From Sorghum bicolor (lineage: Eukaryota; Streptophyta; Magnoliopsida; Poales; Poaceae): a DNA stretch of 64,000 nt. The DNA lies in assembly GCF_000003195.3 (NCBI RefSeq), contig NC_012878.2, positions 21,466,771 to 21,530,770 of the forward strand, read 5' to 3'. Positions 1 through 64,000 of the stretch are shown piece after piece. Position numbers and translations under genes: made by a program. A model generated the notes under the pieces. The model saw only the letters and a list, made by a program, of their open reading frames with translations, ran no database searches and was not told the DNA's origin. Position 1 is the stretch's first letter; every line of letters begins with the position of its first letter.

Positions 1-238
1 TCAAAAGAGAAGGTGTGTCACTATTAGTCTAGTGTGGGAGTTAGAGTTGAGTCGAGCGAAGCTCAGAGTCTCTGGAGTTGTCTTCTGGAGAGTCTGATAT
101 TCCACTTTACCTTTTCTCTTATAATACTTTGAGTATTTAATATATTTACTTTTCCTTTACTTTTGTAAGTATTTACTTTCAGTATTTACTTGGTGCAATA
201 TTCTATTGTAGTGTCCTAGTCTGTCTTATAGTAGTTAT
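1..238. repeat. LTR-like flank into which element A inserted
   Basis: No credible coding region is present. The stretch resembles the leader part of the Athila-like LTRs elsewhere in the window: a GAGTCGAGCGAAGCTC-type segment is followed by TCTCTTATAATACTTTG, which recalls the TTTCTCTAATACTTTG of the LTR near 8090. It stops where the LTR of element A begins at 239 and probably resumes at 16833. The last five bases (GTTAT) pair with GTGAT after A as a target duplication with one mismatch. The family assignment is an inference from short similarities. Confidence 0.45.
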
Positions 239-668
239 TGTTGACGGTCCTTAAGTACTAAAATTAACCATCAATTAAACATGAAAAAGGATCAATATGC
301 ACCAAACATCTAGAATTAGGGTTTTATCTTACAGAATTCCACGAGCTTTTGTGTTTATCTATTTCTGCAGGGAGTTATCAGAAAATATGGAGAGAAGGCC
401 CACATGTCATGTTTACAACGAGATAATTACGTGCCGTGCAATTTTCCTCAATCTAGAAGAGTCCAGAAGCCACGGGAAGGAATGGGAAGGCGATCGGGCT
501 CGGGGGCAGGGCGCCCGCCCTCCCCCCTTGGGCGCCCGCCCAGGTCTCGGGTCCAATCCGAACCAAACTCTTGGATCGTGTTCCACCGACCTAAAGGATC
601 AAGGAAAACCATGCGATCAATGTCGGTTTGATCCGACGGCCCAAATTCACTTGAAAGGACTATATAAC
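239..668 (+). repeat. Element A 5' LTR, first part (U3)
   Basis: The segment matches 15510-15938 of the 3' LTR with scattered substitutions. It holds the U3 promoter region and is cut by element F at 668/669, inside the TATA box. The remainder of this LTR resumes at 7865. Confidence 0.9.
509..667 (+). promoter_or_regulatory. U3 promoter of element A: paired GC boxes and TATA box
   Basis: Two copies of GGGCGCCCGCCC lie at 509-520 and 530-541. A TATATAA box at about 661-667 follows some 120 bp later. The same pair of boxes recurs in the other Athila-like LTRs of the window (for example 42260-42300 on the minus strand) and in internal promoters. In this copy the TATA box is split by F; in the 3' LTR it is intact at 15931-15938. 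Confidence 0.6.
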
Positions 669-1127
669 TGTGGGGGTATAAACCCCTATACCCTTACGGC
701 TAGACTTCAGCCAGGAAGCTTGGCCCACTACGAGACGAGTTCAAGGCTTGATCCGACAGCCCGAGTTTCGCGCAAGGAAACAAGACGTGGAGATCAAGCA
801 GGATTCTAGTCGGTTAGAATAGGAATTGATATCGAATTATCTACGGCAGTTGTAACCGACTAGGATTAGTTTCTAGCTCTGTAGCCCTGCCCTCCGGACT
901 ATATAAGGAGGGGCAAGGGACCCCCCTAACACATCATATTCTCTCAGCACAAATCAATACAACCAGACGCAGGACGTAGGTATTACGCCAACTCGGCGGC
1001 CGAACCTGGATAAAAAGCTTGTCCGTGTCTTGCGTCACCATTGAGTTCGTAGTTTGCGCACCGTCTACCGATAAACTACTACCGTGGGTATACCCCAAGG
1101 TAGACTGCCGACTAGCTTTCGTCGACA
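669..1127 (+). repeat. Element F 5' LTR
   Basis: The LTR runs TGTGGGGGTATAAACC to CTTTCGTCGACA, 459 bp. A TATA box (CTATATAAGG, about 899-908) lies in the middle. It is apparently identical to 7406-7864. Confidence 0.93.
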
Positions 1128-1128
1128 G

Positions 1129-1147
1129 TGGCGCGCCAGGTAGGGGG
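1129..1147 (+). other. Primer binding site of element F
   Basis: TGGCGCGCCAGGTAGGGGG begins one base after the LTR end. TGGCGCGCCAGGTAG-type sites are usual in Tat-lineage elements of grasses. The priming tRNA (perhaps tRNA-Arg) is not established from this sequence alone. Confidence 0.75.
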
Positions 1148-1175
1148 TGTGCGTGCAACTTTTCCGGCGAACAAG

Positions 1176-4079
1176 ATGGTCACGATCCCAGCTTCCGCGA
1201 CCGTGCCCGAAGGCCTCACGTTCACCGTCGGCCAGATCACGTGGACGACGTGCAGCGGCGGTTTCGCGACCACGGTTCCGAAAGAGATCCAGATCCAATC
1301 TGAGATCACGCCGTCTCCGACCACACGCATGACGGCACCAAGCTCCCGACCACCGTTCCCGCTCTACAAGGGAAAGGAGATCGACTGCTCGGACCTCCTC
1401 CAAGCGCTCGATCGCGCTGACTCCAAGCTACTCGAAGTCTCCCAACTAATAGATGGAGTTCTACGCCGGCCCGACCAAGCTGCTCGAGCGGATTTTTCGA
1501 AATTCCGCCGGCCAACTCGTGTCGCCACACACGAACGGCTGGGAACGTCCCTGACGATAACCTCAACCCCCTCAGGACGATCCGTCGAGCTCAAAAAGGA
1601 AGACTATCCTTGCGGCCTGAACAACTCGGCCTCTGTTTACTCACAGCATGTCCAATCCGTTTTCAGCAAAGCGGGCTGGTCGCCGACAAGGAACAATCGT
1701 CACCATGTCAACATGGTGACCATCCGAGAGCTACGGGACGGCCAGGTTTCCAGCACCAACTCAAGCACCGGCTCCGTCCCCACCGAGGTTGTGAACACCG
1801 AAGACGAGGACTACGACCTGGATTTTCCTCCACACCCTCCGGGTTTCGACCGATTCCCGATATTCCCCCCCCGGCGAGGGGATATTGTATTCAATGTCAG
1901 CGCCGACGAACCGGCTGTTGACGGAGAAACAGACGACCAGAGGCAACTCCGCGAACAGCGTAACGCCGATCGCGCCCGACGGCGTGCGGACGAGCAACAA
2001 CAGACGCCACCAGGTAACCTCAACGATGCCTTTGACATGGTCGGGGACCAGCCGGTCTACAAAACGCCAAGCGCCAACGTGGCTGTCGCCATGGCCAACC
2101 TGGATCGGCTTCCTGACACCCCCGAATGCCAGGGAGTCCGGACCAGTATCCGAGCACACCTGATCGCCGCGATGGGACAGACAGCCACTCTGCTCAAGAG
2201 AGTCCAGGACGTCTCTTATACGGAAGCCGCCTCCGACCAAACTCATCGTAGCCGGGCCTCACCCAGCAGGCGTCGCCGCAGCCGCTCTCCCGACAACCGT
2301 CGAGGGGACTCACGGCGCGACGATGGTGGTCGGGACGCCGATGGCCGCCGCCAGCAGAACCGTGTACGCGGCCAAGAAGAAGAAGATCAACACAGGGATC
2401 TCCGCCACAACATCCCTCCCAAAGATGCCCGGGACAGCATCAACAGGCGCGCCGCAGAGAGAGCAGTCCACGAAAACCTGCGCCGCATCGAGTACGATGC
2501 GACCCATGGTCCTCCGGGCCTAAGGCAGTTCTCCTCACACCTCCGCCAGGTCGTGTGGCCCCGCAATTTCAAGCTCGAAAAACTTAAAAAATACGACGGC
2601 AAGGAAAATCCAGAGAACTGGATCACCCTCTACGAAATCGCCGTCCGATCAGCGGCAGGAGATGAGCACGTCATGGCTAACTACTTCCCCGTAGTCCTCG
2701 ACCAGGCTGGTCATCAGTGGCTTCTCGGCTTGCCCGAGGACTCCTTCGACTCTTGGGAAGAGCTACGACAGGCTTTCATCGACAACTTCATCGCCACATG
2801 CGAGCAGCCCGGAAACAAGTATGACCTTGAAAGGATAAGAGACAGGAAGAATGAACCTCTGCGCGATTACATCCGACGATTCTCGGATATGCGCCTCAAA
2901 ATCCCGAAGATTTCTCATGACGAGGCCATATCAGCCTTTATCAAGGGCTTGCGTTTCCATGAAGCGCTGAGGAACAAGCTGTTGCGTAAGCGCCCATCAA
3001 CGGTAGCAGAGCTCCTAGCCACGGCTAAAAATTATGCCGATGCTGATGACGCAGAAAAACTAATCCGAGACGATGCGAGAGGCACCGACCAGCCCTCCCG
3101 GCGAGATGACGGTCGTGGTCGCTACGACAACAGAAATCACCGCCGCTCCGACAACCGCGATCACCGAGAGGGTTGGGATCGGCGGCGCGACAGCCGCGAC
3201 GACTTCAGAGGAAAGCGCCCTCGCGAATACGACCACGAAGTAAACACGGTCAAACGTCCCAATGGACGACGGGACTACCAAGACGACTACAACAAAACGT
3301 TGAAGGGACCGTGCCAGCTACACCCAAAGTCTAACCATACCATGGAAGAGTGCCGCGTCCTCAAAAGTATCTATACACGGCGGGCCGCCCAAGAAGACAC
3401 CGCCAAGAAAAGTAACAAACGCGACGGGCACGACCACGAAGATGAGGATGAGGACCAAGACAGGGACCCCCGACACCAATACGTCAGCCCCACCGACGTG
3501 GTCCACTCCATTTTCGGGGGCAAGGTCTCCACTGAGTCCAAGCGAGAAAGAAAGCTGTTAAAGAGAGCCTGCCTCAACATAGACAGCACGGACGGGCTGA
3601 TCGCAGATCCGAAATTTCCCGCCTGGTCCCACAGGGAGATCGCGTTCAGCAGGAAGGACCAGTGGGCCGCTATCCCAGAGCCGGGTCGTTTCCCACTAAT
3701 TCTTGATCCCTGCATCAATAGCATTAGATTCGAGCGCGTGCTCGTGGACGGGGGAAGCTCCATCGACATCCTCTTCCGCAACAGCCTGCCCGCCCTCAAG
3801 ATATCACCGGCGCAACTAAAACCTTACGACGCCCAATTCTGGGGGGTTTTGCCGGGTCAAAGTTCGGTGCCCCTCGGACAGATAACATTGCCTGTCCAAT
3901 TCGGCACACCCGATCACTTCCGGACGGAGTTCATCAACTTCGTAGTCGCGGACTTCGACGGGACCTACCACGCCATACTGGGCCGCCCATCGCTGACAAA
4001 GTTCATCGACAAGGCATATAACGATCAAGCAAGACAAGGCAAAAGAATGCGCAGCAGTACAAAAAGCCGCTTACCTTGA
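1176..4079 (+). CDS. gag-pro: Gag-protease polyprotein of element F (Tat lineage)
   Basis: A 967-residue open frame. The ATG at 1176 is chosen as the first in-frame methionine after the primer site. It encodes the capsid polyprotein fused to an aspartic protease. Residues about 280-440 are Arg/Asp-rich and low complexity. The retrotransposon gag (capsid) domain lies around residues 470-630, with the motif YDGKENPENWITLY near its start. A CxxH...HxxxxC zinc-knuckle-like motif begins at residue 713. The retropepsin motif DGGSSID starts at residue 858 and its partner ILGRPS lies near residue 935. The frame ends shortly after the protease in about 25 residues that do not look like the family, where a deletion removed the polymerase genes. 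No internal stop is seen, so gag may still be functional. Lineage is inferred from motif style and the antisense neighbour. Confidence 0.88.
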   Translation: MVTIPASATVPEGLTFTVGQITWTTCSGGFATTVPKEIQIQSEITPSPTTRMTAPSSRPPFPLYKGKEIDCSDLLQALDRADSKLLEVSQLIDGVLRRPDQAARADFSKFRRPTRVATHERLGTSLTITSTPSGRSVELKKEDYPCGLNNSASVYSQHVQSVFSKAGWSPTRNNRHHVNMVTIRELRDGQVSSTNSSTGSVPTEVVNTEDEDYDLDFPPHPPGFDRFPIFPPRRGDIVFNVSADEPAVDGETDDQRQLREQRNADRARRRADEQQQTPPGNLNDAFDMVGDQPVYKTPSANVAVAMANLDRLPDTPECQGVRTSIRAHLIAAMGQTATLLKRVQDVSYTEAASDQTHRSRASPSRRRRSRSPDNRRGDSRRDDGGRDADGRRQQNRVRGQEEEDQHRDLRHNIPPKDARDSINRRAAERAVHENLRRIEYDATHGPPGLRQFSSHLRQVVWPRNFKLEKLKKYDGKENPENWITLYEIAVRSAAGDEHVMANYFPVVLDQAGHQWLLGLPEDSFDSWEELRQAFIDNFIATCEQPGNKYDLERIRDRKNEPLRDYIRRFSDMRLKIPKISHDEAISAFIKGLRFHEALRNKLLRKRPSTVAELLATAKNYADADDAEKLIRDDARGTDQPSRRDDGRGRYDNRNHRRSDNRDHREGWDRRRDSRDDFRGKRPREYDHEVNTVKRPNGRRDYQDDYNKTLKGPCQLHPKSNHTMEECRVLKSIYTRRAAQEDTAKKSNKRDGHDHEDEDEDQDRDPRHQYVSPTDVVHSIFGGKVSTESKRERKLLKRACLNIDSTDGLIADPKFPAWSHREIAFSRKDQWAAIPEPGRFPLILDPCINSIRFERVLVDGGSSIDILFRNSLPALKISPAQLKPYDAQFWGVLPGQSSVPLGQITLPVQFGTPDHFRTEFINFVVADFDGTYHAILGRPSLTKFIDKAYNDQARQGKRMRSSTKSRLP

Positions 4080-4095
4080 CTTCGTCGACAAGGCG
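4000..4095. other. Deletion junction that removed pol of element F
   Basis: TCGACAAGGC occurs near 4006 (end of the protease frame) and near 4086 (inside the antisense gene). In related Tat elements several kilobases of RT, RNase H and integrase lie between protease and antisense gene. The junction probably arose by deletion with filler of about 70 bp; the mechanism is inferred. Confidence 0.6.
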
Positions 4096-6098
4096 CTTGG
4101 CCGCGCGCTCCACCCTGGCGGCCTCTTCGGTCTCGGCGACCTCCTCATGACCGATAAAGTGATCCCCGCGTTGGCGCCACACATACACGTGTTGGCGGCC
4201 ATCACGGGGACGACCCTCGATCTCCTCCACCTCGTCGTCGGAGGCCGCCCGGGTTTCCTCCTCCTGTGCTGCGTCACCCCCGGTGGCGGTCCCAGGCATT
4301 ACTGGCCCTTGGACCAGACCTGGGGAGCCCACAGCCGAAGAGGCTCCTGCTCGGGGCGGCGGGGGGACTTCACTCCCCCCGGCAGGAGGAGCGGTCGGAG
4401 ATCTTCCCTTCTCCGAGGAGTCAGTTGGGGGAGCCTCTCCAGCCCTGGTCGGGCTGCTTGTTGTAGTCGGCGCCGCGCTCGGGAGCCCCTCGGTGCTCCC
4501 AGGCGCGACTGCAGCTGTTGGCTGCTCTGTGGTCTGGGGGGCCGCATCCCCAGAACCGCGGGCAGGCTCGCCCGTTCCCTGGCCGGCAGTTTGACCAGGG
4601 TCGACATCCGATGCCGCACTACAGGAACAAAAGTAAAAAAAAAAGAGGAGTCCAAAATACGTAAGTCGAACACTTACAGGTCTGACCGACGGTGGGTCGC
4701 GGTGAACCTCCTCCTCACCCGTCCGGTCGGCACCTGTGCCCCCGTCTCGACACCTTGCGGGGCAGCGGCGCCGCTGGCCACTCGATCAGTGGCGACCGGC
4801 GCAGTGTCTGGGCGGCTCCGAGGCCGTCGGACCAACGACGGCGCAGCCTCCTCGTCGTCGTCGTCGTCGACGATCCGCACGAGCCGACGACGCTTCGGCG
4901 CTTGGCTGCTCTCCGCCGGTAGATCTGCCGGCAGCTCCGGTGTCGGCAAGGGATCTGCCGGCAATGGCCTTTTCCCCGCTACCCTCTCCTCGGAGGTCGG
5001 GACGGGGCGGGCTCGGTCTTCCTCACCGCTGGTGTAATGAGTACACCGAGCAGCGTCCTCCCCTGGCGGGACCTCTCCCACAGGATCTTCCATCCCCGGT
5101 GCCAGTGATACATACACTGCGCACCGGTCGACATCACCGACCTGCAAAAGCAACAGAGATGAGTTAACTGCAGACGATATACGAATGATCAAACAGACTC
5201 TGCTACATACCTTTGGTGCTGGTCGTCCTAACTTGAAGGCTTGCACCCGATCACTACCACGGATGAAGCCCCCATCCGCGAAGTTAAACAGCTCGTTCAA
5301 CAGCTGTTGTACCTCCGCTTTCTCCAAGATCTCCGACCGCATCCTGGTCGGGTCTGCGCTTCCGGCATACTCGTACGCCGAGTGCACCCTCTTCTGGCAG
5401 GGCATCACCCGGCGGCAAATGAAGTTGCCGACCACGCCAAGCCCGTCTAGGCGCGACCAGTCGATCAGCTTCATGAGATCCGCCACTGGACCATCGAACT
5501 CCGGACGGTCGGTCCAGCTCGCCCTCTTCTCGGGAACGTATCCCACGTCGCAGAACGTGGAGCTGCCCGGTTCCTCCCTTATGTAGAACCACTTCCTGTA
5601 CCATTCGGTCAAGGAAGTGTTCCATGGGCAGTGCAGGTAGCGATTCTTCATCCCATCACGAAGGTTGAGGTATACTCCACCTGCAACCTTGGAGCCTCCA
5701 ACTGCTCCCTTCTTCCTCAGACAGAAAAGATACCGGAAAAGATCGAAGTGCGGCTCTATGCCAACATAGGCCTCGCACAGGTGGATGAAGGTGGAAATAA
5801 GGAGAATTGAGTTCGGGTGCAGATTGCAAATCCCGATCTCATAGTACAAAAGAAGACCTTGAAGAAAAGGATGGACAGGAACACCAAAACCTCTCTTAAC
5901 GAAATCTTCAAAAACAACGATCTCACCGGCGCGAGGGTCGGGGTAGCTCTCCCCCTCCGGTGCCCTCCAGCCGCCGAGCTCTGCGCCGTGCAGAAGCCCC
6001 ATATCGACGAGGTCACCAAGAGATTTTGTGGTGCTGCGAGACTTCTTCCACTCCTTGGCCATCAGTTCGGCCCTCTTCCTGGAGTCGCTCTTCGCCAT
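4075..6098 (-). pseudogene. Antisense accessory gene of element F (putative gypsy-type transposon domain), 3' truncated
   Basis: This is the antisense ORF known from Tat-lineage elements; its N-terminal part resembles the Pfam family called putative gypsy type transposon (Transposase_28), of unknown biochemical role. The start is ATG at 6098 (MAKSDSRKRAELMAKEW). Exon 1 (6098-5211) carries the conserved domain. A 69-nt intron (5210-5142, GTATGT to TTGCAG) has a length divisible by three and no stop. Exon 2 (5141-4678) is Pro/Arg-rich and contains a KRRRLVR nuclear-signal-like patch and an acidic run. A second intron (4677-4619, GTAAGT to CTGTAG) bypasses a TAA and joins exactly the frame of exon 3 (4618-4075). 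Exon 3 ends at another donor (GTAAGC, 4074), after which the gene is lost at the deletion junction. Splicing is predicted, not observed. Confidence 0.78.
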
Positions 6099-6209
6099 TA
6101 GAGGTGCGAATGTGGGCTGGAGTTAGGAAGATGCAGGAGTTTGGAGAAGATGAGAGCGGAATGTTTGAAGGCAATGGTAGGAGAAGCGGTACAGGCGGTC
6201 CTATTAGGC

Positions 6210-6220
6210 CCTTATAAACC
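6210..6220 (-). promoter_or_regulatory. TATA box of the antisense gene of element F
   Basis: On the minus strand GGTTTATAAGGG lies about 115 bp upstream of the ATG at 6098. It is the only good TATA-like site close upstream of the antisense gene. Promoter use is inferred. Confidence 0.55.
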
Positions 6221-6510
6221 CGCGACCCCACCTCTCCCACTTCCTGTATTCTCGGGAAGTGGGCAGGCCATGCGGCGGACGCGGCGTTTCGGTTTACAAT
6301 GATTATAGACAATTAATGCGGCGGAGTTTTCGTACCAATTGATGGTTTCCTTTTCTCAAACCATGCAAAGAGCGGTTGTACAGTTGCCAGGTGCAGCTTT
6401 TCATGCATCCGTCTGACATATCGTCAGGAGACCCCGTCACGTCAACTTTAATTGGAAAGATCTTTTCAAAAGTAAGAAGACACATACGCCAGTGAGTCAG
6501 CAATCCGGGG

Positions 6511-6860
6511 ACTACACCGACCACCGAGCACTCGACGCTCGGGGACTGGTTGCCCAGTCTATCAGCTCAGAACTTCAAGGACTGCACCGACCACCGAGCA
6601 CTCGACGCTCGGGGACTGGTCGCCCAGTCTATCAGCTCGGAACTTCAAGGACTGCACCGACCACCGAGCACTCGACGCTCGGGGACTGGTTGCCCAGTCT
6701 ATCAACTCAGAACTTCAAGGACTGCACCGACCACCGAGCACTCGACGCTCGGGGACTGGTCGCTCAGTCTATCAGCTCAAAACTTTAAAGCATGCACCGA
6801 CCACTGAGCACTCGATGCTCGGGGACTGGTCGTACAGTATAGCAACATATAATTCCAAGA
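6511..6860 (+). repeat. Five 70-bp tandem repeats in element F
   Basis: The unit starts near ACTGCACCGACCACCGAGC and recurs at 6511, 6581, 6651, 6721 and about 6791. The first four are nearly identical and the last more diverged. Each contains GACGCTCGGGGACTGGT. The array lies between the antisense promoter and the 3' LTR, upstream of that promoter as it is transcribed. Confidence 0.92.
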
Positions 6861-7405
6861 AGCACACTAAGTGCCTGGGGACTGGTCGATTGGTCTTTTC
6901 GATTGCAGACGAGCATGACATGCTCGGGGACTGGTAAATTCAATTTTTTAGACCTTGCTACAAGGCTCATACTTCGCCTTCCAGCAAGCTCGGGGACTAC
7001 ATCGGTACGATGCATCTAGCGATGCATCTCAGTCTCAAAACTACTTTGGGGAATTTTCTTTTGACCCTGGCACCACGTGCCTACGCCACCTACTACCAGG
7101 CTCGGGGACTAAGTGGGCACACTTCACCTAGCGGTGAATTTGCTTGCTTTTTTGATGCTTCTACCTTTCAAAAAGGCAAAGTGGGCACACTTCACCAGGA
7201 AAGAAAATTTTTTTTAGAGCACCATGCATTCTTCGAACAACCTGCTTCTTCGATGTCAACGTTGATCAACTGTCTTTCGAGTTGGTCAAGGAACCGTTGC
7301 AACTGTGTGGGCGATTTCCCCGCTTATTGAAGACGACAAGCCTCGCTGATCGAAGAAGCTCAAGACGGCATGTTGCATCACAATACATGGCGCTCGGGGA
7401 CTAGC
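6861..7405 (+). repeat. Degenerate continuation of the CTCGGGGACT repeats up to the 3' LTR of F
   Basis: No gene is seen. GCTCGGGGACT or close variants recur near 6932, 6990, 7101 and 7391 at irregular spacing. The last copy lies directly before the 3' LTR, where a polypurine tract is expected, so the array may have grown by duplication of the tract region. Confidence 0.6.
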
Positions 7406-7864
7406 TGTGGGGGTATAAACCCCTATACCCTTACGGCTAGACTTCAGCCAGGAAGCTTGGCCCACTACGAGACGAGTTCAAGGCTTGATCCGACAGCCCG
7501 AGTTTCGCGCAAGGAAACAAGACGTGGAGATCAAGCAGGATTCTAGTCGGTTAGAATAGGAATTGATATCGAATTATCTACGGCAGTTGTAACCGACTAG
7601 GATTAGTTTCTAGCTCTGTAGCCCTGCCCTCCGGACTATATAAGGAGGGGCAAGGGACCCCCCTAACACATCATATTCTCTCAGCACAAATCAATACAAC
7701 CAGACGCAGGACGTAGGTATTACGCCAACTCGGCGGCCGAACCTGGATAAAAAGCTTGTCCGTGTCTTGCGTCACCATTGAGTTCGTAGTTTGCGCACCG
7801 TCTACCGATAAACTACTACCGTGGGTATACCCCAAGGTAGACTGCCGACTAGCTTTCGTCGACA
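7406..7864 (+). repeat. Element F 3' LTR
   Basis: 459 bp, apparently identical to 669-1127, followed by the second ATAAC target duplication at 7865-7869. Confidence 0.93.
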
Positions 7865-8113
7865 ATAACCAAGGCCTCTCCACCCCTGGGGGAGAGAAGA
7901 GAAGAAATCATTATCAGAGGTAGCCATCAAAGTTAGGGTTTAGAGCTTCTCTCCCACAAAGAATTAGAATTAGCTACTCCCTGATCCTTTTAGTTTAGAG
8001 GATTGATTAGATAGCAATTAGAGAAGTAGAGCACTACGCTCTGGATTTGGATCTTCGGTAATAAAGATTGGTATTATTCATATCTTTCTCTAATACTTTG
8101 TTCTAATTACATT

Positions 8114-8437
8114 ATGTCTCTATTTATTATGCTCTTAGTTTGCTCTAGTTCTATATTTGATATAGTTATGATTGATAATGAGTTTATGTATAAGTTTGCA
8201 AAGCGCTTAGCTCTTGACTCGAGGGAGTTAAGTGGTAGATCACATGTGGGCGTGGTGCTTAGAAGTTATTTACCTGCAAATGTATCCTATTGGCCGGGTT
8301 GTGTGGTAGTTCACGATAGTGACAGCTTCGTTGATTCTTATATAGTCCACCCTCCGTTGATAGGACAGGCAGAATTTGTATTGCGGAGTAAGTCTTACGA
8401 TGCTCTGATTTACTTTACCAATGTTCCTTATACATGA
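8114..8437 (+). other. Small ORF inside the LTR of element A
   Basis: A 107-codon open frame lies in the transcribed leader part of the LTR and is present in the 3' LTR at 16187-16510. A related ORF occurs in LTR D (60945-61361, minus), sharing a DSDSF(V/I)DSYIV stretch. Between the two A copies about nine of ten codon differences change the amino acid, which is what neutral decay gives. It has a hydrophobic N-terminus. No known family is recognised; it may only reflect conserved leader RNA. Confidence 0.35.
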
Positions 8438-8777
8438 ATGAAGAGTCTTTTATACTATACATGATCTTGTGGATAACTAGAGTAGATTGTGACTTAGTAG
8501 ATAGTAGATAACTTAGAATCCATTCTCTAGCTAATCCGACGTCACCTACATATATGAGGAGTAGTCTATTTTCTAATCGTTGTGTTATTTACCCATGAAC
8601 TTATAATTCATTATCATTATCTTTATGGTTTACCCCCTGCCAAAGTAAGTGACTGTGTGACGAGTTTCTCATTAGTAATCATGTTCTTGCAAGTTTATCT
8701 CTAGTCTATGCCTTGATAGATTTAGTCCTTATCTTAATTTCACCCTTGTTCTCTGAAATACTACAATGAGGTGTTTT

Positions 8778-8795
8778 ATTTGTGCGCTTGCGGAT
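8778..8795 (+). other. Conserved LTR hairpin, copy in A
   Basis: ATTTG, loop TGCGCTTG, CGGAT. Two stem pairs are G-U wobbles in RNA. The identical loop with different but still pairing stems occurs in LTRs B, C and D. This copy lies about 110 bp before the end of the 5' LTR and is deleted from the 3' LTR of A. Confidence 0.55.
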
Positions 8796-8914
8796 AGAAT
8801 AGATTATTTTCTAGAGAGCCTTTACATTTATAAATACCTTTGTACACTCTGGCACCATGCTGGAGATGACAACCTAGTATCTAAGTGATGTTAGCTAGTG
8901 TCAACAAGCATTTC

Positions 8915-8932
8915 TGGCACCGTTGCCGGGGA
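8915..8932 (+). other. Primer binding site of element A
   Basis: TGGCACCGTTGCCGGGGA differs at one base from the tRNA-Asp complementary site TGGCGCCGTTGCCGGGGA found perfectly in element B. Athila-type elements commonly use this primer. Confidence 0.85.
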
Positions 8933-9218
8933 ACAAAAGGGTAATACATAGGAACTGTAAGGAAAGTCAGGAAATCAGTCAAGGTTATTCACATAAAATA
9001 TTAGACTAGACTATAGAGAAATAATTGCATAAAACAGCTACTAAGTGAGAAATCATAACAAGGCACCTCTGCTTTGGCAGGTTCACCCTGTTGTTTTTCT
9101 ATGTTTATATTTTTATACAGGGTATATCAGGATTGACTTTGGGTACATTCTACTCTTCATCATCAGAACCAAAGCACTCAAGAAAGAAAGAAGAAGCTTG
9201 CTACCAATTGCTGAAGCT

Positions 9219-10493
9219 ATGGCACAGAAGACCCTACAAGAATTCTCTGCTCCGAGTCTTGAGAACATTCCAATTGGTCCAAGATTTGCAGTAGAAGAAG
9301 GAGCACCCGAGTTCGAGCTCAAGTCAAGCCTCATCAATTTGGTACGAGCTACACAATTTAGTGGAAAGGCACATGAAGATGCTAGTGCGCACTTGCAGAA
9401 TTTCTTAGAGATTGGAAGCACAATCCACATCAACGGTGTTGACAAAGACGTCATACTGCTTCGCCTTTTTCCATTCTCACTAGAAGGAAAAGCGAGGAAG
9501 TGGTTCTACACTCATCAAGATAACATCAACAACTGGACGAACTTGTCAGATGCCTTTCTATCAAAGTTTTTCCCTATAGGCAAAACAACTGCCTTAAGAG
9601 GAAATATTGTCAGTTTCCAACAGCAGAAGACACAACCCATTTCAGAAGCATGGGAGCATTTTCAAGGATACATATCAGATTGTCCTCACCATGGAATGGC
9701 CACATGGTTACTTATGCAGATCTTCTACCATGGATTAACCCAAAAGGCTCGTGAGTGCCTAGATGCATCTGCTAAAGGATCATTCTTGGAGCTTACAATT
9801 GGAAAAGCAGAGATACTTTTGGATAAGATAGCAGAAAATCAAAGCTGGTTCCAAGATGAAGCTCAACAATGTCATCAAACAGAGGAAATACCAGAAGAAG
9901 TAAATGTATTATCAACCAAGATGGAAAATTTGCTCCATTGGATTGACCAGAGGGCCAAGTTCAAAGAAGATCAAAGGGCCATTGAGATAACACACAAATA
10001 TCAAACCACTTCGAGTCAACCCAATAGCAAAGGTATGAATTCAGGTAATACTTTCAAGCAACTTTCATTAAAAGAGATAATTGCTCAACAAACCAAAATT
10101 AATGATGAAGTTAAACAAAGGCTAGACACAAATGAATCATCTCTAAAAGATATATGTAATAAAATGGATTTTCTATTAACTTCCTTTGATGAGCAAAACA
10201 CTCTTAATAAAAGGGTAGAGCTTAAATTAATAAAGTTAGCTGCTGCACTGCCTGTTGCTACTAACATTGAGCAGCTAAAGAACATAACTACTAGAGGAGG
10301 CAAAGCCACCAGGGATCCCCCATACCCAAAAGAGAAACAAAGAACATCAGCACCAGTGCAACCAGCAGTGATAGAAGAAGAAAGCCCAATTGAAGCAGAA
10401 GATCTGCTACAACCACCAAGAACTAGAGAAATGAGGAAAGATTTTTACGACACCAACTATTTGCCATTTCCCAAGAGGACTGCAGTCGGATGA
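9219..10493 (+). CDS. gag: Gag capsid protein of element A (Athila-like)
   Basis: A 424-residue ORF. The ATG at 9219 (MAQKTLQEFSAP) is chosen because the downstream sequence, not the upstream open stretch, matches the Athila-like gag of element E, which starts similarly (MAKTLRDYSTP). The retrotransposon gag domain spans about residues 40-200, with LRLFPFSLEGKARKWFY and a later FYHGLT..AR motif typical of the family. The C-terminal half is hydrophilic and helical, with no CCHC knuckle. The product would assemble virus-like particles in the cytoplasm. The frame ends at TGA 10491-10493, exactly where the protease region begins in another frame, so a small indel probably separated gag from protease. 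No internal stop is present, so the capsid may be intact. Confidence 0.85.
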   Translation: MAQKTLQEFSAPSLENIPIGPRFAVEEGAPEFELKSSLINLVRATQFSGKAHEDASAHLQNFLEIGSTIHINGVDKDVILLRLFPFSLEGKARKWFYTHQDNINNWTNLSDAFLSKFFPIGKTTALRGNIVSFQQQKTQPISEAWEHFQGYISDCPHHGMATWLLMQIFYHGLTQKARECLDASAKGSFLELTIGKAEILLDKIAENQSWFQDEAQQCHQTEEIPEEVNVLSTKMENLLHWIDQRAKFKEDQRAIEITHKYQTTSSQPNSKGMNSGNTFKQLSLKEIIAQQTKINDEVKQRLDTNESSLKDICNKMDFLLTSFDEQNTLNKRVELKLIKLAAALPVATNIEQLKNITTRGGKATRDPPYPKEKQRTSAPVQPAVIEEESPIEAEDLLQPPRTREMRKDFYDTNYLPFPKRTAVG

Positions 10494-11166
10494 GCAGTTT
10501 GGTAAGTTTGTAGAGGTCATTCAGAAATTATATGTCAACATACCTCTGCTTGATGCCATACAGGTACCCACATATGCAAAGTACATCAGAGATATTCTTA
10601 ACAAGAAGAGACCACTGCCCACCACTGAGGTTATCAAGCTGACAGAAGAATGTAGTGCGGCCATCCTCAATAAACCACCAAGGAAGAAGGTAGATCCCGG
10701 ATGTCCCACTATTGATTGCTCAATCGGAAACCAACACTTCAACAATGCACTTTGTGATCTCGGAGCAAGTGTCAGTGTGATGCCAGCATCAGTCTACAAA
10801 AAGCTTGAGCATACGACCCTAGAACCAACATCAATGTGCCTGCAACTAGCAGATCAATCAGTTCGACACCCGTTGGGCATCGCTGAAAACATTCCAGTCA
10901 AGATCAGAGATTTCCTGGTGTCAGTAGACTTCGTGGTACTGGACATGAGTCCTGACTCAAATGTGTCTATTATCCTTGGAAGGCCATTTCTGAGCACCGC
11001 CAATGCCCACATTGATGTCGGAAAAGGAGAAATCAAGTTCAACATAAACGGAAAAGAAGAACACTTCACATTCAAACCCAGACCAGAGAGAGACCCTACA
11101 GTGAAGGAAGTTCATGAAGAACCACTGGAGACACCATCTCTAGAGGAAGGTAATTCAGAAGATTAA
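10471..11166 (+). pseudogene. pro: Aspartic protease region of element A
   Basis: This region is open from about 10471 in a frame different from gag. After a family-typical linker (DEQFGKFVEVIQ), the retropepsin-like domain carries the active-site motif CDLGASVSVMP (Asp codon 10756-10758) and the later IILGRPFLST motif near 10970. The A-S of DLGAS is usual in Athila-type proteases. Translation of this part would require ribosomal frameshifting or repair of the indel near 10477, hence the pseudogene call. The frame ends at TAA 11164-11166; RT, which should follow, is absent. The domain itself has no internal stop. Confidence 0.75.
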
Positions 11167-11640
11167 AAAGATTTGGAGGTCCAGCTTGGGGGACCTAAAA
11201 ATCCCAAACCCTCACCGGGTGGTAAATCGGTATTTATCCGCATTATTAATTCTTGCATAATTAATTCTTGCATTAGTCATATTTATTCATAGCATTATTA
11301 TAATAATAAAAAGCCCCATATAAATAATATTTATGGTGTGTAACAACCCATATTTATTAAATTATTGTGGAGGCACAAAAATATTTTCCATTATCATTTC
11401 AAATAAGTTTTAATTCTCATAGATTTTCCTGCATTATATTTAATTATAGCAACCTTCTAGAAGCATGACCCACACTCCTTGGGTCCCACATGTCATACAC
11501 CACACCTCACACACATCCCATCACATTATTTGATCCACCAACATAACTCCACTCACCAGCACTTTTCCACCGGCCAACCACCACCCATGATCCATTATTT
11601 TGCGTAAGAGTTAAGCAAAGGAAGGAGTGGAGAAAAGGCA
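11167..11640 (+). other. Noncoding spacer of element A in place of pol
   Basis: There is no open frame of note. AGCTTGGGGGACC at about 11182 resembles the purine tract before the 3' LTR. The remainder is AT-rich and leads into the internal promoter. It occupies the position where RT, RNase H and integrase would be expected. Confidence 0.6.
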
Positions 11641-11651
11641 GCCAGGATGGG

Positions 11652-11717
11652 CACCTATAGAGGGCGCCCGCCCACCTATAGAGGGCGCCTGCCCTGTCCC
11701 CTCTTCCTCCTATAAAT
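11652..11717 (+). promoter_or_regulatory. Internal promoter of element A
   Basis: Two 22-bp direct repeats (CACCTATAGAGGGCGCCCGCC and a one-base variant, starting near 11652 and 11674) are followed by CCTATAAATTGCC with TATAAAT at 11711-11717. The GGGCGCCYGCC core is the same as in the LTR U3 boxes. The site lies 340 bp before the ATG of the env-position ORF. A role as a second Pol II promoter is inferred from layout and from similar modules in C and E. Confidence 0.55.
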
Positions 11718-11882
11718 TGCCACCTTCTGCCTCCAACTTCTTCACACAAGCATTCCAGAAAACCACGCAAGTTTCAGTTTCCAAAGAAGGAGCTCTTGTA
11801 GTGAAGTGAGAAGAGAGTAGAGAGAAAGAAAAGAGTGGGAAAGAAGTTGGTAGTTTTTGAGTAAGAGAGTGAGTTTCACCTA

Positions 11883-12049
11883 GTAAGTAGTGATCCCGCT
11901 GTCCAAGCGGAAGTAAAAGTTGTTTAGGGGGAGGTGCTGCCAAAATAAAAACTTATAACCCCTGGACTACTGACATTTCGGACAGCTAACCACTAACATT
12001 TTCTCTCACATTTTCCACTAGTTGTGTTTTTGCCAACTTTTGTTTACAG
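11883..12049 (+). other. Candidate leader intron before the env-position ORF of A
   Basis: A donor TA/GTAAGTAG (11883) and an acceptor TTGTTTACAG/G (12049) enclose 167 nt; a CTAAC branch-like motif lies near 11990. Splicing would place the ATG at 12051 one base into the next exon. Predicted only. Confidence 0.4.
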
Positions 12050-12050
12050 G

Positions 12051-13730
12051 ATGTTCAAGAAGGTGAAGAACGCAGGGAAGGCTCTCAAGAACATAGGTAC
12101 AAGGAGTTCATCCCGACACTCCTCACACCCATCAGAGATGAGTGTCGACCCAACGCCTACACAAGCTCCGTCATCTTCATCTGGTCAGCAAGTCAAGGTC
12201 CTTCTCAAGATAGGAGACCTTGGACTGAAGACCCAAAGGGAGAAGGAAGTTTACAAGCAGCTGAAGAATAAAGATTTCATTCACACCCCTACTCTTGATC
12301 CCATCCTGCTACTAGAAACAGGTATGGACACTGAATTTGACTTAATTTTCCAGATGTTAGGTTGGACAAATTTTTGGAACATAACTGAGCTGGGTTCTCG
12401 TCTTCTCACCCTTGAATTTCTTTGCACTTTACAATATTATGAGGGGGGAATTGTTTTTCGGATGTTCAAACAGGAGATTATGTTGTCTTGGAGAGAACTG
12501 AGCGACCATCTTGGTTTCTCTTCAAGATGCATCCTGAACATTGACTCCGACTTACACAATTTTGAGAGACACCAGTTCTGGAGAGAGGTATCTAGAGATA
12601 ATTTTTATAGTCAAGCCCGAACCAGTGACATGGAACACCCCACTCTTAGGATGTTCCACAAATGGCTTGGGTACAATCTTTTCTATCGTGATGATATTAG
12701 GAAAGTAAGAGTAGGAGATTTACAACTTTTATATGCTGCTATTAATAAAGTACCCACTTCACCTGTTACACTTTTGGTTTCTCATTGGCTTAGTATACCT
12801 AGTCTTCATGGACCAGTAGGTTGTACTTCACTTATCACTCGTCTAGCCTTTAATCTTCACTTGCTAGAAAACTCGTCATTGGAATTCATAGATGAGTTAA
12901 GAATTTATCATGGCTATGACACATTTAGACAAGCTCGGATGTTGAAGAAAGAAGGGAACATAATGTATATGCTATATGATGATAAAGGCAAGATTCGGTT
13001 ACCTAACCCGAACCTTGGCCTCTATGTTGTTCAAAATTTTTTGATTGAGATTGCAGTGACACCGGTGAACCAGAGAGCTCCACAGCGAGTGGCATCTGAA
13101 AGAATGACCACCCATCAAGAACGCACCTGGTATGGAGCTGATCCCAGGACGAAAGAAGCAGCGCACCTGCATTATCGCGACTACAACCCCCGAGTCCTTC
13201 GAGACCCATGGGTTTGACATGCGCAACCACAAGAGCCAACACAGGAGACATGGCCGGAGAGCCAAGATCACCAGTGGACAAACCCGCCTTTTCATACGGG
13301 CAGGTACTCCACTGATCCTTATGGAGCTTCAGGATCCAGACCTCCGCCCCAATTCGATGCAGGACGATACTCCGACGCCTCTTATGCTTTCATGAACGAC
13401 TACTACCAAGAGGCCGGTGCTTTCTTCACCCGTACCGACAACACTCTCCTCGACATCCAGAACACGCAAGGAGAACATGGACGACTCCTGGAAGAACAGC
13501 AAAAATGGAACCATGACCACGCCACTGCAGTACAAGAACTGAGACAAGATACCACAACAATGAACGACAACATCACCACCATGATGCGGTTCTGGAACAT
13601 TGGGCAAGACCGACAACCACATCCAGCTTGGGGGAGTTTCTCCCCAATTTATCAAGTAAGTTTTTATTTGCTCTTCTTATTTATTCCTTTCTATTTTAGT
13701 GTTTTATTTATCTTAAAGAGAAAAATTTAG
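12051..13730 (+). pseudogene. Env-position (Athila ORF) protein of element A with one internal stop
   Basis: The ATG at 12051 (MFKKVKNAGKALKNIG) follows a candidate splice acceptor. The frame runs 388 codons to TGA at 13215-13217, then stays open in the same frame to TAG near 13728, another 170 codons, so a single nonsense change splits a protein of about 559 residues. The N-terminus is basic and Ser-rich. The central part resembles the extra ORF that Athila-type elements carry at the position of a retroviral env, often annotated as a retrotransposon ORF-1 domain. The part after the stop is Gln/Asn-rich and looks coiled-coil forming. I see no clear signal peptide or membrane anchor, so an envelope function is not supported. 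It would be expressed from the internal promoter. Confidence 0.65.
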
Positions 13731-14362
13731 GAAACCCAATAAATATTTTCTTGCTTTAATTTACTGCATTCTATAAACATGAAAACAAAATAAAAAGAGT
13801 GTGTAGATAAGTGTGCTTTATTTTTCCTGCTAAGTTTAATCTCCAGAAAAAATAAAAAGACCAAAAAAATGCATGATGGAAATGATGAACAGTTGCTCAG
13901 TTTGCTTACTTTCAAGTACCTAGCTTTTATATTAGAGTTCTTCCAGGAATTACTAAAACTGAAATTACTATCCATGGGAAGCATAAAACTAAAGTCTAGG
14001 TAAGAGAAGGACATAATATAAAGTTTGAGCTGCTGTTTATCTTGTTCCTACTACACTAAGTTCTGGAGATTTATTTTGAAAACTTACAAATCACATGATG
14101 AGTTCCTAGCATAACAAAATTCCTACCACAGCCATACTTGCTATAACATCCTTTCCTACTCATATTCACAATGAGTTTGATTGAGCTGTGTAGACCCTTA
14201 GGAGCTTTTCATGTGGTTAAATTAAGATATTCACTTGCACACATCTACTACACCATCCACCACCAATCATTAAATTTGCTAAAAATATTATTACCACTCA
14301 CTGTCCCAAATGTTGTTATTCTCTCTCTAAAAAGATTCAATGCAGAAGAGACATGGGTTATG

Positions 14363-14890
<528 letters not shown>

Positions 14891-15496
14891 ACTACCCACC
14901 TGAAAAAAAAGAGAAAAGAAAAAGATAGCCCATGTTCTCCCAAAGCAAAGACAAAAAAGGAGGAGAGATAGCAATATGAGGAGCAATGAGAACTAAGTTT
15001 TATTATCACTTATACATTTTTACCATCACTATCATTTACTCCACCACACATGCACATCTTGATTTAATTATATGCTGAGTTCCTTTGGATCCATGGCTCG
15101 ATTAGACAACATATGTATGAGCTATTTTTCACTCCTATGAGCTCCACTTAAATATTCCATTAGCTATAGGTAAGTGAAATTTTGGTAAGGATCCACAAAT
15201 ACTACATATAGAGAGACTTGAGAGAATCATTGCTTGGAACTCTGAATTTATTTTTTTGAAAACTTATGAAAAACTCTGGAACAAAGGTGAAGTATAGACA
15301 GGAGGAATAGTGCTTGACTTAATTATTTTGTCTTTCAATTACTTAAGACTTAAGTGCAGGTACTAAGCTCCTTGACACTTCACTCTAATCTGGAAGAATT
15401 TTTATGTAAAAGCATGTGTGACTGTCAGGAAAGAAAACATCGAAGCAACTCCTGATCCATCTGAGTTTAGCTGTTTGCTCAGGGAGCAAAGGGTAA

Positions 15497-15509
15497 GCTT
15501 GGGGGAGTT
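15497..15509 (+). other. Polypurine tract of element A
   Basis: AGCTTGGGGGAGTT lies directly before the 3' LTR start TGTTGACGG at 15510. B and D have the same sequence at the same position (minus strand, 28126 and 62023 onward). Confidence 0.8.
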
Positions 15510-16832
15510 TGTTGACGGTCCTTAAGTACTAAAATTAACCATCAATTAAACTTGAAAAAGGATCAATATGCACCAAACATCTAGAATTAGGGTTTTATCT
15601 GACAGAATTCCACGAGCTTTGGTGTTTATCTATTTCTGCAGGGAGTTATCAGAAAATATTGAGAGAAGGCTCACATGTCATGTTTACAACGAGATAATTA
15701 CGTGCCGCGTAATTTTCCTCAATCTAGAAGAGTCCAGAAGCCACAGGAACGAACGGGAAGGCGATCGGGCTCGGGGGCAGGGCGCCCGCCCTCCCCCCTT
15801 GGGCGCCCGCCCCGGTCTCGGGTCCAATCCGAACCAAACTCTTGGATCGTGTTCCACCGACCTAAAGGATCAAGGAAAACCATGTGATCAATGTCGGTTT
15901 GATCCGACGGCCCAAATTCACTTGAAAGGACTATATAACCAAGGCCTCTCCACCCTTGGGGGAGAGGAGAAGAGAAGAAATCATTATCAGAGGTAGCCAT
16001 CAAAGTTAGGGTTTAGAGCTTCTCTCCCACAGAGAATTAGAATTAGCTACTCCCTAATCCTTCAAGGTTAGAGGATTGATTAGATAGCAATTAGAGAAGT
16101 AGAGCACTACGCTCTGGATTCGGATCTTCGGTAATAAAGATTGGTATTATTCATATATTTCTCTAATACTTTGTTCTAATTACATTATGTCTCTATTTAT
16201 TATGCTCTTAGTTTTCTCTAGTTCTATATTTGATATAGTTATGATTGATAATGAGTTTATGTATAAGTTTGCAAAGCGCTTAGCTCTTGACTCGAGGGAG
16301 TTAAGTGGTAGATCACATGTGGGCGTGGTGCTTAGATGTTATTTACCTGAAAATGTATCCTATTGGCTAGGTTGTGTGGTAGTTCGCGATAGTGACAACT
16401 TCGTTGATTCTTATATAGTCCACCCTCTGTTGATAGGAGAGGCAGAATTTGTATTGCGGAGTAAGTCTTACGATGCTCTAATTTACTTTAGCAATGTTCC
16501 TTATACATGAATGAAGAGTCTTTTATACTATACATGATCTTGTAGATAACTAGAGTAGATTATGACTTAGTAGATAGTAGATAACTTAGAATCCATTCTC
16601 TAGCTAATCCGACGTCACCTACATATATGAGGAGTAGTCTATTTTCTAATCGCTGTGTTATTTACCCATGAACTTATAATTCATTATCATTATCTTTATG
16701 GTTTACCCCCTACCAAAGTAAGTGACTGTGTGACGAGTTTCTCATTAGTAATCATGTTCTTTCAAGTTTACACTCTGGCACCATGCTAGGGATGACAACC
16801 TAGTATCTAAGTGATGTTAGCTAGTGTCAACA
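15510..16832 (+). repeat. Element A 3' LTR
   Basis: 1323 bp, TGTTGACGGTCC to GTGTCAACA. It has intact GC boxes and a TATA box (15931-15938). It lacks about 144 bp present in the 5' LTR between CAAGTTTA and ACACTCTGG, including the conserved hairpin. GTGAT after the LTR is the imperfect target duplication. Confidence 0.93.
16187..16510 (+). other. Copy of the small LTR ORF in the 3' LTR of A
   Basis: 107 codons, the counterpart of 8114-8437, with about ten codon differences of which nearly all change the residue. No stop was acquired. Confidence 0.35.
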
Positions 16833-16855
16833 GTGATATATTAGCTAAGTTAGTC

Positions 16856-17185
16856 TTAAGTGCTTGGGTTGTTTTCTCTGCCGATAACATGGTGCTTGGA
16901 GTAGGTCATATACTTAGTCTGAGTAGTAGGAGTTAGCATAACCGTGGTGCTTAGACTAAAGCCTGCCCTTGAATACCACCGTATCAAACGTGATATCAGG
17001 CGGTGGCCGTGTGATATCTCTCGCTCGCTCTCCAAGTCGATGAAGGGGGCGTTGGCCTCGTCAATGGTGTGGCCGTGTGGCTCCTCCTCCTCTCCTCCAT
17101 GTGCCGGCTGCTCGTTCCTTGTAGGGGTTGGTGGATCTTCCACGCATTGGCGGTGGCTCCTTCTAAGCCCAAAAATTCTATTCAT
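16856..17185 (-). pseudogene. Start of the downstream accessory ORF of element E
   Basis: The ATG at 17185 (MNRIFGLRRSHRQC) lies about 190 bp downstream of the internal TATA box. About 75 residues follow that are polar, with an acidic Glu run and FIDLESEREISHGH, which looks like the beginning of the extra ORF of Athila-like elements. The last 30 or so codons before the stop at 16856 look like unrelated LTR sequence, so the ORF is truncated. It is not similar at the N-terminus to the ORF of element A. Function is unknown. Confidence 0.45.
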
Positions 17186-17376
17186 GGTGGACGAGCTAGC
17201 ACAAGTGTATGGTGTTTTCGCTTGGAGAGGGAAGTGTGCAAGAGGTTTTTGATAGAATTTTCTTGCACTAAGCTTGTGGAGTAGGCTATGAAGCAAAGTG
17301 GAGCAAGAGAGTGAAGAAGGGAAGAGTAAAAAAAATGTGTGTGAGAGGGGGTGAAGTGCTCCACTCGGGATCCTCT

Positions 17377-17540
17377 CTATTTATAGAATTGATCACAGGC
17401 GGGGGAGCGCCCCCCTCAATGGCTACTAGCCGTTGCCCAAAGGCCGAGGCCAGCAGGCCTTAGGCAGGGTGCGGCCACACCCTGGTGCGCCCGCACTAGT
17501 GGTGGGCCCGCACCAGTGGTGGGCCCGCCTCTGCCCGGCC
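17377..17540 (-). promoter_or_regulatory. Internal promoter of element E
   Basis: Read on the minus strand, GC-rich boxes (two copies of a GCCCACCACTGGTGCGGGC-like unit near 17495-17530, then GGGGGGCGCTCCCCC near 17402-17416) are followed by CTATAAATAG at 17377-17386. The layout is like that of the internal promoters of A and C, with different box sequence. Confidence 0.5.
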
Positions 17541-18114
17541 TTTTGGCTGCTGGCTCCAACGGTCACCCCAAACGTCTCTCTAGTTACGATCAAACATGGT
17601 TCGAAATCTTGCTCCAGATTTTGATTTTTCACATATTTATTCAAAATATTATATAAAAATAAGATTTGGAAATGGGAAAATCTATACTACCAGAAAATAA
17701 TTTTTATAAGATTTTCAGAGAAACTTTATTTTTGACTTAAAAAATAAAACTATAGAAAGGGAAACTTTTGGAAACTAAAAATAAAAACTTTCTATAAAAA
17801 GGGAAATTAAAACGAAATTTAGAGAATTTAAAAAGACATAATACCTGAGCGGGGACACCTCCCCGAAGCATGTTTGATGTCGTTGGCCCCCTTCAGATAT
17901 CTTTATTGGGACACAAATAGCAAAAAATTTATTTTTATTATATATAGTTTTTTTAGATAACTACCGAATGCCTTCGGCAAGGGCTCAACATTTATAGTCC
18001 GTTGGCAAGACTTTCCTTCCTTCATTCTTCTGTAGTTGCATGGACAAACTTAGTAGAGGTTTCCAGTTGCCCTAGGATCCTCTCTGTGTTAGTGAGTGGA
18101 ATTGATGCAACTAT
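17541..18114. other. Noncoding spacer of element E
   Basis: AT-rich sequence between the promoter and the broken gag. No open frame or known motif is seen; it takes the place where protease and pol would lie. Confidence 0.5.
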
Positions 18115-19353
18115 CTATGCTATGTGTGTTTCTATCATCTTGTTGAAATTCGTCTGACTTTTGACAGATGAACAAAGAGTTTCAAGCTTGGCGTTGATGT
18201 TCTCAATGATCCTGTCATTGTAGGACAGCTTCTTGGTCAGATTCTTATTGATTTTAGCTTGCCCTATGACCAGATCTTTCAAGGAAGGCTGATTGAAGAA
18301 ATTACCCTGCGGGCGGTGCTGATTGTTCCACCCGTTGTTACCTTGCTGTGGTGGCCGAAACCCATTGTTGACATATGCTGCTTCTTCTTGGGTTTCGGGG
18401 CAATTGTTCCCCGAATGGCCATCATCACCACAGACTTCACACGATGTGTGTGAGTTCACTGCTTGGATGGTGCCCATGTTGGGATTTGCAACTTGTCCGT
18501 CCATCTTTTGCAGTAGCAAGTCTATTTTTGTAGCAAGCACATCTGCCTCCTTCGCAGATTGTGAGCCTTTTTTGTGTTTTCCTTCCTTCTCCCCAGCTTT
18601 GATTTGCCACCATCTTCTCGATGAGGGCAGTAGCTTCATTAATGGTGAGAGAAAGGAATGCACCTCTAGCTGCGGCATCTACGTGCCCCTTTGACATGGC
18701 CGTGAGGCCTATGTAGAAGTTCTGGAGCACAAGCCAGTCTTCCATTCCATGATGAGGATAGGCCTAGATGTACTCCTGGAGCCTCTCCCATGCTTCGGGT
18801 ATGGACTCAAGTGAAGACTGCTGGAAGTTAGAGATCTTCCCCCTCAGAGCGCTGGTCCTGCTCATGGGGAAGAACTTGGCGATGAATGCCACAGAGCACT
18901 TTTCCCATGTGTCAACAGCTTCCTTGTTCTGATAAAACCATTGTTTCGCCTTTCCAGAGAGGGAAAAGGGAAACAGACGGAGCCTGACGTGTTCTACGTG
19001 ACGTCCTTGATGACGACGGTGTCGCACAACTCAAGGAAGTTCTAAAGGTGGGCGTTGGCATCCTCGCTTGGAAGGCCATAGAATTGGCTTGCCTGCACCA
19101 TAGAGATGAGGCCAGTGTGGATCTCGAAGCTTCCATTCCCCATATTGACAGCGGGCCCAGTTGGCACATTGGCAACAGCGGGAGTGGAGTAGTCACGAAG
19201 TGTCTTGGCCATAGTGATTGGTGCGGTTGGTGCTGGAATGGTTGATTCGCTTGCCGGTTGCGTAGCAAAAGAAGAGACGGTACGAACCCTTCCCTTCCTT
19301 AGGAGTGTTTCTGGATCATTGTGTAAGTTTGCCGGCAAGTTGAAACCGCTCAT
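18115..19353 (-). pseudogene. gag: Broken Athila-like gag of element E
   Basis: Gag similarity runs through four overlapping or abutting frames (19353-19042, 19027-18764, 18745-18437, 18678-18115), so frameshifts and stops have accumulated. The capsid core is recognisable by RLRLFPFSLSGKAKQWFYQN near 18960 and SKFFPM-like motifs near 18860. Near the C-terminal end lies a complete CCHC zinc knuckle, CEVCGDDGHSGNNC (about 18410-18451), which element A lacks. The start could be the methionine at 19353 (MSGFNLPANLHND) or at 19212 (MAKTLRDYS). The element is dead for capsid production. Confidence 0.8.
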
Positions 19354-19471
19354 ACACTATCCTGTTTTCATTCCAATAAAAAGAGGAAGAAAACAGTAAA
19401 GTTATCCTGCTTAATCTATGGCTACCAATGCTTATTATGAAATCAATGTTTATGCTAGTATGATTTTTGCC

Positions 19472-19490
19472 TTCCCCGGCAATGGCGCCA
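19472..19490 (-). other. Primer binding site of element E
   Basis: On the minus strand TGGCGCCATTGCCGGGGAA, one mismatch from the tRNA-Asp site, eight bases after the LTR end at 19499. Confidence 0.85.
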
Positions 19491-19498
19491 GAAATGCT

Positions 19499-19555
19499 TG
19501 TTGGCATTTCTTAGCGTTGCTACTAAAAATAGACCATAGATCCATCCTTAGCAGC
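19499..19555 (-). repeat. Remnant of the 5' LTR of element E
   Basis: Only 57 bp of the LTR end (minus-strand end AATGCCAACA) remain before element G begins at 19556. The bases GCAGC at 19551-19555 are the expected left target duplication of G; its partner is not in view. Confidence 0.6.
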
Positions 19556-21023
19556 TGTCACAGAACCGACCAAATTATAAGAGTTCAAGTGTAGAAACGA
19601 TCAACTAGCAATCAAGTTTCCAGACTTGAGCCCATATAATCCTGGTAGTCAACTGAAATCACGAAGGACTTCAAACCAACTTGCAACAAACCAAGATCGT
19701 AATAGTTCAACATAATACAGCGAATGTTACATAGTCAACCATTGCCAACGAAGCGGCACCACATCGGAGTTACTTAGTTATTACAACACAAGTTTTGGAG
19801 TAGCGGAAGCAAAATAGTTTACACACACACATTTCATAATTTCTTGTTACTGCCAGAGTCTCATCTCATCCACCAAAAGCATCAAGGTACAAAGTCGTTA
19901 GAGGACCGTGGCCAACGGTTTAGTCCTCATCCCTAGCGGGATGGAGACAGGTCTTGCAGAAGCCATCATAAAAGACATCATCTACAACAGGTGGGAATAA
20001 ACCCTGAGTACGAGGATGTACTCAGCTAGACTTACCCGTCTAGTGAAACATAAAGACAAAAAGGATCATGCAAGGCCGAGTATAAAGTGTAGCTGGCTTG
20101 ACTCAACATTTGCCAAAAGCTTACGTGGATACTACATCATTTGTAAAGGCATCATATTAATCATCATTAGCCTACCACTAGATTAGTACCTGGACTAAAC
20201 ACTTCACTTGATTATTACAAGCAATAATAACCATACCAAGTTCATCATATGTTCTTCCTTGCTATCATCAACATCATTATCAAGAACCATTGTACTTAGT
20301 GAATGCTATGGTTGCCGCTGCTCTGTCAAGTTCTCACTATCCGGGAGAGACGGCGATTCGAATCAATTCCTATCCAGCTGGAGGGTTATTCCTAGCACTC
20401 ACCCAAGCATCCCCCGTCGGAGAGCAAGCGGGCCACCTTTGGTAGGACTCAGGAATCGCGGCTCCGATCAGCGCCGCACTCCCAGGGCTACCACTTTGCC
20501 AGGGAGGTCAGGACTTTTAACTCACCTGCCTTTGGTCTTAAGCCAATGGTCCCCCACACACCGCACTTCCTCCGGTAGTGCGCACTTTATACTTGCCGGT
20601 CTTCCAGCCTAAGTCATACTACTAGGCTTCGCGGTCGGAACGAGTTATCTAGCCAACTAAGTGTCAGGCATGCGTTCAACATGACAAGAGGACGTACAAC
20701 GATCGGTCCTTAACTGCCACAGACGGAGTTACTACAGCCTTGCAAAACTCCGCCCGGCTTAAGTCATTTTAATCAGGTTATTTCCCACGATAGCACATAT
20801 AGTCAATCGTGATCCGACACAACCCTATTTCGCGCAGGTGACAGGATATCACCCGACTTCTATCGATTAAAGCATGGCTAAGCTGCTACTCGATCCTAAC
20901 TCTACAACCAGGTAGTGGTAAGATATCTGGACAAGAAAAGGGTATAATGCAGCAAGGGTTTCATCACAACTCCTATACGTAATGCATCAATATATATAAC
21001 TTAATCAAGTATGATTTCAAAAA

Positions 21024-21245
21024 TTAAAGTGGGAGACTTAAGATGCTCCAGGGCTTGCCTTTCACAAATGAGGCTGGCTTGTGATTAGGGCACTCGACCT
21101 CCTCTTCGGGCTCCTCTTGTCCGGCTGGCTGGACCTCCGCTTCCTGAGTGATCTCCGGGCCATCGTGGATCGCTTGATTGAGCTTGAACGAGACTGCCGC
21201 TTCCGGTGCACCTATTGCATCCACGATGAGTAAGAATGTGTGCAT
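21024..21245 (-). other. Acidic exon-like ORF in LTR G
   Basis: The ORF has a Glu-rich stretch followed by ECPNHKPASFVKGKPWSILS, matching ECPDHRPSTFDKGKPRSILS of the K LTRs despite strong divergence of surrounding DNA. Similarity begins just after a splice-acceptor-like GATGCAATAG/G near 21212. It may be an exon of an LTR-encoded transcript. Function unknown. Confidence 0.45.
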
Positions 21246-22173
21246 ACTAGATGAGGATGAATGCTTGGTAGCATGATTAGAACTTCACTGGACACTCATT
21301 TATGGAATAACTCCCATAACAAGCTCACAAAAGATGACTAACTAACTTAGCAAGATTCATCAAGTTAAATCATAAACAGGAACAACCAAATAACAGGGCA
21401 GCTAAAAGAAGCAATCATAACTAAATCTATACAGATCCAACAAACATGAATGAGGACATTCTGGAAAGCTTATGAAATTGTTTACATTTCATCTTTAGAT
21501 ATCATAGCAAGATTAACAAGTTAAACAGGTCAATTAAACAAAGTCCCAGGTTCTGTCCCAGAAAAACTGAGAGCACCTAGTTCTGGAACTCAACTTGGAA
21601 GAGCCATAACTTTTAAACTATTGGTCCAAATGATCCCAAATTTGAACTGTAGATAGCTCACAAAGTTTACAACATCTTTGGTTTAGACAAGTTAGTCAGA
21701 AAACAAAGTTATCATCAAGCAAAGGTCAGATTACTCCCTTGCTGTCCAGAACAGCTATAAACCTTTAATTAATTATTTGATGACATAGCAGAAACATATT
21801 TAGTGTCAACCAAGTGGCTTAGATGCACAAGCATAACCTAAGATTACCAGAACATCACATGTTGACCCCTAAACATGCAATAACAATGCATTTATTAATT
21901 TAATTCCATAAAAGGACATAATTACAAGATACCAGCAAGAGTGCTCAGAAAAATCTACAAAAATTACTGAAGCACAAGCATGGCATCTGGACATTACCAT
22001 AAAATTTTCAGAGCAATTGCACATGCCAAACTTAAGATAAGTAGTTAACAAGTAACAAGGTGCTTATTTCATAAATTAAGAAACATAGCTTAGATAGTGT
22101 CAAACAACAAATTTCAGATTATTTACATGTTACTACTACTATAAACAAGCTTGACACCAAAAGAGAACACCAG

Positions 22174-22887
22174 TGTTGACACCGTTTTTGACACGTGCCC
22201 AGGATCGGTAGAGTATAGATCAGCAAGATAAGGCAATAGAAACTGGTTTGCAGGGGAGTTGCCGATGAGGGTGGTTGCCGATGAAGGGACGGCTGAATAT
22301 GACTAAGTCCATGTGTGGTGACGCGTTCATGAAAAAAGGTCAGCGTTAACCTTTGTCGATGGCTACGATGAAGAGTCTGCCGATGATTTGGAAGGAGAAC
22401 CTAAAGGTTGCCGATTGGTCCATGGTGGTGTCCCAGTTTGTTACGGCAGGATAGTTTGTGTTTTCCTTAGTTATTTAAATCGTTTTGTATACGGATTCTG
22501 TTTAATTTGGAATTCGAGTCCTAGTCGTGTCTGATTGTAGCTCTTTGAGTAGGGTATAAATGTAGACCATGGAGCCTTGTAATAAAATCGATCAATCAAT
22601 CAAACACAAGTTTTTACTCATATTCTAGCATCTACTTTTTCCAACGACTTCGTCATATTTTCCTTTTTCATTACGAGTTCTTAGGAGTTCGTCGAATTAA
22701 GCTCGGCGTATTCTCGAGTTCCGTGTGAATACCTCTTGGCCGTGACATCCGGGCGCATCGCTGTTGTCGGGACCAAAGTATTCGAGTTATCACCTTTGCC
22801 GATAGTAAGGTCAAATCGGCTGACACGCCTTAACGTTTAAATCGGGTATTAGCCCTTTGTGTTTGCAGATCATCTTTTGCATCAACA
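22174..22887 (+). repeat. Element H: solo LTR
   Basis: 714 bp from TGTTGACACCGTTTTTGAC to CATCAACA with perfect ACCAG duplications (22169-22173 and 22888-22892). It has a TATA box (GGGTATAAATG, 22553-22563) and AATAAA (22581-22586) in the right order for the plus strand. It is the product of LTR-LTR recombination after insertion into G. The family is probably Ty3/gypsy, judged from the LTR termini only. Confidence 0.88.
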
Positions 22888-23666
22888 ACCAGCATAAGCA
22901 TCAAACATTTATTATGATTTAAATATGAGAACAAGCCATAGTACCAACATAAATTACATATCAGAGACACAACACTCCAAAAATCATGAAATATTTATCA
23001 GAGCATTCTAATACTACTCAGAGCATAGCACAACAAAAGGAGCAGTATATCAAAAGATATGAATTTACACCTAATTAACAAGATTAAATCATAACAATTA
23101 TTTTTCACAGAAAACATGGTGCCTATTATATTTTTATTAAAAACTAGACTATCTGAGGAACTCAACAAAATTTGGATCACCTCAAGAGGATTTTTCAAAC
23201 TCCAGATATGAATTTTCCAAAAACAGCACAAACCCAAAATTCAAACTAAGGAGAGAGAGAGACTGACAGGGGGACCCCACAGGTCAACGGACCCCACTCG
23301 ATAGTGACCCGAGAACAGAGGCGAGGCTTGACCGCCGGAAATCTCGTCGACGGCGAGGTCTCGGCGACGGCCAAGGGCACCAACGTGTTTCCCACTCTCT
23401 TCCGCGACGACTGGTACTAGAAACCCTAACTCTACCGCACCCTAAGGACCTTGCCCTCGCGAATGGCGGCATGGCGGTGGTGTGTGGCCGACCGCCGGCG
23501 TCTCTGGTTGGAGACCGGGCGAAAGAAGATCCCGACGAGCATCAGCACGACAAGGCAAAGCTTTTGGAACAAGAACGAGAAGGAATGGTGGACTACAGAG
23601 CCCTGGCCACGACACCGGTGACCACGGCGGAGCTCCGGCGAGGTGAGCTCACGACGGAGGGGGCAA

Positions 23667-24876
23667 TGCGGGGATATTTGGGAACGCAATAATGAATTGA
23701 TCCACAAGCGCACGGATATCGGTGAGCACTTCACCCGGGAGGTTATCCAGAGTATCGTATTTATTTTTTTACCACTAGGAGAAAGAGTGCATCTGACTAA
23801 CCTGGTCTATTCCTACTAACCTTTAGGCTACAAAGAATGTTTCTCGATATGAGTGATAAATAGAGAAGACTACAATCGTAATCTCCTTCTAACCTTGGTA
23901 AGGATGATCTACTGTTCTATTGGGGAGGCTAACGGAATCTAGACACCACAGAGGATGTTCAACCCGCACCTATAAACTCTATCCTTCCTGCTAACGAGAT
24001 ATGGTCTGCAAAGGTAACTCAGAAATGTCACGTTCCTCGCTACTACCACGGTCTAGCTAGTCAGAGAATATCTATGAGTATCCTAGCCCAAACACCATGT
24101 CTACGCTAGAGATGATTACTCTAAACTCTACGCGAAGAGATTAAAGTAAACTCATAAACCAAAGAACAATAAAACAAGAACTTACTAGAATTTTGAAGTC
24201 GAAATACTGAAGAATCCAAGGAGCAAGCTTCGGGTTAGGAGAACTTGATCCCACAGATACAACCTCAGAGTAGACACCAACAGGCCGGGCTTCCTCCGAT
24301 CTACACCTCCACTCTCTCTCTCTCAATCTAGTAGAAACTAGAAGATCTATTTCTACTCACATTGGATGCTAAGCCTAAAAGAAATTTTATTTAGAGGAGA
24401 GGTATTCCTTCGAGGGCTCCTCTCAACTCTATGATGAACTTGTCTCCTCCAGGGGCCAGGGGGTCTGGTTTTATAGTCCCCTCAGGTGAACGTGAGCCGT
24501 TGGATCAAACCGACATTGATTGGATGGTTATCCTTGATCCTTTAGGTCAGTGGAGCATCGTCCGCGAAAAGAGTCCTGATTGGAATCCAAGAGGGGGCGG
24601 GCGCCCTGGGCCAGGCCCCTTTCGGCCTCCGCTTTGTTCTCGTGGCTTCTGGAGTCTTCTAGATGGTAGAAAATTGCGCGGTGCGTTGATATCTCTATGT
24701 AATCCCGACATGTGGGCCTTTCTTCCTTATTTCCTGATAACCCCCTGCAGAAATAGATAAACAACAAAACTCATGGAATTCTGTCAGATCAAACCCTAAT
24801 TCTAGGTGTTGTTTGCATATTGGTTCTTTCTTTTGTTTATTTGATAATTAAAATTGATACTTAAGAACCGTCAACA
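23667..24876 (-). repeat. 3' LTR of element C
   Basis: On the minus strand it starts TGTTGACGGTTC at 24876 and ends near 23667, where the terminal bases are degraded. It is similar to the B LTR (26893-28125) in both halves but clearly diverged. A TATA-like ACTATAAAAC lies at about 24468-24477 and GC boxes near 24595. The conserved hairpin lies at 23700-23717. Confidence 0.8.
23700..23717 (-). other. Conserved LTR hairpin, copy in C
   Basis: Read on the minus strand: ATCCG, loop TGCGCTTG, TGGAT, with one G-U pair closing the loop. Confidence 0.55.
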
Positions 24877-26206
24877 AATACCCCCATACTTAGGCTTTTA
24901 CTCGTCCTCGAGAAAAGGATGGTTAAGAACAATATCTGGGGTAAAACATTTTAAAACATTCTCTTCATACCTGCAGGGTATTAAAATCCACTGTGTACTA
25001 TAGTCAGGGAAGTATATGGTTAAGAGTAGAGATCCTTTCTTCACAATCTGTCCCTTGGAGTTTTTGTAGATTTTTGAAAAGAAATTCAGCATACCTTTAT
25101 CCTCATAGGTTCTCAGATCACTCATTATCTTTTTATATATCTCACTGAGGCTGTTTTAATTTGAAAAAATTCTCAAGCATACTTACTTTGTATTTATTGC
25201 GTGATCAAAATGGGATCCGAGGAGAGGAAAGCCATACTCTTAGATCAAAGGTTTTGGAAATTAAAATCTTTGTCAACTCTTGCTGGCATATTGCTTATTA
25301 GAGGGACCATGGGCTATCATTTTCTTTCTTTTTCTCTCTTTTTTTTGAAGTGGATACCGAGGTACCCCTAATTCTACTGCTGGACACTTGTCCATTTTTT
25401 CTGCGAGGTTATCGAGCACTTGCTCCTTTTTATTTCCTCGTAATATCCTTATTTTTGCATAGCCCATGCCTCTAATGCAATAATACTTCGGAAGAGTGAA
25501 TCTTTCTGAATAAATGTCTTGATCTTAGGAGCATGATAAATCTCTCAACAAGGGTCTAACTCATTTTGAACAAACTCAATACAGAGTAGATAGCTTTTAT
25601 AATTATCATTAATATTTTCAGGTTTATCAGGCATATAAAACACTGAGGATGGTAGCTAGAATTTTTGAATAAATTCTCCAAGCAATAATGATATCAAGAA
25701 TAAGAAACTCATACTCTACCATCTCACATTCCACAATGACTTAAGTAACACAGGGTTTTAAAATGATTTTTCAATAATTGCAAGTTTCAAGAAATATCAG
25801 AGAGTGAGATTAATCATGATTAGAAACATTTTAATCTTTTTAATTTATCATGTCGAAAACAGTATTCTGCATAATCCAAGATATATATGTGTATGTGTAA
25901 AGTGTGCAGAGTGTGTACCTGAATCGTGGAGTGGTGTAGTCGGAGTGTGTTTGGCATGTCGAGGGATCTCCCCCATACTTGTGTTTCTGCTTTCTTGCAC
26001 AAAAATAAAGTAGAGACACACAAGACATAATAATAATAATACTCTTTATTAATCTTGAGGCATTTATTACAAATAACTAGTAACAAACTGACGATAATAG
26101 TAGCAAACTGACGATAATAGTAGCAAACTGACGATAATAGTAAACCTAAACCGAATTTAAAGATAGATAACTAAGATGCATTGCCTCAAGATCTAATCTA
26201 GATAAC
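24877..26206 (-). other. 3' untranslated region of element C
   Basis: No coding sequence is supported. The purine tract next to the LTR reads TATGGGGGTATT on the minus strand, unlike the TTGGGGGAG of A, B and D. The conserved GGACAAGTGTCC and CGAGGAAATAAAAAGG cassettes lie at 25382-25440. Confidence 0.65.
26084..26143. repeat. Three 20-bp tandem repeats
   Basis: CAAACTGACGATAATAGTAG occurs three times in a row (the last copy with one change), about 60 bp downstream of the accessory ORF of C on its strand. Confidence 0.9.
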
Positions 26207-26836
26207 TTAGCGGCGCTCTAATTCCTTGATCTTCTTATTGGCACTAGCAAGATCATGCCTAAGGCCTAATATAACGGTGTTGTGGTTTGAGAGCTGCCTA
26301 GTGATGGAGTTAACTGAGGACTGGAGGTCTATGATGACTCTGTCTAGCCTGCGAACGTTCTCATCAATGTCTACTATAGTCTTGCGACGCTTAGGAGGTG
26401 TCTCAAAAGCATTGAGAGCGTGCTTCGGGGCTGCCTTTGGAGGGATGAAACAGACTTTGGCTACTCTAATCCCTTCAAAGTAAGGCCTCTCCTCCTCCGT
26501 AGTGTAGGGGATGCTGCTGATCTCGCCGCTCCGGTTGGTCTTGACTCCAACGACCCTCTCATTGGGTCTGGGTGGAAGGATCCTCGTGCCGGTTGGCACC
26601 TTGATGGTGGTCTTCGTCTTGGATGATGATCCCTTGAGAAGTAGGGGTTGTGGCGGTGCGGTGAGAACTGGTTGAGCATGGTAGGATTGGGTGGAGCTGC
26701 GCTGGCGTAATGGCATGGCTTCTAGCTGTCGCTCTGTGCTGGCCGGGACGAGAGCACGGGCGTCGGGGTCTTCTTCAGGCTCCATGTTGAGGTTGAAGGG
26801 GACGACTTCCCAATCATCGTGGAACTTCTCGGCCAT
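26207..26836 (-). CDS. Accessory coiled-coil protein of element C
   Basis: An intact 209-residue ORF starting MAEKFHDDWEVVPFNLN, in the position where A carries its env-like ORF. It follows the internal promoter at 42603 by only about 90 bp once insertion B is removed. Residues 1-40 are acidic; residues 40-140 are Pro/Ser/Thr-rich and contain PRPNERVVGVK; a basic patch PPKRRK near residue 147 could be a nuclear localisation signal; residues 155-209 are heptad-like (IDENVRRLDRVIIDLQSSVN and following) and should form a coiled coil. No signal peptide or membrane segment is seen. I do not recognise the family. It is unlike the ORF of A, so Athila-like elements here carry different proteins in this slot. 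Insertion B separates it from its promoter. Confidence 0.6.
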   Translation of the reverse strand: MAEKFHDDWEVVPFNLNMEPEEDPDARALVPASTERQLEAMPLRQRSSTQSYHAQPVLTAPPQPLLLKGSSSKTKTTIKVPTGTRILPPRPNERVVGVKTNRSGEISSIPYTTEEERPYFEGIRVAKVCFIPPKAAPKHALNAFETPPKRRKTIVDIDENVRRLDRVIIDLQSSVNSITRQLSNHNTVILGLRHDLASANKKIKELERR

Positions 26837-26892
26837 TGGAGCAGCGAGGGACTAAACAAGCTCTAATTGAAGAAGAAGAGAAGGCTTGGGTG

Positions 26893-28125
26893 TGTTGATA
26901 TTTGGTAACGCAATTAGAAAATGATCCGCAAGCGCACGGATATCGGTGAGCATTTGACCCAGGAGGTTATCCAGAGTTATCGTATTTATATTTTTACCAC
27001 TAGGAGAAAGGGTGCATCTGACTAACCAAATCTATTGCTACTATCCCTTTAGGCTACAAAGAATGTCTCTCGATGTGAGTGATGTATAGAGAAGACTGCA
27101 ACCGTAGTCTCGTTCTAACCTTAGTAAGGATGATCTACTGTTCTATTGGGGAGGCTCACGGAATCTAGACAACACAAAGGATGTTCGACCCGCACCTATA
27201 ACCCTACCCGTCCTGCTAACGAGATGTGATCTACAAAGGTAATTCGGAAATGTCACGTTCCTCGCTACTACCACGGTCCAGCTAGTCAGGGGATATCTAT
27301 GAGTACCCTAGCCTAAACACCACGTTTACGCTAACAAGTGATTACTCTAATACTCAACCGGAAGAGGATTAAAGTAAACTCATAAACCAAAGAACAATAA
27401 AACAAGAACTTACTAGTACTAGAAGTCGAATTACTGAAGAATCTTAGAAGCAAGCCTCGGGTTAGGAGACTTGATCCCGTAGGTACAACTCGGAGTAGCC
27501 ACCGACAGGCCGGCCTTCCTCCGATCCACACCTCCACTCTATCTCTCTCAATCTAGTAGAAACTAGAAGATCTATTTCTACCTTACATTGGTTGCTAAGC
27601 CTAAAAAGAAATATTATTTAGAGAAGAGGTTTTCCTTCGAGGGCACCCCTCAATCTCTATGATAATTTCTTGTCTCCTCCAGGGCCAGAGGGGGTCTCCT
27701 TATATAGTCCTCCCCTTCTATGCGTTTTTGGGTCGATAGGCGAGGTGGTACTATGTTATTCTGGATCCAATAGGTCGGTGGAACGTCGTGTGCGAAGAGA
27801 GTCCAGAACGGAGTCCAGAGGGGGGCGGGCGACCAGGTCCTCAGGGCGGGCGCCCTGGGCCTGGCCCCTTTCGGGCTCCGCTTCCTTCCCGTGGCTTCTG
27901 GAGTCTTCTAGATGGTAGCAAATTGCGCGGTGGGTTGATATCTCTATGTAATCCCGACATGTGGGCCTTTCTTCCTTATTTCCTGATAACCCCCTGCAGA
28001 AATAGACAAACACCAAAACTCGTGGAATTCTGTCAGATAAAACCCTAAGTCTAGATGTTGATTTCATTTGGATCCTTTTCTTTGTTTATTTGATAATTAA
28101 ATTTGATACTTAAGGACCGTCAACA
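26893..28125 (-). repeat. Element B 3' LTR
   Basis: 1233 bp; minus-strand start TGTTGACGGTCC at 28125, end CAAATATCAACA at 26893. TATA box CTATATA at about 27700-27707, GC boxes near 27820-27860. Confidence 0.92.
26924..26941 (-). other. Conserved LTR hairpin, copy in the 3' LTR of B
   Basis: Read on the minus strand: ATCCG, loop TGCGCTTG, CGGAT, a perfect five-pair stem about 30 bp before the LTR end. Confidence 0.6.
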
Positions 28126-30350
28126 AACTCCCCCAAGCTTACCTCTTGCTTGTCCCTGAGCAAGGATAGACTCAGCTATGGATCATAAGTTGTTGCAATA
28201 TCTTTAAAAATTTGACGGTACACATGCTTTTAAATAAGATCTCATCTCTGAGTTAGAGTAAACTGTCAAGACTTAAAACTTACTTACTTTACCTTTCACC
28301 ATGGGACTTGTAACCGTCACTTCTGTCTTGAGTGGTTAAAAGATAGAACAGTCCAGTCAAGTGCCATGTCGCTTATTCTTGATTAGCTATAGCTCTGGAG
28401 TTTTTGCAGATTTCCAAATAAAACTCAGAGATTCCTTTGTATGACTCTCTCATATCTCTCTTTTGTGGTATTTCTGGATCCTTACCAAGGCAGTGATGGT
28501 ATATGCCTTCTCTCAAGATATGTAGTATTTGTGGTATGAAGCATAGTGACATTGTCCTCTCTCTCACCCTACTCTAATAAGGCTTTAATATCTGGAGCTT
28601 ATTGGTGGGAGATAAAGTATACATACTTACAAGACATTTATTGCATAGTCAAACCATGGATCCAAAGAAACAAATCAATAAGCCAAATCAAGATGTGCAT
28701 GTGTGGCGAATGAATGGTGTATGGTGATGATGGTGATAACAATGGTGGTGGAAGTCTAATTCTACATTGCTCTTTGAGGGGATACATACCTTCCTTGCTT
28801 TTGAAACTTTATGAGGAGAATGAGATGCTCTTCTTCTCTGTTTTTTTTCTTTTCTTTCGAGGTTCCGAGCACTTGCTCCTTTTTATTTCCTCGTATCTTT
28901 TATTTTCTTTTTCTCTCTTCTCTTTTTTTTTCAGAGCATTCATCTCTTGAGATAATATAGCAAGTGGTAGTAACAAGATAACTTGAGCATTTATTTCACA
29001 AGGGGAAACAGAAATATTTTTGGTTATTCTCTCCCGGATTAGGAGTAGAATACTTTTGGGTGGTTTTGGAGATGGAAATGAGTGGATATATGTGGATGGT
29101 AGTTCCGGAGTAGAAGTAGCATGTATGAGTGAACGTGCAAGTGAATCTTGATTTAACCACATGACAAGCTCCTAAGGGTCTACACAGCTTGACCACACTC
29201 AATGCTCATAAGCAGTAAATAGTAAATGTGTGGCTCAAGGTCTAGCAAGCATGTATATATGGCTGTGGTAGGAATTTAAACTCTCATCATACAGGAACTC
29301 ATCATGTGTTATTTTAAAGATTTTTCAAAGATAAAAATTCTCCAGAATTCTAGCATCTCTAGGAACAGATGAACAGCAGCTCAACCTTCCCATATCGTAT
29401 CCGTTAACAACTTAGACTTCAGATCAAGTTTTCATCCCACAAGTTTAGGTCTAGAGCAAGCCTTAAATTATAACAGTTATATCTAAACTTGAGAGAGAAC
29501 TTCAAATTTGCAAATTAGGCAGAGCAACTATTCATCATATCCATGCTTAAGTTTTATTAGATACCGATTAGCATAACCACTTTATTTAGTTATTAAACAC
29601 ACTAAGCAAAATATATATAAGCATAAAATCTTTATTTGGTTTTTCATAGTTATGTGTATTTATATTCTAATATAGTATAAGTATAAAGATAGATAGAAAT
29701 ACTTATCGAGATAAATGGGGGTGCTCTCCCCCAAGCTGAATTTTGACGTAATTTTTCTTGATGTAGCTAGTAGGTGGCAGAGGTGTATTTGAAAGTCAGT
29801 AGCATTCTGACAGCGATTAGAATGTCCTCCGTCTCCCAGTCTTCTTGATTATTAAATTCTGTGGAGCTCAAATAGACAACAAAGCTTGTGGAACTGATTA
29901 AGTGTTAGCATAAATATCTAGCCTTTATCATGTTGAGACTCCTTAATAAATTTTACTCCCTGTTTTTTATATTTTTATTTTATAAAGCAGAAAAATATTT
30001 ATTTTATTTTTATGCCACCACAGTGAATGTACTTATGGGTTTTATGCCACTCGTCTACTCACATGGGGCTTACTGTTTTTCACATTTTTATTTTCTTTTT
30101 AAGATAGTATGAACATGATTAACTAAGTAAACTATTTGAAATAATTGAAAGAGAAAAAATAACTACCAAGTTTACCTCTTGGCAAGGCGTTCGGTGTTTT
30201 TGAGTCCTCCGAACGGGACTCTCCAATTTCTTAATTGTCCTGAGGTTTGTTGGGTGGCGTAGTCAGTACTTCCGGCAGTGCCTCCTCTTCTTGTATAGTT
30301 ATCTTCATTTTCCACACCTGACTTGGTGCTTCAATCTCCTCTGGATAATT
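28126..30350 (-). other. Polypurine tract and 3' untranslated region of element B
   Basis: The purine tract (minus strand AGCTTGGGGGAGTT) abuts the LTR at 28126. The rest is noncoding and closely matches D (62023-64000) and more distantly A (13731-15496). The 36-bp cassette lies at 28858-28893 and a second tract-like CTTGGGGGAG near 29728-29737. Confidence 0.7.
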
Positions 30351-30720
30351 CTATTTAAACTCTACGTCTTCTGATCTTACAACTTCTCCTTTATAGTCTG
30401 CCCATCCGTCCTTGATGATCTGCCTCCTCTTCTCTGAGGGGAAGTGCATATGGACTTCTAAGGTTCCAATGTAGATAATTGCTTTAACGGTGCTGAGGAA
30501 CGGTCTTCCAAGGATGATGGGTGGATCATACTCGTCTTCTCCCATGTCAATGACCTGAAAATCATCTATAGCTGAATGTATATTTGTTGTAGGGGCATGG
30601 TTTCATGCAGGAGCTGATAAGTGACTACGGCCATTATGTTGACGTCAGATCCGGTGTCGTAGAGTGTCTTCTGAAAAGAGTATCTGTTGATTGTGCACTC
30701 AATGCTTAGAACACCAGGGT
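30351..30720 (-). pseudogene. Second protease-like segment of element B
   Basis: On the minus strand a retropepsin-like start (YDTGSDVNIM near 30640) and end (DPPIILGRPFLST near 30510) are recognisable in two frames. The middle of the domain, roughly 40 residues, is missing at about 30550-30566, with a stop there. Two Asp proteases in tandem is not the usual retroelement plan; see the first segment upstream. Too damaged to be active. Confidence 0.6.
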
Positions 30721-30848
30721 CGTCCTTCTTGATCAAGAAAGGTGACTTGAGTGGACGATCTTGACCTCCTTGAATTGCAGTGACCATCTTAGCTGACTCG
30801 GTCCACATTTGCTTGTTCCTGTTCCTCCTGTTCGTCCTCTTCCTTGGT

Positions 30849-31172
30849 TCATGTCGGGGTTGCTCTGAAGTTTGTGTAGTCTTGTTCTTGAAGGAAAGTC
30901 TCCTTCTTCCCCTTGATGTAGAGACTGATCTTGGCAGCATTAGCGTAGATGACAGCTCTAGTGTTTAGGAATGGCCTCCCTAAGATGATGGGTGCCCTCT
31001 CCTCAGTACCAGTTTCTATCACCATGAAGCCTGCTAGAGCATACAAGGTACCAACTCGGACGCAGAGGTTCTTCAATATTTCCTTTGGGAAACTGGGTGT
31101 TCGATCTGCAACCCTGGGCATAATGTTGACGCTGGAGCCAAAGTCGCAGAGTGCTTCTGGGAAGTCCACCAT
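30849..31172 (-). pseudogene. First protease-like segment of element B
   Basis: The minus-strand frame contains CDFGSSVNIMP (near 31140) and APIILGRPFLNT (near 30960), the two landmarks of an Athila-type aspartic protease. The stretch between them is about 25 residues shorter than in element A, so the fold is probably broken. It directly precedes a second protease-like segment, and a basic linker (RKRTNRRNRN) joins them in an overlapping frame. Confidence 0.65.
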
Positions 31173-31420
31173 GCCGATGGAGATCGGGATGACGGGGCGT
31201 CCTAGATCACCTCTCTGAGTAACTAGGCCTCTATTGGTTCCAACCTTGATGTTGTTGAGGACGGTTGTAGTAATAGTTGTTATTGTTGTTGATGTAGTTC
31301 ACGTCCTCAAGCATCTTAGGGCAGTGATTGCCTGAGCGTCCAGTATCTCCAGTGTGTTTATGCTCGTAGATCCTAGTTCTTCACTTGGTGGAATCTGGGA
31401 GTTGTAAAACTCCTTCATAT
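31173..31420 (-). pseudogene. Gag C-terminal remnant of element B
   Basis: Minus-strand reading gives stretches resembling the end of Athila-like gag: a His/Cys-containing segment around 31320-31345 and an Asn-rich run from AACAACAATAAC-type DNA near 31270, followed by the protease. Frames are broken. No capsid core is found upstream. Confidence 0.45.
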
Positions 31421-32262
31421 TATGCTCGAAGTGTTTCTCCTCATAGAAACAAGGTAGAGATCAAGTGCATGGGCCCTGTTGGTGGAAAACACCAACAGAA
31501 CCAAAAGTGTATTTGTTCTTCTCTAACCTTAAGCATAGTGAGCAAGACAAAGTTGATGGATCATGAGTGTAGCATTTGTCAGATCAGATGGCTCAACCTA
31601 ATGGAAAGATAATCTATCTATATTTATGTTTTGTCTATATCTTCCAAAGATTGAATGTGCCATACTTTAGCTTATATGATTAGGAGTGTGGGGTCACAAA
31701 GGTAGTACTAAGAACAAAGATTAAAGGACTAAACATGTTGAATTAATTGAGTTGGTTAATTTGGAGTTATAAATCATACATGTTTGTCTCTTTATTTATG
31801 TGAATGCCAGAACCAAGGAGGAGCTTATAAAAGTGTTAGTCAAGTACCTTAAGATGTTACCTTACTTGAAGAGTGATGGTACAATATCACCTTGTGGAAG
31901 CTTTCCTTTCTTAGCGGTTGTGCATCGTTTTTGTGGCACCCTCCATGAATCATCTCTTATGAGCTACGTCTTTCTTGTGCAAATTGTTAAACTTCATGTG
32001 TCACTTTCTTCATCTCTAATGAGTTTGCATCTCAGGACTTCCCAGGTTGATATTGAAAGTTTTCCTACAGGGGTTAGTCCAGCAAAATATACCAATATCT
32101 ACTCAAGCAGTTTTTAGTTCAGTAACCAAACTAGACTCCATGTCTAATCAGATTAAGGAAGGCTATTTAACCTAAGCACCACGCTTAATTTAAATGCCAT
32201 TGGAAGTGTGACCAGTACTTCCAAACTAACACTTACTAGGATAAACAAAGGTAGCATGATGG
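31421..32262. other. Unassigned spacer in element B
   Basis: No supported gene. A perfect hairpin TGTTGGTG-GAAAA-CACCAACA lies at 31477-31497 and could be the terminus of another element, but I found no matching end with a target duplication. The sequence continues across element I at 39909. Confidence 0.4.
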
Positions 32263-35123
32263 TGTAATACCCGATTTTAAGAACAAAACCAGATATGCAC
32301 CATATGTGAGTCTTAGAAGTCAAATCTCACATATAGCTACAAATAAGGGGTAATATCAAAGGACAATGCATAAATATATAACGTACTTAGTATAAAAGAG
32401 ATAACCTTTAATAGCAAACAACGGATAGACAACTCCAACTTCGGGTATTAACTTCTTTCTACAGGATCCAACTGACTGGTTGATCACAAGCCTAAACTTC
32501 TCCTGAGGTTTGGGGGAAATAGCAAGAGTGAGTCCATGTCGAACTCCACAAGTATAGCAACTAGATTGTATAGCTCCTACAATCTCATGATCAATGTGAC
32601 ATAAATTATGTAAAGCATTAAACAATAAACGATGCGCATATTTAACACATAGGAATCATCATCGTCGCAGCAAGAATCCCCAAGGCCGCTCCTGACCGTG
32701 AGCTCGGCTAGTATACTAGTTTTTAACCCTCTGCAGAGGTTGTACATCTTTACCCATGAGTCATGATTTACCCTTTCGCCCGAGGTGATCAGCCTCTTAA
32801 CCCACTTCCAAGGAAGGTCGGCAGGGATCACTATGAAGCCTTTCAAAAGTTCGTCTAACATGTTAGGGCCGCAAGGTTTCCTTTGCGCGCAGATATAGAT
32901 ACCCCCCTTCCAAATGGCACAATGACGCGCAGCCTATACACATAAGGACAGGGGCTCGCACTATACCCAAAACGGTTCAGCCCCTCCGCCCTTTCGGATA
33001 ACCTCTAACAAGCTAGAAAAGGTCTTCATACTGAGCTAAAGCCAGAGCCATTATAGCCCTCATGGTTGCACTGTTGTCCCGGTTATCACTTACAGATAAA
33101 TCATCAAGTGGCTAAAAAGTCATTTTTATCATTTATTACTTAACATCAATCTAGTCACACGATCATGGTCACAGAAATAAAATCCAAATGCTATACTTGC
33201 CTTAATCCAATTACTCTTGCTGATCTTGCTAGTTGTCCAAGTACTGATCTTGATCACTGAAGCACTCTTGTTCACCACGAATTGCTCATCGTCTAATCTC
33301 GATCATCGATCACACAAACAATCGAAGAAAACATACACGAAGCAAACAAAGCTACAATTAGAACAGTACACCAAACATGTAAAAATAGTATGAAAAGTTT
33401 ATAAAATGATCCTACGCATCGCTACGATTTTATAGACGTAAAGATCACGAAAATCGGAGTTAAAACGTAGAAGTTATGAATTTTCTAGAGAAATATCATG
33501 TTAAGTCAATTTGTATTTTAAATTAGAAAAATCAAGGTAAACTAATTATATTTTATTTATAATCCAATTGCATAATTATTATTCAAGTTAGGATTTAAAC
33601 CATGAAATTAAATAGACAGTCTACGTAATTATTAAGAATATCTTCATGATATATAAAGGATGGATTTTCTTGAATTGAGAAATAATAGAAAATAGTGATT
33701 TATTATGCATGAATGATATATATATGACACGAGTATTATCTGTAATCACTAAAGTATTGCACACATTTAATCAAACATGCATGCGTGGGCGACGCTCTTT
33801 ACTGGTGCAATGAAAGAATTTACATGTTCGACGAACTGGGTAACCACAACTTGTATTTGCTTGACACGAAGCCTCTCGGTGACCAAATCTCCTAATCACA
33901 GGATACACGCTCAACACTTGCAGACCTCCATTCATGTCCACCTGTTGGCAGTTCTGATCAACAGTACAACAGTGTGAAGGATTCTTTTCCTTCGCTTAGG
34001 AATCAGACAGCACAGCAGTGATTTTAATACCTGGATCCATCGATTTTGCTTTGAACAGCGGCGTGACACGCAACAGCTTTTTTTTTTCTTTCTAGATGAA
34101 TAACGCCGATCTGGCTTCAACTCGACAAGAACACGACCGTGCACCACCTTGGACTCGACGTGTATGAGAGTCGCGGATTGGAAATCACCCATCAAATCGG
34201 CGAGTGCAGAAAATTGACCGCGGCGGCAGCGCAATGAAGAGAGATAAAACCCTAGATTTTCTTTTCTTATCTCGTGTCTAGCTTTTTAGTATTTATAAGA
34301 ATTATTAGTACATATATATAGGGAGAGAAACTCCCCACCTCCACGTCAACTAGCGATATGGTACTAATTGATTTGCAACCTTCATCTTTACTGATAGGAC
34401 TAATTAATTATTAAAGCCCATTAGTAAATAAAGACATTGACCATTGAGATCATGGGCTTGAACGTGGGATAAAATGAAAGATTTTATTATTTTCGTAATT
34501 AACTAATTTAGTGAATAAAATAATTCTAGAAAAGTCCAGAATTATTATTTAAGCCATGAAAAATACTCCAAATGCTCCAAAAATTCAAGGAAAATTCTCA
34601 GAGACATTATGGAACATGAGGAATCCAAATAAAGTATTTGGAGTTCATGATGAGATAATTTGGAGCATCTAAAAAAATTAGATTATGCTCACAGTCAAAT
34701 GGGAACAAGTTCCAGAAAATTGCTGAAATAATTCCTGGTAAGTTTTTAGAGATTGATTGATGGACGAGGAACTAAAAGAAGTGCTTTGAGTGACAAAGAA
34801 AATATTTTAGGAAGGTCCTAATAAAAATTTGAGCTTAGAAACAAGGAATTTGTTTGTAGATAAAAGATAAATATGTGTCGAATAAGGAAGATCGATCTAC
34901 TAAACGTATTTTAAATATTTTTCTTACTATCAACACATAAAGGAGCAACAAGCATCACATCAAAACATATGCACCAGCATGTATGCATAATAATATTGCT
35001 AAGCCTTATGATAATTTTTAATTTAATGAAAAATATTATTTTTCCTATATTTTCATGAGCACAAAAATACAAATTAAATAATTTTATCTATATTTCAAAA
35101 GGAGTAAATTTTAGGGTGTTACA
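32263..35123 (-). repeat. Element I LTR, left copy (3' LTR)
   Basis: 2861 bp, nearly identical to 37043-39903. Open frames inside it (for example about 32577-32861) recur in both copies only because the LTR is duplicated. Confidence 0.93.
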
Positions 35124-37042
35124 ATTCTACCCCCCTTAAGATGAATCTCGTCCTCGAGATTCGGAAGACGGTTATCAAAGAGACGTAGATTTTGAATCTT
35201 GTTCACTTTCTTGAGTAATTATATCTTCATAGCATTGATTCCACTCTCTTACTCCAAGTAGCCTCTCAAGTATTCCTAAAATATTGACAAGACACCTAGT
35301 GTAGCAGGTACGATCCTTCTTTAAACTTATTTCTCCTATCCTTTTTAGACGCTACACATCATATAGTCTTTTAAATTAGCTGTACCGAGTCTCTTGATCC
35401 AAGGTTAGTTTCATCACTAAGTTCCAATTATCGGTACCTTTATCACAGTTAAGTTGCTTCACTCTCACACTATACATACAACTCTGTAGACTTTGGTGTC
35501 ATCTGATCCTCATACACAACTCTTAATCCATGAGTATCAGTAATGACATAAACCTCCATTGGTATTAGCACACTCCAAATAGAATGATATCTTGAAACAA
35601 ACCAACATACCAAGCACTTGATGTCCTTGTAGATGTTCGAGTTATTAACCACTTCTTCTCCTTGTAGTTCTTTAATTGGGCTACCCCCCTTAAGAAAAGT
35701 CAACTAAGGGACCAAGAAAGGTAGCTTCCATACTTTCCAGACAGGTTAACTTAACATTGAGAACCTCTGACATTCCAAAGAACTTATGTGCAATAGAGCA
35801 AACAGGTATCCTGAAATTTCCTCGCGATATGAAAAACACCAGCGTAGTAAAATGGACATAACTCTTATTCTATGAATCCAATAGAGTTGTGGCTTATACT
35901 GTTAGAACACTTATGAAATTCCCAGCAACTTTCCTGTAGAAGACCTTCTTAGGTTCTGTCTTTAAGCTCAGGTAAAACAACCAAACTTAATATCCATCCT
36001 GAAAATGTCTCAGCAAAGGTGCAGCAGCTTCCAGAAGTTATATCCCGAGCTACTTAACTCATCTGGAGATGATCCTTATATATTTGAAAATCTTAGAAAA
36101 TCCTCTACAACTTTCGTATACAACTTTTTCCTAGATTCTGAAGTTAAGGTATCTGAAAATAGGGAATACCAGATCTGTCCAGATTTTGAAACAGAACAGA
36201 AACATCCAGGTGTAAATATCATATCTCAGGTTCTACTTATCCAAATATGTTCCAGCTTATACCGTTGGAAAGCTTAGCAAATACTCTACAGCTTTTCTAT
36301 AGAACACTTTTCCAAATTCTATAGTTATATATGTCTAAACAGTAAGCAACCGAAACTGGTCCAGATTCTTGACAGCACATTTGTATCATCTTGTGATTTT
36401 TGTAACTTCTAAACCATAATAGCCATGAGGGTGCTTCTTGCGGTCAGGGAAAGATCTTGAAGTCTAGTTGTTACCAGAAAACGTTGATAGACTTTGGACG
36501 ATCAAAACTTGAGATACTCCAGAATCATCGCAGACTGCTCCAGAAATCAGCAGAGGATAGAAACAAGATATAACCAAACCCAACTACTTATTTCATTAAT
36601 CCTTATGCCTTAGGCCTATAAACTAATGAAATTGTGAAGAAATCCCACAAGATCATTGCACTCATTACAAAGATCCAAATCAAGCATAAGCATAATGACA
36701 AACCAACAAGACATTAAAGTTTCATACTTCAAACATTGACTCAACTTGCGATACTATCGTTCTCTTCCTGTTAAGGGTAAAGATCCTAAAACTTATATTT
36801 CAAAGACGCAAGAAGGTGGTAAGAAAAGGTTCTAAAAGCATACCAAATCAAGGAGTGAAGGTGAGAACAAGTACTTTTAAAACAAGCAACAAGGTAGAGA
36901 CAAATAGCAAGGATAGGGATGTAGTATGGATGAAAATACCAAGGTTTATAGAGCAAGGATTTTATGACAATTCCAAAACCTTAAGACGACCGATTTCTAA
37001 CTAGGCCTGCGTCCTACAGTCAGCATTGCTCTGATACCACTT
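35124..37042 (-). other. Internal region of element I, no coding capacity
   Basis: Short internally similar blocks (for example TTCCAGCTTATACCGTTGG and GAGTTGTGGCTTATACTGTT) recur, each near text like CTACAGCTTTTCTATAGAA, suggesting an ancient tandem array of about 100-150 bp units. No frame longer than about 90 codons and no retroviral motif. Confidence 0.7.
37028..37039 (-). other. Primer binding site of element I
   Basis: TGGTATCAGAGC on the minus strand, the classic plant tRNA-iMet complementary site, three bases from the LTR end at 37043. Confidence 0.9.
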
Positions 37043-39903
37043 TGTAATACCCGATTTTAAGAACAAAACCAGATATGCACCATATGTGAGTCTTAGAAGT
37101 CAAATCTCACATATAGCTACAAATAAGGGGTAATATCAAAGGACAATGCATAAATATATAACGTACTTAGTATAAAAGAGATAACCTTTAATAGCAAACA
37201 ACGGATAGACAACTCCAACTTCGGGTATTAACTTCTCTCTACAGGATCCAACTGACTGGTTGATCACAAGCCTAAACTTCTCCTGAGGTTTGGGGGAAAT
37301 AGCAAGAGTGAGTCCATGTCGAACTCCACAAGTATAGCAACTAGATTGTATAGCTCCTACAATCTCATGATCAATGTGACATAAATTATGTAAAGCATTA
37401 AACAATAAACGATGCGCATATTTAACACATAGGAATCATCATCGTCGCAGCAAGAATCCCCAAGGCCGCTCCTGACCGTGAGCTCGGCTAGTATACTAGT
37501 TTTTAACCCTCTGCAGAGGTTGTACATCTTTACCCATGAGTCATGATTTACCCTTTCGCCCGAGGTGATCAGCCTCTTAACCCACTTCCAAGGAAGGTCG
37601 GCAGGGATCACTATGAAGCCTTTCAAAAGTTCGTCTAACATGTTAGGGCCGCAAGGTTTCCTTTGCGCGCAGATATAGATACCCCCCTTCCAAATGGCAC
37701 AATGACGCGCAGCCTATACACATAAGGACAGGGGCTCGCACTATACCCAAAACGGTTCAGCCCCTCCGCCCTTTCGGATAACCTCTAACAAGCTAGAAAA
37801 GGTCTTCATACTGAGCTAAAGCCAGAGCCATTATAGCCCTCATGGTTGCACTGTTGTCCCGGTTATCACTTACAGATAAATCATCAAGTGGCTAAAAAGT
37901 TATTTTTATCATTTATTACTTAACATCAATCTAGTCACACGATCATGGTCACAGAAATAAAATCCAAATGCTATACTTGCCTTAATCCAATTACTCTTGC
38001 TGATCTTGCTAGTTGTCCAAGTACTGATCTTGATCACTGAAGCACTCTTGTTCACCACGAATTGCTCATCGTCTAATCTCGATCATCGATCACACAAACA
38101 ATCGAAGAAAACATACACGAAGCAAACAAAGCTACAATTAGAACAGTACACCAAACATGTAAAAATAGTATGAAAAGTTTATAAAATGATCCTACGCATC
38201 GCTACGATTTTATAGACGTAAAGATCACGAAAATCGGAGTTAAAACGTAGAAGTTATGAATTTTCTAGAGAAATATCATGTTAAGTCAATTTGTATTTTA
38301 AATTAGAAAAATCAAGGTAAACTAATTATATTTTATTTATAATCCAATTGCATAATTATTATTCAAGTTAGGATTTAAACCATGAAATTAAATAGACAGT
38401 CTACGTAATTATTAAGAATATCTTCATGATATATAAAGGATGGATTTTCTTGAATTGAGAAATAATAGAAAATAGTGATTTATTATGCATGAATAATATA
38501 TATATGACACGAGTATTATCTGTAATCACTAAAGTATTGCACACATTTAATCAAACATGCATGTGTGGGCGACGCTCTTTACTGGTGCAATGAAAGAATT
38601 TACATGTTCGACGAACTGGGTAACCACAACTTGTATTTGCTTGACACGAAGCCTCTCGGTGACCAAATCTCCTAATCACAGGATACACGCTCAACACTTG
38701 CAGACCTCCATTCATGTCCACCTGTTGGCAGTTCTGATCAACAGTACAACAGTGTGAAGGATTATTTTCCTTCGCTTAGGAATCAGACAGCACAGCAGTG
38801 ATTTTAATACCTGGATCCATCGATTTTGCTTTGAACAGCGGCGTGACACGCAACAGCTTTTTTTTTTCTTTCTAGATGAATAACGCCGATCTGGCTTCAA
38901 CTCGACAAGAACACGACCGTGCACCACCTTGGACTCGACGTGTATGAGAGTCGCGGATTGGAAATCACCCATCAAATCGGCGAGTGCAGAAAATTGACCG
39001 CGGCGGCAGCGCAATGAAGAGAGATAAAACCCTAGATTTTCTTTTCTTATCTCGTGTCTAGCTTTTTAGTATTTATAAGAATTATTAGTACATATATATA
39101 GGGAGAGAAACTCCCCACCTCCACGTCAACTAGCGATATGGTACTAATTGATTTGCAACCTTCATCTTTACTGATAGGACTAATTAATTATTAAAGCCCA
39201 TTAGTAAATAAAGACATTGACCATTGAGATCATGGGCTTGAGCGTGGGATAAAATGAAAGTTTTTATTATTTTCGTAATTAACTAATTTAGTGAATAAAA
39301 TAATTCTAGAAAAGTCCAGAATTATTATTTAAGCCATGAAAAATACTCCAAATGCTCCAAAAATTCAAGGAAAATTCTCAGAGACATTATGGAATATGAG
39401 GAATCCAAATAAAGTATTTGGAGCTCATGATGAGATAATTTGGAGCATCTAAAAAAATTAGATTATGCTCACAGTCAAATGGGAACAAGTTCCAGAAAAG
39501 TGCTGAAATAATTCCTGGTAAGTTTTTAGAGATTGATTGATGGACGAGGAACTAAAAGAAGTGCTTTGAGTGACAAAGAAAATATTTTAGGAAGGTCCTA
39601 ATAAAAATTTGAGCTTAGAAACAAGGAATTTGTTTGTAGATAAAAGATAAATTTGTGCCGAATAAGGAAGATCGATCTACTAAACGTATTTTAAATATTT
39701 TTCTTACTATCAACACATAAAGGAGCAACAAGCATCACATCAAAACATATGCACCAGCATGTATGCATAATAATATTGCTAAGCCTTATGATAATTTTTA
39801 ATTTAATGAAAAATATTATTTTTCCTATATTTTCATGAGCACAAAAATACAAATTAAATAATTTTATCTATATTTCAAAAGGAGTAAATTTTAGGGTGTT
39901 ACA
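37043..39903 (-). repeat. Element I LTR, right copy (5' LTR)
   Basis: 2861 bp, starts (on the plus strand) TGTAATACCC and ends GGGTGTTACA next to the second GATGG. Confidence 0.93.
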
Positions 39904-39908
39904 GATGG

Positions 39909-40290
39909 CTTTTATAGAGATCTACTCAAGTGGAGATGAAGTAGTGTGATTAGTATTTAACAAATTGAGCATGTCTCAAAGGTAAGGACAACCAACATAG
40001 CAACATGGCAAAGGATGTTTTATGTAAAGTACTCCCCCAAGCTTGAATTTTGCAAAATTCAAGATTGAATGAATTTAATTTAATGTTGCATGATGATTGG
40101 TTGGGCATACCTTGCGCTTGTCATTCATCCGATCTTCTTGCTCCAATCCTAGAAAGGTTAGTGGCAAGAATACCCGAAGGAATATTTCTACAATTATCTT
40201 TATATGCTCAATACACAAGGCAATGTTGCAAATAATTAGAAGTGCTTGTTTTAGGACACTAAGCTTGTCCTTGGGGAACCATCAATTAAC
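39909..40290. other. Spacer of element B right of insertion I
   Basis: Noncoding. It holds a tract-like CTTGGGGGAG motif (minus strand, about 40032-40041) and a perfect 22-bp palindrome at 40042-40063 centred on TTTTGCAAAA. Confidence 0.5.
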
Positions 40291-41217
40291 TCAACGAGAT
40301 CTGCAATATTTATTATAGACATATGCATCGACAACCGCCCTTTTAAAGTTTTTATAAATAGAAAAGAAGAGGGGGGTGGAGATCTCAAATGTGGTAAGGA
40401 TGGAGAGACAAATTGATTGGAGAGATGTTTTATATGAGCAAGGACTTGGTGAGGTATTTATGAAATAACTTCCATGCTCACTGTTGTTTCTCTCATTCTC
40501 AAACTCCAAGGATGATTCTTCATGAATGTTTAAAATTCCTCTAGGATTGTCTCTCAAGTTTGTTTTATCTATCCATTCAATGGTGATAGCACATGGATTT
40601 TTAATGCCCTCTAGCCATTGATGTTGCTCTTCTCGATCCTCCTTCTTATGCATGGGATGTCTAGAGAGATTCATAGGATTATCGGGAGGTTCAAGAGGAA
40701 GAGCATAGTAGAAACTATTAAGCTCAAGGATGGGATGGATAGCCGAATCATGGGATTGAAATGTTTGGAAATCGGCTATTGAAACTTCCTTTCCTCGTCT
40801 GGGAGATGATTCCTTCTCTATCTCTAAGATTTTTCTATGAAGACTAGTACAAGAAGGATGTCCACAAATGAAGACATACCTTCCTTTACTAATAGATAAA
40901 GAAAGAAAGACTCTACCAAAGTTTATATGATTAAGACCAATGTGAAAATATCTAGGAAAAACATGGTCTTGTAGGGCTTGGTCTAAACCAGAATTTATAG
41001 AAAGATTAAAAGATTCCCTAGGTGTAGCTAAAAGTGCATTATCTTTTTGATTAAAAGATAGGACCTCAGCTATAGAAAAGGGTTGGTTTTGACCTATTGC
41101 AATCAACTCCGGACACAGATCATAATTAGGGGCAGGACGTGTTGACTCCCATGGTCTATGGCTGGTCTCCGAAGGTGCAAAGAATTCAATAATAGGTATG
41201 GAATTTGAGTTATCCAT
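40291..41217 (-). CDS. Unrecognised ORF in the gag position of element B
   Basis: An intact 308-residue ORF; the ATG at 41217 (MDNSNSIPIIEFFAPSE) is the first good one after the primer site, 88 bp downstream. It takes the place of gag, yet shows none of the gag landmarks seen in A, E or F. It is a mixed soluble-looking protein: an aromatic/Pro-rich start, a segment FPRYFHIGLNHINFGRVFLS near residues 107-126, a HPSCTSLHRK stretch near residue 138, a charged middle (MHKKEDREEQHQWLEGIKNP) and a C-terminal aromatic-rich part. There is no signal peptide. I do not recognise a family. It could be a captured host fragment or a lineage-specific protein. It is transcribed from the adjacent LTR. Confidence 0.6.
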   Translation of the reverse strand: MDNSNSIPIIEFFAPSETSHRPWESTRPAPNYDLCPELIAIGQNQPFSIAEVLSFNQKDNALLATPRESFNLSINSGLDQALQDHVFPRYFHIGLNHINFGRVFLSLSISKGRYVFICGHPSCTSLHRKILEIEKESSPRRGKEVSIADFQTFQSHDSAIHPILELNSFYYALPLEPPDNPMNLSRHPMHKKEDREEQHQWLEGIKNPCAITIEWIDKTNLRDNPRGILNIHEESSLEFENERNNSEHGSYFINTSPSPCSYKTSLQSICLSILTTFEISTPLFFSIYKNFKRAVVDAYVYNKYCRSR

Positions 41218-41304
41218 AAAAATAAAAAGATAAAATAATAAAAGTATAAAAGTATAATACAAGATAATAGCAAGACTCAAAGTTATCTCAGCAAACCGTC
41301 TTTC

Positions 41305-41322
41305 TCCCCGGCAACGGCGCCA
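41305..41322 (-). other. Primer binding site of element B
   Basis: TGGCGCCGTTGCCGGGGA on the minus strand, a perfect tRNA-Asp-type site, eight bases from the LTR end at 41331. Confidence 0.92.
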
Positions 41323-41330
41323 GAAATGCT

Positions 41331-42563
41331 TGTTGATATTTGGTAACGCAATTAGAAAATGATCCGCAAGCGCACGGATATCGGTGAGCATTTCACCCGG
41401 GAGGTTATCCAGAGTTATCGTATTTATATTTTTACCACTGGGAGAAAGGGTGCATCTGACTAACCAAATCTATTGCTATTATCCCTTTAGGCTACAAAGA
41501 ATGTCTCTCGATGTGAGTGATGTATAGAGAAGACTGCAACCGTAGTCTCGTTCTAACCTTGGTAAGGATGATCTACTGTTCTATTGGGGAGGCTCACAGA
41601 ATCTAGACAACACAAAGGATGTTCGACCCGCACCTATAACCCTACCCGTCCTGCTAACGATATGTGATCTACAAAGGTAACTCGGAAATGTCACGTTCCT
41701 CGCTACTACCACGGTCCAGCTAGTCAGGGGATATCTATGAGTACCCTAACCTAAACACCACGTTTACGCTAACAAGTGATTACTCTAATACTCAACCGGA
41801 AGAGGATTAAAGTAAACTCATAAACCAAAGAACAATAAAACAAGAACTTACTAGTACTAGAAGTCGAATTACTGAAGAATCTTAGAAGCAAGCCTCGGGT
41901 TAGGAGACTTGATCCCGTAGGTACAACTCGGACTAGACACCGACAGGCCGGCCTTCCTCCGATCCACACCTCCACTCTATCTCTCTCAATCTAGTAGAAA
42001 CTAGAAGATCTATTTCTACCTTACATTGGTTCCTAAGCCTAAAAAGAAATGTTATTTAGAGAAGAGGTTTTCCTTCGAGGGCACCCCTCAATCTCTATGA
42101 TAATTTCTTGTCTCCTCCAGGGCCAGAGGGGGTCTCCTTATATAGTCCTCCCCTTCTATGCGTTTTTGGGTCGATAGGCAAGGTGGTACTATGTTATTCT
42201 GGATCCAATAGGTCGGTGGAACGTCGTGTGCGAAGAGAGTCCGGAACGGAGTCCAGAGGGGGGCGGGCGCCCAGGTCCTCAGGGCGGGCGCCCTGGGCCT
42301 GGCCCCTTTCGGGCTCCGCTTCCTTCCCGTGGCTTCTGGAGTCTTCTAGATGGTAGAAAATTGCGCGGTGGGTTGATATCTCTATGTAATCCCGACATGT
42401 GGGCCTTTCTTCCTTATTTCCTGATAACCCCCTGCAGAAATAGACAAACACCAAAACTCGTGGAATTCTATCAGATAAAACCCTAAGTCTAGATGTTGAT
42501 TTCATTTGGATCCTTTTCTTTGTTTATTTGATAATTAAATTTGATACTTAAGGACCGTCAACA
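41331..42563 (-). repeat. Element B 5' LTR
   Basis: 1233 bp, equal in length and nearly identical to 26893-28125. It is inserted a few tens of bases downstream of the TATA box of element C's internal promoter. Confidence 0.92.
41362..41379 (-). other. Conserved LTR hairpin, copy in the 5' LTR of B
   Basis: Same as 26924-26941: ATCCG, loop TGCGCTTG, CGGAT on the minus strand. Confidence 0.6.
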
Positions 42564-42893
42564 GGGTGGATTGGTGTTTGAAAACTGACGTCAGGGGTCT
42601 GTTTATATAGGGGTCAAAAAGTGCCTCTAGGGGTTGTTCGGGTTGCTCCCGTCGATGTGCGTGAGAAACTTTCCATCTGAGGGATTATTCGGATTACCAT
42701 AAGTGTTTTTTCCATAACGGAGGAAGTCAGGACCGAGAGGGGTCAGGAGCTGGGCGCCCGCCCACCTGATCAGGGCGCCCGCCCTCTCTCTGGCTCCTCT
42801 GTGGGCCTGCTTCCTCGAGTGTGTTTCTAGATGCAAAACTTTTTAGGAAAATATATGTATGACACGAAAACGTCAGATTAAATGTGTCGAGCT
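42564..42893 (-). promoter_or_regulatory. Internal promoter of element C
   Basis: Read on the minus strand after the integrase stop: AGGGCGGGCGCCC and GGGCGGGCGCCC boxes (about 42750-42785) and then CCTATATAAAC (TATA at about 42602-42609). Insertion B lies about 35-40 bp further, at the expected transcription start. Downstream in the ancestral element is the accessory ORF at 26836. The boxes are the same as in the LTR U3 regions. Confidence 0.6.
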
Positions 42894-43878
42894 CTAACTC
42901 TCCATGGCAAGGTAAAAATGGACTACGTCTATTTCTTCTAATACTTTATTGGGCTCTAAAAATAATTTAAGACGTTGACCATTTACCTTGAATAACGTAC
43001 CTTTGTCATTTTGAAGTGTGATAGCTCCGTGGGATGATGAATTGATCACCTTGAATGGTCCTTCCCATTTGCTCCAGAGTCTTCCATACCCGAAAATCTT
43101 CACCCTGGAATTAAAAAGTAATACCTTATCTCCGGGTGCGAACTCCTTCTTCTTGATTCTCTTGTCATGCCACCTTTTGACTCTTTCTTTGTAGATCTTC
43201 GAATTGTGATATGTTTTCTCTCGCCATTCTTCCAATTCTGATAGTTGCATTCTTCTATGATCTCCAGCAACATCTAGGTCCATATTCCATCTCCTTATGG
43301 CCCAGTGTGCTTTGAACTCTAGTTCAACAGGTAGGTGGCAAGTCTTCCCGTACACCAATTGGTATGGGGACATTCCAATTGGGGTCTTGTATGCTGTCCG
43401 GTATGCCCAGAGTGCATCGGGTAACTTGTCTTTCCATGCCGTTCCCATTTCATTCACTGTCTTCTGAAGAATATTCTTGATTTGCTTGTTGGAAGTCTCT
43501 GCTTGGTCACTTGTGTGAGGATGATAGGGGGTAGCGACGTTGTGACGGATTCCATGTTTTGATAGATATTGCTTGAAGCGTTTGTCGACGAAGTGTGCTC
43601 CTCCATCACTTATCACTACTCTGGGGACTCCAAATCTTGGAAATATAATTTCTTCAAACATCCTCTTTGAACTGATGTTGTCGGCATGTTTGTAAGGTAG
43701 TGCCTCTACCCACTTGGAGACGTAGTCAACTGCCACCAAGATGTAGTCACACTTCTTTGATTGGGGAAATGGACCCATATAGTCTATTCCCCAAACATCA
43801 AAGAGCTCAATATGAAGGTTGTTGGTGAGTGGCATGGCATCCGTTGTGTTTATGTTTCCGTGCCTTTGACATGGTCCA
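42894..43878 (-). pseudogene. int: Integrase of element C, 3' part
   Basis: Continuation of the pol frame from 58029 after removal of insertion K. It begins in the CxxC of the zinc-binding domain and contains the catalytic core: WGIDYMGPF (first Asp, about 43775-43790), VISDGGAHF (second Asp, about 43595-43620) and QAETSNKQI (Glu, about 43485-43510), so D-D-E are present. The C-terminal GPF-type motif WEGPFKVIN follows near 43050 and the frame ends LAMES at 42894. There is no chromodomain, as usual for Athila-like integrases. This segment has no internal stop. Loss of function comes from K and from damage upstream. Confidence 0.88.
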
Positions 43879-44339
43879 TGTAACACCCTAGGTGTTAAGC
43901 ATGCATTTAGCCCTATCACAACATGCATAAGCATTTTCATCAAGCATAGCATCATGAGCATGTCATTCATCCCAAAACATGATTTTATGTGCTTTATTTC
44001 ATGTGTTTTAATTATGCTAAAATATGATGCTTGCTTCCAAAAATGTGAAATATTCAAACTAGGTTGATTTATGTGTAAGAAGAATTTAGAGTATTTTTGT
44101 GTAATTTTTGGAGCTATGGAATTTGAGAAATGGAATTTATACAAGATTTCCAAATTGAATTTATTTAAAAACCTAGAACTAAGTTTAATTTGTAATTCAA
44201 ATTCTATTTGGAATTTGGTCTTGCTTATGAAAGCAAAGTTGTAGCGTTTTTGTTTTGGAACAACTTTGTTTTTGGGAGCAAGAGGTGAAAATGATTTTAA
44301 ATTGGTCCAAATGAATTTAGAAAGAATTTGGAGAAAAGA

Positions 44340-45200
44340 AATTCAAAAAAAGGAAAGGGGCAGGCGCTGCTGGGCCAACCCCGCTTCCCTTTCGGCCCAG
44401 CGAGCGGCCCGGCCTGCCTCCCCCTTCCCCTCTCTCCCGCGCACGCGGCGCCCGCCTCGCTCCACCCGGCGCCGGCCACGTGGCGGCCGTACGCCGGCGT
44501 TGGACGCGCCGCGGCCGGCCTCCAACCCCCATGGTCGGGACGCCGGCTCGGGCTCCCAGGCCATTTCCTCCGTTCTGTCCCCCGCGCCCTCCTTCTCCTT
44601 CCTCCCTCCGCTCGCACCGCGCAGCAGCAGCTCCTCCGCACGCCATTGCCGGAGAAAGCCCCGCCGCTCGCCGCCGACCGCACCAGAGCCTCAAGCTCAC
44701 CGCCGAGAGCACCAGCGCCTTCGTCATCGTTAGGGTAAGCTTGTGCGCGCGTTCTACCGAGGTGAGAGTCCGTCGAGCGCCGTGAATAGCTCGCCGGGGT
44801 TACCCCGAGCTCGCCGGAGTACTCCGCCACGACGGATCTTGTGTTTCTCTGCCTCTTTTCGCTGGTTCTTGGGTGCGCTAGGTCGGTAGGGTGGTGAGGA
44901 AGCTCGGAGAGGCGTTTGCGCACGCTCTACCGCGCCGGAGCGGCCTGGCCACGGCGAGCAGCGCCGCCGTGCCGCCATGCATGCTCGTCGGAGGTGTTCC
45001 GGTCATCCTCCGGCCAATCCAAGGGTACCGTTGGGTGCGCCTCGCTGCGGGGAGCACGTTGGTGCTTACCCCGTGGCCGGAGACCTCACCGCCGGCGAGA
45101 TCTGCTCGTCGGAGGTGAGCTCCCTCTCGGTCTCGCTGACCGGTGGGGTCGGGGACCCACTGTCAGTCGCAGGGGGACCCCGGTGGGTGTAGATCTGGGT
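44340..45200 (+). promoter_or_regulatory. GC-rich gene-like block in the K LTR
   Basis: A strongly GC-rich, CpG-rich block in an AT-rich LTR, repeated at about 54590-55440. It contains donor-like sites (GTTAG/GGTAAGC near 44733, CCGAG/GTGAGAG near 44760, CGGAG/GTGAGC near 45114) and ends where an intron-like AT-rich stretch starts. It looks like a grass gene 5' region with first exons. Proteins readable in several frames are low complexity and not credible. A role as promoter and spliced leader is inferred. Confidence 0.45.
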
Positions 45201-46145
45201 GTGCGTAGCCTTTTTCGTCGGTTTTGTTGAATAAATGATTTCCAGAAATTGATTCAAAACTTGTAAAATTCATATCTTGAGTTCTACAGCTCCAAATTAG
45301 ATGAAATAAATTTTGGTGTGCTCTATATTTCCAGATCTACATTTTGATGTAATTGCATGTCATGTTTGAGTAACTTTTCTGAATGAATATATTTAATCCA
45401 TCTTTTTGCTAAACTTGGAGAATGCATAGTAAATAAAATATGGTTCAGAAAAATGTGAAACTTGATTTGTTGGCTCTGCATGTATGTTTACTCACTGGAA
45501 AAATATTGCTACATATTATTTGGTGTATAGATGAATTTAAGGTAATTTAAATGCTTGCATGGCAGTGATTTATGATTTTTGATAATTAATTGGATCATGC
45601 AATAAATCTGGAAAATTTTGTGGCTGTTTCTTATGATATTAGACAAATTGTAAAAATATGAAATCTGTTGTTTGACACTTATATCAGAGTAGAGTGATTA
45701 TACTTACCCTATGAATTAATCTTGTGATTTTTGTGGCTCAAAATAAGTATCCAAAAATTATGAAAAATTTACAGTAGACTTTATGCGTAGCTGGTAGTCT
45801 CCTGTAATTTTTGTGGAATTTATTGATGAACAGAATTGCATGTGATTTTTAATGGGCCTAGAAATGAATAAAGAAAATTTTGAATTGTTGTGTATATAGG
45901 TTGAATAGAATAGGTTGGGTTTGGTGTATCTTTGAAGCATCAAGTGGGTTGCTGGTTGCATTTGAAAAATAATTGTAGAAGAGAATGCAATAGATGTTTG
46001 ATTCAATTGTTTGTTCTTGGATGATGTTGACTACCTTGTAATGAGCATGACCGAGTACATTACATATGCATCATGTCATGACTCCTTTGGTACTTTCTCA
46101 TACAAGCATCCACTCGGGCATCTCGCACTCCACTCATAAGCACCC

Positions 46146-46346
46146 ATGCATCATACAGGCTCGCAGGAGAACGAAGTGGGACCCGAGGAACCCGAGGAGA
46201 TTCAGGAGCAGGAACCTCCGGAAGCACAGGAACCCGGAGAGGAGCTGCAGGAGTGTCCGGATCACCGACCCAGCACGTTTGACAAAGGCAAGCCCCGGAG
46301 CATTCTAAGTCTCCCTATTCTCGCTAACTTATATGATGCGCTATAA
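46146..46346 (+). other. Acidic exon-like ORF in the 5' LTR of K
   Basis: A 66-codon ORF starting at ATG 46146 directly before a splice-acceptor-like CATCATACAG/G. It is Glu/Pro-rich and ends with the block KGKPRSILSLPILANLYDAL. The same ORF is in the 3' LTR (56383-56583) and a diverged one in G (21024-21245), where KGKPWSILSLPL is kept. It may be an exon of an LTR transcript. Function unknown. Confidence 0.5.
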
Positions 46347-47793
46347 TTGTTCTACTATATTGCATCTAAGTGATAGGATTTGATTGATGCCGTTGATGCA
46401 TATGTACTCCTTGTTATCCCTACTCGTTCACCTACCTTGTCCTATGTAGATAGGCACGGAGTCTATGCTTAGCTTGCTTAGTCCGGTAGAAGTCGGGTGA
46501 TTTCCTATCACCTGCGAGAAATAGGTGGATACCTGCTTGATTAAGCATTGGTTGCTTGGGGAAAAGAATAACCAAGTATGGAATGTAACTGGAGACCGGG
46601 CAGGGTCTTATGGTGGGTTGACCATAGTGCCCCTGCCTGCGTCGATTAAGGACCGATCGTTGACGGTCCTCTTGTCGTGTTGAACGCATGCCCCACACTT
46701 AGCTGGAAGGATAAGTCGTTCCGACCGCGAAGCCTGAACACTATCCGGGCCGGGCATCGAGCCGCCATGCGCTGTATTGGTGATGGTTGAGGAGAACGAC
46801 GAGGGCGCGGCGCGCAACCTTGGTATACCTTGGATACCTCGGTCGCCGGAACGGTCCTCGGGTACTGGCGGTGCATGCCGAACCCGCGAATTGGTCCTGG
46901 ATAGTGTAATACGGTGATCTGTAGCTCACTTGATCAGTGAGTATGTTTTGTGTGGGGAATACCTCGCCAGCTGGTTAGAAATCGATTCGAATCACCATCG
47001 CTCCTGGATAGTGAGCACTTGACATGAGCTTCGTCCTCGTAGTAAGGACTATGGAACACTTGAGTTATGTTGATGAATGGTTTTAAGAAATGCTATGATG
47101 AGGTACTATCATAGCCTTATACTCGCTTGTAATAGTGCCGGTGCAAACCTAGATGATAGGTAATGATACTTTCAACTTGAGCAAATTAAAAGAAGAAAGA
47201 CTTATGTAGGTTATGATAGTAAAATCCTACGGCTTTGCAAAATGGTTGTCAGCTACCCCACTATATAGCCTTCATGATCCTTGATGAGTCTTTATTTTAA
47301 GTTTATGACGGGTAAGTCTAGCTGTGTACCTTCTCATACTCAGGGTTCTACTCCCATGTTGTTTTGCAGATGGTCAAATGTACTATGGTTATTGCATCCT
47401 CTGTCTATACCCAGCCATGGGTGATGACTAGACCAAGGGCGATGGTCACTCCGTCTTCTCTTTTGCTTTTGTGGGAATGACCGAACTATGGCACTATATC
47501 AGACTAAGCGTGTGTGTTGTATTTTTGAACTACGAAGCTTCCGCTACTTGAAGAACTTGGTTTGTAATAACTTTAAAAACTCCGATGTATTTTATGAATG
47601 TTGAAATCTGGATGTATTGTGAATGGCGACCGCTAAACTTATTACGATCTTGGCTGTTGTGCGATATGTGGTTTGAAATCCTTCGAGATTTCACGGACTA
47701 CCGGGATTATATGGGCTTAAGCGTGATGGTTTGACTATGCAAATGGTCACTGTTAGGCTTAATCTCTTATAATTTGGTCGGTTCTATTACAGC

Positions 47794-47808
47794 TGGCATC
47801 GGAGCAAG
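47794..47808 (+). other. Primer binding site of element K
   Basis: TGGCATCGGAGCAAG, two mismatches in the first twelve bases from the tRNA-iMet site TGGTATCAGAGC, two bases after the LTR end. Confidence 0.75.
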
Positions 47809-48611
47809 GTTTAGCGAGTTACTGTTCATAAGTACGTTCTAAACAAAATCTAAACCGGTCTAATAAAGGATTTTATTAATTAATAGTGATCAAGGTGTTA
47901 AACTAAGTTTTGGAAAACTATCTAGTGTGCCATGGTCATATCCTTTATGCCCAGTCAAGGACTCTAAGGTGGCTAGTTAAGTATTGACTTGGGGGTTAAT
48001 GCATCATATTTTTATTTCGTCGCTCATACGGCGTGCAATAGTATGAGTACCATTCATTTGAGTGGTAATGTATGGATCTATTTTTCCTCTACGTCATGGT
48101 AAGTGGGAGCTGTGAGAGCATGATCGGATACACCGCCGGTCTAGGGGAGTGTTGTTAGGTACTGTGTCATGCACACATGTTTTGGTGTGTCTTGGAAACA
48201 GTACCGCATGTTGGGAATTCCGTCCTGAGAGGCGATGCCGTCATTAGGGCGATGATATGGGTAGCAACACATCACATGCATGGACGGGTGTCAGTGTATG
48301 TGAAGTGCATAGTTTTAAATTTTGTTTTGCATTAGCATACTGTGGGTGGGCTGAAATGAGTTTTCTGCAGGTACCCTAACCACGTTCTCGCTTAGAACGC
48401 TAGTTACGTTATGAGAGAACGTTGTGTGCCACCGCATATACCGCTTAGTGTTAACCTTTGTTTCTAAGTTTGTGAGATCGTAAGTTCGTGCATGCATCAT
48501 GTTCATGTCATATCATTGCTTACTTTCCCTCTTAATTTAATCTGTCCCAATTCTAAATAAAATAATTAAAAGTAATCCTCGCTCTTACCCACGGTATTCC
48601 ATTTGCAGCAG
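47809..48611 (+). other. Leader of element K between primer site and ORF1
   Basis: About 800 bp without a credible gene. It ends in TTCCATTTGCAG/CAG immediately before the ORF1 ATG, a good splice acceptor, so ORF1 may be made from a spliced mRNA. Confidence 0.5.
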
Positions 48612-49655
48612 ATGGCACGCACTAGGCTCACCGCTCGTAAGTCCACTGGTGGGCGGGCCCCTCGCCATCCGTTGGTAGCTAGGAGCTCGCGACATAAGAG
48701 CAAGTTCTTGGAGGAGTTTGGGATGCCCACTTTGCTTTGGAGGGTACTCAGTTCGATGGGGTATCCCGAAGGAAGGGAGCCTCGCTACTATTGGGATAAG
48801 GAGCCGCTTGGTGACGAGACCCTGGTGGGGATCGAGGCAATTGTCCCTACTAGTGGAGGAGACCCTGCTTGGGGTGGCTGGGTGTACGAGTCCCGAGGTG
48901 TCACGCCTTTCCACGGTGCCAGCATGGCAGCTTTCGCAGTTCTAAGGGACCTCATGGAGAGGTTTCCACAGGAGCTGGCCCATGCCTTCGCTGGGGTGTT
49001 TCCCCGGGGTGACCCCTACACTTCGGTGTGGGATCAGTCCGAGGTGAGCGCTCTAGAAAGGAGTGCAGCTGAGGACCAGCACAGTGACAGCGCAGCTATG
49101 AGTGCCATGTACGCCTTGATGAAGACCTATGGAGGCCTGGAGCGTTGTTTGGGTCGCTTGTCCGGGTCTCTTCTCACCGTCCAGGATGAGAAGCGTCAGT
49201 TGCAGCGTGAGTTCAACTCTGAGTTTGAGAGGCTGCAGGCAGAGTTGGCCCGTGTGACCAGAGAGAGAGACCAGGCAGTCCAGAAGAACAGCGAGCTGAG
49301 TCAGGACCTGCTTGCAGTGCGAGAGCAGAGGGACAGGGTGACTACTGCTCACAGGAACTGCGAGCGCATGCTAGTCCATGTTCTTGGACAGAGGAATGAA
49401 GCCTGGCACGAGGAGGACACTTTGAGGGCCCGACAGCTAGAGCTAGAGCAGCAGCTAGCTAATGCTGAGGAGTACAATGAGAACTTGCATGAGGAGATCC
49501 ACCAGCTGCATAACCAGCTCCACCCTCACCACCTGCCTAGAGCAGCTGAGCTAGACTCTGAGGATGAGATGGACGCGGATCCCGAGATAGGAGAAGCTGC
49601 TAGTGGAGATGAGGATGAGGATGGCTCCGGCATGGACAGTGACCATAGCGAGTAG
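48612..49655 (+). CDS. ORF1 of element K: histone H3 tail-like N-terminus, coiled coil and acidic tail
   Basis: An intact 347-residue ORF placed before gag. The ATG at 48612 is chosen because it follows a splice-acceptor-like TTGCAG/CAG and gives the H3-like start. Residues 2-21 match 15 of the first 20 residues of mature histone H3, including an uninterrupted TARKSTGG (H3 positions 6-13); H3 K4 and K14 are Arg here, Q5 is Leu, K18 is His and Q19 is Pro, while R2, R8, K9, S10 and R17 are kept. Residues 30-145 look globular (WGGWVYESRGVTPFHGAS near 88-105). Residues about 185-303 form a long heptad-rich coiled coil. Residues 313-347 are very acidic, like histone-chaperone tails. The H3 globular fold is absent. 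No known family is recognised. A role in chromatin mimicry is inference. The frame is intact although gag-pol has four stops. Confidence 0.8.
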   Translation: MARTRLTARKSTGGRAPRHPLVARSSRHKSKFLEEFGMPTLLWRVLSSMGYPEGREPRYYWDKEPLGDETLVGIEAIVPTSGGDPAWGGWVYESRGVTPFHGASMAAFAVLRDLMERFPQELAHAFAGVFPRGDPYTSVWDQSEVSALERSAAEDQHSDSAAMSAMYALMKTYGGLERCLGRLSGSLLTVQDEKRQLQREFNSEFERLQAELARVTRERDQAVQKNSELSQDLLAVREQRDRVTTAHRNCERMLVHVLGQRNEAWHEEDTLRARQLELEQQLANAEEYNENLHEEIHQLHNQLHPHHLPRAAELDSEDEMDADPEIGEAASGDEDEDGSGMDSDHSE

Positions 49656-49977
49656 ATACTAGGGCTCTAGAGCTAGTCCTTCTTCTTGTGTTGTTGTATG
49701 TTGCATGGCATGTCGTGTACTTTTGGATCTGGGCTATGTAAGACTTATAAGTTAATGCTAAAAGTCCAGTATATGTATGCTGGCAAGTTGGATGTACGCG
49801 AACCTTGTTGCGTAAATTTTAAGTAATCTGTTAGTGATGTTGTGCATAGATGATGAATTGTTGTGCCTCTGTTTATTGTGCGAATTTATTCCCTCAGTAA
49901 ATTCAGTACGGCATGATTCTACACATTTCTACCGTTGATAACAACTCCTAACAAATGCTTATCATTGACGTATGCAG
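49656..49977 (+). other. Spacer between ORF1 and gag of K
   Basis: AT-rich, no gene. It ends ACGTATGCAG directly before the gag ATG, another acceptor-like sequence. Confidence 0.5.
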
Positions 49978-52900
49978 ATGGTGCAAACACGTGGCGGGGG
50001 TAACAGCAATCCGGGCCTTGGAGCAGGTACATCCGGAGGTGGGGCTCAACGGAATGAGGACAGAGCACCAACACCGCCACCACCACCGCCTCCTCCGTAC
50101 ACTGCGGACGTGTTTTTCGCGCAGTTTCTGGGGAGTCAACGCAACATGGAACAGATGCAGCGCAACATGGAAGAGGCTCTGCGCAACATCGCTGACAACA
50201 CCCGTCGTGGGGATAATCAGGGTGGCCGAGAGGTCAACCAGTACAGTTTGTTCAAGGACTTCATGGATACCAAGCCACCAATCTTCAAAGAGGCTTTGGA
50301 ACCGCTTGAGGCAGATGAGTGGATCAACACCATGGAGCAGAAGTTTCGTCTTCTCCGAATGACAGAAGAACTTAAGGCTGAGTATGCGGCACATCAGTTG
50401 CAAGGACCCGCTGGGATTTGGTGGTCCCATCAGCGTACAACCTACCCAGAGGGAACCCCAATTACCTAGAACCGTTTCACCACAGCTTTCCGAGGAAATT
50501 ACATTCCTCCGGGTGTGGTTGAAATGACAGTTGGGGAGTTCATGAGGCTGTCCCAGGGGACGAAATCGGTGAAGGAGTATCTACATGCTTTCAATAATCT
50601 CGCTCGCTATGCCCCTGAGTTTGTAAACATGGAGGCTAAGAAGATTGCTAGTTTCCAGAGGGGCTTGAATCCAAAGATGCTGAAGACCATGGGTACATGG
50701 GCCAGGGCTACCTTCAATGCTTACATCAGTGACTGTCTCACCCAGGAGAACAACAACAACAACTACAGTGCATCCAAGTCACGTAAGAGGGCTTTTGAAG
50801 CCGGATCATCTCAGTCCAGGGCACCAGTGGCAGGGCGACAGCAGTATCGTGCTCCTGCCCCAGGTGCTAGGTTCCGACCATCGCAGAGAAGGAACACCGG
50901 GCATCCAACACAGCAGAAGCCGTACAAGGTGGCGATAGCCCCTGCCAAGCCAAAGGCAGTTCAAGCTGCAGCACCTGCCGTCAACAATGCGCCCAAGGGT
51001 CCGTGCTATAACTGCCACAAGATGGGGCACTTTGCTAAGGAATGTCCCTACCCCAAGAGGCAGCAGCCAACCTATCTAGCTCGTGTGCACCATACCTCGA
51101 TCGAGGAGATCCCGGAAGGAGAACCGGTAACAGCTGGTATGTTTCCTGTCAACCAACATCTTGCAGTTGTTTTGTTTAATTCTGGATCATCGCATTCATT
51201 CATGAGCCAAGCATTTGCACAAAAGCATAGTCAACCAGTTACAGATCTGGGTTATGGCTACCGCATCAGCTCAGCAGGGGCAGATGTGTTGACCAATAGA
51301 GTGGTCCGAGGGGCAACCCTGGATATAAGTGGCCGAGTTTTTCGGGTAAATCTAGTGGTCATGCCTGGGTTAGTTTTGGATGTTATCATGGGCATGAACT
51401 GGATGAGAGAATGGGGTGCTGTCATAGATACTGGGAAGAGAATGTTATCCCTCAGAGAACCGCAGAGCAATCGCTCTTTTCAAGTACCTCTGCCCCGTCG
51501 TCTTGACTTTGCTAGCATCTCTTGTGCTACGCACGTGGTTCCATTACCACAGATCCCAGTAGTTTGTGAGTTCCCTGATGTTTTCCCTGAGGAATTACCA
51601 GGACTTCCCCCAGATAGGGAAGTAGAGTTTGCAATTGAGTTGATCCCAGGTACAGCACCAATATCTAGAAGGCCGTACCGGATGCCACCAAACGAACTTG
51701 CTGAGTTGAAGAATCAACTAAAAGAGCTACTGGATAAAGGGTTCATCCGGCCAAGCTCGTCAGAGTGGGGTTGTCCAGCGTTGTTTGTGAAGAAGAAGGA
51801 TCAATCGTTGCGCATGTGTGTGGACTATCGTCCACTCAATGCAGTGACAATCAAGAATAAGTATCCCTTGCCAAGGATCGATATCCTGTTTGATCAGTTG
51901 TCCAAGGCAAAAGTGTTTTCCAAGATAGATTTGAGGTCTGGGTATCATCAAATCAAGATTCATCCGCAGGATATCCCGAAGACTGCTTTTTCCACCAGAT
52001 ATGGGTTGTATGAGTACCTTGTCATGTCCTTTGGGTTGACAAATGCTCCTGCATACTTTATGTATCTGATGAATTCAGTCTTTATGCCAGAATTGGATAA
52101 GTTTGTTGTGGTGTTTATCGATGATATTCTGGTTTATTCCAAAAATGAGCAAGATCACGCCGAACATCTGAGAATCGTGCTGACACGATTACGAGAGCAT
52201 CAGTTATATGCCAAGTTCAGCAAGTGTGAGTTCTAGTTGAAGAAAGTTCCTTTCCTAGGGCACATTCTGTCGGAAGAAGGGATTGCTGTGGATCCGTCAA
52301 AAGTGCAGGAAGTCATGGACTGGAAGGCACCAACTTCTGTCTCGGAAGTTAGAAGTTTTCTTGGTCTGGCCGGGTATTATCGCCGATTCATACCTGACTT
52401 CTCCAAGATTGCTAAGCCAATGACAAGTTTGCTGCAAAAGGATCATAAGTTTGTCTGGACGGAAGGGTGTGAGTTAGCCTTCCGCACCTTGCGAAAGTTG
52501 CTAACCACTGCTCCCGCTCTGACACAACCTAATATCGAAAAGCCTTTTGATGTGTTTTGCGACGCATCGAAGAGTGGCTTGGGGTGTGTGTTGATTCAAG
52601 ATGGCAGGGTGATAGCTTATGCTTCCCGACAGTTGAGAAAGCACGAAGTCAACTACCCAACTCACGACCTCGAGTTAGCAGCAGTGGTACACGCTTTGAA
52701 GATTCGGAGACATTATCTGCTGGGAAATAAGTGTCACATTTATACCGATCATAAGAGTTTGAAGTACATCTTCACTCAGTCCGAGCTAAATATGAGGCAA
52801 CGATGGTGGTTAGAGCTAATCAAGGACTATGATCTGGAATTTCACTATCATCCGAGCAAGGCTAATGTAGTAGCAGATGCGTTGAGTCGTAAACCGCACT

Positions 52901-54114
52901 ATCAAGTGGTTCAACCGTTGTTTGAAGATGGGTTCAATCTCATGCATCCTGAGGTCTTATGTCACATACAACTCAGTTGTTCACTCGAGAGTCAAGTCAT
53001 TGAAGGACAGAAAACAGCCAAGGGTATTTTCCACATCAAGGAGAAGATCAAAGATGACCCAAAAACTCAATTTCGCGTTGATGAGAAAGGGGTATTGTGG
53101 TTTCAACATCGGTTAGTAGTCCCGAAGGATCGAGAATTGAAGAATCGCATCATGGATGAAGCCCATCTCTCTAAGCTTTCTATTCATCCTGGCAGTAGCA
53201 AAATGTATCAAGATCTAAGACGCCACTTTTGGTGGACCAAGATGAAGAAGGAAATAGCCGCATATGTAGCCCGTTGCGACACGTGTTGCAGAGTTAAGGC
53301 CATCCATATGAAATCTGCAGGTCTGTTGCAACCGTTATCAGTTCTAGAGTGGAAATGGGAAGAGGTCAGTATGGACTTTATCACAGGATTACCGACCACG
53401 AGGAAGGGGAATGACTCGATTTGGGTGATCATAGATCGATTAACCAAGTCGGCTCATTTCATTCCAGTCAAGAACACATACAGACCTCCCGAGTATGCCG
53501 ATATATATATGGCTGAGATTGTTAAGTTGCATGGTATTCCCAAAACCATCATATCAGATAGAGGACCACAGTTCACCACTCACTTCTGGGAGTGAATGCA
53601 TAAGAATTTGGGAACCAGTCTGATAAGAAGCACGACGTACCATCCCCAGACTTCAGGACAAACGGAGAGGCTAAACCAAGTATTGGAAGATATGCTGAGG
53701 GCCTGTGTGCTATCATCCAAGGGATCATGGGAGTCATGGTTACCTCTGGCTGAATTCTCCTACAATAACAGTTATCAAGAGAGCATCAAGATGGCCCCGT
53801 TCGAAGCTTTGTATGGTCGGAGATGTAGAACTCCGTTGAACTGGGTTGAACTTGGTGAGAGAAGATACTATGGTATCGACTTCGTGAATGAGGCAGAGAA
53901 GAAGGTACAAATCATACAGCAGCATATGCGCGCAGCGCAATCCCGACAAAAGAGTTATGCTGATAAGAGAAGAAGGCCACTTGAATTCAAAGTAGGTGAC
54001 TATGTGTACCTCAAGGTTACGCCAATGAAGAAGGTTCAGCGTTTCTGAGTTCGAAGCAAGCTTGCACCCAGATATGTGGGACCGTATCAAATACTAGAGG
54101 GGGGAGGGCTGTAA
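49978..54114 (+). pseudogene. gag-pol: Gag-pol of element K with four stop codons, dead protease and no chromodomain
   Basis: One frame encodes gag, protease, RT, RNase H and integrase. In-frame stops lie at 50467 (TAG), 52234 (TAG), 53593 (TGA) and 54046 (TGA); I see no frameshift. Gag has a Pro run and a CCHC knuckle [14 protein letters not shown] (51004-51045). The protease motif reads FNSGSS, with Asn (codon 51178-51180) where the catalytic Asp belongs. RT has the FIDD box (52114-52125). RNase H shows FCDAS and TDHKSLKY. Integrase has the HHCC finger, DFITG (53374), SDRGPQF (53557) and Glu of QTERLNQ (about 53664). After the GPY-type motif APRYVGPYQ the frame runs straight into the purine tract, so the chromodomain expected for this branch is deleted. 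An alternative ATG lies at 49972. Confidence 0.92.
54096..54108 (+). other. Polypurine tract of element K
   Basis: AGAGGGGGGAGGG, one base before the LTR start at 54110, fused to the truncated integrase end. Confidence 0.85.
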
Positions 54115-57100
54115 CACCCTAGGTGTTAAGCATGCATTTAGCCCTATCACAACATGCATAAGCATTTTCATCAAGCATAGCATCATGAGCATGTCATTCA
54201 TCCGAAAACAAGATTTTATGTGCTTTATTTCATGTGTTTTAATTATGCTAAAATATGATGCTTGCTTCCAAAAATGTGAAATATTCAAACTAGGTTGATT
54301 TATGTGTAAGAAGAATTTAGAGTATTTTTGTGTAATTTTTGGAGCTATGGAATTTGAGAAATGGAATTTATACAAGATTTCCAAATTGAATTTATTTAAA
54401 AACCTAGAACTAAGTTTTAATTTGTAATTCAAATTCTATTTGGAATTTGGTATTGTATATTAAAGCAAAGTTGTAGAGTTTTTGTTTTGGAACAACTTTG
54501 GTTTTGGGAGCAAGAGGTGAAAATGATTTTAAATTGGTCCAAATGAATTTAGAAAGAATTTAGAGAAAAGAAATTCAAAAAAAAGGAAAGGGGCAGGCGC
54601 TGCTGGGCCAACCCCGCTTCTCTTTCGGCCCAGCGAGCGGCCCGGCCTGCCTCCCCCTTCCCCTCTCTCCCGCGTGCGCGGCGCCCGCCTCGCTCCACCC
54701 GGCGCCGGCCACGTGGCGGCCGTACGCCGGCGTTGGACGCGCCGCGGCCGGACTCCAACCCCCCCTAGTCGGGACGCCGGCTCGGGCTCCCAGGCCATTT
54801 CCTCCGTTCTGTCCCCCGCGCCCTCCTTCTCCTTCCTCCCTCCGCTCGCACCGCGCAGCAGCAGCAGCTCCTCCGCGCGCCATTGCCGGAGAAAGCCCCG
54901 CCGCTCGCCGCCGACCGCACCAGAGCCTCAAGCTCACCGCCGAGAGCACCAGCGCCTTCGTCATCGTTAGGGTAAGCTTGTGCGCGCGTTCTACCGAGGT
55001 GAGAGTCCGTCGAGTGCCGTGAATAGCTCGCCAGAGTTACCCCGAGCTCGCCGGAGTACTCCGCCGCGACGGATCTTGTGTTGCTCTGTCTCTTTTCGCT
55101 GGTTCTTGGGTGCGCTAGGTTGGTAGGGTGGTGAGGAAGCTCGGAGAGGCGTTTGCGCACGCTCTACCGTGCCGGAGCGGCCTGGCCACGGCGAGCAGCG
55201 CCGCCGTGCCGCCATGCATGCTCGTCGGAGATGTTCCGGACATCCTCCGGCCAATCCAAGGGTACCGTTGGGTGTGCCTCGCTGCGGGGAGCACGTTGGT
55301 GCTTACCCCGTGGCCGGAGACCTCACCGCCGGCGAGATCTGCTCGTCGGAGGTGAGCTCCCTCTCGGTCTCGCTGACCGGTGGGGTCGGGGACCCACTGT
55401 CAGTCGCAGGGGGACCCCGGTGGGTGTAGATCTGGGTGTGCATAGCCTTTTTCGTCGGTTTTCTTGAATAAATGATTTCCAGAAATTGATTCAAAACTTG
55501 TAAAATTAATATCTTGAGTTCTACAGCTCCAAATTGGATGAAATAAATTTTGGTGTGCTCTATATTTCCAGATCTACAGTTTGATGTAATTGCATGTCAT
55601 GTTTGAGTAACTTTTCTGAATGAATATATTTAATCCATGTTTTTGCTAAACTTAGAGAATGCATAGTAAATAAAATATGGTTCAGAAAAATGTGAAACTT
55701 GATTTGTTGGCTCTGCATGTATGTTTACTCACTGGGAAAATATTGCTACATATTATTTGGTGTATAGATGAATTTAAGGTAATTTATATGCTTGCATGGT
55801 AGTGATTTATGATTTTTAATAATTAATTGGATCATGCAATAAATCTGGAAAATTTTGTGGGTGTTTCTTATGATATTAGACAAATTGTAAAAATATGAAA
55901 TCTGTTGTTTGACACTTATATCAGAGTAGAGTGATTATACTTACCCTATGAATTAATCTTGTGATTTTTGTGGCTCAAAATAAGTATCCAAAAATTATGA
56001 AAAATTTACAGTAGACTTTATGCGTAGCTGGTAGTCTCCTGTAATTTTTGTGGAATTTATTGATGAACAGAATTGCATGTGATTTTTAATGGGCCTAGAA
56101 ATGAATAAAGAAAATTTTGAATTGTTGTGTATATAGGTTGAATAGAATAGGTTGGGTTTGGTGTATCTTTGAAGCATCATGTGGGTTGCTGGTTGCATTT
56201 GAAAAATAGTTGTAGAAGAGAATGCAATAGATGTTTGATTCAATTGTTTGTTCTTGGATGATGTTGACTACCTTGTAATGAGCATGACCGAGTACATTAC
56301 ATATGCATCATGTCAAGACTCCTTTGGTACTTTCTCATACAAGCATCCACTCGGGCATCTCGCACTCCACTCATAAGCACCCATGCATCATACAGGCTCG
56401 CAGGAGAACGAAGTGGGACCCGAGGAACCCGAGGAGATTCAGAAGCAGGAACCTCCGGAAGCACAGGAACCCGGAGAGGAGCTGCAGGAGTGTCCGGGTC
56501 ACCGACCCAGCACGTTTGAGAAAGGCAAGCCCCGGAGCATTCTAAGTCTCCCTATTCTCGCTAACTTATATGATGCGCTATAATTGTTCTACTATATTGC
56601 ATCTAAGTGATAGGATTTGATTGATGCCGTTGATGCATATGTACTCCTTGTTATCCCTACTCGTTCACCTACCTTGTCCTATGTAGATAGGCACGAAGTC
56701 TATGCTTAGCTTGCTTAGTCTGGTAGAAGTCGGGTGATTTCCTGTCACCTACGAGAAATAGGTGGATACCTGCTTGATTAAGCATTGGTTGCTTGGGGAA
56801 AAGAATAACCAAGTATGGAATGTAACTGGAGACCGGGCAGGGTCTTATGGTGGGTTGACCATAGTGCCCCTGCCTGCGTCGATTAAGGACCGATCGTTGA
56901 CGGCCCTCTTGTCATGTTGAACGCATGCCCCACACTTAGCTGGAAGGATAAGTCGTTCCGACCGCGAAGCCTGAACACTATCCGGGCCGGGCATCGAGCC
57001 GCCATGCGCTGTATTGGTGATGGTTGAGGAGAACGACGAGGGCGCGGCGCGTAACCTTGGTATACCTTGGATACCTCGGTCGCCGGAATGGTCCTCGGGT

Positions 57101-58028
57101 ACTGGCGGTGCCTGCCGAACCCGCGAATTGGTCCTGGATAGTGTAATACGGTGATCTGTAGCTCACTTGATCAGTGAGTGTGGTTTGTGTGGGGAATACC
57201 TCGCCAGCTGGTTAGAAATCGATTCGAATCACCATCGCTCCTAGATAGTGAGCACTTGACATGAGCTTCGTCCTCGTAGTAAGGACTATGGAACACTTGG
57301 GTTATGTTGATGAATGGTTTTAAGAAATGCTATGATGAGGTACTATGATAGCCTTATACTCGCTTGTAATAGTGCAGGTGCAAACCTAGACGATAGGTAA
57401 TGATACTTTCAACTTGAGCAAATTAAAAGAAGAAAGACTTATGTAGGTTATGATAGTAAAATCCTGCGGTTTTGCAAAATGGTTGTCAGCTACCCCACTA
57501 TATAGCCTTCATGATCCTTGATGAGTCTTTATTTTAAGTTTATGACGGGTAAGTCTAGCTGAGTACCTTCTCGTACTCAGGGTTCTACTCCCATGTTGTT
57601 TTGCAGATGGTCAAATGTACTATGGTTATTGCATCCTCTGTCTGTACCCAGCCATGGGTGATGACTAGACCAAGGGCGATGGTCACTCCGTCTTCTCTTT
57701 TGCTTTTGTGGGAATGACCGAACTATGGCACTGTATCAGACTAAGCGTGTGTGTTGTATTTTCGAACTACGAAGCTTCCGCTACTTGAAGAACTTGGTTT
57801 GTAATAACTTTAAGAACTCCGATGTATTTTATGAATGTTGAAATCTGGATGTATTGTGAATGGCGACCGCTAAACTTATTACGATCTTGGCTGTTGTGCG
57901 ATATGTGGTTTGAAATCCTTCGAGATTTCACGGACTACCGGGATTATATGGGCTTAAGCGTGATGGTTTGACTATGCAAATGGTCACTGTTAGGCTTAAT
58001 CTCTTATAATTTGGTCGGTTCTGTTACA
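54110..58028 (+). repeat. Element K 3' LTR
   Basis: 3919 bp, TGTAACACCC to CTGTTACA, with the same internal layout as the 5' LTR. The GC-rich block lies at about 54590-55440. Confidence 0.92.
56383..56583 (+). other. Acidic exon-like ORF in the 3' LTR of K
   Basis: Copy of 46146-46346 with a few residue changes; frame and final block intact. Confidence 0.5.
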
Positions 58029-60359
58029 GCCCACATCTTCTGATATATTGCTTCGTGTCTTCATACATTGTAGGCCAGTAGAATCCACACTGCCAGATCT
58101 TTGAATGTGTACGGAATGCTCCATAATGACCTCCATATGGTGATGAATGGCATCTATCGATGATCTTCCATCCTTCCTCAGAGATCACACATCTCCTGAG
58201 TAAGCCATCAGAGCATACTCGGAAGAGGTATGGCTCATCCCATATATGTGAACGACTTTCTTGAATAAGCTTCTTCTTGTTTACTCCTGGTGGTACATAC
58301 CCTGAAACCATAAAATTAACAATATCTGCATACCAGGGGTCAGACCTGTTAATCCCGTAGAGCATGTCGTCCCGGAGTGAATCATTGATGGTGGTTTCCT
58401 GTGGACTCTTAAAATACATTCTAGACAAGTGATCAACAACAAAATTTTCTACTCCCTTTTTATCTTTTATTTTTAAGTCAAATTCTTGGAGTAATAAGAT
58501 CCATCTAATTAGGTGAGGTTTAGCATCTTTTTTAGTGAGCAAATATTTTAGTGCAGCATGATCAGTGTAAACAATTATTTTAGCTCCAACTAAATAAGAT
58601 CTAAATTTATCAATGGCAAAGACTACAGCCAGAAGCTCTTTTTCAGTGGTTGCATAATTAAGTTGAGCTCATGTCAAAGTTTTACTGGCATAAGCAATTG
58701 CATGATGTTTCTTATTTTTAGTTTGTCCCAATACTGCCCCCACAGCATAATCACTAGCATCACACATAATTTCCAAAGGCAACGACCAATCAAGGGGTTG
58801 AATGATTGGTGCAGAGATGGCTGCTTTTTTTAATAATTTGAAAGATGTTAGACATGCATCATCAAATTCGAAAGGAGCATCCTTGGCTAGCAAAAGAGTA
58901 AGTGGTCTAGCAATGAATGAAAAATCTTTTATGAATCTACGATAAAACCAGCATGGCCAAGAAAGCTTCGAATTCCTTTTATATTCACAGGTGGAGGTAG
59001 TTGTTCAATTACTTAAATTTTAGCTTTGTCTACCTCAATACCTCTTTCAGACACTAGGTGTCCCAGCACTATTCCTTCCCTAACCATAAAATGATATTTT
59101 TCCCAATTAAGGACTAAGTGCTTTTCTTCACATCTTTGCAAAACCTTGTTTAAGTTTTCAAGACAACTATCAAAAGTTTTTCCATAAACAGAGAAATCAT
59201 CCATGAAAAATTCCATAATCTCTTCAATCATATCAGAAAATATAGACATCATGCATCTTTGAAAAGAAGCTGGTGCATTACATAACCCAAAAGACATTCT
59301 ATGGTAAGCATATGTTCCGTATGGGCATGTAAAAGTGGTTTTTCTTTGATCATCAGGATGGATCGGGATCTGGTGATACCGTGAATATCCATCTAAGAAA
59401 CAAAAGAACGAATGGTTCGCTAATCGCTCTAGCATCTCATCTATGAAAGGTAAAGGAAAATGATCCTTTCTTGTGGCCTTGTTCAGTTTTCTATAGTCTA
59501 TGCACATCCTCCATCCTGTGACGCTGCGTTGCGGAATTAGCTCATTCTTTTCATTCATAATAACAGTCAGGCCTCCCTTTTTAGTCACAACTTGAACTGG
59601 GCTTACCCACTCACTGTGCGGCACATGATATATAATCCCTGCATGCAGCAACTTTATAACTTCCTTTTTAACTACCTCTCTCATCGTGTTGTTAAGTCTA
59701 CGTTGAGGTTCCCGAGAAGGTGAAACAGAAGGATCTGTCGGAACACGATGGGTACAAATCATAGGACTGATTCCTGTAAGATCTTGAAGTGAGTAGCCGA
59801 AAACTGAGTGATGTTTCTCAAGAATGGTCATTAATCGCAGAGTTTGCTCCTGAGTGAGTTTATCACTAATGATTACAGGAAACTCTGGATTATTGTTTAG
59901 GAAAGCATAGATAAGACCAGGTGGTAAAGTTTTAAGCTCTATGGGAGGTCTAGGTGCTTCTGCAAACTCATCTAAGGGTTCAGGTTCAGAAGGTTCAGCT
60001 TCTTCTTCTGTGAAGAAAGGAGTTTCGTCTTCTAAGTCTCGTTCATCTAAAAGCTCTAGAGATGCAGCCTTTACCTCCTCCATAGGATCAGGCAAAAGAT
60101 ATGACTCGGCCTTATTGTTCAAGGAGTGTGAAATTGTTATGGGAAATTTAAAGGTTTTTCCAAAAGAAATGTGTTGCTTTCCAGTATGACCTTCATAAAT
60201 GAGTCTTCTAAAAGGTTGTCCTATCAACAAGTCGAAGTCCCATGTATCAAAGATATAGAAGTTCAAATGAACCATGGAGCCTTCTACCGTAAGAGGTAGG
60301 ACATTAATAATTCCATGACTGGGGACTAATCGTCCCGAAGATTCCTTTATGACTTTCAT
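58029..60359 (-). pseudogene. pol: Protease remnant, RT, RNase H and integrase start of element C
   Basis: The minus-strand frame starts at ATG 60359 in the end of the protease (LLIGQPFRRLIYEG near 60215), so the protease active site and all of gag are absent. RT follows with WRMCIDYRKLNKATRKDHFP near 59490 and the FMDD catalytic box at about 59193-59207, the form usual in Athila-like RT. Damage: TAA at 59013-59015, a one-base deletion near 58940-58948, and TGA at 58669-58671. RNase H ([23 protein letters not shown] near 58570) and the HHCC region of integrase ([20 protein letters not shown] near 58100) follow. K interrupts at 58028, and the integrase continues at 43878. Confidence 0.88.
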
Positions 60360-60418
60360 TGTGGGGGTTGTTGGGTATTCTTAACATCATTACCAAAAGT
60401 AGACTAAGTTCTCTAAAT

Positions 60419-60433
60419 CTAGTAACGGTGCCA
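60419..60433 (-). other. Degenerate primer site next to LTR D
   Basis: TGGCACCGTTACTAG on the minus strand; the first ten bases equal the primer site of A, the rest is changed. It shows that the LTR on its right acts, or acted, as a 5' LTR for the pol segment. Confidence 0.55.
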
Positions 60434-60546
60434 AAAATGCCAAACCTATCCCTCACACCACTTAAGCCAAGTTGTCATCCCCAGCATGATATGAGAGACG
60501 CGGTATTGAAATATGCAATTGCTCTTCTAAATAAATAATGAATGGG

Positions 60547-60564
60547 ATCTGCAAGCGCACAGAT
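60547..60564 (-). other. Conserved LTR hairpin, copy in D
   Basis: Read on the minus strand: ATCTG, loop TGCGCTTG, CAGAT. Compared with B, a C-G pair is replaced by U-A, a compensatory change that preserves the stem. Confidence 0.6.
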
Positions 60565-60944
60565 TAATACCGATGTAGCATTTTAACCGGGAAGTATTCC
60601 AGGTATCGTTATTTATATTTTTACCACTGGGAAGGGATTAGCAATCATCAATATTGATTACAGAATAGAATATGAGATTGAGTATCTATCATTGCATGTA
60701 TAGTTGAGAACATTTATCTAACTCATTCATACAGAGATAAGTGTCACATAAAAGATATATGAAATAATGAATAGTGACAAAGATAATTGATCTGATCAGC
60801 CACATATAAATATGATAAGCACCTCAATTAGATACTCTAGAAAGTCATTAGCATGGAATTAGAACGAACTACAAGAATATTTCCTAAGTTATTCTCAACT
60901 ATATAGTCTAGCATTATCATAATTAGTGCAAGCAAACTTAGCAA

Positions 60945-61361
60945 TCATTGTGAGACAAGACTACGCCCATGCATAGTGATATTAGCAAGGTAAATGAGAA
61001 ACATAGCAATCACTCCCCTGTAATAATATTGCTCTGCCAGCCCAATACACGAGAGGGGGACTATATAAGAATCAATGAAGCTGTCACTATCACAAACTAC
61101 CCCACGATCTGGCATATTGGGTACAATCGCAGATAAATACGGTATAAGCGCCACGCCTACACAATATCTATCATTTACCCATGGATCCGATGGATAAATG
61201 CTATACGATCCTAAGCATGTATATAGATCCAATCTAACTAAGCCAAGTATATAACTATGATAAACTAAGAACAATATAATCTTGAATATAAGCAAGTAGA
61301 GCAAAGTCATAAGCAATATATTGAAGTAGAACAAAGTCATATTCATAATATTGAAGAACAA
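60945..61361 (-). other. Small ORF in LTR D related to the LTR ORF of A
   Basis: A 138-codon ORF with a hydrophobic start and a DSDSFIDSYIVP stretch that matches DSDSFVDSYIVH of element A at the same place in the LTR. The two LTRs are well diverged here, so the shared frame is notable but not proof of a protein. Confidence 0.35.
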
Positions 61362-62022
61362 AGATAATTAGAAGAACAATTAGAAGCACAATTAGAGAAT
61401 TACCAAGAATCCTCTTGACAGATCCGGAAACCAATTGAAGATTGACTCCTTCTAGTTCTAATCCTATGAAGCTATGCTAATCTAGATGTCTAATTGATGT
61501 GGTGGCTCTAATCTTGATCAGAGGCTTCTTCTCCCTTGAAGAACAATGAATTAGGGTTGAGAGGCTCTCTCCTCCAGGGGCTAGGGGGTCTGGTTTTATA
61601 GTCCCTTCAAGTGAATATGGGCCGTTGGATCAAACCAACTTAGATTGAACAGTTATCCTTGATCCTTTAGGTCGGTGGAGATCTCCCGAGAAACAGAGTC
61701 CTGATTGGACTCCAGAGGTGGGCGGGCGCCGAGGGGAACAGGGCGGGCGCCCTGCCTCTGGCCCCGTTTCGTCTCTGCTTCGGTCTCGTGGCTTCTGGAG
61801 TCTTCTAGATGTAAGATAATTGCGCGGCATGTTAATATCTCTATGTAATCCCGACGTGTGGGCCTTTCTTCCATATTTCCTGATAACCCCCTGCAGAAAT
61901 AGACAAACACCAAAACTCGTGGAATTCTGTCAGATAAAACCCTAAGTCTGGATGTTGATTTCATTTGGATCATTTTCTTTGTTTATTTGATAATTAAATT
62001 TGATACTTAAGGACCGTCAACA

Positions 62023-64000
62023 AACTCCCCCAAGCTTACCTCTTGCTCGTCCCTGAGCAAAGATAGACTCAGCGATGGATTTGCAATATCTTTTTTTAAA
62101 AAAAAAATTGACGGTACACATGCTTTTAAATAAGATCTCATCTCTGAGTTAGAGTAAACTGTCAAGACTTAAAACTTACTTACTTTACCTTCACCATGGG
62201 ACTTGTAACCGTCACTTCTGTCTTGAGTAGTTAAAAGATAGAACAGTCTAGCCAAGTGCCATGTCTCTTATTTTTGATCAGCTATAGCTCTGGAGTTTTT
62301 GCAGATTTTCAAATAAAACTCAGAGATTCCTTGTATGATTCTCTCAGATCTCTCTTTTGTGGTATTTCTGGATCCTTACCAAGGCAGTGATGGTATATGC
62401 CTTCTCTCAATATATATAGTATTTGTGGTATAAAGCATAGTGACATTGCTTTCTCTCTCACCCTACTCTAATAAGGCTTTAATATCTGGAGCTCATAGGT
62501 GGAAGATAAAATATACATACTTACAAGACATTTATTGCATAGTCAAACCATGGATTCAAAGAAACAAATCATAAGTCAAATCAAGATGTGCATGTGTGGC
62601 GAATGAATAGTGTATGGTGATGATGGTGATAACAATGGTGGAAGTCTAATTCTACTTTGCTCTTTTGAGGGGATACATACCTTCCTTGCTTTTTGAAACT
62701 TTGTGAGGAGAATGAGATGCTCTTCTTTTTCTTTCCTCTCAGGTGGGTATCTTGTACCCCTAATTCTACTGTCGGACACTTGTCCATTTTTACCTCTCGT
62801 CTCACTTTTTCTTTCCTTTCGAGGTTCCGAGCACTTGCTCCTTTTTATTTCCTCGTATCTTTTTTCTTTTTTTAGAGCACTCATCTCTTGAGATAATATA
62901 GCAAGTGGTAGTAACAAGATAACTTAAGCATTTATTTCACAAGGAAAAACAGAAATATTTTTGTTATTCTCTCCCGGATTAGGAGTAGAATATTTTTAGG
63001 TGGTTCTGGAGATGGAAATGGGTGAATATATATGGATGGTACTTCCAGAATAGAAGTAGCATATATAAGTGAACGTGCAAGTGAAATCTTGATTTAACCA
63101 CATGACAAGCTCCTAAGGGTCTACACAGCTTGACCACACTCAATGCTCATAAGTAGTAAAAAGTAAATGTGTGGCTCAAAGTCTAGCAAGCATGTATATA
63201 TGGCTGTGGGAGGAATTTAAACTCTCATCATACAGGAACTCATCATATAATATTTTAAAGATTTTCAAAGATAAAATTCTCCAGAATTCTAGCATCTCTA
63301 GGAACAGATAAACAGCAGCTCAACCTTCCCATATCGTATCCGTTAACAACTTAGACTTCAGATCAAGTTTTCATCCCACAAGTTTAGGTCTAGAGCAAGT
63401 TTTAAATTATAACAGTTATATCTAAACTTGAGAGAGAACTTAAAATTTGCAAATTAGGAAGAGCAAATATCCATGCTAGAGTTTTATTTAGATACAGATT
63501 AGCATAGCCACTTTATTTATTTATTAAACACGCTAAGCAAAAGACATATATATAAGCATAAAATCTTTATTTGGTTTTTTATAGTTGTGTATATCTATAG
63601 TATAAGTATAAAGATAGATATATAGAAATACTTATCGGGATAAATGGAGGTGCTCTCCCCCAAGCTGAATTTTGACGTAATTTCTCTTGATGTAGCTAGC
63701 AGGTGGCAGAGGTGTATTTGAAACTCAGCAGCATTCTGACAGCGATTAGAAATGTCCTCCGTCTGCTAGTCTTCTTGATTCTTAAATTCTGTGGAGCTCA
63801 AATAGACAACAAAGCTTGTGGAACTGATTAAGTGTTAGCATAAATATCTAGCCTTTATCATGTTGAGACTCCTTAATAATTATTGCTCCCAATTTTTATA
63901 TTTTCATTTTATAAAGTAGAAAAAATATTTATTTTATTTTTATACCACCACAGTGAATGTACTTATGGGTTTTATGCCACTCGTATACTCACATGGGGCT
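62023..64000 (-). mobile_element. 3' end of a further Athila-like element (D), body beyond the window
   Basis: The purine tract (minus strand AGCTTGGGGGAGTT) abuts LTR D, followed by noncoding sequence very similar to that of B (28126-30100). It contains GGACAAGTGTCC (62774-62785) and the 36-bp cassette (62820-62855), and a second tract-like motif near 63655. No coding sequence is reached before the window ends. Confidence 0.75.

Follow-up and report, generated by a model that had tools for sequence, protein, structure and literature searches.

An accessory open reading frame of a sorghum retrotransposon begins with a tail closely resembling that of histone H3, which was probably acquired, judging from the sequence, by ancient capture of the first coding exon of an H3.3-type gene together with its splice acceptor. 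The frame occupies positions 48612..49655 on the + strand of the window, that is, of the whole 64-kb stretch of Sorghum bicolor DNA that was analysed. It is open, encodes 347 amino acids plus a stop, and starts MARTRLTARKSTGGRAPRHPLVAR. An earlier note on this DNA called it ORF1; the customary name for a frame in this place is ORF0 or 5′ aORF, and ORF0 is used here. The tail module is formed by the Met and residues 1-23 (48612..48683, + strand), the size of the first coding exon of the host H3.3-type genes. That the captured tail on this accessory protein acts mainly as a nuclear decoy for the H3K9 machinery is the explanation that we prefer, with about even confidence.

Fifteen of the first 20 mature residues of ORF0 are identical to those of histone H3. 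The substitutions are K4R, Q5L, K14R, K18H and Q19P, and the stretch TARKSTGG is intact, exactly as reported in the earlier note. When the window was searched with an H3 query (tblastn), the ORF0 start gave the best match, with an E value of 1.8e-6, and the runner-up had 0.84. Likewise, the top-ranked PDB sequences retrieved with ORF0 (phmmer) were H3, with a best E value of 0.0014. On these comparisons the likeness of the ORF0 start to the H3 tail exceeds chance. The tail was visible in 16 of 42 database homologues, the other 26 being records seen without their upstream DNA. No histone family appeared among the 20 Pfam families listed for ORF0 (E up to 10), and the predicted model contains no histone fold; a dsRBD-like part and a long helix are found instead.

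According to this model, the tail is followed by a dsRBD-like domain with an alpha-beta-beta-beta-alpha order (aa 37-122; 48720..48977, + strand) and by a long helix (aa 159-303; 49086..49520, + strand), presumably a dimeric coiled coil, which is predicted with a pLDDT of about 90 or more across residues 181 to 300. The protein ends in an acidic C-terminal tail (aa 304-347; 49521..49652, + strand) with 17 D/E and 1 K/R in 44 residues. The rod, the acidic end and the lack of a histone fold had been recognized before, the helix being a prediction, but the dsRBD-like domain had been overlooked. The structures nearest to the modelled residues 37-122 are the dsRBDs of the plant proteins DRB7.2 and DCL4 (best Foldseek E 0.0051), which share 15-18% identity with the ORF0 domain. 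In dsRBDs, the KKxAK motif at helix alpha2 is the RNA-binding motif. This motif, unlike in those plant domains, is missing from ORF0, and it is missing from all 12 of the ORF0 dsRBD-like segments compared; a thirteenth sequence, P0024, escaped the script used. RNA binding by the modelled domain is not expected, and it is probably of the protein-binding kind. With sequence profiles, the dsRBD was not among the best 25 of the 85 Pfam families matched by 23 ORF0 members.

The end of the tail points to its origin. The similarity between ORF0 and H3 stops after residue 23, only 1 of the 12 following residues being identical by eye. In the four intron-bearing host H3 genes that were fetched (L045-L048), which we take to be H3.3-type, the coding exon ends after K23 (AAG then GT; exon ends as read from the DNA). 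ORF0 shares with this first coding exon the start, 15-17 of the 23 residues and the end after residue 23, and differs from these genes in having no histone fold, in the replacement of K14, K18 and K23, and in its fusion to other domains. In L047 the 3′ splice site ends exactly at the start codon (tgcag followed by ATG), as does the CAG before the ORF0 ATG; in L048 the H3 reading starts only from Q5 in the stretch read. Because the tail ends at the H3.3 exon boundary and a splice-site-like CAG precedes the ATG, the capture of an H3 5′ exon, one of the two origins proposed in the earlier note, is favoured over the evolution of a mimic. The nucleotide comparison suggested there did not separate capture from convergence. 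ORF0 and L046 share 7-8 codons of 15-16, with 5.5-5.7 expected, and ORF0 and L037 share 3-4, with 3.3-3.4 expected; across the 11 host H3 genes compared, synonymous sites are saturated and give no signal of H3 ancestry. With codon matches near expectation, the capture event would therefore be old. Three diverged host H3-like genes (L050, L051 and L055) have altered tails, for example MARTKCTARKSTGG and MARTKSTARNSTGG; AG precedes their ATG, and they leave the H3 sequence after L20.

The surroundings of the start codon also resemble those of a splice acceptor. In the window, CAGCAG resembling a 3′ splice site abuts the ORF0 ATG (48606..48611, + strand, read from the sequence), and TTGCAGCAG precedes this ATG in 32 of 36 host copies, the remaining four having AG within 6 nt. 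The leader from the LTR to ORF0 (47792..48611, + strand, 820 nt) contains 22 upstream ATGs and a donor-like G/GTAAGT at 48099. A putative acceptor CAG, with CTCCTAAC upstream, abuts the gag ATG as well (49975..49977, + strand). With so many ATGs in the leader, an unspliced RNA would be a poor template for ORF0 translation; this and the CAG before both start codons lead us to infer that the transcript is spliced alternatively to ORF0 or to gag. The nearest in-frame stop upstream of ORF0 in the window copy is 39 nt away, and in 2 of the 36 host copies an in-frame TAG stands directly before the ATG, so that read-through translation from upstream is impossible there. Among the database relatives that form family B (see below), 19 of 29 records read ...LLQ and then M ahead of the tail, which is compatible with ...CAG followed by ATG. 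In the same 19, another in-frame ATG lies 12 codons farther upstream, and its use would bury the tail. A further acceptor-like TTGTTTTGCAG abutting an ATG lies within the 5′ LTR (window 47357-47372).

The tail is maintained throughout the host copies. The genome searched comprises 709,120,108 bases in 846 contigs, the window lying on contig C9, and contains at least 117 copies of ORF0 (P0001) with 95-100% identity (117 scored matches among 3807 candidates), 100 of which are free of stops. Selection was assessed in the 30 best-scoring copies, including that of the window (25 distinct sequences, none with an internal stop); the sample of 36 copies adds six more and is biased towards copies like the queries. 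Within the 30 copies, pN/pS is 0.077 for the entire ORF0, 0.041 for residues 37-122, 0.088 for the helix and 0.059 for the acidic end. The value for tail residues 1-23 is 0.275 and comes almost wholly from an H/R polymorphism at residue 18; with this residue set aside the tail has 0.063 and the remainder of ORF0 0.068. The idea that the tail is better conserved than the remainder was not borne out, the constraint in the host being about equal. Residues 6-13 (TARKSTGG) show a pN of 0 and a pS of 0.103. All 36 host copies examined possess the tail, with A1, R2, T6, A7, R8, K9, S10 and T11 invariant and with the changes K4R and K23R in common. The constraint with an invariant position 9 for which the earlier note proposed a test is seen in these host copies, and none of the contrary observations that it had named, homologues without the tail or with the tail free to vary, or a translation start downstream of it, appeared in them. 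The copy L067 (region G000:C4:27028525) is a variant ORF0 shortened by an internal, in-frame gap; it retains the tail MARTRLTARKSTGGQAPRHQLAPR (18 of 24 letters as in H3) but has lost the initial half of the helix and the greater part of the dsRBD-like domain.

Outside the host, two database searches gave 146 proteins including the query (the second search contributing the best 120 of 275), and the tail is visible in 31 of the 146 listed. Three families were distinguished: A, that of the host; B, with 29 database proteins in which the helix follows directly on the tail and the dsRBD-like part is absent; and C, represented by one protein, P0012. K9 is retained in the 36 copies of A, in 28 of the 29 proteins of B (the lone exception being Asn) and in C. 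K14, K18 and K23, in turn, are each replaced in all 66 sequences (36 A, 29 B, 1 C), mostly by Arg/His, and in none of the 66 has K9 changed to Arg or His. Residue 4 is Arg in families A and C and Lys in B. A7 and S10 are invariant in the 36 copies of A and the 29 proteins of B, and G13 in 30 of A and 29 of B; R8 is kept in 24 of 29 family B members, and P0012 has H at this position. The change T11A is found in 22 of the 29 members of family B, where ARKSA consequently has a likeness to two contexts in H3, that of K27 and that of K9.

The degree of conservation of the tail between families is variable. Families A and C are most alike in this part, since no 21-residue window among 305 exceeds the tail, which with its 17 identities shares the top rank. 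When A is compared with the majority line of family B, 14 of 150 windows exceed the tail, and 6 of 140 do so between C and B. Among the 16 full-length members of family B, tail likeness is 0.846 versus 0.875-0.892 elsewhere, a reduction due to the Arg columns (0.64), the non-Arg tail columns reaching 0.929 versus 0.888. Decay of many copies through C-to-T changes would produce such a loss of Arg. Neither family B nor family C was recovered as such among the 123-150 candidates (of 3,100-3,500) scored in the host genome; queries from both gave family A, at 51-60% identity, and L067. When residues 1-60 served as the only query, 7 candidates were scored and 3 proteins found, none with a visible tail, and no relatives of ORF0 were found in the viral contigs or prokaryote genome contigs searched.

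A decoy function would work as follows. Removal of the initiator Met is expected before Ala. The processed ORF0 would then present A1-R2-T3...A7-R8-K9-S10 in the manner of H3, and the helical rod, presumed to be dimeric, would display the tail in at least two copies; the long form adds the dsRBD-like domain, and the acidic tail is present in all forms. Once in the nucleus, the protein may serve as a substrate, methylated like H3K9, or as a ligand, in either case a decoy for SUVH-type methyltransferases or for readers of the ADCP1/AGDP1, CMT3 or SHH1 type. Silencing of the element would be weakened or redirected, perhaps with additional interference at the level of Dicer partners. With K14, K18 and K23 replaced and K9 kept, the tail resembles an H3 that is non-acetylatable at those positions and retains the lysine of the silencing mark. 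According to the available part of the report on AGDP1, this HP1-like plant reader contacts A1, R2, K4, A7, R8 and K9me2 of H3, and not T3, Q5, T6 or S10 (PMC6208443). For ADCP1, also HP1-like, the corresponding part describes contacts with R2, K4 and K9me2, and not with A7, R8 or S10, and a weaker binding upon S10 phosphorylation (PMC6318295). The mimic has lost Q5 and, in two families, carries Arg at the contacted position 4; it keeps the reader-contacted R2 and K9, as well as A1, A7 and R8 in the host, and for this reason a decoy for H3K9 writers or readers is favoured. A broader version, in which the captured tail (with K9 as the sole lysine kept throughout), a Dicer-partner-like dsRBD and a dimeric rod jam both the readout of H3K9 methylation and the production of small RNAs, seems rather doubtful to us.

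Other functions have to be weighed against the decoy. The H3-derived tail could be kept only as a basic peptide for nuclear import or nucleic-acid binding in an assembly or RNA-packaging protein, perhaps through H3 importins. The first 30 residues of ORF0 indeed include 9 K/R and lack acidic ones, a basic start with which the acidic end could make contact, and grass 5′ aORF proteins are predicted to be nuclear in the accessible sections of a 2024 study (PMC11728184). Nevertheless, the retention of K9 in a tail that has given up K14, K18 and K23 would be hard to explain by charge alone, under which K9 would be expected to have turned into Arg as well, and argues against a merely basic tail, and charge is likewise insufficient for the constancy of A7, S10 and G13, which makes this explanation unlikely. 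The tail, methylated or not, could also be a tether, bound by chromatin readers or by the chromodomain of the element's own integrase, that directs either the protein itself or the pre-integration complex towards heterochromatin. A chromodomain-like stretch is present in 6 of 6 fetched sibling 3′ ends, the rice relatives RIRE3 and RIRE8 have a higher density in (peri)centromeres, with many CENH3 ChIP reads matching them (PMC4387472, as far as available), and in sunflower the insertion pattern of Tekay groups that have an aORF is not that of groups lacking one (PMC11728184, in part). However, it is the sunflower group with the aORF that inserts in chromosome arms and the groups lacking it that insert near centromeres, opposite to what a simple tethering to heterochromatin would give, and the sunflower aORF has no amino-acid similarity to those of grasses in the portions available (PMC11728184). 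Furthermore, the type (group) II chromodomains, to which those of Tekay belong, are described in the accessible text as without aromatic cage residues, or with most of them missing (PMC11728184; PMC12786077). In the one sibling scored, the SH3-like domain passes its cut-off while the chromodomain reaches 21.0 bits against a Pfam cut-off of 25.1. The window copy has none, as it lacks 353 bp, the integrase end with the chromodomain-like stretch, at a break with a 6-bp overlap (54094-54099). Binding by the element's chromodomain, as proposed in the earlier note, therefore finds a candidate domain in the siblings, but one below the cut-off, of type II and lost in the window copy, and the tether as a whole appears improbable.

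Linear mimics evolve easily in viruses. This ease, together with the silence of the synonymous sites, would be in line with a convergent H3 mimic without H3 ancestry. Convergence is nonetheless very improbable, given 15 of 20 matches placed at the exact start, their stop at the H3.3 exon boundary and the CAG before the ATG, and given that Q19 or T11 is still H3-like in some relatives.

The captured-tail decoy can be compared with systems already described. Influenza NS1 and the automethylation sites of G9a are short H3-like motifs able to engage H3 enzymes or readers. These motifs are internal or C-terminal and comprise a few residues, whereas the tail of ORF0 has the length of an exon and forms the actual N-terminus of a protein encoded by a retrotransposon. 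Regarding the element, the LTRs longer than 3 kb, the TGT(A/C)ACACCC-type start and the frame between the 5′ LTR and gag are all present; by this layout, LTR length and LTR start it is like a Tekay/Retrosat2 chromovirus. Retrosat2, RIRE3, RIRE8 and Tekay are Ty3 chromoviruses with LTRs of more than 3 kb and, likewise, an additional ORF that follows the 5′ LTR, precedes gag and encodes a helix-rich protein; Retrosat2 begins TGTCACACCC (PMC3485330, in the part available). A description of the ORF0 of such elements appeared in 2012 (PMC3485330), and models of it followed in 2024 (PMC11728184). The available text of the former leaves it without an assigned function, with hydrolases and other enzymes among the predictions (PMC3485330), and that of the latter notes, for the aORFs of maize Tekay and sorghum Sb7, structures that faintly resemble a DRBM protein, with TM 0.35-0.37 (PMC11728184). 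The family studied here may be identical with Sb7 or SorSat2. In contrast to the present account, no description of an H3 tail, an exon origin or splice sites was found in the accessible text of these two papers; the word "histone" has no occurrence in their main texts, so the H3 tail is not described there, and the word is also absent from PMC7264820. The available part of PMC12786077 contains "histone" 8 times and "mimic" 0 times. In the titles and abstract beginnings of the literature surveyed, which included few subscription papers, no description of H3-tail mimicry in retrotransposons or in ORF0/aORF proteins was found, and the earlier note knew of none either; such ORFs as such had already been published. 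Since elements bearing ORF0 are very abundant in grasses, a captured tail that preserves K9 offers a testable idea for the function of ORF0. If it is true, the element uses the histone code of its own silencing, and an exon of a histone gene has been shuffled into a mobile element, with histone mimicry by a plant retrotransposon as the outcome; in other words, a parasite of the genome may employ a replica of the same protein tail on which the host plant sets the mark that silences it.

The 5′ LTR of the copy in the window (TGTAACACCC...TTACA, ends read from the sequence) is about 3.9 kb long (43879..47791, + strand) and matches the 3′ LTR (54110..58028, + strand) with 98.06% identity across 3921 columns. 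A probable 5-bp target-site duplication, GTCCA, is located at 43874..43878, its partner GCCCA at 58029-58033 having one mismatch. Two bases past the 5′ LTR stands a primer-binding-site-like TGGCATCGGAGC (47794..47805, + strand); the form with which we compared it is TGGTATCAGAGC, which is absent as an exact match from the + strand of the window. The gag-pol frame (49978..54109, + strand) has in-frame stops at 50467, 52234, 53593 and 54046; neither these four stops nor the loss of the chromodomain had been recognized in the earlier note. Its gag, protease, RT, RNase H and integrase zinc-binding regions pass the Pfam cut-offs, and the integrase core fails. The polypurine tract AGAGGGGGGAGGGC (54096..54109, + strand) precedes the 3′ LTR. 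The element seems to be nested in another Ty3-type element on the minus strand, as ORFs that by eye are integrase-like and RT/RNase H-like flank it (window 42894-44153 and 58024-60359, - strand). In an annotation of Miscanthus floridulus, P0043, an integrase C-terminal region appears, also by eye, fused to the C-terminal end of ORF0.
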